A DNA stretch of 40,501 nt from Acidobacteriota bacterium (GTDB taxonomy: Bacteria; Actinomycetota; Acidimicrobiia; Acidimicrobiales; RAAP-2): assembly GCA_018970215.1 (NCBI GenBank), contig JAGWWX010000008.1:1-40501 (forward strand), written 5' to 3'. The notes below the pieces were generated by a model, which was not told where the DNA came from, did no database searches, and saw only the letters and a program-made list of their open reading frames with translations. Each line of letters starts with the position of its first letter. The stretch's first letter is position 1. Position numbers and translations under genes: made by a program. Of this stretch, positions 1 through 40,501 are shown piece by piece.

Positions 1-148
1 TGTGGAGGCCAACGCGTTCGCCACGGCAACTTTCCTCTGGAACGACGACGCTCCCTGGCATATTGCTCAATCGGGATGGGCCGGTCGACTCGTGGCCCAT
101 GATGGCGAGATACTGACAGTGGGAAGTTGGCCGAAGGGGGACGAGTGA
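1..148 (+). CDS. C-terminal end of an ApbE-like FAD:protein FMN transferase (partial)
   Basis: An open frame enters from the left edge and stops at 146-148; the visible 48 residues contain VEANAFATATFLW followed by AGRLVAHDGE and a final WPKGDE. This resembles the end of ApbE-family proteins, where a D/E-A-x-A-x-A-T-A helix lines the flavin site. ApbE proteins move FMN from FAD onto a threonine of membrane or exported redox proteins. The stop overlaps the next start as GTGA, so the two genes are probably translationally coupled. The neighbours (haem membrane protein, NuoF-like protein, ferredoxin) fit a redox role. Only the tail is visible, so the family call is tentative. Confidence 0.55.
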   Translation, partial: VEANAFATATFLWNDDAPWHIAQSGWAGRLVAHDGEILTVGSWPKGDE

Positions 149-735
149 GCGGACTGACGTCTCCATATTTTTGGTACACCTCACGAACCACCGGAGTTGT
201 CTCATTGGTCTTTCTGACTCTCGTCTGCGTGGCGGGAATATTGGTCTCGACGCGAGTGGGTGGACGGCGCATCGGACGCTTTGAGCTCAATGAAATCCAT
301 CGCTCTTTATCAATGTCGGCGATGATCTTCGTCGGGATTCACGTCATCACCACGGTCATCGATACCTACGTTCCGATTGGCTGGATTTCGAGCGTGGTGC
401 CATTCACGAGTCCTTACAAATCTCTCCCCGTGGCCATTGGCACCGTGGCCTTTGACGCCATGTTGGCCGTGTGGCTGACCTCACTCGTGAAAGAACGACT
501 CAACTTTTCCTCCTGGCGCGCCGTTCATTGGGGTTCATATGTGGCATTTGTCACCTCCGCCCTCCACGCGTATACCGTCGGAACCGACGCACATACCCAC
601 TGGTGCCTCTACACCCTGTACGGATGTCTCGGCACCTTGCTCGTGGCCGGAATATGGCGAATCTTCGCGCGTCCCGAACGGGCAGCGGGGCGTACCGCAT
701 ACTCACCGCTTCAGGGAAGGACGCCACGTCGATGA
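145..735 (+). CDS. Ferric-reductase-like transmembrane haem protein
   Basis: A 196-residue membrane protein with about five hydrophobic segments. Four histidines lie in two pairs at the spacing expected for two stacked b-type haems across the membrane: H52 and H66 in one helix pair, H128 and H141 in the other. This is the pattern of the ferric-reductase-like/YedZ/NOX membrane domain, but without any attached FAD/NAD domain, so electrons must come from separate partners. The GTG at 145 is chosen over an upstream TTG at 127 because a GGGGG Shine-Dalgarno sits just before it and it overlaps the previous stop as GTGA. Its end overlaps the next gene as ATGA. I infer a membrane electron conduit fed by the downstream NuoF-like protein and ferredoxin. 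Confidence 0.75.
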   Translation: MSGLTSPYFWYTSRTTGVVSLVFLTLVCVAGILVSTRVGGRRIGRFELNEIHRSLSMSAMIFVGIHVITTVIDTYVPIGWISSVVPFTSPYKSLPVAIGTVAFDAMLAVWLTSLVKERLNFSSWRAVHWGSYVAFVTSALHAYTVGTDAHTHWCLYTLYGCLGTLLVAGIWRIFARPERAAGRTAYSPLQGRTPRR

Positions 736-1991
736 CGACAAAATTTCGCGTTCTCGATGGTGCGCACGACACCCCGGCCGATCTCGCTCAGCACGAAGCG
801 CACTTCGGTCCGATACGTGGACTACATCTGGAGCCGGCGGAACTCAAGGCGTCCGGTCTCACCGGCCGTGGCGGCGCCGGAGTTGCCACGGCGCTGAAGG
901 TGGACTTCCTTCGACAACAAAAGCGCGCCGTGGGCTACGTCGTGGTGAACGCCATGGAAGGCGAGCCGGCCGCCCATAAAGATCGAACACTGATTTCAAA
1001 GAACCCTCACCTCATTCTCGATGGTGCGATGGTTCTCGCCAACATGTTGGGCGCCGACGACGTTGTGGTCTGCGTCGCGCGCGAGCACACGTCCGCCGTA
1101 GCGACGATGAAGGCTGCGATTGCGGAGCGGGGGCGACGACGACTTCAAGGACCGGCGTTCGAACTCATGACACCGCCAGGGCGCTACGTTGCGGGCGAAG
1201 AGTCGGCTCTCGTGCACTGGCTCGACGATGGCGAGGCACTGCCGCAGTACCGCTCAACTCGCCCGTCCGTACTGCGTATCGGTCGGCGCGGCGTCCTCGT
1301 CGACAACGCCGAGACGCACGCAAATGTGGCACTTATTGCTCGGCACGGGTCGGATTGGTTTCGGAGCGTGGGTACCAGTCGGCAACCGGGCACGCTCATC
1401 ACGACGGTCAGCGGACACGGACGTACGACGGTCGTTGAGGTGCCCTACGGCACGCCGATTCGTGATGTCCTACACGCCGCGAGCGTGCCTTTTGACCCCG
1501 TCGCCGTACTGCTCGGTGGGTACGGCGGTACGTGGCTCGCCGGACATCATCTCGATCGGGGATGTGACAACGAATCGTTACAGGGCGTAGGAGCCAACAT
1601 CGGAGCGGGCGTCATTGTCGCCGTGGCCCCACAGGGTTGTGGCGTCGCCGAGACTGCCCGCATTGTGGAGTACATGGCTCGAGAGAGTGCACGTCAATGT
1701 GGTCCATGCGCCTTCGGACTACCCGCGCTCGCGGCGGACCTTGAACTTCTGCGTCGAGGGCACGACGGCGCCTCTGCACTCGCACGTCTCGAAGAACGGT
1801 GCGGCACCATTGAGGGACGCGGTGCCTGTCGACATCCCGACGGGGTCATTCGACTGATTCGGAGTGCGTTACGAACATTCGCCGATGACGTCGTACGGCA
1901 CGCCGGGGGTCAACCCTGTCCACACGCGGCAACGAGTGCCGTGGTCCGCATTCCGCATCGGTCACACCCCGAGACACTGGAGTGGGCATGA
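732..1991 (+). CDS. NuoF-like NADH/FMN-binding iron-sulfur protein
   Basis: A 419-residue soluble protein related to NuoF, the NADH-oxidising subunit of complex I. Visible motifs are GRGGAG at 45-50 (FMN/NADH glycine loop), NAMEGEPAAHKDR near 73-85, GEES near 155-158 and an SLBB-like stretch around 230-270. The C-terminal cluster region has C323-G-P-C326, then C357 and C366 within EGRGAC. In NuoF the motif is CxxCxxC; here the third cysteine position is glycine, so the cluster is either ligated differently or absent. The ATG at 732 overlaps the previous stop as ATGA, which rejects longer upstream starts. It probably oxidises NAD(P)H and passes electrons to the ferredoxin or the haem membrane protein (inference). 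Confidence 0.8.
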   Translation: MTTKFRVLDGAHDTPADLAQHEAHFGPIRGLHLEPAELKASGLTGRGGAGVATALKVDFLRQQKRAVGYVVVNAMEGEPAAHKDRTLISKNPHLILDGAMVLANMLGADDVVVCVAREHTSAVATMKAAIAERGRRRLQGPAFELMTPPGRYVAGEESALVHWLDDGEALPQYRSTRPSVLRIGRRGVLVDNAETHANVALIARHGSDWFRSVGTSRQPGTLITTVSGHGRTTVVEVPYGTPIRDVLHAASVPFDPVAVLLGGYGGTWLAGHHLDRGCDNESLQGVGANIGAGVIVAVAPQGCGVAETARIVEYMARESARQCGPCAFGLPALAADLELLRRGHDGASALARLEERCGTIEGRGACRHPDGVIRLIRSALRTFADDVVRHAGGQPCPHAATSAVVRIPHRSHPETLEWA

Positions 1992-2230
1992 AACGAAAAA
2001 CTCTGAGTTATCTGCTGCGGGTCGATCCCGTGCGATGTGATGGATTTGGGCATTGCGCGGAACTCGCGCCAGAGCTGATCACGCTCGACGAGTGGGGTTA
2101 CCCCATTCTCTCCGGCGAAACGTTCGCACGTTCGCACGTCGAACTCGTCCAGTCAGCGCGTCTGGCGGTTCGCGGCTGTCCGCGTGCGGCGCTCAGCCTG
2201 CAGAGTTTGTCGAGCTCAGAATCGAACTGA
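1988..2230 (+). CDS. Small [3Fe-4S]-type ferredoxin
   Basis: An 80-residue ferredoxin with C17-x5-C23 followed by A-x-x-A-P, and a distal C64-P. This three-cysteine layout is that of actinobacterial [3Fe-4S] ferredoxins, which often serve cytochromes P450; the central position of the C-x2-X-x2-C motif is F20, so no fourth cysteine ligand is present. The ATG at 1988 overlaps the upstream stop as ATGA; a GTG at 1982 is also possible. The last 38 bp overlap the tail of the convergent SGNH gene. As the fourth member of the overlapping redox set it most likely exchanges electrons with the NuoF-like protein. A P450 exists at 25011-26276 but is too far away to imply partnership. Confidence 0.8.
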   Translation: MKRKTLSYLLRVDPVRCDGFGHCAELAPELITLDEWGYPILSGETFARSHVELVQSARLAVRGCPRAALSLQSLSSSESN

Positions 2231-3149
2231 TCGTGGAGCTCACGAGAGGCTCGAGCCGTAGGGAGTATCGCTCGCTGATGTGCATGGTGTCGATGTACAC
2301 GAGTGTGTGATCGACAACAGCGGGACACCAACTTTCAGCACAGAACAGACGATCGACAGGCACAAATTTCACCTTGGCGAGCCGAGCCGCGCGCCAGTCA
2401 CGCGTAGCCGTGGCACCAAAGGTTTTCGGCGCCGTCTCTTCACGCCGAAAGGGAACGCCACACGTGTTGACGCGTGAAGGACGAGCAATGACGCACGCGG
2501 GGCCGGCGAGCGGCAGCAGGGGGCTCGTGCCCCACAGGACGTACTTCGACGATGGACTCTCCGCGCGCATCGCACTCATCGCGTCTGCGACCCCTTGAGC
2601 AAACGACGTGTCAAAAACTGAGCCATACGACGTGGTTCCACCGACGCCAATCACCATCGTGGGGTGAAGTGCCGCAATAGTTGCCGGGAGGCGACGATGA
2701 AACGCCTGGCAGGTTTCCGATTCCGAAGAGAGAAACGCCATCATGCACCCTTCGTACTGCAGCGACGCAATCCGCCAGTGGTGAATCTTGCCCGCGGCCC
2801 GAAGTGCAGGCGTCCAATTTCCAACGGCCGAATCGCCAAATATCACGATCGTGGTCGACGAACTGAGGTCACCCCCGAGACACGGCTTGGGATGCGTCAC
2901 CGTCGAGGTGTCGCCCATTCTGAAACACTTCTCCGACACCGCGTATCGCAGACCGGAGTACATCCACGCATCACTCGAGTTCATCTGCGCGGGGTTTGGA
3001 ACTACCGGCGACACTCGCGTGACATTGCGGGACGCCGCGATCTGTTGCTGCAAGGTGGTCAAGGTGAGCGATGGCGCGGCCTGGGCGGCACCGATGCCCA
3101 CCAGTACGAAAATCGTCACAATGGAGGGTACGACTCGACTCAACCTCAT
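2193..3149 (-). CDS. Secreted SGNH-domain protein (paralogue 1)
   Basis: A 318-residue protein that starts with a signal peptide (MRLSRVV then a hydrophobic run ending AAQAAPS). The SGNH block I motif is FGDSAVGNW with the nucleophile-type serine at S107, and the C-terminal D287-x-x-H290 supplies the usual Asp/His pair. It resembles the SGNH domain found at the C terminus of OafA-type acyltransferases, but here stands alone and is exported. A paralogue with the same plan lies at 38750-39685. In this copy the residue after GDS is alanine, whereas the paralogue has the common histidine. The ATG at 3149 is chosen because it begins a clean signal peptide and has a TAGGCT hexamer 8 bp upstream. 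The substrate is unknown; cell-surface glycan or ester chemistry is a guess. Confidence 0.7.
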   Translation of the reverse strand: MRLSRVVPSIVTIFVLVGIGAAQAAPSLTLTTLQQQIAASRNVTRVSPVVPNPAQMNSSDAWMYSGLRYAVSEKCFRMGDTSTVTHPKPCLGGDLSSSTTIVIFGDSAVGNWTPALRAAGKIHHWRIASLQYEGCMMAFLSSESETCQAFHRRLPATIAALHPTMVIGVGGTTSYGSVFDTSFAQGVADAMSAMRAESPSSKYVLWGTSPLLPLAGPACVIARPSRVNTCGVPFRREETAPKTFGATATRDWRAARLAKVKFVPVDRLFCAESWCPAVVDHTLVYIDTMHISERYSLRLEPLVSSTISSILSSTNSAG

Positions 3150-3157
3150 CGCTCGAG

Positions 3158-3163
3158 AGCCTA
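3158..3163 (-). promoter_or_regulatory. Candidate -10 hexamer of a leaderless SGNH transcript
   Basis: TAGGCT on the minus strand ends 8 bp before the ATG at 3149, and no Shine-Dalgarno is visible. This matches the TANNNT pattern seen at other lone genes in the window. Confidence 0.45.
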
Positions 3164-3237
3164 CCGAAAGGTCGCCCGCATTCGGAAAGTATGCAACGTC
3201 ACTTCGAGAGAACTGCCACTGTGTGTACTGCCACCTT

Positions 3238-3588
3238 CTAGAGCTGTTGTAACTCAATGCGATTACCGAAAGGGTCACGCAGGTAGCAGCGAGTCACGCC
3301 CTCGAGCGCAGTGTCAAAGAGCGTCGCGAATCCCGCGTGAGTAGCGGTGGCAATGATCTCATCAAAGTTCTCCACCACGAGGCAGATGTGCGCCTTGTCG
3401 GAAGCCCGGAATGCGCTGTCGACGCCCAAATGAAGTGCGACTCCCTCTTTCTCGTACCAGCGACCACCGCGGTGTAGGAGGGCCGGTGGCTTGGGAACCA
3501 CGAAGAACCCCAGAACATCACGGTAAAAACTGTCGGCCTGTGCCTCACCGCCCGCCGGCATTGCGAGCTGCACGTGATCGATACGCAT
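3238..3588 (-). CDS. VOC family (glyoxalase-like) protein
   Basis: A 116-residue protein with one vicinal-oxygen-chelate fold unit: an N-terminal MRIDHVQLAMP strand, FYRDVLGF, a central HICLVVE strand and a C-terminal RCYLRDPFGNRIEL. These are typical of the glyoxalase/bleomycin-resistance/dioxygenase superfamily, whose members bind a divalent metal with His and Glu residues; H5, the His of HICLVV and the terminal E are candidates. The ATG at 3588 has GGTGG upstream; a GTG at 3594 would add two residues. It is divergent from bS22. The substrate cannot be told from the sequence. Confidence 0.75.
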   Translation of the reverse strand: MRIDHVQLAMPAGGEAQADSFYRDVLGFFVVPKPPALLHRGGRWYEKEGVALHLGVDSAFRASDKAHICLVVENFDEIIATATHAGFATLFDTALEGVTRCYLRDPFGNRIELQQL

Positions 3589-3612
3589 CGCCACCAGTGT
3601 GGCAGAACGGGA

Positions 3613-3640
3613 TTGACAACGAAATCTAGTAACGTAGAAC
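3613..3640 (+). promoter_or_regulatory. Candidate promoter of bS22
   Basis: A perfect TTGACA lies at 3613-3618. Two possible -10 boxes follow: TAGAAC at 3635-3640 (16-bp spacer) and TAACGT at 3630-3635, the latter 9 bp before the ATG. No Shine-Dalgarno precedes the ATG at 3645, so transcription probably begins at or next to the start codon. Confidence 0.5.
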
Positions 3641-3644
3641 GACC

Positions 3645-3746
3645 ATGGGTTCTCTAATTAAGAAGCGCCGTAAGCGCATGCGGAAAAAGAAGCACAAGAA
3701 GATGCTGAAGCGGACTCGCTGGCAGCGTCGTGCTGCGGGCAAGTAG
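3645..3746 (+). CDS. Small ribosomal subunit protein bS22 (AURKAIP1/COX24-like)
   Basis: A 33-residue extremely basic protein beginning MGSLIKKRRKRMRKKKHKK and ending RTRWQRRAAGK. It closely matches my memory of mycobacterial bS22, which starts MGSVIKKRRKRMSKKKH and has the same RTRxQRR ending; bS22 was found in mycobacterial 30S structures and belongs to the AURKAIP1/COX24 domain family. It is a single cistron convergent with ispE, with only 8 bp between the stops, and has its own promoter. Its position beside 16S rRNA methyltransferase genes fits a ribosomal role. It is so short that many gene finders would miss it. Confidence 0.9.
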   Translation: MGSLIKKRRKRMRKKKHKKMLKRTRWQRRAAGK

Positions 3747-3754
3747 CCCTTTCC

Positions 3755-4492
3755 TCACGCCGTAACGGTTTCACACACCTGCACTTCACCGATCTCGGTA
3801 CGCCATGTGCTACCTATTGCGTGATGACCTTCCACGAAGATGGTGGAACCAGAGCCAGCCAAGGTGGCATTCCCGAATTCTGAGCGTGCTCGAGCGAGGA
3901 TGGCACCAAGGGCGGGATTGACGCGGACGGCCGGATCTTCGAGGTGGTTACGCCCTGTCGGACGCCACCCCTCCGCCCACATCTCATCGAATGCTCGATA
4001 GCACGCAGCCGTATTGATGGGAAACGACGGTACGAGCAGGGTGACGGCTGTTGGTTGAGGGGGCAGCGGTTCGATCGACTCTCCCACACCAGTGACCACG
4101 GCACGACCACCGACCAAGCAAAACGGCACATCGCCCCCTAGGTGAACCGCTCCGTCCAGGTCCGAATAGTTCGCCCAGCGCAGGATTGCCGCGGCGTCAG
4201 CCGACCCACCACCGAGGCCGCCTCCGAGGGGGATGGCCTTTTCTACGATGACGTCAGCGCGACGGTCTACGAGTGTGAGCGCGCGGTGCACCAACGTCGT
4301 ACTCGCCCGATTGAGTTCGTCGACGCCCTCAACGTCACCCCGGTACACAATGCGGTCACCTTCGGCGATTTCGAGCGTGTCGGCCAAGGTGAGCTCTCTC
4401 ATCTCGCTACGTATCTCGTGGTAGCCGTCGGCTCGTACCCCCGTGATTTCGAGGTACCACGTCAGTTTGGCCGGGGCCGCAACGCGTATCAT
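3755..4492 (-). CDS. ispE: 4-diphosphocytidyl-2-C-methyl-D-erythritol kinase
   Basis: A 245-residue GHMP kinase of the MEP isoprenoid pathway, which phosphorylates CDP-methylerythritol at the 2-position using ATP. It has the N-terminal APAKLTWYLEITGVRADGYHEI with the substrate lysine and histidine, the glycine-rich ATP loop PLGGGLGGGSADAA, the GDVPF strand and a C-terminal LAGSGSTIF motif. It is somewhat shorter than the usual 280-300 residues. Its ATG overlaps the rsmA stop as ATGA, giving the rsmA-ispE coupling that is common in Actinobacteria. Confidence 0.93.
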   Translation of the reverse strand: MIRVAAPAKLTWYLEITGVRADGYHEIRSEMRELTLADTLEIAEGDRIVYRGDVEGVDELNRASTTLVHRALTLVDRRADVIVEKAIPLGGGLGGGSADAAAILRWANYSDLDGAVHLGGDVPFCLVGGRAVVTGVGESIEPLPPQPTAVTLLVPSFPINTAACYRAFDEMWAEGWRPTGRNHLEDPAVRVNPALGAILARARSEFGNATLAGSGSTIFVEGHHAIGSTWRTEIGEVQVCETVTA

Positions 4493-5304
4493 CTCGCCGC
4501 CGCGAGTCGCGCAAAGTCAGCGAGTGACAACTCTTCCGGTCGGGCCGTCGGAGCCACACCCGCCGCGGCGAAGTGTTCCGGAGTGGCCCAGGCCGATAAC
4601 GTCCCGCGCAACATCTTGCGACGGTGAGCGAAACCCGTTCGGATGACATCGAAGAGAACCTGCTCCGAGACCACCGATGGTGAGATCTTTACTTCCGGTC
4701 GACGGCGCAACGAGACCAGCGCGGACTCCACCTTGGGTTTCGGATGAAAGACGGTCGGTGGAACACGACCCACGACGGACGCTTCAGCGAAATACTCCAC
4801 CCGGAGTGACACGGCGCCATAGGCGTCGTCACCAACGTGAGCGGCCATTCGTTCACCCACCTCTCGCTGCACCATGACCAACATGCGTTCTATGAGAGGA
4901 ACAGTTTCGAGGAGGTGTAGCACGAGTGGCGTCGCAACGTTGTAGGGCAAGTTGGCTACCACCGTGGTCGGCCGGCCCTGGAGGATCTCTTCATAGTTGG
5001 CGTGAAGAGCGTCGGCTTGGTGCACTCTCACGCCATGTGGATCCACCACACTGTGAAGCGCGGGCAAGAGATAGCGATCTACCTCGATGGCTTCGACGGT
5101 CGCTCCCGTTTCCACTAACGCCAACGTGAGTGACCCGAGGCCCGGTCCAATCTCGAGGACGAAATCGTTCTCCCCCACGTCAGCGAGACGCGCGATGCGA
5201 CGCACCGTATTGGGGTCCGTCACAAAGTTCTGACCAAGTGCCCGGGAGGGCGACAGCCCGTGTTCTTTCAACAGTGATGCGATGGAGGTGTGGGAGTGGG
5301 TCAC
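4489..5304 (-). CDS. rsmA: 16S rRNA (adenine1518-N6/adenine1519-N6)-dimethyltransferase
   Basis: A 271-residue KsgA/RsmA protein that dimethylates two adjacent adenines in helix 45 of 16S rRNA during late 30S assembly. It shows ALGQNFVTDP at the N terminus, the SAM loop LEIGPGLGSLT, the acidic EAIEVD strand and the catalytic NLPYN motif, with the C-terminal helical domain ending DFARLAAAR. The start is a GTG that overlaps the stop of the upstream RlpA-like gene as GTGA, and its own stop overlaps ispE as ATGA, so the three genes are translationally coupled. Confidence 0.95.
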   Translation of the reverse strand: MTHSHTSIASLLKEHGLSPSRALGQNFVTDPNTVRRIARLADVGENDFVLEIGPGLGSLTLALVETGATVEAIEVDRYLLPALHSVVDPHGVRVHQADALHANYEEILQGRPTTVVANLPYNVATPLVLHLLETVPLIERMLVMVQREVGERMAAHVGDDAYGAVSLRVEYFAEASVVGRVPPTVFHPKPKVESALVSLRRRPEVKISPSVVSEQVLFDVIRTGFAHRRKMLRGTLSAWATPEHFAAAGVAPTARPEELSLADFARLAAAR

Positions 5305-5762
5305 CAGGTAACGATGACGGGTTCCATACCCCGCGATAGGGGGGCAAGCTTTTGAAAGCCCGTCGTTGACAGGTCAACGACTCGAGTCTTGGAGTAGGGC
5401 TGAGAGTCGGTGACTTTGCACCACACATAACGACCCGTTCGACGAGACGTGACTTTGATATACACCCCGTAGCGGAGATACGAGACCGCACACTGTCCGG
5501 GGTGCCATCGATACCACGTTGCGTAGCCAACGCGCCATCGATGAGAACCCTGTTGGGGGCGATTCGGCAACGTGGTGGTCGTACTCGTGGTGCTCGACGT
5601 GGTCGTGACATCGTGTGGCAGTCGGCCGGCGGGGCCGATGACGGCGTGCAGCGGGCGGCTGGTCCACTGGGGCGCCGTACTCGCTCGTGCGACGACGGGA
5701 TGTCCCGCGACGACGAACGACGCCGACACGGCGAGCCCCAGAGCAAGCACGCCCAGCATCAT
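5301..5762 (-). CDS. Exported RlpA-like double-psi beta-barrel protein
   Basis: A 153-residue protein with an N-terminal hydrophobic signal (MMLGVLALGLAVSASFVVAG), a Thr/Ser-rich linker around residues 53-66, and a C-terminal barrel domain: GYATWYRW, then CAVSYLRYG, IKVTSRRTGRYVWCKVTD and TRVVDLSTTGFQKLAPL. This is the RlpA-like/DPBB fold, whose members bind or cleave peptidoglycan. It shares its stop with the start of rsmA (GTGA). In many Actinobacteria this position upstream of rsmA is held by the resuscitation-promoting factor rpfB, so this protein may replace it in wall remodelling (inference). No LysM, G5 or Rpf lysozyme-like domain is visible. It starts 123 bp after tatD, the one real gap in this gene string. 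Confidence 0.78.
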   Translation of the reverse strand: MMLGVLALGLAVSASFVVAGHPVVARASTAPQWTSRPLHAVIGPAGRLPHDVTTTSSTTSTTTTLPNRPQQGSHRWRVGYATWYRWHPGQCAVSYLRYGVYIKVTSRRTGRYVWCKVTDSQPYSKTRVVDLSTTGFQKLAPLSRGMEPVIVTW

Positions 5763-5827
5763 CTTGCAACGTCGTGGAGTCCTCAGAATTCCGCCTCTCT
5801 CTGGGACATTGATGAACTACCCACTAA

Positions 5828-5862
5828 GGCTAGACAGCCTCTCTGGGGTGAGGCAACTCACC
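5828..5862. repeat. Stem-loops and possible internal promoter between tatD and the RlpA-like gene
   Basis: The 123-bp gap 5763-5885 holds a perfect hairpin GGTGAG-GCAA-CTCACC at 5847-5862 and a smaller GGCT-AGAC-AGCC at 5828-5839. Read on the minus strand there is TTGCCT, 18 bp, TAGCCT, a plausible promoter for the RlpA-rsmA-ispE part. No T-run follows the hairpins on the minus strand, so a classical terminator is not supported. Confidence 0.35.
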
Positions 5863-5885
5863 AGCGATACAGAAAAATACGTTGG

Positions 5886-6683
5886 TTAGCGAGGCAGCGC
5901 GAAGAGTCTCGCTGTATTTGTCCGAGTGGCTGCAGCAAATTCGTCGAGATCTTCACCTCGTAGTGCCGCGATGAATGTGCCGACGTCGGCGACATAGGCC
6001 GGTTCATTTGTTGTGCCGCGATAGGGCACCGGTGCGAGAAAGGGACTGTCCGTTTCGACGTGCAGACGGTCGAGTGGAACGGTGAGGACGGCGTCGCGGA
6101 GATCGTGAGCGTTCTTAAACGTGACCACACCAGCGACCGAGATATCCGCACCACGTCGCAGACATTCCGCGGCTTCGTTCGGCCCACCCGTGAAACAGTG
6201 GATCACGGTACGTTCCGGCGTACCTTCGGCATCGAGAATGTCAAACAGGTCGCTCCACGCATCACGAGCATGGATGACGAGAGCCAGGTGGAGCTCGTGA
6301 GCGAGCTGAATCTGATCAGCGAACACTCGCTTCTGAATCTCCCGTGGACTGTGTTCGTAGTAGTAGTCGAGACCGCACTCACCCACGCCGACGAGGCGAG
6401 AATCACCCCTGCGGGCGAGAGCGGCCACTTCATCTAGCCCCGAGAGTGCGTCGTGCGGGTGAAGTCCAACGGTGGCGTACAGCGCCACGTCGGGCGTCGA
6501 CTCGGCCTGCGCGAGCGCCATCGCCTCCCGTGAGGTAACGGCATCGGTACCCACCACGATGATGGTGCCGACTCCCCCAGCACGCGCGCGGGCGAGGGTG
6601 TCGCTCACGGACTGCACCACGGCAGGGTCGCCACTCAGATATCTCTCTTGAAGATGACAGTGGGCGTCAGTCCAGGTCGTCAC
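5886..6683 (-). CDS. tatD: TatD family deoxyribonuclease/metal-dependent hydrolase
   Basis: A 265-residue TIM-barrel hydrolase. Metal ligands are visible as DAHCH near the N terminus, GECGLDYYYEHS around residue 97-108, HARDAW near 138, HCFTGG near 162 and ETDSPFLAP near 211. Family members act as 3'-5' exonucleases or DNA-repair and quality-control hydrolases; the exact substrate here is unknown. The GTG start overlaps the metG stop as GTGA, placing it in the metG-tatD string that precedes the RlpA-like gene and rsmA, as in other Actinobacteria. Confidence 0.92.
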   Translation of the reverse strand: MTTWTDAHCHLQERYLSGDPAVVQSVSDTLARARAGGVGTIIVVGTDAVTSREAMALAQAESTPDVALYATVGLHPHDALSGLDEVAALARRGDSRLVGVGECGLDYYYEHSPREIQKRVFADQIQLAHELHLALVIHARDAWSDLFDILDAEGTPERTVIHCFTGGPNEAAECLRRGADISVAGVVTFKNAHDLRDAVLTVPLDRLHVETDSPFLAPVPYRGTTNEPAYVADVGTFIAALRGEDLDEFAAATRTNTARLFALPR

Positions 6684-8209
6684 GAGTCAGAACTAATACG
6701 TGGAAACAGGGGCTCGCCCTTCGTCACACTGACCCCCACCGGAAAGCCGCCCCAGGAGGTCGCCTCCCAACCGACGTCGTGAACATCGCCGGTCAGTCCG
6801 AGGCGACGCCAGATCTCTCGTGCCGTCGACGGCATCGCGGGCACGATGAGCAGCGTGATTATTCGCAGCGCCTCGAGAGCGTCCCCCATGACCGCGGCGA
6901 CCTCCGGGCCCGGCTCCATCTTCCATGGAGCGTGCTGTTCGAGATACGCGTTCGTCGCACCAATGAGACGCCACGTTGCCTCTAGCGCCGCGTGGGGAGC
7001 AAAGTCCTCCCACGCCGCCGCGGCCGTAGTGACCGCCGCGGCCGATTCGATTCGCAAGGGAGAGTCGTCGCGCGACGCTGGCGACACGCCCCCACACTTT
7101 GATCCCACGACCGTGGCCACCCGAGCGACAAGGTTGCCCAAATTATTCGCGAGGTCAGTGTTGTAGCGAGAAATGATGCCCTCTAACGAGAAGTCGCCAT
7201 CGGTTCCGAGTGGCGTATCGCGCAAGAGGTAGTACCGCACGGGGTCGACGCCGTATTCGGCGGTCAACGACTGAGGGGCGATGTCGGTCAATCGCACGGC
7301 ACCTTCGCCGGCCATGGTCTTGCTGAGTTTTTGGCCACCGACCAGTAACCATCCGTGAACGTGTACGTGTTGTGGCGGCTCAATACCGGCCGCCATACAC
7401 ATCGCCGGCCACCACACGCAGTGAAATCGAATTATTTCTTTTCCGATGAGATGATGCACCGAGGGCCACCAGGTCGCGAGCTTGGCGTCGTCCGTCCCGT
7501 AACCGATCGCCGTGAGGTAGTTGACCAGAGCGTCGTACCAGACGTAGAAGACTTGATCGCTATCCCAGGGAACGCGCACACCCCACGTCAACGAGCGACG
7601 GGTAATCGAAATATCGCGAAGGCCACCGCGAATAAACGCGACAGCTTCGTTTCGTTTCGTGTCGGGCGTCGTGGCCTGCGGGTGCGCCCCGTACCACTCG
7701 AGGAGTTTGTCCTCGAATGCCGAGAGGCGGAAGAACCAGTTCTCCTCCTCCATCTCCACGGCCGGGCGGCCGTGGACGGGACAGTTGCCTTCGTGGAGGG
7801 CTTCCGCCGTGTAGTAGTCCTCGCACGATACGCAGTAGAGCCCCCGATAAGAACCCTTGTAGATATAACCGTTGTCGTAGATCGCTCCGAGGAACTTTTG
7901 CACCGTCGTGGCGTGACGGTCCTCCGTCGTGCGGATGTAGTCGTCGTACGCAATATCCAAGTCATCCCACGCCGCTCGAAACCGCGCGCTGTAACGATCC
8001 GTCCACTCCTGTGGCGACACACCGTTGGCGGCGGCGGCGTCGGCAACCTTTTGGCCGTGTTCGTCTGTCCCCGTCAAAAAATAGGTCTCGTCGCCGCGCT
8101 GACGATGCCAACGAGCGAGCGCGTCAGCGTTCACTGTGCAGTAGGCGTGGCCGACGTGCGGCGCGTCGTTCACGTAATAGATAGGGGTGGTGATATAGAA
8201 ACGCGCCAC
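6680..8209 (-). CDS. metG: Methionyl-tRNA synthetase
   Basis: A 509-residue class I aminoacyl-tRNA synthetase. The HIGH-type motif is HVGH within YYVNDAPHVGHAYCTVNAD, a CVSCEDYY...CPVHGRP zinc-knuckle-like insert lies near residues 127-147, and the KMSKS loop appears as KLSKT in GGQKLSKTMAGEG. It ends after the anticodon-binding helical domain without a C-terminal tRNA-binding (EMAP-like) extension. The GTG start has no Shine-Dalgarno but has TACCCT 6 bp upstream, so a second transcript may begin here as well as read-through from rsmI. KLSKT is a mild departure from KMSKS and should still be active. Confidence 0.95.
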   Translation of the reverse strand: MARFYITTPIYYVNDAPHVGHAYCTVNADALARWHRQRGDETYFLTGTDEHGQKVADAAAANGVSPQEWTDRYSARFRAAWDDLDIAYDDYIRTTEDRHATTVQKFLGAIYDNGYIYKGSYRGLYCVSCEDYYTAEALHEGNCPVHGRPAVEMEEENWFFRLSAFEDKLLEWYGAHPQATTPDTKRNEAVAFIRGGLRDISITRRSLTWGVRVPWDSDQVFYVWYDALVNYLTAIGYGTDDAKLATWWPSVHHLIGKEIIRFHCVWWPAMCMAAGIEPPQHVHVHGWLLVGGQKLSKTMAGEGAVRLTDIAPQSLTAEYGVDPVRYYLLRDTPLGTDGDFSLEGIISRYNTDLANNLGNLVARVATVVGSKCGGVSPASRDDSPLRIESAAAVTTAAAAWEDFAPHAALEATWRLIGATNAYLEQHAPWKMEPGPEVAAVMGDALEALRIITLLIVPAMPSTAREIWRRLGLTGDVHDVGWEATSWGGFPVGVSVTKGEPLFPRISSDS

Positions 8210-8215
8210 GAGATA

Positions 8216-8221
8216 AGGGTA
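8216..8221 (-). promoter_or_regulatory. Candidate -10 hexamer of metG
   Basis: TACCCT on the minus strand lies 6 bp before the metG GTG in the short gap after rsmI. There is no Shine-Dalgarno. It fits the leaderless pattern of the window. Confidence 0.35.
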
Positions 8222-8226
8222 CCGAC

Positions 8227-9078
8227 TTAGTCCGTCGATGCCGCGCGTAGCGCGAGAGCAACGTCGTAGGCGCGTCGATGAGCGACACCGAGGCTGTCGG
8301 ATAGTTGAGTCGCCACATCTCGAACGGAAAGTCCGCGACCCAAGAGCTCTGCGGCACGTTCTGTGAGGGCCTCGTCACTCATCTCGGGAGCGGGGCCCGC
8401 ACCCTCGAGAACAACCGTGATCTCCCCCTTGGGAGGCGACCCGACAAAGTGGTCCGCGAGCTCACGCAGCGTTCCCCGCACCACGTCCTCGTGCACTTTG
8501 GTCAGTTCGCGTACCACCGCTACGCGACGCTGAGGCCAACGATGCGCCATTGAATTCAGCACCCCACCAATGCGTTGCGGCGACTCGTAAAAGACGATGG
8601 TTCGCTGTTCACGATCCCACGCGTCGAACAGCACCTTTCGCTCACCCTCTTTGCGTGGAAGAAAACCTTCCATGACGAAACGCTCCGTGGCAAACCCCGA
8701 GATAACGAGGGCCGACACCACAGCCGAAGGACCCGGAACGGTTGACACTTGGCCACCGGCGTCAATTACCGCTGCGACGACTCGTTGACCTGGGTCAGAT
8801 ACCGCCGGAGTTCCCGCGTCGGAAATCAACGCCACGATCTCTCCGGCCAGAACGCGTTGCACGACCTCGTCACACTGCGCCTTTTCGTTGTGCTCGTGAA
8901 GAGCGATCAGTGGAGGTGTCTTCACACCGTGAGCGGCGAACAGTGTCCGCGAATGACGCGTATCTTCGCAGTAGACCACCGAGGCGGCGAGCAGTGTGGA
9001 CATGGCCCTCTCCGACAAGTCGCTGAGATTGCCGATCGGTGTCGCCACCAGCACAAGGCATCCACTCACGGCGTGCAC
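8227..9078 (-). CDS. rsmI: 16S rRNA (cytidine1402-2'-O)-methyltransferase
   Basis: A 283-residue SAM-dependent tetrapyrrole-methylase-fold protein. It has LVATPIGNLSDLSERA, YCEDTRHSRTL, ALISDAGTPAVSDPG and VFYESPQRI, all signatures of RsmI, which methylates the ribose of C1402 in the 30S P site. The GTG at 9078 is the longest start; another GTG at 9069 begins just before the conserved first strand. It heads the minus-strand run towards metG, tatD, rsmA and ispE, and is divergent from bL37. Two 16S rRNA methyltransferases and two small ribosomal proteins therefore sit within 6 kb. Confidence 0.94.
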   Translation of the reverse strand: MHAVSGCLVLVATPIGNLSDLSERAMSTLLAASVVYCEDTRHSRTLFAAHGVKTPPLIALHEHNEKAQCDEVVQRVLAGEIVALISDAGTPAVSDPGQRVVAAVIDAGGQVSTVPGPSAVVSALVISGFATERFVMEGFLPRKEGERKVLFDAWDREQRTIVFYESPQRIGGVLNSMAHRWPQRRVAVVRELTKVHEDVVRGTLRELADHFVGSPPKGEITVVLEGAGPAPEMSDEALTERAAELLGRGLSVRDVATQLSDSLGVAHRRAYDVALALRAASTD

Positions 9079-9144
9079 TTCCTCATACCCTGAGAGACGC
9101 CGCTGCGGTCCGGGTTCAATTCGCTCGACAGCGCTCCCACCACC

Positions 9145-9161
9145 CCCGTGGAGGCCACGGG
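9145..9161. repeat. Short perfect inverted repeat in the rsmI/bL37 intergenic region
   Basis: CCCGTGG, a 3-base AGG loop and CCACGGG lie in the 162-bp region between divergent rsmI and bL37. It could be an operator or an RNA hairpin in the rsmI leader. Arms of 7 bp can arise by chance. Confidence 0.3.
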
Positions 9162-9226
9162 ACCTGGCGTCGTATATCGACGTTTCCGCATCTGACCTCC
9201 TAAATCACACGTGTCGTTGCATCGAC

Positions 9227-9232
9227 TAAGAT
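9227..9232 (+). promoter_or_regulatory. Candidate -10 hexamer of leaderless bL37
   Basis: TAAGAT lies 8 bp before the bL37 ATG. There is no Shine-Dalgarno in the intervening TTCAACCT. The -35 region is not recognisable. Confidence 0.5.
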
Positions 9233-9240
9233 TTCAACCT

Positions 9241-9324
9241 ATGTCAAAGCGGACGGTGAAGCGCAAGCTGCGCGCAAAGAAGAAGGCTAACCACGGCAAG
9301 AAGCCGAACTGCGGTCGCGGCTAA
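9241..9324 (+). CDS. Large ribosomal subunit protein bL37-like
   Basis: A 27-residue basic protein, MSKRTVKRKLRAKKK followed by ANHGKKPNCGRG. The K-A-N-H-G-K-x-P-N ending matches my memory of the actinobacterial 50S protein bL37 seen in mycobacterial ribosome structures, which ends ANHGKRPN. The extra CGRG tail is a difference. It has its own TAAGAT promoter element and appears leaderless. It is convergent with the GDPD-like gene, 11 bp away. The gene is below the length limit of most gene callers. Confidence 0.8.
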   Translation: MSKRTVKRKLRAKKKANHGKKPNCGRG

Positions 9325-9336
9325 CCAGCCGACCGC
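9311..9336. terminator. Possible bidirectional hairpin between bL37 and the GDPD-like gene
   Basis: GCGGTC ... GGCT-AACC-AGCC ... GACCGC forms a stem with a small bulge across the convergent gene ends, overlapping the last codons of bL37 and touching the stop of the GDPD-like gene. No clear T-run follows on either strand, so termination is only possible, not shown. Confidence 0.3.
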
Positions 9337-10196
9337 TAGAGGGCGCCGTTCCACGCAACTCCTCGCTCTCGCAAGAGGGTTGCCAGAGTGCTCGGTGTAT
9401 CAGAAATGATGCCATCGACGCCTAAGTCCAAAAGTCGCTCCATCTCGGGCCGATCGTTGATGGTCCACACGTGAACCGCGACTCCCTGACTATGAGCGGC
9501 CGCAATGAATGCCGGCGTCACGACCTCAATGCCCTCAAAGTCAGCGGGAACTTGCAGAGCAACTCCGGGTAGTTCGGCCGGCTGTTCGCCCGCCGCCACG
9601 GAGAAGTAGAAGGCGGCGGTCTCTTGCGTTGCACAACTCGTAGGTATCTCCGGTGCAATCTGCCGAAAGCGTTGAATGGCGGAGTCGTGAAACGAGGCGA
9701 CGATCACTGTTTCCTGCCGATTGAGGCGGCGTAGTTCGTCGGCGAGTAGCTGTTCGTAGGGTTCAACCTCTGGGTCAGTTCGCTTGATGTCCATGTTGAA
9801 CACGACATCAGGCCAGGTAGTTAAGACCTCTTCCAGTGTGGCGATTCCAAAGCGATGATCGCCCGGTGCTCGCCCTCGCAATAGGTAGTCCGCATCCGGT
9901 CGTCCCGGTGTCGCGGCATCACCTTCAATCCACCAGTACGAATTGTCCATTTCGAGGATTTCCGCGAGCGTGAAGTGGCATATCTCTCCGCGGTGACCAG
10001 TTGTTCGATCCACTGTTTCGTCGTGACACACCACGATGCGACGGTCCTTTGTTGCGTGGACGTCAAGTTCTACGGCGGTGGCGCCGCGCTCCAACGATTG
10101 GCCAATGGCAAAAAGAGTGGAGGAGGGTCCTTCAAACGCCCCGCCTTGGTGTGCCCACGCCACGACTCGGCGATCAATCCACGGATTATTTTTCAC
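9336..10196 (-). CDS. Glycerophosphodiester phosphodiesterase-like protein with variant active site
   Basis: A 286-residue TIM-barrel protein of the GDPD family, whose usual members split glycerophosphodiesters into glycerol-3-phosphate and an alcohol. The two catalytic-type histidines H16 and H58 and the metal-binding E43-L-D45 are present. However the normal HRG is HQGG (R to Q17), the normal PENT is PSST at 24-27, and the later IEIK strand is MDIK. The GTG at 10196 is chosen because GAGGAGG lies 5 bp upstream and it overlaps the previous stop as GTGA; the much longer upstream frame covers the neighbouring gene. No signal peptide is seen, so it should be cytosolic. Activity could be retained or shifted to another substrate. 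Confidence 0.8.
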   Translation of the reverse strand: MKNNPWIDRRVVAWAHQGGAFEGPSSTLFAIGQSLERGATAVELDVHATKDRRIVVCHDETVDRTTGHRGEICHFTLAEILEMDNSYWWIEGDAATPGRPDADYLLRGRAPGDHRFGIATLEEVLTTWPDVVFNMDIKRTDPEVEPYEQLLADELRRLNRQETVIVASFHDSAIQRFRQIAPEIPTSCATQETAAFYFSVAAGEQPAELPGVALQVPADFEGIEVVTPAFIAAAHSQGVAVHVWTINDRPEMERLLDLGVDGIISDTPSTLATLLRERGVAWNGAL

Positions 10197-10516
10197 TGCG
10201 GCCTCCTCGGCACCAAGTTCTTTTCGGTGTAACGCTCCATCACGAAGGCGAGAAACGGGACAAATCCCGAGAGGAGCATGGCGACGAAGTAGATCAGTTT
10301 GATTCTCGCAGCGATAACGAGCTGAAAGCACGTTACGAGATACAGAGGGTACAAAATAACGCCGTGTCCCATTCCGAAGAGCACTCGGATCGGTTTCAAA
10401 GAGTCCCATGTGGTCGGCGACACGTACCACTTAGTGGTCCAGATGCCAATCAAAATGATCAATACCACACCGGTGACGCGAGCCATGACGCGATAACGAC
10501 GAAGAGCTTTTTCCAT
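10193..10516 (-). CDS. DUF3817-type small membrane protein
   Basis: A 107-residue protein with three hydrophobic segments (around 12-27, 45-62 and 72-92) and the G-M-x-H-G core in VLFGMGHGVILYPLYLV that I associate with the DUF3817 family, common in Actinobacteria. Its function is unknown. The ATG follows the preceding TAA with no gap and its TGA overlaps the GDPD-like GTG, so the three genes form a tight operon. Confidence 0.7.
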   Translation of the reverse strand: MEKALRRYRVMARVTGVVLIILIGIWTTKWYVSPTTWDSLKPIRVLFGMGHGVILYPLYLVTCFQLVIAARIKLIYFVAMLLSGFVPFLAFVMERYTEKNLVPRRPQ

Positions 10517-10885
10517 TTAGTGACCAAACAACTTTCGACGCGGTTCCTTGGCGAGAGCGGCCAAATGATCGTTGTACGCGGCGAGTTCCGGTGACTCTGC
10601 ATCACTCGCACGGGCGGCCTGTGCCTCGGCGCGCATTTTCTCTTCGTAGTCGCGACGCGCCTGTTCTTGGGCCTCGGTCACCTTTTCGATATTGATGAGG
10701 GCGTACCATCCCACAATCCCGGCGATGCCGAATACGGGCCACTCGATGGCGTAGAGATACGACAGGGCGTTTCCTTCTGCGGCTCGAGTCACTTGCCAGT
10801 ACGCCGCCGCGGCACAACCGCCAAGCCAGCCCACCAACGTCACGTGCAAGAGCAAAGCGCGAGGGTTGAACCACTTTGACGCCAC
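10517..10885 (-). CDS. Two-TM membrane protein with charged C-terminal helix
   Basis: A 122-residue protein that I do not recognise with certainty. Residues 9-28 and about 45-63 are membrane segments, and the rest is a charged, probably coiled-coil helix (KVTEAQEQARRDYEEKMRAE...). The N-terminal layout, KWFNPRALLLHVTLVGWLGGC then a W-Q strand, resembles small actinobacterial membrane proteins often found beside DUF3817 genes. The GTG start has TAGGCT 6 bp upstream and no Shine-Dalgarno, so it probably begins the operon as a leaderless transcript. Confidence 0.65.
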   Translation of the reverse strand: MASKWFNPRALLLHVTLVGWLGGCAAAAYWQVTRAAEGNALSYLYAIEWPVFGIAGIVGWYALINIEKVTEAQEQARRDYEEKMRAEAQAARASDAESPELAAYNDHLAALAKEPRRKLFGH

Positions 10886-10891
10886 GACTAG

Positions 10892-10897
10892 AGCCTA
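10892..10897 (-). promoter_or_regulatory. Candidate -10 hexamer for the small-membrane/GDPD operon
   Basis: TAGGCT on the minus strand ends 6 bp before the GTG at 10885. No Shine-Dalgarno is present between them. Confidence 0.45.
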
Positions 10898-10934
10898 CCG
10901 ATGGCGGTACTGATGGAGAGGCGTAACGACCTCG

Positions 10935-10940
10935 TACGAT
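10935..10940 (+). promoter_or_regulatory. Candidate -10 hexamer for the CtaG-type gene
   Basis: TACGAT ends 6 bp before the GTG at 10947 with no Shine-Dalgarno, supporting this GTG over the ATG at 10959. Confidence 0.45.
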
Positions 10941-10946
10941 GGCGTA

Positions 10947-11780
10947 GTGACGCACCACATGCCAGCGGTCGAGCCATTTTCGTGGTCGCACCTCAACCAG
11001 TGGTCACTTTCCCCCACTCCCCTCATCATCATGTTGGTCGCGATACTCGCCTACGGATGGGCCGTCCACCGAGTACCAGCCTGGCCAGCAGCACGGACTG
11101 CTTCGTATAGTGCGGGGATTGTCGTGACGTTTGTCGCCACACAGTCCGTTATCGGCGTCTACGACATGCACCTCCACGCGGCTCACATGATCCAGCATCT
11201 CTTGTTAATCATGGTTGCCGCGCCGCTCTTTGCCTTTGCCGCGCCGCTGGAGCTACTACGTCGAGCAGTCCCGTCGTCGGAAAAACTTTTAGGTGGCGTG
11301 ATATTGAGAATCGTCCTTCACCCACTGTTCGGATTTGCCCTCTACGCCGCCTTTATTCCGGCGTCACACCTCAGCGGACTCTTTGACCTCATGTTGCGAT
11401 CTATGTGGTTTCACCACTTCGAACAGGTGGCGTTCTTGGTGTCGGGATATCTCTTTTTCCGTCACGCTCTCGGTGTCGAAAACGAGGATGAACTACACCC
11501 CGGACTACGCCTTGTCTATGTCATGGCGGCTGTCCCGATTGACACGGTGACCGGACTCGCTCTCGCAATGTCCAGCCACAACCCATTTCCGACCTACGCG
11601 CAGTCGATGCGCTCACCCGCCGACATTCTGAATGACATTCATCTCGGCGGAGCCATCATGTGGATTGGCGGCGACGCCCTGATGCTGCTCGTTCTGATTC
11701 CTCTCGTCGTGCGATGGCTGACGTTTGAGGCTCAACGCACCAAGGAGATCGACGCAGAGCTCGACGAACTCGGGATCTAG
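10947..11780 (+). CDS. CtaG-type (caa3) cytochrome c oxidase assembly factor
   Basis: A 277-residue membrane protein with about seven transmembrane segments. It shows the conserved histidine-rich features of the caa3_CtaG family: MHLHAAHMIQHLLLIMVAAPLF, MWFHHFEQVAFLVSGYLFF and a late GGAIMWIGGD stretch. Such proteins help insert copper into cytochrome oxidase or are fused to copper transport domains. The copper-binding His/Met residues all face membrane segments. It is divergent from the small-membrane operon, and its TAG stop shares the CTAG tetranucleotide with the stop of the kinase gene on the other strand. Confidence 0.85.
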   Translation: MTHHMPAVEPFSWSHLNQWSLSPTPLIIMLVAILAYGWAVHRVPAWPAARTASYSAGIVVTFVATQSVIGVYDMHLHAAHMIQHLLLIMVAAPLFAFAAPLELLRRAVPSSEKLLGGVILRIVLHPLFGFALYAAFIPASHLSGLFDLMLRSMWFHHFEQVAFLVSGYLFFRHALGVENEDELHPGLRLVYVMAAVPIDTVTGLALAMSSHNPFPTYAQSMRSPADILNDIHLGGAIMWIGGDALMLLVLIPLVVRWLTFEAQRTKEIDAELDELGI

Positions 11781-12811
11781 AGGAGACCTTCGGCCACGGC
11801 GAGTTCGAAGAGGTCGGCTTCGGGCCGTGCCCCGAGATGGGTAATCACCTCGCCTGCGCACAACGTGCCGAGTGCGGCGGCGTCACCAGGCTCAAAGCCG
11901 TGAGCGAGACCGAAGAGAAATCCCGCCGCGAAGAGATCGCCGGCGCCATTGGTATCAATGACATCGCCCATCGGACGTGCTGGAACGGTTACTGGTCCTG
12001 ACGATCCCGACACCGCCGCACCACGTGCACCGAGGGTAACAACTGATAACACGCCGAGCTCCTCGGCGGCACCGAAGGCCGCTTCCACGGACGTGGCGTC
12101 AAACATCGCGAGGAATTCGGCCTCGTTGGCGAGGAGAATATCAACGTCGTTCACGATGAGCTCGAGGAAGTCTCGACGATGTCGCTCAACGCAAAAAAGG
12201 TCAGAGAGCGACAGGGCGACCAAGCCGTCGTGATCGTGCGCCATCGCTACGGCGTGACGAATGGCGTCTTTCGCCGGTGGAAGATCGAAGAGATAGCCCT
12301 CGAGATACGTGATGTCACAGTGGCGGAGAAGATCAACACTGAGATCATCGGGGGCCATTTGGTTCGCGGCACCGAGATACGTCGCCATCGTTCTTTCGGC
12401 ATCTGGCGACACAAAGACGTGGCAGCGCCCCGTTCCGGTCTCGACCTCACTCCCCACCGTCACGTCGACGGTGGCGCCGAGGGCCGCGAGGTCGTGAGCG
12501 AAGACTTCGCCGAAGTTGTCCGCGCCGACCTTGCCGATGAAACCGCATGAGCCGCCCAGACTCGCAATTCCCGCAATCGTGTTGGCGGCCGAGCCCCCCG
12601 ACATCTCGATCGTTCCGCTCATAGCGGCGTAGATCTCCTGAGAACGAGCAAGGTCGATCAACGTCATTCCGCCCTTGGGTAGTCCCAGGCGCGCGTGAAC
12701 ATCGTGTTCGTCGTGCATGATGATGTCGAGGAGAGCATTACCAACACCGACGACGCCCAGCCGCTCGGGTTCGGGCTTCGATCCGAGGCTGACGGGAGTG
12801 GCGGAGGTCAC
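11777..12811 (-). CDS. PfkB family carbohydrate/nucleoside kinase, probably adenosine kinase
   Basis: A 344-residue ribokinase-fold enzyme. Visible are GVGNALLDIIM at the N terminus, the substrate glycine pair in MSGGSAANTIAGIASLGG, the GKVGADNFGE strand and the C-terminal PfkB signature DTNGAGDLFAAGFLFG with the catalytic aspartate. The overall pattern resembles the adenosine kinases of Acidimicrobiia and proteobacteria, which phosphorylate adenosine to AMP for purine salvage, but fructokinase or another sugar specificity cannot be excluded. The GTG start has TAAGGT 8 bp upstream. It is divergent from the M1 aminopeptidase and converges with the CtaG-type gene at a shared CTAG. Confidence 0.82.
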   Translation of the reverse strand: MTSATPVSLGSKPEPERLGVVGVGNALLDIIMHDEHDVHARLGLPKGGMTLIDLARSQEIYAAMSGTIEMSGGSAANTIAGIASLGGSCGFIGKVGADNFGEVFAHDLAALGATVDVTVGSEVETGTGRCHVFVSPDAERTMATYLGAANQMAPDDLSVDLLRHCDITYLEGYLFDLPPAKDAIRHAVAMAHDHDGLVALSLSDLFCVERHRRDFLELIVNDVDILLANEAEFLAMFDATSVEAAFGAAEELGVLSVVTLGARGAAVSGSSGPVTVPARPMGDVIDTNGAGDLFAAGFLFGLAHGFEPGDAAALGTLCAGEVITHLGARPEADLFELAVAEGLL

Positions 12812-12819
12812 GACGAGGC

Positions 12820-12825
12820 ACCTTA
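12820..12825 (-). promoter_or_regulatory. Candidate -10 hexamer of the PfkB kinase
   Basis: TAAGGT on the minus strand lies 8 bp before the GTG at 12811, without a Shine-Dalgarno. Confidence 0.45.
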
Positions 12826-12846
12826 GAGGGTGCGGACCTCTCGCCG

Positions 12847-12852
12847 TAGGAT
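12847..12852 (+). promoter_or_regulatory. Candidate -10 hexamer of the M1 aminopeptidase
   Basis: TAGGAT lies 8 bp before the ATG at 12861. No Shine-Dalgarno precedes the ATG. The two divergent promoters share 49 bp. Confidence 0.45.
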
Positions 12853-12860
12853 TGAGCCTT

Positions 12861-15353
12861 ATGACCGCAAATCCCTATCGCCTACCTCAGTCTGTGTGGC
12901 CCACCCGCTACTTCATTCACCTCACTCCGAATTTGGAGACGGCCACCTTCGACGGTGAAGTCACCGTCGAACTTGACGTACGCACCGCGACATCCACGAT
13001 TTCCTTTAATTCCATCGAACTCGAGCTTGGTGCGGTCACCGTCACCGCGGCGAATGGCAGCGTCGAGACTCAGAATGCTGTGCTCAACGAAGAGTTTGAA
13101 ACCGCGACCGTGTCACTCGCTCACGAACTACCCGTTGGTCCGGCCACTCTCTCTTTGTCGTTCAAGGGAATCCTGAACGACAAGCTCCACGGCTTCTATC
13201 GCTCCACCTACGTCGATCAGGACGGAGTGACGCAAACGATCGCCACCACGCAGTTCGAATCAACGGACGCACGCCGCGCATTCCCCTGCTGGGACGAGCC
13301 TGTTTTCAAAGCGGAGTACAACGTCACGTTGACCGTGCCGCAGCACCTCTCGGCCTACTCAAACTCACCAGAGATTTCGAACACCGACAACGGTGACACT
13401 ACGAAGACCTTGGTGTTTGGCCCCACGATGAAGATGTCGACGTACCTCGTTGCCTTCGTAGTCGGACCATTCGAAGAGAGCGAGACGGTCGATGTCGATG
13501 GCGTCCCCCTGCGCATCATCTTTCCGAAGGGGAAGGGCCATCTGAGTCCCTTTGCGATTGAAGTCGGGTCGTTCGCGCTCCGCTGGTTCTCTTCGTACTT
13601 CAACATTCCGTACCCCGGTGACAAACTCGACATGATTGCGATTCCCGACTTCGCCTTCGGGGCAATGGAGAATCTCGGTCTCGTGACCTACCGCGAGACG
13701 GCACTGCTGGTCGACCCCGCCACGGCGTCACAGATTGAAGTCGAGCGAGTGACCGAGGTCATCTGTCACGAGATTGCCCACATGTGGTTCGGTGACTTAG
13801 TCACGATGGAGTGGTGGGAAGGAATCTGGCTGAACGAAGCGTTCGCGACATTCATGGCTAACGCCTGCACCGACGCGTTCCGTCCCGAGTGGCGTTACTG
13901 GGTGGGTTTTGGCACGTTCCGGGACATGGCTCTCCAAATCGACGGTCTGCACTCCACGCGACCCATCGAGTACGAGGTCGTTTCACCGAGCGAGAGCCAG
14001 GGGATGTTCGATCTCTTGACCTACGAAAAGGGTGGATCTGTCCTTCGCATGCTGCAGCTGTTTCTCGGTGAGGACACCTTCCGCGACGGCATTCGTCTCT
14101 ACCTCAAGAAGCACGCCTACGCCAACACAATCACCACTGATCTCTGGGATGCTCTGGAAGAGGCCTCCGGTCAGCCCGTTCGCGACATCATGAACACGTG
14201 GATTCTGCAGGGTGGTCACCCTCAGATCACACTGGAGAACGGAGTCCTCACTCAGGCTCCTTTTGCTTACGGACCCGCGCGGGGCGACAGCAACATCGGA
14301 CACGACTGGCTCGTACCCGTTCAAGTGCGCTCTCTCGACACCGGGGCAGTATCGAACTACCTGGTCGGCTCCGAGCCGGTGCCCGTCGAGGGCACCTCGC
14401 TCGTCGTTAATGCGGGTGGATCGGGTGTCTACCGCACTCGCTACGGTAAAGATGAACTCGCGGCCGTGGCGCCACACATCGCCAAGCTGGAAGAACTCGA
14501 GCGTGTCGTGATCGTGGCCGATGCGTGGGCCGGTCTCTTCTCGTCGAATATTCAGCTCGACGACTTCGTCGCCATCGCCAAATCAATCGGTGACGACGAC
14601 AATCCGGCAACGTGGACAACTATTGCGAGCGCTCTCGAATGGGTCAACCGTGCTGCTACCGATGAGCAACGCGACACAGTTCGCGCGATAGTCAAAGAGA
14701 TTTTCCAGCCCCAGCTGGACCGCATCGGATTTGATCCGCGCGACGGTGAGGACGACCTTGTTCCCCAAGTCCGGGCCATCGCTATCTCGATGCTGGGCAC
14801 TATCGGCAACAGCGAGCAAGTCCAGGCCGAAGCACAGCGCCGTTTCGATTCCAACACCCTCGACGGTGACACGGCGCGAGCTTTCTTGCGCACCGTGGCC
14901 AGCATGAACCGCCCCGGTGACTACGACGAGTTCATTCGACGCTACGAATCTGCGGGTAGTCCCCAAGAGGAGCAGCGCTACCTCATGAGCCTGGCCGACT
15001 TCCCCACCGAAGCCCAGGCCATCGAAACGGCGCGTCGTTGTTTCGACGAGTTCCGTGGTCAAGACGGGCCAATGCTTCTCGGCCTCCTCGGGGCGTCGCG
15101 CACCAACGGTCCCGCGGTATGGCGCTACATGACGTCGCGGATGAGTGACGTGCAAGAGAAATTTGCTCCCAACCTGCACGTGCGCCTCTTTGGTGGCGTG
15201 ACGACCTACGTCAATGATGCGGCGTTTGCCGAGGAAGTTGAGAAGTTCCATCAGGCGAACCCCGTGGCGGTCTCACAGCGGACGTTGGAGCAAGCGCTCG
15301 AAAAGATGCACGTCGGAGCGAATTTCGCACAGACTGTACGCACCCAGCTCTAG
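12861..15353 (+). CDS. M1 family zinc aminopeptidase (PepN-like)
   Basis: An 830-residue gluzincin aminopeptidase that removes N-terminal residues from peptides. The substrate-anchoring GAMEN motif is at 267-271 and the zinc site HEIAH at 303-307 with E326 in NEAFA, exactly the HExxH-x18-E spacing of the family. A conserved Tyr is in TYEKGG downstream. The C-terminal 300 residues are the helical ERAP1-like domain. No signal peptide is visible, so it is probably cytosolic. The ATG at 12861 is chosen because upstream codons run into the divergent kinase gene and TAGGAT sits 8 bp before it. The GDT1-type gene follows after 9 bp. Confidence 0.94.
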   Translation: MTANPYRLPQSVWPTRYFIHLTPNLETATFDGEVTVELDVRTATSTISFNSIELELGAVTVTAANGSVETQNAVLNEEFETATVSLAHELPVGPATLSLSFKGILNDKLHGFYRSTYVDQDGVTQTIATTQFESTDARRAFPCWDEPVFKAEYNVTLTVPQHLSAYSNSPEISNTDNGDTTKTLVFGPTMKMSTYLVAFVVGPFEESETVDVDGVPLRIIFPKGKGHLSPFAIEVGSFALRWFSSYFNIPYPGDKLDMIAIPDFAFGAMENLGLVTYRETALLVDPATASQIEVERVTEVICHEIAHMWFGDLVTMEWWEGIWLNEAFATFMANACTDAFRPEWRYWVGFGTFRDMALQIDGLHSTRPIEYEVVSPSESQGMFDLLTYEKGGSVLRMLQLFLGEDTFRDGIRLYLKKHAYANTITTDLWDALEEASGQPVRDIMNTWILQGGHPQITLENGVLTQAPFAYGPARGDSNIGHDWLVPVQVRSLDTGAVSNYLVGSEPVPVEGTSLVVNAGGSGVYRTRYGKDELAAVAPHIAKLEELERVVIVADAWAGLFSSNIQLDDFVAIAKSIGDDDNPATWTTIASALEWVNRAATDEQRDTVRAIVKEIFQPQLDRIGFDPRDGEDDLVPQVRAIAISMLGTIGNSEQVQAEAQRRFDSNTLDGDTARAFLRTVASMNRPGDYDEFIRRYESAGSPQEEQRYLMSLADFPTEAQAIETARRCFDEFRGQDGPMLLGLLGASRTNGPAVWRYMTSRMSDVQEKFAPNLHVRLFGGVTTYVNDAAFAEEVEKFHQANPVAVSQRTLEQALEKMHVGANFAQTVRTQL

Positions 15354-15362
15354 GCGGAAACC

Positions 15363-15959
15363 ATGCTCAAGATAATCCTCATCTCACTCGCGCTGCAGTT
15401 CCTTTTGGAGCTGCCCGACAAGACCATGATCGCCATGATCTACATGGGAACACGAGCACACCCGTTTCCCGTCTTTGTGGGTGGGGCGTTGGCCTTCATC
15501 GCACACATGGGAATTGCCGTAGGGGCTGGGTCGCTCCTCACTCTGCTACCGCACACGCCGAAGCAAATCGTCATCGCCACACTCTTTTTTGTGGGGGCGG
15601 CGTACCTTCTCCTCAAATCTGAAAAGGAAGAGGAGGAGGAAGGTGAGCGCGAGGCTCAAGCGGAACACCCGGGTAAGCGTTTCCGCGAAGCGTTGACGGC
15701 CTTTTCGGTCATCTTTGTGGGCGAGTTCGGTGACCTGACGCAGATTCAAGCGGCGAACCTTACGGTGAAGTACCACAACGCCTTGGCGGTATTTATTGGT
15801 TCATCAATTGCGCTGACGTTGATTTCGTTTATGGGTGCTTTCGGTGGTCGATATCTCGTGCGCGTCTTGCCTCTCGCAACGATCCGAAAGATTGGCGGTG
15901 TCGTCTTCGCGGGAATGGGAATCTGGACCGTCGTTCAGATCTTTCAGCACCACGCGTGA
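15363..15959 (+). CDS. TMEM165/GDT1 family cation transporter
   Basis: A 198-residue protein with two homologous three-helix halves, each carrying the family motif: ELPDKTM near residues 16-22 and EFGDLTQ near 120-126. The usual consensus is E-x-G-D-K/R-S/T, so the first copy has P for G and the second has L for K. The halves are joined by an acidic loop rich in Glu (KSEKEEEEEGERE). Family members export or exchange Mn2+ or Ca2+ with protons; MneA-like manganese export is one possibility. It lies 9 bp after the aminopeptidase and overlaps the next gene as GTGA. Confidence 0.87.
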   Translation: MLKIILISLALQFLLELPDKTMIAMIYMGTRAHPFPVFVGGALAFIAHMGIAVGAGSLLTLLPHTPKQIVIATLFFVGAAYLLLKSEKEEEEEGEREAQAEHPGKRFREALTAFSVIFVGEFGDLTQIQAANLTVKYHNALAVFIGSSIALTLISFMGAFGGRYLVRVLPLATIRKIGGVVFAGMGIWTVVQIFQHHA

Positions 15960-16588
15960 CGCGGCGTCTCGAACTTCTTCAATTAGCCCGCCAGGTGAAG
16001 GGCTTCATGCCCGATGACGAAGGTGAGGCCCTCTTTTCCGCGGCCCGCGAGGCGGGCGAACGGCGCCCCGAGGGCACGTGGCTCGAAGTGGGGGCGTACT
16101 GTGGCAAGTCGGCTATCTATCTTGGGGCCGCCGCCGAGGAGACGCATTGCGTCTTTTACTCACTTGATCATCACCACGGCAGCGAAGAGAACCAGTCGGG
16201 GTGGGAGCATCACGACACGTCCCTCATCGATCCCGCGGACGGCCGTTTGAATACTCTGCCTACGTGGCAGCGCAGTGTGGCGGACGCCGGTCTCGAGAAC
16301 ACCGTCATCGGACTCGTCGGACCCTCCGTGGTCATCGCGCAACACTTTCCGGTACCACTCGATCTTCTCTTTATCGATGGAGGGCACGGTGCCGAGGTCG
16401 CCTGGGCCGACTATCACGCCTGGACTCCCAAGGTTGTCAGCGGCGGCACATTGCTGATTCACGACGTGTTTCCCAATCCCGCCGACGGGGGTCGACCTCC
16501 CTACGAGATCTACTGCGCCGCGCGAGAGAGTGGTCGCTTTATCGATGAACGGGCCGTTGGCAGCCTGCGAGTACTTCGCGCCGTCTAA
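15956..16588 (+). CDS. Class I SAM-dependent methyltransferase
   Basis: A 210-residue methyltransferase-24-type protein. Motif I is WLEVGAYCGKSAIYLG near residues 42-57, followed by a histidine-rich SLDHHHGSEENQSGWEHHD, the post-motif LDLLFIDGGHGAEVAWADYHAW and GGTLLIHDVFPNP. The D-x-H residues after motif I and the IDGGH aspartate are typical of metal-assisted O-methyltransferases in this family. The GTG start overlaps the upstream GDT1-type stop. It converges on, and shares a CTAA stop overlap with, the toroid gene of the GT4 cluster, and such methyltransferases may belong to the same pathway (inference). Confidence 0.82.
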   Translation: MTRRLELLQLARQVKGFMPDDEGEALFSAAREAGERRPEGTWLEVGAYCGKSAIYLGAAAEETHCVFYSLDHHHGSEENQSGWEHHDTSLIDPADGRLNTLPTWQRSVADAGLENTVIGLVGPSVVIAQHFPVPLDLLFIDGGHGAEVAWADYHAWTPKVVSGGTLLIHDVFPNPADGGRPPYEIYCAARESGRFIDERAVGSLRVLRAV

Positions 16589-17682
16589 CGAGAGGCGCAC
16601 TCACCTTCGAGACCGAGCGGACAGCCCGGTTCGGCTAAATCAATCACGGTGGGCAGCAGGCCCTCGCGAAATAGTCCCGCAGCTGGCGACCACGAAAGCA
16701 GGGCGTCGGCCGCCAAGATAACGGCGGCGCCGGTATACGACGTCGTCTCACGATCGGGGAACGTGACCGATTCGGGATACGCAATGCCGGTCCAGTAGGA
16801 GCCGTCATCGCGCCGATGACGTCGCGTCAACGTCATGAGGTCCAGTGCGCGATCGGTCCATCCGATCGCATCGAGGGCGATCACGCACTCGGCCGTTTCA
16901 GCGGCGGTTATCCAGTCGTTCGTCGACACACAGCGCACCCCGTGACCTTCCATCACGTGTCGCTCCCAGCCGTCGCTCATCCGAGCTACGGCCGCATCGT
17001 GTGACAACGCGCCCGCGAGAACGGGGTAGTACCAGTCCATGGCGAACTCGTTCTTGGGAGCAAAGGCCCCTCGGTGGTGAGCAATAGCGTGAGCCAAACG
17101 ACCGGCGGCGAGTTCCCACGACGGTCGTGCCAAGTCGAGCCGCTCCGCTAACGCCACGCCGCACCGCAATGAATGCAAGATTGACGATGATCCCGTCAAC
17201 AGTGCGTACCCTTCGGGTCGACCCATCGCGTCGAGTGACCAGCGAATCGTTCCGTCGGGGAGTTGCCAACGAAGAACAAACTCCACCGCGCGTTCTACCG
17301 ACGTGAACATCTCACGAGCAAATGCTGTGTCGTCGGAGACTAAGAGGTAGTGGTAGATACCAGTGGCGAGATAGGCGCACACATTGGTGTCCAGTCGCAA
17401 ATCTCGCGCGAGATCTCCGACGTAGTAGTTAAACCAGCTGCCATCGCCGAGTTGGATGTTCGCCAAGTATCGATAGGCCGCTCGGGCCTCGTCATGACGC
17501 CCCGTCACCGTGAGGGCCATGGCCGCTTCCACGTGATTCCAGGGGTCGCAATGCCCACCAGGCCACCACGGAATCTGACCGCTCGCAACCTGCAGATTGG
17601 TGAGATAGCGCGCCGTATCGTCAATCTCTGACGCCGATAAGACATCGGGGATGCCGGGCATCAAGGAGACGCGTCGAGTCAC
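16585..17682 (-). CDS. Alpha/alpha-toroid protein (prenyltransferase/squalene-cyclase-like fold)
   Basis: A 365-residue soluble protein built of repeated helix pairs with recurrent motifs such as YLTNLQVASGQIPWWPG, YLANIQLGDGSWFNYYVGD, FVLRWQLPDGTIRWSLD and RRHRRDDGSYWTGIA. The Q-x-x-x-G-x-x-x-W/Y spacing is the QW-like repeat of alpha6-alpha6 toroids. Databases tend to call these prenyltransferases, but no DDxD or other terpene-synthase acid motif is visible, and a glycan-binding or glycosidase-like role is equally possible. The GTG start overlaps the upstream methyltransferase stop as GTGA. It is the last gene of the GT4-methyltransferase-toroid operon. Confidence 0.7.
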   Translation of the reverse strand: MTRRVSLMPGIPDVLSASEIDDTARYLTNLQVASGQIPWWPGGHCDPWNHVEAAMALTVTGRHDEARAAYRYLANIQLGDGSWFNYYVGDLARDLRLDTNVCAYLATGIYHYLLVSDDTAFAREMFTSVERAVEFVLRWQLPDGTIRWSLDAMGRPEGYALLTGSSSILHSLRCGVALAERLDLARPSWELAAGRLAHAIAHHRGAFAPKNEFAMDWYYPVLAGALSHDAAVARMSDGWERHVMEGHGVRCVSTNDWITAAETAECVIALDAIGWTDRALDLMTLTRRHRRDDGSYWTGIAYPESVTFPDRETTSYTGAAVILAADALLSWSPAAGLFREGLLPTVIDLAEPGCPLGLEGECASR

Positions 17683-18401
17683 GCCGTCACCGGTTTCCGC
17701 AAGTAGATAATGAGCGACTTACCCATCAGGGGCGACAAGATTTTCTCGGCGTAACGAGTCGTCTTAGGTCCCTTCATGATGTCCCAGACCAAGAGACGGT
17801 GATAGGCCTTCACGGCCCAGTGCGAATCGTTCGTCGTCCCGACGAGGCACTTCAACCACCAGTAGGGACTGTGGAGACCGTGCGCGTAGTGGTGCGTTGT
17901 GACCTCAAGCCCCGTGGACGTCAATCGATTCTGAATGACACGACGGCGATAGATACGCACGTGGCCACCGGGCACCATGTGATACTCATCCGAGAGCGCC
18001 CAGTTGATGAGCTCGGGACCAAAGCGGGGAATCGTAATGGCCATGGTGCCACCGGGTCGAAGGACTCGGGCCAACTCTCGCATCGCACCGAGATCATCGG
18101 GAATGTGCTCCAGCACTTCCGAGCAGAGCACTCGATCGAAGGTGCCGTCGGCAAACGGGAGATGGAGTGCGTCGCCGCGAACTACGCCGACCTGCGTCGT
18201 CTCAGGTGACAGTTCGCCCGCTTCGACCATCGCCGCGAACGTGCCCGCGACGCCGTTCACTTCGTCTTCACCGGCATCCAGAGCAATGACGTGAGCGCCC
18301 CGGCGAGCTGCCTCGTAAGCGTGTCGACCGAAACCACACCCCAGGTCGAGAATGCGGTCACCGGCGCGGAGGCCCAGAATGTCGTAGTTCGCCGTCAGCA
18401 T
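17679..18401 (-). CDS. SAM-dependent methyltransferase (methyltransferase-11 type)
   Basis: A 240-residue class I methyltransferase with motif I ILDLGCGFGRHAYEAARRG, the acidic VIALDAGEDEV, a GDALHLPFADGTFDRVLCSEVLEHI motif II region and VLRPGGTMAITIPRFGPE. This is typical of small-molecule or glycan O/C-methyltransferases. Its ATG overlaps the TAA of the upstream glycosyltransferase as TAATG, and its own stop overlaps the toroid start, so three genes are coupled. The substrate is probably the product of the glycosyltransferase (inference). Confidence 0.88.
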   Translation of the reverse strand: MLTANYDILGLRAGDRILDLGCGFGRHAYEAARRGAHVIALDAGEDEVNGVAGTFAAMVEAGELSPETTQVGVVRGDALHLPFADGTFDRVLCSEVLEHIPDDLGAMRELARVLRPGGTMAITIPRFGPELINWALSDEYHMVPGGHVRIYRRRVIQNRLTSTGLEVTTHHYAHGLHSPYWWLKCLVGTTNDSHWAVKAYHRLLVWDIMKGPKTTRYAEKILSPLMGKSLIIYLRKPVTA

Positions 18402-19774
18402 TAGTCGAACTCCATGGATTCAGGAAGTTGCTCTCCCCGCAGAATGGCGTCATAACACGCGGCCGTTCCTCGGGCCGTGACCTCCCACGTGAAGCGCTGC
18501 ATCACACGTTCACGTCCCGCGCGGCCGAGGCGTTGCTGCAGCGTGACGTCGTCGAGCAGTGTGCGAATCGCGCCCACCAGAGCGTCGGGGTTATTGGGCT
18601 CCACGAGAAGTCCCGTCTCACCGCTCTGACCCACGACCTCGGGCAGTGCTCCGCCGGTCGTGGCGACGACCGGGACTCCACAACTCATTGCTTCGATTGC
18701 CGGAAGTGAAAACCCTTCGTAGAGGCTGGGGACGACGGCAACTTCTGCTTCGCCGTAGAGGCGGGCGAGTTCTTCATCCGAAACGCCCGAAATGGTGTGC
18801 ACGATGTCCGTCAGTCCGAGACGTTCCATCGTGGTGGCAACGCGACCTCCGGGACGTGGTTTACCAATGACGACGAGATCGATGTCACGTTCGGTGCGAA
18901 GTTTCGCGACCGCCTCGAGAAGTGGCACGAGACCCTTCATGGGGACATCCGATGAAGAGGTCACCATGAGGCGACCCTTCTTTTTCTCAACGTCAGGGTA
19001 GGGACGAAACACCGTGTGGTCGACACCAACCGGAACGACCGTCAAGCGATCCAGGGGCACTTTCATCTGCTTGTTGATATCAATTTTCGAATTTCCTGAC
19101 ACCGTCAGAACGAACGGGAGCCGCTTCGCCACTCGCACTTGCATGCGCAAAAACCCAAACCATCGACGAGTCGTAAAGCGCCGCCACGCATTCTCTGCGT
19201 GGTCGAGAGCGATCGTGCGGTCCACCGTGATCGGGTGGTGGAGCGTTTCGAGCAAGGGCCAGCCGTCCTTTTCGACCATGTCCAAGATGCCGTTACCGAG
19301 GCACTGATTGTCGTGCACGATATCGAAGTCATCTCGTCGGTTTTTCAGTACGCGACGGATCCGTCGCGCGAACGCCAAGGGTTCACCAAACCCAGCCGAC
19401 ATCATGACGAGGAACTCTTGCCAATCGGCCCAGGAAGTGAACTCGCGGCGCGCCGGGACCCGAAATGGATCGGGGTCGCGGTAGAGATCCATTCCTCGAA
19501 TCGGAGTAAATCCAACGCCGTCGTCTAATTCGGGCCAGGGCGGACCGGCGAAAACTTCCACCGAGTGGCCTAAAGCGACGAGCTCGCGGGTGAGGTGGCG
19601 TGTGTACACCCCTTGACCGCCGCACCGTGGATTGCCCCGATAGATCAAAAAAGCGACGCGGTACTTCCCCGGTTCCGCCGGACGGGCCGGCACGTGGTCG
19701 GGGATGACGATGGCGCGTGACCGCGCCCAGCTCTCCCGAGTTTCGCGAATGGTTTGACGGGGTGAGCGAGGCAC
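18401..19774 (-). CDS. Family 4 glycosyltransferase (GT-B fold)
   Basis: A 457-residue retaining glycosyltransferase. The N-terminal acceptor domain begins VAFLIYRGNPRCGGQGVYTR with the GGxG loop, and the C-terminal donor domain has the EGFSLPAIE (E-x7-E) motif and CGVPVVATTGGALPEVVG. An SKIDINKQ...VPVGVDHTVFRP segment marks the domain link. No signal or membrane helix is seen, so it acts in the cytoplasm on a nucleotide sugar and probably a lipid- or protein-linked acceptor. The GTG at 19774 has GGAG 4 bp upstream. It leads an operon with a methyltransferase and the toroid protein, a gene set I recall from other Actinobacteria without a known product. Confidence 0.88.
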   Translation of the reverse strand: MPRSPRQTIRETRESWARSRAIVIPDHVPARPAEPGKYRVAFLIYRGNPRCGGQGVYTRHLTRELVALGHSVEVFAGPPWPELDDGVGFTPIRGMDLYRDPDPFRVPARREFTSWADWQEFLVMMSAGFGEPLAFARRIRRVLKNRRDDFDIVHDNQCLGNGILDMVEKDGWPLLETLHHPITVDRTIALDHAENAWRRFTTRRWFGFLRMQVRVAKRLPFVLTVSGNSKIDINKQMKVPLDRLTVVPVGVDHTVFRPYPDVEKKKGRLMVTSSSDVPMKGLVPLLEAVAKLRTERDIDLVVIGKPRPGGRVATTMERLGLTDIVHTISGVSDEELARLYGEAEVAVVPSLYEGFSLPAIEAMSCGVPVVATTGGALPEVVGQSGETGLLVEPNNPDALVGAIRTLLDDVTLQQRLGRAGRERVMQRFTWEVTARGTAACYDAILRGEQLPESMEFD

Positions 19775-19860
19775 AAAACTCCAGATGACGGGGGCCTTCT
19801 ATTCTCGCAGAGGAGGTCGGTGTGGCACAAGTGGCCGAATTGTCCGTTCTCGGCAGTGAC

Positions 19861-19866
19861 TAACCT
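19861..19866 (+). promoter_or_regulatory. Candidate -10 hexamer of the acyl-CoA dehydrogenase gene
   Basis: TAACCT ends 6 bp before the ATG at 19873; TTGTCC at 19840-19845 is a possible -35 with a short 15-bp spacer. No Shine-Dalgarno. Confidence 0.4.
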
Positions 19867-19872
19867 TGCCCT

Positions 19873-21102
19873 ATGGACCTGAACTACCCCGCAGAAGCCG
19901 AATCATTCCGCGCCGAAATCCGCTCCTGGCTGGAAGCAAACCTCCCAAAGGGTTGGTTTGACGATGGATTCAAAATGAGCGACGACGAGCGTGCCGCCTT
20001 TAATGCCACCTGGACCGAGAAACTCTTCGAGGGTGGGTGGATCTGCGCCGGATGGCCGAAGGAGTACGGCGGCAAAGGACTCAACCTCCTCGAGCAGGTC
20101 GTGCTGAATGAGGAGTTCGCCCGGGCCCAGGCGCCGCTCCGCGCCGACTTCTTCGGTGACACCTTGGTCGGCCCCACCATTTTGCAGTGGGGTACGGAGG
20201 AGCAAAAAAAGGAGTTCATCCCCGGAATCTTGCAGGGCAAGATTGCGTGGTGCCAAGGCTTTAGTGAGCCCAACTCCGGTTCGGACCTCGCCAGCCTCAA
20301 GACCGAAGCGGTTTTAGACGGTGACGAGTGGGTCATCAATGGTCAAAAAGTGTGGACGACGCAGGCGCAGGTTGCGGACTACGTGTTCCTGCTGTGCCGG
20401 ACGGACAAGGAAGCACCGCAGCACGCGGGTATCTCCTACCTCCTCGTTCCCATGCAGCAGCCGGGTGTCGAAGTGCGCCCCATCGTGCAGCCCGACGGAA
20501 CGGCCGAGTTCAACGAAGTCTTCTTCACGAATGCTCGTTGCCCGAAGGACAACGTGGTCGGTGGTGTCAATAATGGTTGGAAGGTGGCGATGACGACCCT
20601 CGGGTTCGAACGAGGCTCAAGCGCCACCACCGGATACCGTCGCTTCCTGCGTGAGTGGGACGCCGTCGTGAAGATCGCTCAAAAGAACGGGAAGAGCAAG
20701 AACGCCCTCACTCGTGACGCCCTCATCAAGGCCTGGAGCAAGGTCAAGATCATGGAGGTCAACGGCTATCGCAGCTTGACCGACGCAATCTACGGAACGC
20801 ACAACGCCGCGCTCTTGGGAGCCTGCAACAAGATGTTCTGGTCGGAGTACCACAAGGGCTTTATGGAGCTCGCACTGGACATTCAAGGAATGGACGCACA
20901 GATCCTGACCGGCAAGGGCGAGTCGGAAGGAGTCCTCCCGGGCAATCGCCGTGGCCGTGCGGACTACCCCGTCTCCGACCTACAGGCCTCATTCTTCTTC
21001 TCGCGTTCCGAGACGATTTGGGGTGGCACCTCACAAATTCAGCGCAACATCGTTTCGGAGCGGGCCCTGGGCCTGCCCAAGGAGCCCAAGGCTGCCAAGT
21101 AG
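19873..21102 (+). CDS. Acyl-CoA dehydrogenase
   Basis: A 409-residue FAD enzyme that introduces the alpha-beta double bond into an acyl-CoA. It has WCQGFSEPNSGSDLASLKT (FAD-binding loop), GQKVWTTQAQVADYVFLLCRTD, LGFERGSSATTGYRR and the C-terminal IWGGTSQIQRNIVSERALGLP, all standard family motifs. The ending resembles mycobacterial FadE proteins that work as mixed tetramers on branched or steroid side chains, but no partner subunit is next to it. It is a single gene followed by a strong terminator. Substrate is not assignable. Confidence 0.92.
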   Translation: MDLNYPAEAESFRAEIRSWLEANLPKGWFDDGFKMSDDERAAFNATWTEKLFEGGWICAGWPKEYGGKGLNLLEQVVLNEEFARAQAPLRADFFGDTLVGPTILQWGTEEQKKEFIPGILQGKIAWCQGFSEPNSGSDLASLKTEAVLDGDEWVINGQKVWTTQAQVADYVFLLCRTDKEAPQHAGISYLLVPMQQPGVEVRPIVQPDGTAEFNEVFFTNARCPKDNVVGGVNNGWKVAMTTLGFERGSSATTGYRRFLREWDAVVKIAQKNGKSKNALTRDALIKAWSKVKIMEVNGYRSLTDAIYGTHNAALLGACNKMFWSEYHKGFMELALDIQGMDAQILTGKGESEGVLPGNRRGRADYPVSDLQASFFFSRSETIWGGTSQIQRNIVSERALGLPKEPKAAK

Positions 21103-21111
21103 TTCCCAACA

Positions 21112-21147
21112 ACACAAAGCCCGCCGCCCTTGCGGCGGGCTTTGTGT
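21112..21147 (+). terminator. Strong intrinsic terminator after the acyl-CoA dehydrogenase gene
   Basis: A perfect 16-bp stem with a 4-base CCTT loop: the left arm ends GCCCGCCGC and the right arm starts GCGGCGGGC, with A-rich/T-rich outer pairs. GTTTCT follows. It begins 10 bp after the stop. Confidence 0.85.
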
Positions 21148-21229
21148 GTTTCTAGGCCGTGCCTTCAGGCCAGGGTGCTGTGAATGCCGACACACGACGA
21201 AGGGTGCCACGACACTTCGAGCGCCCATC

Positions 21230-21290
21230 TGATTGGGTCACTTTTCCCGTTGACCCATCAGCAACGGTTCGATGCACATCGAGGTGCATC
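21230..21290. repeat. Two inverted repeats between convergent genes
   Basis: In the 205-bp gap after the acyl-CoA dehydrogenase, TGATTGGGTCA (21230-21240) faces TGACCCATCA (21251-21260) with one bulged base, and GATGCAC-ATCGAG-GTGCATC is at 21271-21290. They lie just downstream of the minus-strand permease and may terminate or stabilise its transcript, though no T-run is seen. The rest of the gap (21148-21229) shows nothing recognisable. Confidence 0.4.
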
Positions 21291-21307
21291 GTCTTCTACT
21301 TGACTCT

Positions 21308-22795
21308 CTACAGGTTCTGCTCAAATTCTTCGAGAACGACTTCACGCTCTTCACGAGTTGGCATCTTGAAGTACGGCGCCTTCTTTACGAACCAGTAGTA
21401 CGACATGGGGAACAGACCTAGAACCATGAGTCCGATACCGACCAGCTTGGCCGTGGGGTCGAGAGTGGGCACCTGATTTATCAAGACGAAGATCATGAAA
21501 CTCGACCCCAGTCCGGGCCACAGTCCCATGAAGAGGAAGTTTTTCACCGACTTGAAGAGGTGCTTGCGATACAAAATCACCACAGCGAGCCCGGCGAGTC
21601 CATAGTAAAAGCAGATCTGAATTCCGATTGCTGCGTAACCGTCGCTCAAAATTTTTGAGATGCTGCCGATGTAGGAACTCCCAATAAACATGACGAGTGA
21701 GAGAACCGCAACGACCATGGTGGCGAAAAAGGGACTCTTGCGCGTTGGGTGCGTAGTGCCGAGTGCTGCGGGGAGGGTTCTATCTCTACCCATAACAAAT
21801 AGCGTGCGCGTGACCTGAATCAAAGTGGTCTCGAGGGTGGCCACGGTCGACAGTAGTACTGCGACGACAATGAGTTTACCTAGTGTTCCCGGCGCAATGT
21901 TCTGACCGAGAACCTGGAGAATGTTTGCGGCGTTGTCTTCGTTCGTCATCTGTTCTGTTGACAGCGCCATATTGGAGCCGAGCGTAAACAACTCGAACAG
22001 CAAGAACACGATAAGCGCTCCGAGCAGACCACCAATCCCAGAGGTTTTGTGTGCGTCCTCCGTCTCTTCATTCAAGTTCGCGGTCACGTCCCAACCCCAG
22101 TAGTAGAACGCGGCGAGTAGCGCACCTGACGTAAAAGTGGCCATCTGGAAACCACTCCCCGATCCATCGTTAAAAACCGACGGCAAGAACCAGCTCCACG
22201 TGAAGTTCACATAGTGGTGGGCGTGGACAAAGGCAAGAATCGCAAAGACAAGCAATAGAGCGACTTCGATCACACTCATAATGATCTGGACTCGCACCGT
22301 CACGGTCACACCGGCTGCGACCGCCGCCACCATGAGAAGGAAGAAGATTGCTCCAAAAAACGTCACCCACCCCGTCGAACTCGCCGCAGAGTCACTGAAG
22401 AGGCTCAGCATGGACGAACCTGCGGGGAAAGTCGCAATGACCATAAAAATCAGCGCAGAAATAAATACGGCCCAACCACTCAGCCAACCCAGCGCGGGGT
22501 GAATCGCGCGACGTACCCACGAGTATGAGGCGCCCGCACTCTGATCATCCCGACTCAGGTAGTTGAAGGCGAACACGATACCGAACATGAAAAAGCCGAC
22601 ATATAGCAACGCCGCTGGCCCACCAAATGCCACGGCACCGAACATTGATGTGGTGGTCGCTGCGATGGAATAGGCGGGGGCCGAACCGGCAACTCCCATT
22701 ACCACGCTGTCAAAGAGTCCGAGCACACCGCCTCGGAGCCGGTGATCGTGCTGTTGCTCGAGTGCAGCTTCATATTGCGAATTGGGGTTGCTCAT
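21308..22795 (-). CDS. APC superfamily amino-acid permease
   Basis: A 495-residue inner-membrane transporter with about 12-14 hydrophobic segments. The first helix carries the APC consensus GLFDSVVMGVAGSAPAYSI, followed by AFGGPAALLYVGF and a YSWVRRAIHPALGWLSGWAV segment in which the conserved aromatic and glycine residues occur. Family members take up amino acids or polyamines with protons. The ATG at 22795 is preferred because AGGAGGTG lies 4 bp upstream; an ATG at 22819 would add eight residues ahead of the ribosome site. It lies downstream of the MarR-MFS pair on the same strand, with 82 bp between. Confidence 0.85.
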   Translation of the reverse strand: MSNPNSQYEAALEQQHDHRLRGGVLGLFDSVVMGVAGSAPAYSIAATTTSMFGAVAFGGPAALLYVGFFMFGIVFAFNYLSRDDQSAGASYSWVRRAIHPALGWLSGWAVFISALIFMVIATFPAGSSMLSLFSDSAASSTGWVTFFGAIFFLLMVAAVAAGVTVTVRVQIIMSVIEVALLLVFAILAFVHAHHYVNFTWSWFLPSVFNDGSGSGFQMATFTSGALLAAFYYWGWDVTANLNEETEDAHKTSGIGGLLGALIVFLLFELFTLGSNMALSTEQMTNEDNAANILQVLGQNIAPGTLGKLIVVAVLLSTVATLETTLIQVTRTLFVMGRDRTLPAALGTTHPTRKSPFFATMVVAVLSLVMFIGSSYIGSISKILSDGYAAIGIQICFYYGLAGLAVVILYRKHLFKSVKNFLFMGLWPGLGSSFMIFVLINQVPTLDPTAKLVGIGLMVLGLFPMSYYWFVKKAPYFKMPTREEREVVLEEFEQNL

Positions 22796-22828
22796 GGCAC
22801 CTCCTAGAAGGCTGTTCAATTACCTCAA

Positions 22829-22850
22829 TTTGACGGAACTCTGAGTCAAA
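22829..22850. repeat. Inverted repeat upstream of the permease
   Basis: TTTGAC, 10 bases, GTCAAA lies between the MFS stop and the permease ribosome site. It may be a regulator site for the permease. The arms are only 6 bp, and no clear promoter could be placed around it. Confidence 0.3.
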
Positions 22851-22877
22851 CTAACACCCTGTTGAAAACCAACGGTG

Positions 22878-24125
22878 TCAATTGCTCTCTGCGGTAACTG
22901 ATTCAGCGGAGTGCTGGCGGTAGGAGCGAATAAGCGCCGCACCCGTAGCCAGCGTAAGAACTGCACCAACTGCGAGACCAACACGAGGGTTAGTCAGATT
23001 CACGAGTCCCCCAATGATTGGCGCGCCAATCGGTGTTGAACCAAGGAACGCGGTCGCGTGCAATGACATGACTCGGCCCCGCATCTCTTCAGTCGAATTA
23101 AGTTGCAGCGTTGAATTGGCCGTTGACACAAAGGCAATGGAAAACCCGCCCGTAGGCACCAGCAAGAGTGCGGCAACCGTCAAGTTGGGAGCGAGTGCAA
23201 CACCGGTCATAGAGACTCCAAAGCAGACGGCCAAGGTGGCGAGTAAACCCAGTGACGGACGAGCGCGATAGGCGATGACAAATCCTCCAACGATTGCCCC
23301 GAGTCCCATGGCCCCCATGAGCAGCCCGTAGTGTCCAGCTTCGGGATCACTAAAAGTCCGTTGGACGAGCAGCGGCAGAGTCACGGTGAAGTTGAACGCA
23401 AAGGTTCCTACGACGGCGACGGAGAGTAATGCGCGTCGTAAGACGGGCGTACTCCAGGCGTAGTGCAGTCCCAGGCGCAACTGGCCCTTCCCGCGTTGAA
23501 CTGTGCGAATTGGCGTCAAGTCAGACTGCTTCATGAGCGACAGCGCCAGGAGTACGGCGACGTACGATGCGGCGTTTACGAAGAAGCAGGCAGCCGTTCC
23601 CCAGACCGCCAGGATGAAGGTGGCAATTGCCGGACCGATCAGACGTCCCGTATTCATCAACGACGAGTTCAAGCTCACGGCATTGGCAATTAAGTCGCGT
23701 CCGACCATTTCTTGAATGAACGCCTGTCGAGCGGGAACGTCGAACATGTTGGACACACCGAGCGCCAGTGAGAGGAGAAACACCTGCCAGACGGCCGCGT
23801 GACCAGTGGCAACCAACACGCCGAGCACGACTGCGAAGATTCCCGCGCTCGACTGAGTGACATAGAGGACGTGCCGCTTATCTGAACGGTCGACCACGAG
23901 CCCGCCATAGGTACCCAGCAACAGCATGGGGAGATACTGAAGGGCCACGGAGATTCCAAGGTAGAAACCGTTCTTGTCCGTCAACTGGAGTATGAGCCAA
24001 CCTTGAGCGACTGACTGCATCCACGTGCCAGCGTTGGAGATGATCTGACCGATGTAGTACTTGCGATAATTCGGTACCGCGAGTGCGGCAAAAGTGCGTC
24101 CCGCAATCTTGCGTGCGGCGCTCAT
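22878..24125 (-). CDS. MFS transporter (MFS_3/EntS-like exporter)
   Basis: A 415-residue membrane protein with about 12 transmembrane segments. Family cues are FAALAVPNYRKYYIGQIISNAGTWMQ at the N terminus, DRSDKR in the loop between helices 2 and 3, VPARQAFIQEMV and the N-S-S-L-M-N-T-G-R-L-I-G-P segment, typical of the EntS/enterobactin-exporter-like MFS_3 group, which export siderophores or drugs. Its ATG overlaps the MarR stop as ATGA, so it is co-translated with its probable repressor. Its substrate is unknown; the MarR partner suggests a small aromatic or toxic compound. Confidence 0.88.
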   Translation of the reverse strand: MSAARKIAGRTFAALAVPNYRKYYIGQIISNAGTWMQSVAQGWLILQLTDKNGFYLGISVALQYLPMLLLGTYGGLVVDRSDKRHVLYVTQSSAGIFAVVLGVLVATGHAAVWQVFLLSLALGVSNMFDVPARQAFIQEMVGRDLIANAVSLNSSLMNTGRLIGPAIATFILAVWGTAACFFVNAASYVAVLLALSLMKQSDLTPIRTVQRGKGQLRLGLHYAWSTPVLRRALLSVAVVGTFAFNFTVTLPLLVQRTFSDPEAGHYGLLMGAMGLGAIVGGFVIAYRARPSLGLLATLAVCFGVSMTGVALAPNLTVAALLLVPTGGFSIAFVSTANSTLQLNSTEEMRGRVMSLHATAFLGSTPIGAPIIGGLVNLTNPRVGLAVGAVLTLATGAALIRSYRQHSAESVTAESN

Positions 24126-24550
24126 GCGTCACCCAAAATTCTCTCAAGCAAAGTCGCGAGTTCACTCGCACGTCGGCGGTCCTCGCTGCTTAATTGTTCA
24201 AGTTGCTCACGGAGAAACTCAGTTTTCTTATTACGAATTCGTGCTAGTTCTTTTCTCCCAGCCGGGGTAAGTTCGACGCGCTGACTACGGCGATCTGTGG
24301 GATCAACGGTTCGACTACATAACGAGGCATCGAGAAGTGACTGGACAAGACGCGTTACCGAAGGAGGTTGAATCTGCTCGGCGGCGGCAAGCGCACCCAG
24401 TGTGGGTCGCTCGAGTTTTTCGATTGTTGCCAACATGGATGCCTGAGATGGTGAAATCCCACCCAGTGAAGTTTGACGGAGTCGGCGATTGAGTCGTGTC
24501 ACGGCCCTGCGAATTCGGGCGGCCGTGTCGTCTGTTTCGTCCCACATCAT
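24122..24550 (-). CDS. MarR family transcriptional regulator
   Basis: A 142-residue winged-helix dimer repressor: N-terminal dimerisation helix, GGISPSQASMLATIEKLERPTLGALAAAEQIQPPSVTRLVQSLLDASL as the helix-turn-helix, and SRTVDPTDRRSQRVELTPAGRKELARI as the D-x-R-x-x-R-x-x-x-L-T wing. MarR proteins usually repress their own operon and release DNA when bound to a small ligand. It is coupled with the MFS gene (ATGA) and a palindromic site covers its promoter and start, indicating autoregulation. Start ATG 24550 or 24547. Confidence 0.92.
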   Translation of the reverse strand: MMWDETDDTAARIRRAVTRLNRRLRQTSLGGISPSQASMLATIEKLERPTLGALAAAEQIQPPSVTRLVQSLLDASLCSRTVDPTDRRSQRVELTPAGRKELARIRNKKTEFLREQLEQLSSEDRRRASELATLLERILGDA

Positions 24551-24570
24551 TATTTAGTTTAACTAAATAA
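24550..24570. promoter_or_regulatory. MarR operator (perfect palindrome)
   Basis: A perfect 21-bp palindrome with 10-bp arms around one central base; the core is TTTAGTT-T-AACTAAA. It covers the -10 box and start codon of the MarR gene. TTAGTT-type A/T-rich palindromes are typical MarR-family sites, so the protein most likely binds here to shut off the MarR-MFS operon. Confidence 0.8.
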
Positions 24571-24584
24571 ATGTCGGTTCGCAA
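24556..24584 (-). promoter_or_regulatory. MarR-MFS promoter
   Basis: On the minus strand TTGCGA (24584-24579), 17 bp, then TAAACT (24561-24556), 5 bp before the ATG at 24550. The -10 lies inside the palindrome. Confidence 0.65.
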
Positions 24585-24610
24585 GTGTGCGGTCCGCCTG
24601 CGCCTTTTTT

Positions 24611-24946
24611 CTACAGGTCTCGATAGCGCGGTACGTAGCCGCCGTGACCCAGCGCGCTGGACTCCTCAATGTCCATCGTCTCGTCAACCGATCCGATGAC
24701 CTCGGTAATCCAGTCGAGTCGTCCACGCAAAATACGCTCCACTCCTCCTTGCAGCGTGGTGGACGAAATGGCGCAACTGGAGCAGGCACCTTGTAGCTGG
24801 ACTTCAACGACACCCAACTCAACATCGGCGCGTACTAACACGAGGTCCCCGCCATCGGCCTGAACAGAGGGCCGCATGAGGTCAATGAGTGCCGTTAAGG
24901 CGCTCAGGCGGCTGGCGCGCTCGGAATCGGTCAGGGCAGTTTCCAC
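24611..24946 (-). CDS. NifU-like Fe-S scaffold domain protein
   Basis: A 111-residue protein consisting of a NifU C-terminal (Nfu) domain: RPSVQADGGDLVLVRAD, then the cluster-binding GACSSCAISSTTLQGGVERIL with C-x-x-C. Such proteins carry [4Fe-4S] clusters to apoproteins such as ferredoxins and dehydrogenases. The GTG at 24946 is the only start before the conserved domain. It is divergent from the P450 gene. No other suf or isc genes are in the window, so its main partners lie elsewhere. Confidence 0.85.
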   Translation of the reverse strand: METALTDSERASRLSALTALIDLMRPSVQADGGDLVLVRADVELGVVEVQLQGACSSCAISSTTLQGGVERILRGRLDWITEVIGSVDETMDIEESSALGHGGYVPRYRDL

Positions 24947-24997
24947 ACACCCATTCTGCCGTAGATTTCTCCTATCGTGACCTCAATAATTGGTCGC

Positions 24998-25003
24998 TAC
25001 GCT
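24998..25003 (+). promoter_or_regulatory. Candidate -10 hexamer of the P450 gene
   Basis: TACGCT ends 7 bp before the ATG at 25011, with no Shine-Dalgarno. This favours the ATG over the upstream TTG at 24990. Confidence 0.4.
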
Positions 25004-25010
25004 TCTATAT

Positions 25011-26276
25011 ATGCAACCTGACTCCGTCCTTGCTGCGGCCGACATCAACCTCTCCGATATCGAATTTTGGCGACGTCCGTGGGGCGAGCGCGAGGGTGCC
25101 TTCCAGACATTGCGTCAGGAGAATCCCATTGCATTCTTCGACGAGCCGCTCCTCGAAGGCTCATCCATTGAGTTTCCGCAGGGGCCGGGCTACTACGCCC
25201 TCACGCGACACGCAGATGTTGCCACCGCGAGCCGACACCCCGAGATCTTCACCTCCGGTCAAGGTGCGGTCTCGATTCAAGATATGCCGACCGAAATGGT
25301 TGAGTACTTCTCAGGAATGATCTCGACCGACAATCCCAAGCACGCCCGCCTCCGTCGAATTGTGTCGAATGCATTCAACCCACGAAACGTCAAAGCGATT
25401 GAGGACTCGATTGACCGCATTGCCGTCGAGGTTCTCGAACGGGCCCGGCGTGAGGGCAGTGGGGACTTCGTCGACGACATTGCTGCGCCGTTTCCACTCC
25501 AGATCATCTGCGACATGATGGGCGTGCCGCCGAGTGAGTACGACACGGCGCTGCGGTGTAGCAATGTGATCTTGTCGATGGGTGACCCCGACATCATCCC
25601 CGAGGGCACCGATCCGGTGCTGGCGTTTCTCGAAGCCGGCTCCACCCTCACGGGCATCATGGAGGAATTGGGCAAGTACCGCGCCGAAAACCCCATCGAT
25701 GACATCACGAGCGCCCTGATTAATGCCGAAATTGAAGATGAGAAGTTGTCACAACAAGAACTCGCCAGTTTTTTCGTCCTACTCGTCACGGCGGGCAACG
25801 AAACGACACGAACCGCCATTGCCCACGGTCTCAATGCACTCACGCAGCACCCTGACCAGCTGTCCACTTGGCAGGCCGACTACGAGACCCACGCGAAGAC
25901 GGCGGTCGACGAGATAGTCCGGTGGGCGTCACCCGTTATCTGGATGCGGCGAACCCTCAGTCAGGACTACGTACTCTCGGGCAAAGAGTTGAAGTCAGGA
26001 GACAAGGTTCTGCTGTTCTACAACTCGGCGAATCGTGACGAGGCGGCCTTCACGGATCCATATCGATTTGACGTCACGCGTACGCCGAACGACCACTACG
26101 GCTTCGGTGCGCCGGGACCGCACTTTTGCCTTGGCGCCCACCTCGCCCGTCGCGAGATCACGGTGATGTTCCGCGAGTTATTCCGTCGCTACCCTTCCCT
26201 TCGGGCGACAGGTCCTGCGGTGCAGTTACAGTCGAGCTTCGTGAACGGCATCAAGAAGCTCCCGTACGAGTTCTAG
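25011..26276 (+). CDS. Cytochrome P450 (CYP124/125/142-like)
   Basis: A 421-residue soluble P450. The I-helix oxygen-binding motif is LLVTAGNETTRTAIAHG, the K-helix E-x-x-R is EIVR, and the haem loop is FGAPGPHFCLGAHLARREI with the ligand C373. ISTDNPKHARLRRIVSNAFNPRNV near 107-130 and the general layout resemble the CYP124/CYP125/CYP142 clade that oxidises branched chains and sterol side chains; this sub-family call is tentative. It needs a ferredoxin and reductase not adjacent here. Its stop shares CTAG with the convergent CMD gene. Confidence 0.9.
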   Translation: MQPDSVLAAADINLSDIEFWRRPWGEREGAFQTLRQENPIAFFDEPLLEGSSIEFPQGPGYYALTRHADVATASRHPEIFTSGQGAVSIQDMPTEMVEYFSGMISTDNPKHARLRRIVSNAFNPRNVKAIEDSIDRIAVEVLERARREGSGDFVDDIAAPFPLQIICDMMGVPPSEYDTALRCSNVILSMGDPDIIPEGTDPVLAFLEAGSTLTGIMEELGKYRAENPIDDITSALINAEIEDEKLSQQELASFFVLLVTAGNETTRTAIAHGLNALTQHPDQLSTWQADYETHAKTAVDEIVRWASPVIWMRRTLSQDYVLSGKELKSGDKVLLFYNSANRDEAAFTDPYRFDVTRTPNDHYGFGAPGPHFCLGAHLARREITVMFRELFRRYPSLRATGPAVQLQSSFVNGIKKLPYEF

Positions 26277-26626
26277 TCAGCCACTGGCTCTTCGGCGGCT
26301 TCATCGAACGCTCGGAGGGCCCGAGGGCCCCACACGGTCCCCGGACCGCCATTCATCAGAATCACGACACCCATGGTCTCGGCGACCTGCTGGCGCGTCG
26401 CACCAGCGCGTCGCGCACCTCGTGCGTGAGCGACCACACAGCCGTCACACTCTCGCGTCGCTGCGATAGCGAGTGCCACCAACTCCTTGATCGCTCCTGA
26501 CAGCGCACCGTCGGCCATTGCCGCTTTCGACAGATCGGCGAACGCTCGGAGCACGTCGGGAATCTCCCGACGTAACTCCATGGCGGGTTGGCGTAGTTCT
26601 TCTCGAATGTGGCTGCTGTGCTCCAT
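26273..26626 (-). CDS. Carboxymuconolactone decarboxylase/AhpD-fold protein
   Basis: A 117-residue all-helical protein with C60-D-G-C63-x3-H67 in ECDGCVVAHARGA, the redox CxxC-His of AhpD-like alkylhydroperoxidases, plus KELVALAIAATR ahead of it. AhpD-type members reduce peroxide-related or other disulfides; CMD enzymes lack the CxxC. The ATG at 26626 has TAGTCT 6 bp upstream. Its stop shares CTAG with the P450 gene. Confidence 0.82.
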   Translation of the reverse strand: MEHSSHIREELRQPAMELRREIPDVLRAFADLSKAAMADGALSGAIKELVALAIAATRECDGCVVAHARGARRAGATRQQVAETMGVVILMNGGPGTVWGPRALRAFDEAAEEPVAD

Positions 26627-26632
26627 AGTCGG

Positions 26633-26638
26633 AGACTA
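26633..26638 (-). promoter_or_regulatory. Candidate -10 hexamer of the CMD gene
   Basis: TAGTCT on the minus strand ends 6 bp before the ATG at 26626 and overlaps the stop codon of the GNAT gene. Confidence 0.4.
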
Positions 26639-27091
26639 CCCACGCAACTGCTTCTTGAACCCTTTATGAGTCGCCCGAAATCCGAGCCGTTCGTAGAAGC
26701 GATGGGCATCGGTTCGCGTCATGTTGCTCGTGAGCTGGATCCGATGGCAGTTGGCGTCGCGGGCCCATGTTTCGCACGTGGCGAGTAGCTCACCGCCGAT
26801 GCCACTACTCCGCCGATCGACACGAACGTGAACGTTTTCGACTTCCGCAACGCGTTGGCCGTGGTGTCCAATATTCCTAAAGACCACGACTTGACAGACT
26901 CCTACTACCTCACCGCCTGCGTCGGCCACAAAGACCTCGCCGTCCTTGGCTCGCACATCCAGTACGGCCGTCCAGTAGTCGTCGAGTCGATCCAATGACT
27001 CCACTTCAGGGGTAAGTGAACCACCGATGAGAAGTTCCACTACTGCGGGTAGATCGTCGCGACGAACCCCGCGAACTACCACCTCAGTCAT
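26636..27091 (-). CDS. GNAT family N-acetyltransferase
   Basis: A 151-residue single-domain acetyltransferase. VVGVCQVVVFRNIGHHGQRVAEVENVHVRVDRRSSGIGGELLATCETWARDANCHRIQLTSN contains the acetyl-CoA pyrophosphate loop R-R-S-S-G-I-G-G, and the ending HRFYERLGFRATHKGFKK is the usual C-terminal helix. Its ATG overlaps the end of the acetyl-CoA synthetase gene by 8 bp, so the two are translationally coupled. Lysine acetylation controls acetyl-CoA synthetase in several bacteria, which makes this protein a candidate regulator of its neighbour, but GNAT substrates are very diverse and the fold alone cannot decide. Confidence 0.85.
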   Translation of the reverse strand: MTEVVVRGVRRDDLPAVVELLIGGSLTPEVESLDRLDDYWTAVLDVRAKDGEVFVADAGGEVVGVCQVVVFRNIGHHGQRVAEVENVHVRVDRRSSGIGGELLATCETWARDANCHRIQLTSNMTRTDAHRFYERLGFRATHKGFKKQLRG

Positions 27092-29027
27092 CGTTGATGT
27101 GCGTGGACATCAGTCCATCAATCATCGCGACCACCGTGGGATCTGTCAACGTGGTGACGTCGCCTAACTGACGATGTTCCGCAACGTCACGAAGTAGCCG
27201 TCGCATGATCTTCCCCGAACGCGTTTTTGGAAGATCGGGTGTCAAAATAATCTGACGAGGCTTCGCGATGGGGCTAATGACGGTTGCGACGTGTTGGCGC
27301 AGCTCGCTCACGAGCGCGCTCTGGTCGGTCATCGCCTCATCGGCGGAGAGTTTGAGTGTGACGAACGCCACAATCGCCTGACCCGTCGTGTCGTCGGACG
27401 CTCCCACCACAGCCGCTTCGGCAACGGCGGGGTGCCCCACGAGAGCGTGCTCTACCTCTGTCGTCGAGAGGCGGTGTCCGGAGATGTTCATCACATCATC
27501 GACGCGTCCGAGAAGCCAGAGATCGCCGTCGGAGTCTCGCTTCGCACCGTCGCCGGCGAAATAACGCCCGGGAAAGCGGGACCAGTACGTGTCGTTAAAC
27601 CGCTCGGGATCGCCGTAGATACCACGCGTCATTCCCGGCCAGGGTCGCGTCAATACCAGATAGCCACCCTCGCCGTTACCCACCGAGTTGCCCTCGTTAT
27701 CTACGACGTCGACGCCGATGCCAGGAAATGGACGCATCGCGGCACCCGGCTTTGTCGCCGTCACGCCCGGCAACGGTGTGATCATGATGCCACCGGTTTC
27801 GGTCTGCCACCACGTATCCACTATGGGGCATCGATTGCCTCCAATGTGTTCGCGATACCACATCCACGCTTCGGGATTGATGGGCTCTCCCACTGAGCCG
27901 AGTAGTCGCAAACTCGAAAGGTTGTGGGCCGCGGGAAGCGCCTCCCCCCACTTCATCAAGGTGCGGATGGCCGTCGGGGCCGTGTAGAGCACGGTGACCG
28001 CGAACTGTTCGATGATGCGCCACCATCGATCACGCCCGCCCGCGTCCGGCGTGCCTTCATAGAGAACTTGCGTGACGCCATTGGCGAGCGGTCCGTAGAC
28101 GATGTAGCTGTGACCGGTAACCCATCCAATGTCCGCACTCGTCCAACAGACATCGGACTCGGGCTTAATGTCAAAGACGTAGTAGTACGTGGTGGCTGCG
28201 TGGGTGAGGTATCCGCCGGTGGTGTGCAAAATGCCCTTCGGGCGAGCCGTCGTCCCCGAGGTGTACATCAAGTAGAGGGGCTGTTCCGCCGGAAAGCTCT
28301 CGGGAACGTGAATATCGCTCGCCGCGTCCACGACGTCGTGCCACCACACGTCGCGTCCGTTCACCCATGACACGTCCTGGCCCGTCCGACGAACGACCAG
28401 GACTCGACTCACCGCCGGGCACCGTTCGAGTGCTTCGTCCACGGCGGGCTTTAAAGGAGCCACGGCGCCGCGGCGGAAACCACCATCGGCCGTGATGACA
28501 AATCGGCAGTCGGCGTCCAGAATTCGATCGGCCAGGGCGTCCGCGGAGAAACCTCCAAAGACGACGGAGTGGGCGGCACCGAGTCGGGCGCACGCCAACA
28601 TTGCGACCACCGCCTCGGGAATCATGGGCATGTAGATCGCCACGCGGTCGCCCGCACGAACGCCGAGATCGCTGAGGGCGTTGGCCGCCCGACTCACTCG
28701 ACGCAACAAGTCGGCGTACGTGATGTCGATGACGTCGCCTTCGGGCTCTCCTACCCAGTGAAAGGCCACTCGATCCCCGCGACCATGTGCCACGTGGCGA
28801 TCGACACAGTTCACGGAGGCGTTCAGGCGACCATCGGCGAACCACGTGGCGAACGGAGCCTTCCACGCCAGGGCAGTTGTTGGCGCCACGTCCCACGTCA
28901 GTCGGTCGAGCGCTTGGCGCATCCACCAGGCGTCGGGATCGGTGGCCGCTTCGGCGTACAGCGACTCGGTGGCGTTGGCGTGAGCGGCAAACTCCGACGA
29001 GGGCGGAAAGCTCCGCGTCTCGCTCAT
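27084..29027 (-). CDS. acs: Acetyl-CoA synthetase (AMP-forming)
   Basis: A 647-residue ANL-family enzyme that makes acetyl-CoA from acetate, ATP and CoA through acetyl-AMP. It has the N-terminal ACS domain, the P-loop YTSGTTARPKGILHTTGGY, the TWWQTETGG adenylate motif, DDVMNISGHRLSTTEVEHAL and the catalytic PKTRSGKIMRR with the regulatory lysine at about 606. In the P-loop the usual G after T-T is alanine. The ATG at 29027 has GAGG 5 bp upstream; GTG 29063 or TTG 29084 would add residues without homology. It is coupled to the GNAT gene downstream. Confidence 0.93.
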   Translation of the reverse strand: MSETRSFPPSSEFAAHANATESLYAEAATDPDAWWMRQALDRLTWDVAPTTALAWKAPFATWFADGRLNASVNCVDRHVAHGRGDRVAFHWVGEPEGDVIDITYADLLRRVSRAANALSDLGVRAGDRVAIYMPMIPEAVVAMLACARLGAAHSVVFGGFSADALADRILDADCRFVITADGGFRRGAVAPLKPAVDEALERCPAVSRVLVVRRTGQDVSWVNGRDVWWHDVVDAASDIHVPESFPAEQPLYLMYTSGTTARPKGILHTTGGYLTHAATTYYYVFDIKPESDVCWTSADIGWVTGHSYIVYGPLANGVTQVLYEGTPDAGGRDRWWRIIEQFAVTVLYTAPTAIRTLMKWGEALPAAHNLSSLRLLGSVGEPINPEAWMWYREHIGGNRCPIVDTWWQTETGGIMITPLPGVTATKPGAAMRPFPGIGVDVVDNEGNSVGNGEGGYLVLTRPWPGMTRGIYGDPERFNDTYWSRFPGRYFAGDGAKRDSDGDLWLLGRVDDVMNISGHRLSTTEVEHALVGHPAVAEAAVVGASDDTTGQAIVAFVTLKLSADEAMTDQSALVSELRQHVATVISPIAKPRQIILTPDLPKTRSGKIMRRLLRDVAEHRQLGDVTTLTDPTVVAMIDGLMSTHINDD

Positions 29028-29084
29028 CAAAACCTCAATACTGCGTGTGCTCTCGTCGTTCACGTGCCGGTACCCCCGGCGCAA

Positions 29085-30764
29085 TCATAGAAGTGGATCA
29101 ACGGGTGTTGAGGGGCGAAACTCCATGGGAGTGACGTAGGTGTTGTCGGAGTAGTGCGAAAACCACGACACCCGCCACCCAGCCTGCTCCAAGGCACCGC
29201 TCGTAAAGTTCGGCATCGGAACACCCGGCTGGTTCGCGGGGAGGCCGTACGGCGACCAGACGCCCACGGTGTACCCGACGTACCAGACGCGGCGATAGTT
29301 CTTGGCGAGAGTCGCGAGTTGGGGATCGTTGCCCGTCCACGCCACCGGCACAATGACTCGGGGGTCATCTGAGACCACTCGAAAGCCCTGCGGCCACTGA
29401 TCGGGACCGCCCACTTCAAGGTGCCACGGCGTCACACCGTCGTAGGCCCAGGTATAGGTCAAAAATGCCGGGACCACAATCACATCACCCGGACGCCACT
29501 GAGACTCCACATACGTCAAGAGCGACTTCACCTCGACCGTGGGATAGCGGGCCGGACGCGACCAGAGTTGCTGTGTCGGTAGAGCAACGGCGAGAAGGAC
29601 AAGAAGGACGACCCCAATCCGGGCAACTCGGGGCGACTCCAGACGACGTCGTACCACCCGCTCCAGCACCAGTGTGCCCACTAGCACCACGGCGGGATAC
29701 ATCACGAGGTCCGTACGACCATCACCAAATGGAAAAGCACCAACTACCGCCGCGAGAAAACTCGCCGGAATGATGGCGCCTACCACCCACCATCGACGTC
29801 GATCCACTAGTGGTTCGTGGCGCCACCAACGTGTGAAAAGGACGACGACGACAACACTCGCCGCCGCTAAGAAATACACGAGGCCGTAGTGGTGGCTATG
29901 ACCTGGGTCGTATTTCAGCCGGTAGGCAATATTGAAGAAGGAATGCGGGAAGCCGGCGAAGATTGAGATGGCATTATGCGCAAACTGGTGCCACGAGTCG
30001 TAGCCAAACATGTAGCCACGTCGAACCCAGTTATCAGAGAGAGACGGGGGCTTGCTGAGCACATACGGCACCACGACGATGCTGGCAAGAACACCGGCCG
30101 GCAGCGCATACGCGAGTCGTTGACGCAAAACAACGCGGTCCCGTCGCGCCTGCGAGATGATGACGAGCCAGATTGTTCCGATGGTCGTCAGGACACCAAA
30201 ACTCGAGAAGGTCGCCAACACGCTCACGACGGCGAGCCACCACAGCGCCTTGCGACTCTGGTGGCGAAGGGCGGACTCCGCACAGAGATACGCGATGAGA
30301 GCACACACGACTTCAAGGGTGTAGGGCTTGACGCGCGTGGAATACGTCGTCATCATCGGATTCACCGCAAAGATCGACGCACCCAGAGAGGCGGCCCAGG
30401 CACTCGCTCCGAATCGGCGAAGGACCGGAAACATCACGACCGTTCCCACCACACCAAAGATGTATGACGGGAGCTGGGCCCAATACGTGGCGTCGGGGCC
30501 GACCATAATCCACCATCGTTCCGCCAACGTCCACAAGGGCGTCGAAACCGACATCGAGAGAGCATGACTGAGAGATTCACGAGCCGGTAGAGCCGCCCAC
30601 GCATCATCGAACCACAGCGAATGCGACGTAAACCCACCCAGCCGGCGCACGGCGGCGGCGATGACGACGACCGCAAAAAAGAGATGAGGTCCGTGTCGGC
30701 GTAGTAAACCGCGCACGGGGATCAGCTTCGTTACCGAGGGTCGATGGGCGTCACGACGCCACAT
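29085..30764 (-). CDS. GT-C type membrane glycosyltransferase-like protein
   Basis: A 559-residue protein with about nine to eleven transmembrane segments and a large C-terminal extracytoplasmic part from about residue 400. The first loop has SLWFDDAWAALPARE, the position where GT-C enzymes place their catalytic acid, and VKPYTLEVVCALIAYLC resembles the dolichyl/polyprenyl-phosphate mannosyltransferase region. It likely transfers a sugar from a polyprenyl-phosphate donor outside the membrane. No nearby gene names its acceptor. The start is uncertain: ATG 30764 overlaps the amidase by 34 bp, and a GTG at 30716 is also possible. Confidence 0.7.
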   Translation of the reverse strand: MWRRDAHRPSVTKLIPVRGLLRRHGPHLFFAVVVIAAAVRRLGGFTSHSLWFDDAWAALPARESLSHALSMSVSTPLWTLAERWWIMVGPDATYWAQLPSYIFGVVGTVVMFPVLRRFGASAWAASLGASIFAVNPMMTTYSTRVKPYTLEVVCALIAYLCAESALRHQSRKALWWLAVVSVLATFSSFGVLTTIGTIWLVIISQARRDRVVLRQRLAYALPAGVLASIVVVPYVLSKPPSLSDNWVRRGYMFGYDSWHQFAHNAISIFAGFPHSFFNIAYRLKYDPGHSHHYGLVYFLAAASVVVVVLFTRWWRHEPLVDRRRWWVVGAIIPASFLAAVVGAFPFGDGRTDLVMYPAVVLVGTLVLERVVRRRLESPRVARIGVVLLVLLAVALPTQQLWSRPARYPTVEVKSLLTYVESQWRPGDVIVVPAFLTYTWAYDGVTPWHLEVGGPDQWPQGFRVVSDDPRVIVPVAWTGNDPQLATLAKNYRRVWYVGYTVGVWSPYGLPANQPGVPMPNFTSGALEQAGWRVSWFSHYSDNTYVTPMEFRPSTPVDPLL

Positions 30765-32125
30765 TCCCGCTCGACTGCTTCTGCGGCATCGAGGACGAGG
30801 TCTTCACGGAGGCGACGCGAGATGAGCTGCGCTCCGACGGGCAGCCCTTCGATCACTCCCGTGGGAACACAGGCCGCGGGAAGTCCCATCAAGTTGGCGG
30901 GAAGAACAAAGCGGAAGAGCTCGAGAACGGCGAGCGCACTCTCTTGATCCTTGATATCAAAGCCCAGGTGGAACGGTGGTTGAGTCCACGTCGGCCCAAC
31001 GACAATCGGGTACTCGAAGAAGAACGCTTGCCACGCCTTCGCCACGCGGTCGCGCAGTTGGTGTGTCGCAAAGATCGATTCGACCGTCGGCGGCGGGAAC
31101 GACGAGTTCGTGAGATCGATAAATCGCAGACCCTCGGGTCCCATCACCATCTCGAGCAGCGGCCGCAGCACGTTCGTATCGGCCATCATCAGCTCACTCC
31201 AGGCGATATATGACTCGACCAGCAGAGGCGGCATCACCTCTTCAACCGTGTAGCCCGCACGTTCCAGGGCCTCCCCCGCGCGGCGAACACCTTCGGCGAT
31301 GTGGGGGTGCGTGGTGCCGCCGTCGGGGTGTGTCACCAACGCGACCCGCTTCGGGGCCGGCGGCCCCGCGAGAGGTGCATCCACGGCGAAAGGGTCCCGT
31401 GGGTGTGCACCCATCACGGTTTCAAGCCCTCGACGGACATCGCTGACGTGGCGCGCCAAAACACCTTGGGCCAACATCAACTGCGACGAAATCGGTGAGT
31501 TAATCGATGACGACTCGTTCCCCGCGGGAATTCTTCCGAACCCGGGCTTGATCGAGGCGATGCCGTTGGCGAACGCGGGGTTTCGCACCGAACCACCAAT
31601 GTCATTGCCGAGGCCAATGGGACTCATGCCCGTCGCAATCGCGGCACCTTCGCCGCCAGATGAGCCCCCGACGGTGCGGGAGTGATCCCATGGATTGTGA
31701 GCGGGTCCACACAGCGACGATTCAGTATTAATGCGTAGTCCAAAGTCGGGCATGTTGGTTCGACCAATCGGAATTCCTCCGGCCGCCTTCATTCGTTGCA
31801 CGACGGGGGCGTCACTCGGCGCAATGAGATCTTTCAGCGCTACGGCACCTTCGTGAGTTGCCGAACCGGCGTAGTCAATGTTCGTCTTGACCGTGAAGGG
31901 CACTCCGTGGAACGCACCAAGAGTGTCGCCGGCGGCGCGGCGCGCGTCAGCGGCGTCGGCGGCAACCAGTGCGTGATCAGTCAGCAGCTCGACGACGGCG
32001 TTCACGCGAGAGTTCACGGCGGCGATCCGGTCGTAGTGGGCCGTGACGACTTCGCGACTCGATACGTCCCCGGCGGCAATCAGTGCCGCCAGCTCACCCG
32101 CTGACTTTTGCCAGAGTTCCCCCAT
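30731..32125 (-). CDS. Amidase (amidase signature family)
   Basis: A 464-residue amidase-signature enzyme. The Ser-cisSer-Lys triad is complete: K80 in VKTNID, S155 in GGSSGGEGAAIA and S179 in GNDIGGSVRNPA. A GatA-type N-terminal segment (SREVVTAHYDRIAAVNSRVNAV) is present, but no gatB or gatC gene is near, so it is probably an independent amide or ester hydrolase rather than the tRNA amidotransferase. AAGGAGG lies 5 bp before the ATG. It follows pstB after 53 bp and may be read through from the pst operon. Confidence 0.88.
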   Translation of the reverse strand: MGELWQKSAGELAALIAAGDVSSREVVTAHYDRIAAVNSRVNAVVELLTDHALVAADAADARRAAGDTLGAFHGVPFTVKTNIDYAGSATHEGAVALKDLIAPSDAPVVQRMKAAGGIPIGRTNMPDFGLRINTESSLCGPAHNPWDHSRTVGGSSGGEGAAIATGMSPIGLGNDIGGSVRNPAFANGIASIKPGFGRIPAGNESSSINSPISSQLMLAQGVLARHVSDVRRGLETVMGAHPRDPFAVDAPLAGPPAPKRVALVTHPDGGTTHPHIAEGVRRAGEALERAGYTVEEVMPPLLVESYIAWSELMMADTNVLRPLLEMVMGPEGLRFIDLTNSSFPPPTVESIFATHQLRDRVAKAWQAFFFEYPIVVGPTWTQPPFHLGFDIKDQESALAVLELFRFVLPANLMGLPAACVPTGVIEGLPVGAQLISRRLREDLVLDAAEAVERECGVVTPIDPR

Positions 32126-32178
32126 GGCCCCTCCTTGGTATCCCTAGGAAGTCTGCCACGCACGACGGCGAAGTGTGA

Positions 32179-33009
32179 TTACCCGAAACGTCCCTGTATG
32201 TAATCAAGCGTTCGCGGGTCGTCGGGGTTGTGGAAAATCTTCTCCGTGGTAGCAAACTCGATGAGCTCCCCCGCGCGATCCTCGGCCATCAGCAAAAAGG
32301 CGCAGTTATCGCTCACGCGAGCCGCTTGCTGCATGTTGTGGGTCACAATCACGATGGTTACGCGCTGCTTCAGTTCGGTCATGAGTTCTTCAATGCGCTG
32401 GGTAGAGACTGGGTCGAGCGAGGACGTGGGCTCGTCCATAAGAAGGACTTCCGGCTCAACCGCGAGCGCCCGCGCAATGCAGAGACGCTGTTGTTCGCCT
32501 CCGGACAAGGTCGATGCGTGGGCCTTCAACCGTCCCTTCACACTGTCCCAGAGAGCGGCAGAAATTAGGGCCGATTCGGCGGCCTCATCGAGAAGCGCTC
32601 GGTCCTTGATGCCGTTGAATCGCAGACCCGACACCACGTTGTCGTAAATCGACATCGTGGGAAACGGGTTCGGTCGCTGGAAGACCATTCCAATGCGACT
32701 CCGCAGCAAGGTCGTGGGGAGATCCCCTCCGTACACGTTGAGATCGCGGAGGTAGATATCTCCTGTGACGACAGCCGTCTTGGTCAGATCGTGCAGTCGA
32801 TTCAATGACCGCAAGAGGGTCGTCTTGCCCGATCCCGATGGTCCGATCAGCGACGTGACTTTGTTCTCGTCGACGTTAAATGTCACGTTGCGCACAGCGG
32901 TCCGCCCGGCGAATGCAACCCCCACCTGACGCAGTCGCATCGCGGGGGCCGTCAGAACGGCCGTTGACCCACCTGTCGAAATATTCTGCTCCATCACCAT
33001 TTCCTCCAT
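32179..33009 (-). CDS. pstB: Phosphate ABC transporter ATP-binding protein
   Basis: A 276-residue ATPase of the high-affinity phosphate importer. Walker A is GPSGSGKTT, the signature is [16 protein letters not shown], Walker B is [13 protein letters not shown] and the switch histidine follows in [24 protein letters not shown] is typical of PstB. The ATG at 33009 overlaps the pstA stop as TAATG; an ATG at 32994, 8 bp after GGAGG, is a good alternative. It is the last pst gene; no phoU follows in the window. Confidence 0.95.
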
Positions 33010-33935
33010 TAGTACTGCTCCCTCCTCATCCGAGCGGCTACGAAGCGAGCCGCCAGGTTTAATGCGAACACGATGACCACGAGAGTGAGAGCAACGCCCC
33101 ACGCCGCGGCCTGTTGCGACTCGTAGAACGAACCGGCGTAGTTAAAGATCATCAACGGCATCGCCGTGGAAGGATGCGCCGGATTCCAGTCGTAGATGAT
33201 GGAAGCACCGATCACGAATAGCAGTGGTGCCGTTTCGCCGACCGCGCGAGCGAGTGCGAGCAGAACACCCGTAAAGACTCCGGGAAAGGCGTAGGGCAAG
33301 ATGACTTTCAGCGTCACGGTTGACTGACGAGCCCCGAGAGCCAATCCTGCCTCTTTCAGTGACAGCGGGACGTCGCGCAACGCTGTCTCCGCCGCCTTGG
33401 AAATCACCGGTGTCATCAAGAGTGCGAGCGCCACCGACGCGGCAAAGGCGCTGTAGCCGCGCATCCAGGTGACGATATAGATGTAGGAGAACACACCGAA
33501 GAGAATTGACGGCAGTCCCGTCATAATCTCCGACACCGAGCGCAAAATAGTGGCGGTGCGCGTGGAGCGCTCCGAGAGATAGAGACCGATGACAACTCCC
33601 ATCGGAACGGCCATCAACGCGGCGATACCATCGACGACAAGCGAGCCCACGATGGCGTTGCCAATGCCCCCGATGTTGTCTTGATCAAACAACGTCGGCT
33701 GTACGGGTGTTGCGGTGAGAAACGTTGCGGAAATGACGTGGGCGCCCTTCACCAGCAACGCCACCACGATGAAACCCAGTGGAATGAGTGCCACCACGAT
33801 GGCGGACACGATGAAGCCGATGTAGATCGATGAACGGATCTTTCGTCCACGCAACTTGCGCGACGCAATGTCGTGCACCGTGCGACGTCGCTCCACCATG
33901 GGATCCGGCGGAAGCTGGGATATCTGGTTTGTCAC
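33009..33935 (-). CDS. pstA: Phosphate ABC transporter permease
   Basis: A 308-residue inner-membrane permease with about six transmembrane segments. The EAA-type cytoplasmic loop appears as [26 protein letters not shown], and [13 protein letters not shown] is the PstA core. It pairs with PstC to form the phosphate channel powered by PstB. The GTG start overlaps the pstC stop as GTGA. Confidence 0.95.
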
Positions 33936-34897
33936 TGCCCACCCGCCGTTCTACGTACGAGTAGTCGAGCCAGGAAGTTCACGACGGCCGTCAACACCAT
34001 CAAGATCACCGCGCAGGCACCGAGTGCCGCGAGGTGTAGTTGCGACGAGTCGATGTACTGACCCGCAATCGTCGAGGCGAGAGTCGAACCCAAAGAGAAG
34101 AAAGAGTGTGGCATCGCGGGACTCTGACCGATGACCATCGCCACGGCAACGGTTTCGCCGAGTGCGCGCCCCGTCGCCAATGAAACGGCACCCAGTACTC
34201 CGAAGCGGGCGTGCGGCAAGACCACTTTGCGGAGTACTTGTGACTGCGTTGCCCCGAGAGAGAGCGCACCCTCAATTTGATCACGCGGGACGTTGGCAAA
34301 GACGTCTCGCGACACCGCAACAACCGTCGGCAACACCATGATGCCCAGAACCAGGGAGGCAGTCGGGAGGCCTAGGCCCACTTGGAGGCCCGAGAAGATG
34401 CCCTGACTATCGGTCACGTTCGCGAGCCACGGCTGCACGGTGTGCGACATCCACGGCACGATGATGGAGAGACCCCAGAGTCCGTAGACCACCGACGGCA
34501 CGGCGGCGAGTAGTTCGATGATCGAACGCAGCGGATGTGAAATGCGGGGAGGGACGATGAACGTCAGCGTGAGAGCTGCACCAATCCCAACGGGCACAGC
34601 GAACAGGAGCGCTACACCGGTTGTGATCAGAGTGGCCAAGATCAATGGCGCTGCACCAAAGATCTCATCGGCCGGCGCCCAGTTCGTTCCCGTCAGGAAT
34701 GTCAGGCCGTAGCGCGACCACGCCGGTAGGGACTGGTGAACGACGCTCCAGACAAACAGCACAACAATCGCCGCGAAGATTGCGGCGACCAGCCTGAGGA
34801 AGAAGTTGTAAACACGGTCTGTCCCGGCTCGGGGCCGTAGGCCCCGAGCCGGGAAGTGACCGCGCTCACCAGAGTGCGTTGCTGTCTGTGAGCTCAT
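33932..34897 (-). CDS. pstC: Phosphate ABC transporter permease
   Basis: A 321-residue permease with about six transmembrane segments. EGALSLGATQSQVLRKVVLPHARFGVL is the EAA loop, and GRALGETVAVAMVIGQSP is a strong PstC motif. A 14-bp perfect inverted repeat lies in codons 15-25, encoding PARGLRPRAG. The ATG at 34897 follows pstS after 18 bp. It forms the PstCA membrane core. Confidence 0.95.
   Translation of the reverse strand: MSSQTATHSGERGHFPARGLRPRAGTDRVYNFFLRLVAAIFAAIVVLFVWSVVHQSLPAWSRYGLTFLTGTNWAPADEIFGAAPLILATLITTGVALLFAVPVGIGAALTLTFIVPPRISHPLRSIIELLAAVPSVVYGLWGLSIIVPWMSHTVQPWLANVTDSQGIFSGLQVGLGLPTASLVLGIMVLPTVVAVSRDVFANVPRDQIEGALSLGATQSQVLRKVVLPHARFGVLGAVSLATGRALGETVAVAMVIGQSPAMPHSFFSLGSTLASTIAGQYIDSSQLHLAALGACAVILMVLTAVVNFLARLLVRRTAGGQ
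34823..34853 (-). repeat. 14-bp perfect hairpin inside the start of pstC
   Basis: CCCGGCTCGGGGCC, a 3-base loop and its exact complement lie 45-75 bases into pstC. In the mRNA this is a very stable, GC-only stem near the start of translation. It may stop or block part of the pst transcription or protect pstS mRNA, giving more PstS than PstCAB. No T-run follows. Confidence 0.75.
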
Positions 34898-34915
34898 GTC
34901 GTCGTTTGTTCGTCC

Positions 34916-36145
34916 TTACTTCAGAACCACGGCACCGCTATAGGTGACCGTCTTCAAACCGTTACGCGCCGCAGTCTGAGCCTGGGTGGGCAGGGCAACA
35001 TATCCCTGCGCCGCCGCAATGTCCTGACCGAAGGTCAACCCCGAATTTTTCGGAGCGGAGTGCGCGAGCCAGTCCACCAACTTGACCGTCAACTCGGCTT
35101 CGGCGAGAGAGGTCGCCTTCGAGTTGCTCTGGTCCTTGCGCAACATCACCCAGCTGTAGCCCGAGATCGGGTACGACGTGGCGCCGGTGGCGTTCACGAT
35201 GGAGAAGTTGGTCGCGCTGATCGTCGGCTTGGTGGCGGCGGCCGCGGCAATGGAGGTGGGGCTAATTGCCACCGACTTACCTGCAGCGTTCACGACATTC
35301 GCCGCGTCCAAGGTCTTGTTCAAGAGCACGTAGCTGTACTCCACGTAACCGATCGAGTAGTCCGTGTTCTCGAGGTTCGCGGCGACACCCTGGTTACCCG
35401 ATCCACCGATGAATCCGTTGCCCGATGTAACAAGCGTGGTCTTCGCCGCGGCGGCGGTGAAGATCGTCGGCTGAGCGGCGTGGAGGTAGTCCGTGAAGAT
35501 GTAGGTCGTTCCCGAAGAGTCGGAGCGAGCATTCACGACGATGGCGTGGTCCGGCAGCGCGCAGACCTTCTTCTTGTTCACCGTCTTCAGCCACTTGGGG
35601 TTAGCGGCGCAGAGAGCAGTGTCGTTCCACTTCGTGATTGCGCCGGTGTAGATCTTGGCGAGAATCTCGGACGTGACGTTGAACCCGTTCGACTTGTAGA
35701 GCTTGTTGCCAGTGATCTCAGAGTTGTGAAAGGCCACTGCGACGCCACCGAGAGCAACGGGCACTTGGACGTAGTCGTCAATCGTTCCCTTAGTGGGGTA
35801 CGACTTAGCGGCGATGTCCGCCGCCGTCATCGGAACGTCCGACGCGGCGAAGTTCACGGTGTTCTGCATGATGGCAGCCTGACCAGCGCCCGATCCACCG
35901 GCACCGTAGGCACCGACAGTTGCCTTCGAGTTACGCGCGGAGTACACCGGGAAAGCCGCCGAGAAGAACGGGGTGTCAAACGTCGCACCCGCACTCGCCA
36001 CGGTGGCGGTCGCACTGATCTTCGTGTCGTTCGTCAAGATGGGGTCCACCTTGACCGTTGCCGCGCCGACCGGCGCAGCGATGGAGGCGGCAAGTCCGAG
36101 AACGGCGGCTGCCGATCCCAGTGTGCCTCGCAGGGTCTTCTTCAT
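34916..36145 (-). CDS. pstS: Phosphate ABC transporter substrate-binding protein
   Basis: A 409-residue exported phosphate-binding protein. The N-terminal signal is MKKTLRGTLGSAAAVLGLAASIAAPVGAA with no lipobox cysteine, so it is probably not a lipoprotein. Phosphate-contact motifs include GSGAGQ near 82-88, NFAASDVPM and ARSDSSGTT near 207-215. AGGAGG lies 7 bp before the ATG. It is the first gene of the pstSCAB operon, with a possible PHO-box repeat upstream. It has unusually many Ala and Thr residues. Confidence 0.92.
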   Translation of the reverse strand: MKKTLRGTLGSAAAVLGLAASIAAPVGAATVKVDPILTNDTKISATATVASAGATFDTPFFSAAFPVYSARNSKATVGAYGAGGSGAGQAAIMQNTVNFAASDVPMTAADIAAKSYPTKGTIDDYVQVPVALGGVAVAFHNSEITGNKLYKSNGFNVTSEILAKIYTGAITKWNDTALCAANPKWLKTVNKKKVCALPDHAIVVNARSDSSGTTYIFTDYLHAAQPTIFTAAAAKTTLVTSGNGFIGGSGNQGVAANLENTDYSIGYVEYSYVLLNKTLDAANVVNAAGKSVAISPTSIAAAAATKPTISATNFSIVNATGATSYPISGYSWVMLRKDQSNSKATSLAEAELTVKLVDWLAHSAPKNSGLTFGQDIAAAQGYVALPTQAQTAARNGLKTVTYSGAVVLK

Positions 36146-36240
36146 TCGTTTTCCTCCTCAGGAAATTTGCTCACTACGTCCTCTGGCGACTTGCCCGAGA
36201 ACTCAAGGAGCAAAGTAAAAGTGCCGGGTTATCTGAGTGT

Positions 36241-36277
36241 GAAGTCCGCCGAACAGTGAGATGAAATCTTGTAGAAG
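36241..36277 (-). promoter_or_regulatory. Possible PHO-box direct repeats upstream of pstS
   Basis: On the minus strand NTTC units (CTTCTAC, TTTCATC, GTTCGGC, CTTCACA) begin at 36277, 36266, 36254 and 36244, about 11 bp apart. Actinobacterial PhoP sites are 11-bp direct repeats with a GTTCACC-like core, so this could be the pst operator. The match of single units is weak and the divergent yaaA promoter overlaps the region. Confidence 0.4.
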
Positions 36278-36285
36278 TGTGGCGT

Positions 36286-36291
36286 TAGGGT
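36286..36291 (+). promoter_or_regulatory. Candidate -10 hexamer of yaaA
   Basis: TAGGGT ends 6 bp before the GTG at 36298, with no Shine-Dalgarno. Confidence 0.4.
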
Positions 36292-36297
36292 GCCGGA

Positions 36298-36969
36298 GTG
36301 ATCATTTTGCTGCCCCCGTCAGAAGGTAAAGCCCCTGGTGGCACCGGAATCTGGCAACCGGGCGACGGCTCATTTGGCCCCGAGCTCGAGCGGGCCCGTC
36401 GGGCAGTCATTCGTGACCTCGCCACGGCGAGTGATGCCCACTTGAAAGTCCGCGGAGACCTCGCCATCGCCGCGCGACGCACAAACCTTCGAATAGGCAA
36501 GGGACCATCGCTACCAGCGCATCAGCGCTACACCGGCGTGGTCTTCCAGGGTCTCGACGTCGCGAGCCTGGGTGGCTCAGAAAAGAAGGAGGCACTGCGA
36601 TCCATCGTCGTGGTGTCGGGACTCCTCGGCCTGGTACGCCTTGCGGATGGTGTGCCGGAGTATCGCGCACCGATTGACGCGCGAACGAGTCGCCTCGGAA
36701 AGCTCTCGCAGTTTTGGCTCGACGAGCTGACCAAAACTCTGCAGGGATTAGCCCGCCGCCACGTGATTTTGGACCTGCTACCCCAGGCTCACCGTGCGGC
36801 AGTCACCGCCACCGGTGACTGGCGGCGAATCGATCTCGTCAGTGCGCAGGGCGTCGGAGGGCACGCCGCCAAATTCGCGAAGGGCCGCCTGGCGCGCTGG
36901 ATTATCGAAAACGGTTCCGACGGACTCGATCGGTGGCGCGATGACGGCTGGCGCGTTCGGGTGTCTTAG
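36298..36969 (+). CDS. yaaA: YaaA family protein (peroxide stress/DNA-binding DUF328)
   Basis: A 223-residue protein starting MIILLPPSEGKAPGG, the family hallmark, with LPAHQRYTGVVFQGLDV, VVSGLLGLVRLADGVPEYRAPI and VGGHAAKFAKGRLARWI. In E. coli, YaaA lowers free iron and protects DNA during peroxide stress; actinobacterial members are less studied. The GTG at 36298 begins the conserved motif. Its stop shares the TTAG tetranucleotide with the zinc-ribbon gene on the other strand. Confidence 0.88.
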   Translation: MIILLPPSEGKAPGGTGIWQPGDGSFGPELERARRAVIRDLATASDAHLKVRGDLAIAARRTNLRIGKGPSLPAHQRYTGVVFQGLDVASLGGSEKKEALRSIVVVSGLLGLVRLADGVPEYRAPIDARTSRLGKLSQFWLDELTKTLQGLARRHVILDLLPQAHRAAVTATGDWRRIDLVSAQGVGGHAAKFAKGRLARWIIENGSDGLDRWRDDGWRVRVS

Positions 36970-37115
36970 TCGCAGCAACTGTCACGCCAACCGCAGGACG
37001 TGCACTTGAAGTGCGCGTGTTCGGGCGTGAGGCCTCCACCACAGTGAGGGCACTCGTGAAACACTCCCAATCGATTGAGGCAGTCCACGGGCTCCGCGGT
37101 GACTTTGGGTTCCAT
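36966..37115 (-). CDS. Zinc-ribbon microprotein
   Basis: A 49-residue protein with C22-P-H-C25 and C38-T-S-C41, a zinc-ribbon pair, plus C12 and a terminal S-C-C-D. The sequence between the knuckles is GGGLTPEHAHFK. I do not recognise the family. The shared stop with yaaA and the same-strand position 56 bp after a small membrane gene support it as a real gene. The ATG at 37115 has GAGTGG upstream; in-frame GTG codons at 37121 and 37130 are alternatives. Zinc-dependent protein or nucleic-acid binding is possible. Confidence 0.6.
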   Translation of the reverse strand: MEPKVTAEPVDCLNRLGVFHECPHCGGGLTPEHAHFKCTSCGWRDSCCD

Positions 37116-37171
37116 ATCCACTCGACGCACGATGTCATCGTGGCATGAATCGAATGTGAGGTGGTGGACCG

Positions 37172-37432
37172 TTAGCCCTTTTGCGTGATGATGTAAAAGC
37201 CCCAGGCGATAACGACCGTCACGAGAATGGATGCCACCAGTACACCGAACTGACCGGCGCTGCGAGTGAGCGTCGTGCCGTCGGTTGAGCGAGAGACCGA
37301 CAGGCTCGCGACACCGAGAGAGAAAAGTGTGACGAGAGCGACACCGATGGAAACGGACGCAAGCAGTACTTGGCATAAAACGTGCCAGTCAATTAGCGGA
37401 GTTGCGGTTGTGACAGTGGAGGGAGTAGTCAT
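37172..37432 (-). CDS. Small two-TM membrane protein next to Pit
   Basis: An 86-residue protein with two hydrophobic helices (about 20-45 and 64-82) joined by a polar SRSTDGTTLTRSAGQ loop. I do not recognise the family. AGGAG lies 5 bp before the ATG, overlapping the Pit gene's stop region, so it is probably in the same operon. Small membrane partners of unknown role often follow pit genes in Actinobacteria. Confidence 0.65.
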   Translation of the reverse strand: MTTPSTVTTATPLIDWHVLCQVLLASVSIGVALVTLFSLGVASLSVSRSTDGTTLTRSAGQFGVLVASILVTVVIAWGFYIITQKG

Positions 37433-37440
37433 CGTGACTC

Positions 37441-38589
37441 CTACGCAGCCACGGCCGTTGCGACCGGCTCGTCGAGTTCAGACTTCCACGGCTCGTTGAC
37501 GTTGGTGTGGTCGACGACCTGTCGACGGGACCGGAGGAAGATAGCGCTGGCGTATCCCACGAGGAGAATGGCCACCACAACTTCACCCACCGATCCGGAG
37601 AACAGCGACTCCACGCCAAACATCGCCGCACCGACGAGACCGGCGGCCGGGAGGGTAATCAACCACGCCGCCACAACGCGCCCCGCCACGTTCCAGTGGA
37701 CCTTGCGGCCGCGCGTCGCAATTCCTGTTCCCACCACTGATCCCGTTGCTACGTAGGTAGTGGAGAGCGGGAGGCCCAAGTGTGAGGACGTCAGAAGAAC
37801 GACGGAGCTGGACATCTGGGCGGCGAAACCCTGCGTGGGATCGATGTGCGTTAGTCCGTGCCCCATTGTCCGAATGATGCGCCAACCACCGATGAAGGTA
37901 CCGAGTGCCATGGCGATCGCACACGTCCAGATGACCCACGTCGGTACCGCGGCGTCCGCTGCCAGCGTGCCGTTCGCAACGAGCGCCAACGTGATCACAC
38001 CCATGGTCTTTTGTGCGTCGTTCGTTCCGTGAGCGATCGACTGGAGCCCCGATGCACCAATTTGACCGACGCGCATTCCAATGGTTCGCGCACCATCGTC
38101 GACGCGCGAAGTCGCTACGCGCGACACGATCGTCGCGAGTCCAGCGACCAGCAAGGCGACGAGTGGCGCAATGATGCCCGGTACGAACACCTTGGCGGCG
38201 ATACCGTGCCACAAGACGCCGGCCGAACCCACCGAAGCAAACATCGCTCCCACCACGCCACCGATGAGCGCGTGCGATGAGCTCGATGGCAGTCCGAAGA
38301 ACCAAGTGGTGATGTTCCACGCGATGGCACCGGCCAATCCGGCGAACACGATCGCCAGGGTCACCGACGTCTGATCCACGATGGAGCTCGCAATGGTCGC
38401 CGCAACCTTCAGCGATAAGAAAGCGCCCACGATATTGAGCGCCGCGGAGAAAGCAACGGCGGTGCGAGGCTTGAGTGCCCCCGTTGCAATCGTCGGAGCG
38501 ACCGAGTTGGCGGTGTCGTGAAAGCCATTGGTGAAGTCAAACGCCAAGGCCGTTCCCACGACGAGAATGAGGATGAGTGTGTTGTTCAC
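37441..38589 (-). CDS. Low-affinity inorganic phosphate transporter (PiT family)
   Basis: A 382-residue membrane protein with ten or so hydrophobic segments and both PiT signatures: GFHDTANSVAP near residues 22-32 and HGTNDAQKTMG near 187-197. PiT proteins bring in metal-phosphate with protons at high phosphate, complementing the Pst system encoded beside it. The GTG at 38589 is the first start; no good Shine-Dalgarno is seen. It is followed by the small membrane and zinc-ribbon genes. Confidence 0.92.
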   Translation of the reverse strand: MNNTLILILVVGTALAFDFTNGFHDTANSVAPTIATGALKPRTAVAFSAALNIVGAFLSLKVAATIASSIVDQTSVTLAIVFAGLAGAIAWNITTWFFGLPSSSSHALIGGVVGAMFASVGSAGVLWHGIAAKVFVPGIIAPLVALLVAGLATIVSRVATSRVDDGARTIGMRVGQIGASGLQSIAHGTNDAQKTMGVITLALVANGTLAADAAVPTWVIWTCAIAMALGTFIGGWRIIRTMGHGLTHIDPTQGFAAQMSSSVVLLTSSHLGLPLSTTYVATGSVVGTGIATRGRKVHWNVAGRVVAAWLITLPAAGLVGAAMFGVESLFSGSVGEVVVAILLVGYASAIFLRSRRQVVDHTNVNEPWKSELDEPVATAVAA

Positions 38590-38749
38590 TCGCTCGTTCT
38601 AACAGAGCGAAAACACTCCGTGACGAGTAAAACACGCTATTCCACGCAGTTTTTCCCAATATTTCACCTTCCGATTACCTAACGGCCAAAAGTCCCAAAT
38701 TGGTCGGGCTGCCGGCCGTTGCCCGGTGACCTCGTGCAGACTGTCATGT

Positions 38750-39685
38750 ATGAGGTTTCACCGAATTGTGCCCGTGTCAGCGTTACTGATTGCCCTACTT
38801 CCCGTGGCTAGCGGAGCAACCGGCAAGATCGCACCGGCGAAAACCGATGCCGAGGTGGCGACCAAAGTCACAGCAGCTCTCGCTCTCAAGGCCCTGCCCA
38901 GCACGGTGACGCCCACTTTGAGCAACGTCGCCAACGACTCATTTCTTTCCTACGACCCGGAGTGTGCGAGTTACCACGGCTCGTGCACGTTCGGTAATTC
39001 CAAGTCAACGAAAGTGTTGCGACTCTTCGGTGACTCCCACGCCCAGCAGTGGCTGCCGGCGATCGTTGACGCCTTTGGCGCAACCTACAAAATTCAAGTC
39101 AGCGCTCTCTACGAGTGCACCCCGGCGTCGATTTCTAACTACAGCCCACTCACTCACTCCGTTGATCCGCAGTGTGCTGCGTGGAGAACCCAAACAATTA
39201 GCTCTATCGTGTCGTCCAAGCCCGCCATGGTGCTCGTCGCCGAGTCCACGTACTCACTTTTCGCCGAAGATCAATCCCCTCTCACTGACAGCGAACTGTC
39301 GAACGGTTTGAAAACAACCTTGCTGGCGCTCAAAGCGAGCAAAGCCAAGATTGCCGTCATCGGCGACAACCCCGCCTTTGCGGTGCACCCCACTTCGTGC
39401 ATCTCGGCGAACCAAACGAACCTCACGAACTGCGTGAAATCCCCCGCGACCCAGACGCCGCCGAACGTCATACTCACAGCCGGCGAGAAATCAGGTGCGC
39501 TCGCGGCAGGTGTGGGTTACGTCCCCACCGCCTCGTGGTTTTGTAGTGGCACAGGGAGTGCCCAGCGATGCCCCATGGTGATCAACGGAATGCTGCCCTA
39601 CTTTGACTGGAGCCACATCACCGTCACGTACGCGCACTATCTCGCCACGGTCCTGAAAACCGCCGTGACGAAGTACGCAAAATAA
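38750..39685 (+). CDS. Secreted SGNH-domain protein (paralogue 2)
   Basis: A 311-residue exported protein, signal MRFHRIVPVSALLIALLPVASGA. Block I is RLFGDSHAQQW with S96 and H97, and the C-terminal D286-x-x-H289 is in YFDWSHITVTYAHYL. The layout matches the protein at 2193-3149: signal peptide, two cysteine-bearing loops before and after block I, and a D-x-x-H-x-T/S ending. This copy has the typical GDSHA of OafA-associated SGNH domains. The ATG at 38750 begins the signal; an ATG at 38746 is in another frame. It ends 1 bp from the tRNA gene. Confidence 0.72.
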   Translation: MRFHRIVPVSALLIALLPVASGATGKIAPAKTDAEVATKVTAALALKALPSTVTPTLSNVANDSFLSYDPECASYHGSCTFGNSKSTKVLRLFGDSHAQQWLPAIVDAFGATYKIQVSALYECTPASISNYSPLTHSVDPQCAAWRTQTISSIVSSKPAMVLVAESTYSLFAEDQSPLTDSELSNGLKTTLLALKASKAKIAVIGDNPAFAVHPTSCISANQTNLTNCVKSPATQTPPNVILTAGEKSGALAAGVGYVPTASWFCSGTGSAQRCPMVINGMLPYFDWSHITVTYAHYLATVLKTAVTKYAK

Positions 39686-39686
39686 G

Positions 39687-39759
39687 CGCCCCTGGCAGGA
39701 CTTGAACCTGCAACCTAGTTCTTAGGAGGAACTTGCGCTACCAGTTGCGCCACAGGAGC
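39687..39759 (-). tRNA. tRNA-Arg (anticodon CCU)
   Basis: A complete 73-base cloverleaf: acceptor GCTCCTG/CAGGGGC with one G-U pair, D stem GCGC/GCGC, anticodon stem AGTTC/GAACT with loop CTCCTAA (CCU anticodon, AGG codon), T arm GCAGG-TTCAAGT-CCTGC and discriminator G. The 3' CCA is not encoded. It lies 23 bp after the partial propeller gene. Confidence 0.93.
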
Positions 39760-39782
39760 TCCCCTCCAGTATCCCAGAGTTC

Positions 39783-40501
39783 CTAGTGCCAGGCAATGCG
39801 ACTCACGTGGGTGAACGAACAGAGGTAAATATCGTTCGAATCGCCCGGTGCGCCGAAGAGAACAGACTGAAGAGGCGACTCCGTTGCGGCGCGGGCGACT
39901 TCCTCACCCGTCATGACATCGACAACGACCACTTCGTCACGCTGTAACTCAAAGTTGAAGTCGTTAAGTACGACGCAGCCATCGTCTTCCAACACAATCG
40001 GGTGACAGGCGTGCCACTGCGCTCGCTCCCAGAGCAAGGTGGGAGGCTCCGATGAGTACGAGTAGCCCCGCACGACACCGTGGGCCGAGTCGTACCCGAC
40101 CACCACGTGGCGACGAGTATCGACGGCCGGTGGATTCGCCACCAGTGAACCCTCTCGTTCGTTGATCACGAATCGTTGAATCTCGCCACGGTCCAGTGTC
40201 ACGCTGATCACGGTTTGCGGAGCGAGGGCAACTCCCTTGCCCTTCAACGAACCATCAAAGGCATTCGAACCCACACCATTGTTCAAGAACCACGCTCTAC
40301 CGTCCGTGAGTACCGCGTCCCATCCGTAGCCCTCTTCGTCTCGGCGGTAGTCGTACGACGCCCGGAGTTGCAGTTCGTTCGACGTCCAGTCCAGAATGTG
40401 CAGCGAGGTCACCCCGACGACGATCACCGCGTTATCACGGGCCGACAGACGCGCCACCGAACCTTCTGGCAGTGTGTACGTCGTCAGAATGTCTAAGTCG
40501 G
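39783..40501 (-). CDS. Beta-propeller-like protein (partial, runs off the right edge)
   Basis: The frame remains open to the window end, so the start is outside. About 239 residues are visible. They hold repeated short strands with patterns such as VIVVGVTSLHILDW, AWFLNNG, VVVGYDSAHGVVRGYSY and EDDGCVVLNDFNFELQRDEVVVVDVMTGEE, suggesting WD/PQQ-like propeller blades. No enzyme motif or signal peptide is visible in this part. A GTG at 40457 is internal, not a start. I do not recognise the family. Confidence 0.55.
   Translation of the reverse strand, partial: DLDILTTYTLPEGSVARLSARDNAVIVVGVTSLHILDWTSNELQLRASYDYRRDEEGYGWDAVLTDGRAWFLNNGVGSNAFDGSLKGKGVALAPQTVISVTLDRGEIQRFVINEREGSLVANPPAVDTRRHVVVGYDSAHGVVRGYSYSSEPPTLLWERAQWHACHPIVLEDDGCVVLNDFNFELQRDEVVVVDVMTGEEVARAATESPLQSVLFGAPGDSNDIYLCSFTHVSRIAWH

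Follow-up and report, generated by a model that had tools for sequence, protein, structure and literature searches.

The window analysed here, a 40,501-nucleotide stretch of DNA from a bacterium placed in the Acidimicrobiales on the evidence of its named relatives, holds four tightly packed genes and, directly beside them, a fifth:

15363..15959, plus strand: GDT1-family cation transporter (PF01169, E 1e-31)
15956..16588, plus strand: meT1, predicted 1-O-methyltransferase, convergent on mmpH (PDB 6g7d, E 1e-58)
16585..17682, minus strand: mmpH, predicted methylmannose polysaccharide (MMP) alpha-(1,4)-endomannosidase, an (alpha/alpha)6 barrel or toroid (PDB 7qsj, E 1.8e-95)
17679..18401, minus strand: pmeT3, putative class I 3-O-methyltransferase (Methyltransf_11; its place, and the corresponding proteins of mycobacterial loci L066 and L067, 52-53% identical)
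18401..19774, minus strand: manT, predicted GT4 alpha-(1,4)-mannosyltransferase (PDB 7qsg, E 1.1e-125)

The first-pass annotation had described a GT4 enzyme, a methyltransferase and a toroid protein coupled on the minus strand (19774-16585), with a second methyltransferase converging on them, and all of these open reading frames lie where it placed them. The stop of manT and the start of pmeT3 have 1 nt in common, and the stop of pmeT3 and the start of mmpH have 4 nt. The convergent stops, TAA for meT1 and TAG for mmpH, overlap by 4 nt at 16585-16588, as the annotation had it. The GDT1-family gene, which lay outside the range it covered, overlaps the start of meT1 by 4 nt. Pfam matches on the cluster are to GT4, Methyltransf_11 and Methyltransf_24 families, and the sole Rfam match in the window is a tRNA at 39687-39759.

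Three of the four cluster proteins have solved relatives that span nearly their full length. For the toroid protein, the Protein Data Bank yields a single strong match: the methylmannose polysaccharide hydrolase MmpH (7qsj), over residues 6-347 of 365. For MeT1, the match to 6g7d covers residues 7-208. The chain of that entry is named only "Methyltransferase domain protein"; we take it to be MeT1, an assignment supported by a 134-residue alignment in which it is 82-87% identical to the proteins that L066 and L067 have at the meT1 position. The ManT match, to 7qsg, covers residues 36-444. The depositors' name for this entry is generic (D-inositol 3-phosphate glycosyltransferase); we regard it as the ManT structure of PMC9883506: with an offset of 26, the residue numbers of that paper fall on fitting letters, and over 100 residues the chain shares 75-78% identity with ManT from L066 and L067. 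Among solved chains the middle methyltransferase finds only generic class I relatives, 3bus being the best (E 2e-18), and it is putatively pMeT3 by position and homology; according to PMC9883506, the activity of pMeT3 is unproven in mycobacteria as well. The two reference loci belong to a family (f63) that we treat as mycobacteria, since over 231 residues their MmpH proteins show 82-85% identity to that of M. hassiacum (7qsj).

The first-pass annotation had proposed that the structure of the toroid protein be predicted and compared. An AlphaFold2 model built from 13 sequences (mean pLDDT 89.4) superposes on 7qsj with a Z score of 55.5 (346 residues, rmsd 1.2 Å), against 36.8 for the row that follows. 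The remaining rows shown come from glycoside hydrolases, phosphorylases and sugar epimerases. Glucodextranase (1ug9, GH15) and other (alpha/alpha)6-barrel glycoside hydrolases thus share the overall barrel, but with Z scores of at most 36.8 and identities of 9-17% in the rows shown; PMC9883506 also compares MmpH with GH125. That the toroid might be a terpene cyclase or prenyltransferase, as two NCBIfam cyclase models (E 0.003 and 0.009) and a Pfam match to SQHop_cyclase_N could suggest, has a negligible chance of being right: the Pfam score is 19.1 bits against a cut-off of 26.2, and the match to 7qsj and the fit of the model speak against it. This sub-threshold score also justifies the doubt that had been cast on the name "prenyltransferase".

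According to PMC9883506, a four-gene MMP cluster is present in nontuberculous mycobacteria. In that account, MmpH cuts MMP into oligomers, ManT elongates them, MeT1 methylates O-1 and pMeT3 is the presumed 3-O-methyltransferase; mutants grow more slowly at 15 °C. Homologues of MmpH are mentioned in Corynebacterium, Rhodococcus, Streptomyces and Nocardia, and its section 6 reports an acetylated MMP from Streptomyces griseus. We conclude, with a probability of roughly 93%, that the window's four genes constitute the MMP cluster (meT1-mmpH-pmeT3-manT) of a member of the Acidimicrobiales. The set was thus not "uncharacterised", as first described, given the solved relatives and a pathway laid out in PMC9883506. 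One result that the first-pass annotation had said would refute its reading was a toroid match to a characterised enzyme from a known pathway of another kind; a characterised enzyme is what it matched, but the pathway is of the kind that had been guessed.

That guess was a methylated glycan or glycolipid, and the first half of it is supported while the second is not. GT4 enzymes and methyltransferases are generally common in clusters that build or trim surface glycans and glycolipids, and a role of this kind, in place of a cytoplasmic polysaccharide, is what the annotation had put forward. We consider it very improbable. The matches to the MMP enzymes (6g7d, 7qsg and 7qsj) are specific, and no flippase or polymerase family was found by Pfam among 28 window proteins, a set that excluded the transporter-like open reading frames at 21308-22819 and 22878-24125.

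The assignment to an MMP cluster is borne out by gene order. Related genomes repeat the arrangement at about 37-88% protein identity, and this recurrence shows that it is not due to chance. All four genes are present in 26 of 29 loci from the genus (the sequence is truncated in L024, L026 and L031), in 17 of the 20 loci L032-L051, two of which are of the same genus (L034 and L045 lack meT1, L043 lacks manT), and in 17 of the 20 loci L052-L071. Among the last, L054 lacks manT, and L064 and L069 lack meT1 in the stretch fetched; in those two genomes it lies 9-10 kb away. Among the best 80 of 594 related loci, manT accompanies mmpH in 78, pmeT3 in 79 and meT1 in 67, the last downstream and convergent in 65 and upstream on the same strand in 2. 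Ten of the 13 loci without meT1 have less than 2 kb left on that side; L124, L127 and L150 have 7 kb. In L046, L060 and L062, meT1 and mmpH are on the same strand.

Compared with the meT1-mmpH-pmeT3-manT cluster of M. hassiacum and M. smegmatis, the window has all four genes, their order and the convergent meT1, as do L066 and L067, from which its proteins differ at 46-53% identity. The probable Streptomyces loci L063-L065 (family f58) keep manT-pmeT3-mmpH in the same order, but their meT1 is about 4 kb off and convergent (L063, L065), or about 9 kb off in the L064 genome. The similar set in other Actinobacteria to which the first-pass annotation pointed is thus supported.

The neighbours of the cluster are less constant. 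In the host genus, and in contrast to the mycobacterial cluster, the GDT1-family gene lies directly upstream of meT1: all 27 of the 27 genus loci have it there, against 4 of 19 loci from elsewhere in the order with enough sequence to show it and 0 of 15 outside the class. It is a family-level associate that stands outside the core cluster. An acyl-CoA dehydrogenase gene lies upstream of manT in 37 of 63 loci with room (among the best 80 of 594), but in 0 of 18 order- or class-level loci and 0 of 15 outside the class; it too is thus a family-level neighbour. No clear candidate for an additional core gene emerged from a crude comparison of open frames in the window and 48 loci. The four core genes formed the largest groups, each with 29-36 of the 49 sequences, and the examples from further groups of 20 and 15 loci were antisense open frames.

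To gauge the distribution of the cluster, we surveyed 396 genomes across the phylum with a completeness of at least 90%; their division into order, class and outside rests on a list that runs from near to far kin. On this division, mmpH was detected in 93 genomes: nearly all of the order (46 of 47), 1 of the 13 remaining members of the class and 46 of the 336 genomes from outside it. One match outside the class is weak (G214, E 1.6e-5, 30% identity). A meT1 match at E 1e-10 or better occurs in 96 of the 396 genomes, and the two genes occur together in 92, that is, in 92 of the 93 mmpH carriers; G214 alone has mmpH without meT1. The four genomes with meT1 and no mmpH comprise three weak matches (44-61 bits) and G104, where the match is at a contig edge. 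Of the 92 pairs, 86 are on one contig within 12 kb, 4 are on different contigs and 2 are farther apart. Together with the shared gene order, these pairs show that the genes do co-occur in other genomes; their failure to do so was the other result that the first-pass annotation had said would refute its reading.

Closer to the host, mmpH was found in 56 of 61 relatives (own genome included): the host itself, 34 of 36 genomes of the same genus and 21 of 24 from other families of the order. Several of these matches are fragments at contig edges. One stop appears in each of seven rows; the frames of L006, L008 and L016 are open over 358-359 codons, so in these the stop is at the frame end. In G043 and G045, two of the 24 order-level genomes and both of good completeness, mmpH was not found. 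The isolate names point to lakes, bogs and soils as habitats. Of the best 80 of 594 related loci, 45 are named as Acidimicrobiia or a subgroup, 31 carry broader actinobacterial names and 4 are attributed to another phylum; we take these four to be mislabelled records. Spread by plasmid was considered and rejected: a single hit among 72,556 records, from Nonomuraea, is chromosome-sized at 11.85 Mb. No report of MMP in Acidimicrobiales came up in searches of an open-licence paper library.

A quick-method tree of the four concatenated proteins (44 rows) mostly groups the order, with 2 changes against a mean of 14.3 for shuffled labels. Thirteen of its 41 inner branches are open, L049 of the order falls among the outside rows and L070 has a long branch. 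The tree gives no sign of recent transfer into the Acidimicrobiales lineage, and it is no proof of ancestry.

The active-site residues were examined in an MmpH alignment of 150 rows, the window and 149 loci, some of which are probably from the same or very near species; the window copies L001 and L002 were excluded. The equivalents of Asp47 and Glu262 are present in the window protein and are kept in 150 of 150 rows and 149 of 149 non-gapped rows, respectively. In the published active-site cleft, however, three residues of the M. hassiacum enzyme are replaced in the window: Asp50 by Asn, Phe102 by Val and Trp315 by Tyr. Position 50 is Asp in 12 rows and Asn in 138, with Asn in 132 of the 133 rows from the class and 6 of the 17 outside it. 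Val stands at position 102 in 125 of the 133 class rows, and Phe in 12 of the 17 others. Tyr fills position 315 in 129 of the 131 non-gapped class rows and Trp in the other 2; outside the class, 15 of 16 rows have Trp and one has Tyr. Rows outside the class also vary at the first two positions, with Asn for Asp50 in 6 of 17 and a residue other than Phe at 102 in 5 of 17, so we do not count this cleft set as defining for membership in the MMP cluster.

PMC9883506 calls the MmpH site highly conserved, reports that Asp50Ala nearly abolishes the activity of the M. hassiacum enzyme, and leaves undecided whether Asp47 or Asp50 is the catalytic acid, with a figure legend that leans toward Asp47. Because Asp47 is invariant and Asp50 is mostly Asn, our alignment favors Asp47 over Asp50 as the probable catalytic acid. 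The MmpH set of the Acidimicrobiales amounts to a collection of many natural enzyme variants, which help to separate these two candidates.

Given the three cleft replacements in the window and the effect of Asp50Ala in M. hassiacum, the host enzyme could have another cleavage pattern or act on a somewhat different polymer. The same kit might make a related but different polymer in the class, with another methylation, length or acylation, and an altered MmpH cleft to suit. The near-uniform Asn, Val and Tyr of the class rows and the acetylated polymer of S. griseus (PMC9883506) are consistent with such a variant. However, Asn at position 50 is also seen and Phe102 also varies outside the class, the gene set and main catalytic residues are unchanged, and the modelled fold is the same. 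We therefore hold a variant pathway to be possible but rather unlikely.

Conservation is also evident in ManT. The window protein keeps the equivalents of Gly15, His142, Lys240, Asp293, Glu313, Phe315 and Glu321, with Leu291 replaced by Val. In an alignment of 144 rows, many of them from cut loci, Lys240 is invariant (144 of 144), as are Glu313 in the 143 rows not gapped there and His142 in 115 (29 are gapped); Glu321 is kept in 141 of 143 non-gapped rows, and Leu291 and Asp293 are variable.

The same genomes were searched for a type I fatty acid synthase. The Pfam family PF18314 proved weak for this enzyme (no match in the host genome, with a silent control, and 15 of 396 genomes); we thus used an 800-residue piece of a mycobacterial synthase at E 1e-20. 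It matched in 23 of 396 genomes, of which 17 are among the 93 mmpH carriers and 6 lack mmpH. With this query, no type I synthase was detected in the host, unlike the mycobacteria, or in 75 of the 92 other mmpH carriers, and only 1 of the 46 carriers in the order (G432) has a match. A role tied to that enzyme therefore cannot be general, and the MMP genes are independent of it. The probable Streptomyces genomes show the same pattern; given the known MMP of S. griseus, this independence extends what could already be suspected. For the supply of GDP-mannose, the only family tried was the ManC beta-helix domain (PF22640), which had no match in the host genome; the control matched in 9 of 14 genomes, Corynebacterium glutamicum not among them.

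By analogy with M. hassiacum, the host would have the same activities and product. MmpH would cleave a mature chain of alpha-(1,4)-linked 3-O-methylmannose units, giving oligomers of defined size that ManT would extend with mannose from GDP-mannose. The newly added units would most likely be methylated at O-3 by pMeT3, and MeT1 would cap O-1 on fragments with a free reducing end. In such a scheme the chain would be copied in a partly conservative cycle.

The cluster is a known system in a new lineage. What is new is its range rather than its mechanism, and its independence from the type I fatty acid synthase merits note. We tentatively suggest, as an idea with the odds against it, that MMP-type polysaccharides form part of the core traits of the Acidimicrobiales and are probably ancestral there, being retained without dependence on that synthase even by genomes of about 1.5 Mb, and that the class has an MmpH cleft so rebuilt (Asn in place of Asp50, Val in most rows for Phe102, Tyr for Trp315) that the polymer or the cutting register differs from the mycobacterial one. 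Since the host is an actinobacterium with a small genome and belongs to a different branch of the phylum, the cluster's presence there suggests a wider spread of this sugar than its mycobacterial history would imply. Further, as nearly all sampled genomes of the order have the cluster and so few of its carriers have a detectable type I synthase, the basic job of the polysaccharide is to be sought beyond that enzyme.

Two genes border the methylmannose polysaccharide (MMP) cluster in the window, one beside meT1 and the other beside manT:

15363-15959, plus strand: transporter gene of the GDT1 family, whose end shares 4 nt with the start of meT1
19873-21102: gene for an acyl-CoA dehydrogenase, transcribed away from manT, with 98 nt between the two

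We found the GDT1-family gene directly before meT1 in 27 of 27 loci from the window's own genus. Among other loci of the order with enough sequence on that side, 4 of 19 share this arrangement, and 3 of these 4 come from the same family; outside the class, none of 15 loci has the gene directly upstream of meT1. Of the named loci, which are the best 80 of 594, 50 of the 63 with room carry it there. According to PMC9883506, MgCl2 increases ManT activity about five-fold. On the manT side, an acyl-CoA dehydrogenase gene lies upstream in 37 of the 63 named loci with room (again from the best 80 of 594), and in 29 of those 37 it is no more than 300 nt away.

Other window proteins lie farther from the cluster:

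2193-3278 and 38726-39685: two SGNH-domain proteins, at opposite window ends
29085-30764: 559-aa ORF, flanked by an AMP-binding enzyme and an amidase

Both SGNH domains belong to the type that occurs in fusions with AT3 acyltransferases; no AT3 domain was found among the 28 window proteins scanned. The 559-aa ORF had no Pfam match at 1e-5.

Elsewhere, we noted the following:

L159:8167-8955, own genome: glucosyl-3-phosphoglycerate synthase
L153:5549-14584, genome G432 of the order: type I fatty acid synthase, a giant frame of 3012 aa
L070, from 7729 on (G136), and L051:8165-9169 (G018): divergent MmpH forms

Glucosyl-3-phosphoglycerate synthase catalyzes an early step of the mycobacterial methylglucose lipopolysaccharide route. 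The own-genome protein scores 290 bits, above the NCBIfam cut-off of 262; six of the seven adjoining ORFs scanned resemble housekeeping genes, and the seventh had no match. G432 is the sole genome among the order's 46 sampled mmpH carriers in which a type I fatty acid synthase was detected. Finally, the MmpH proteins of G136 and G018 are 39-42% identical to that of the window, and both loci retain the four-gene order.
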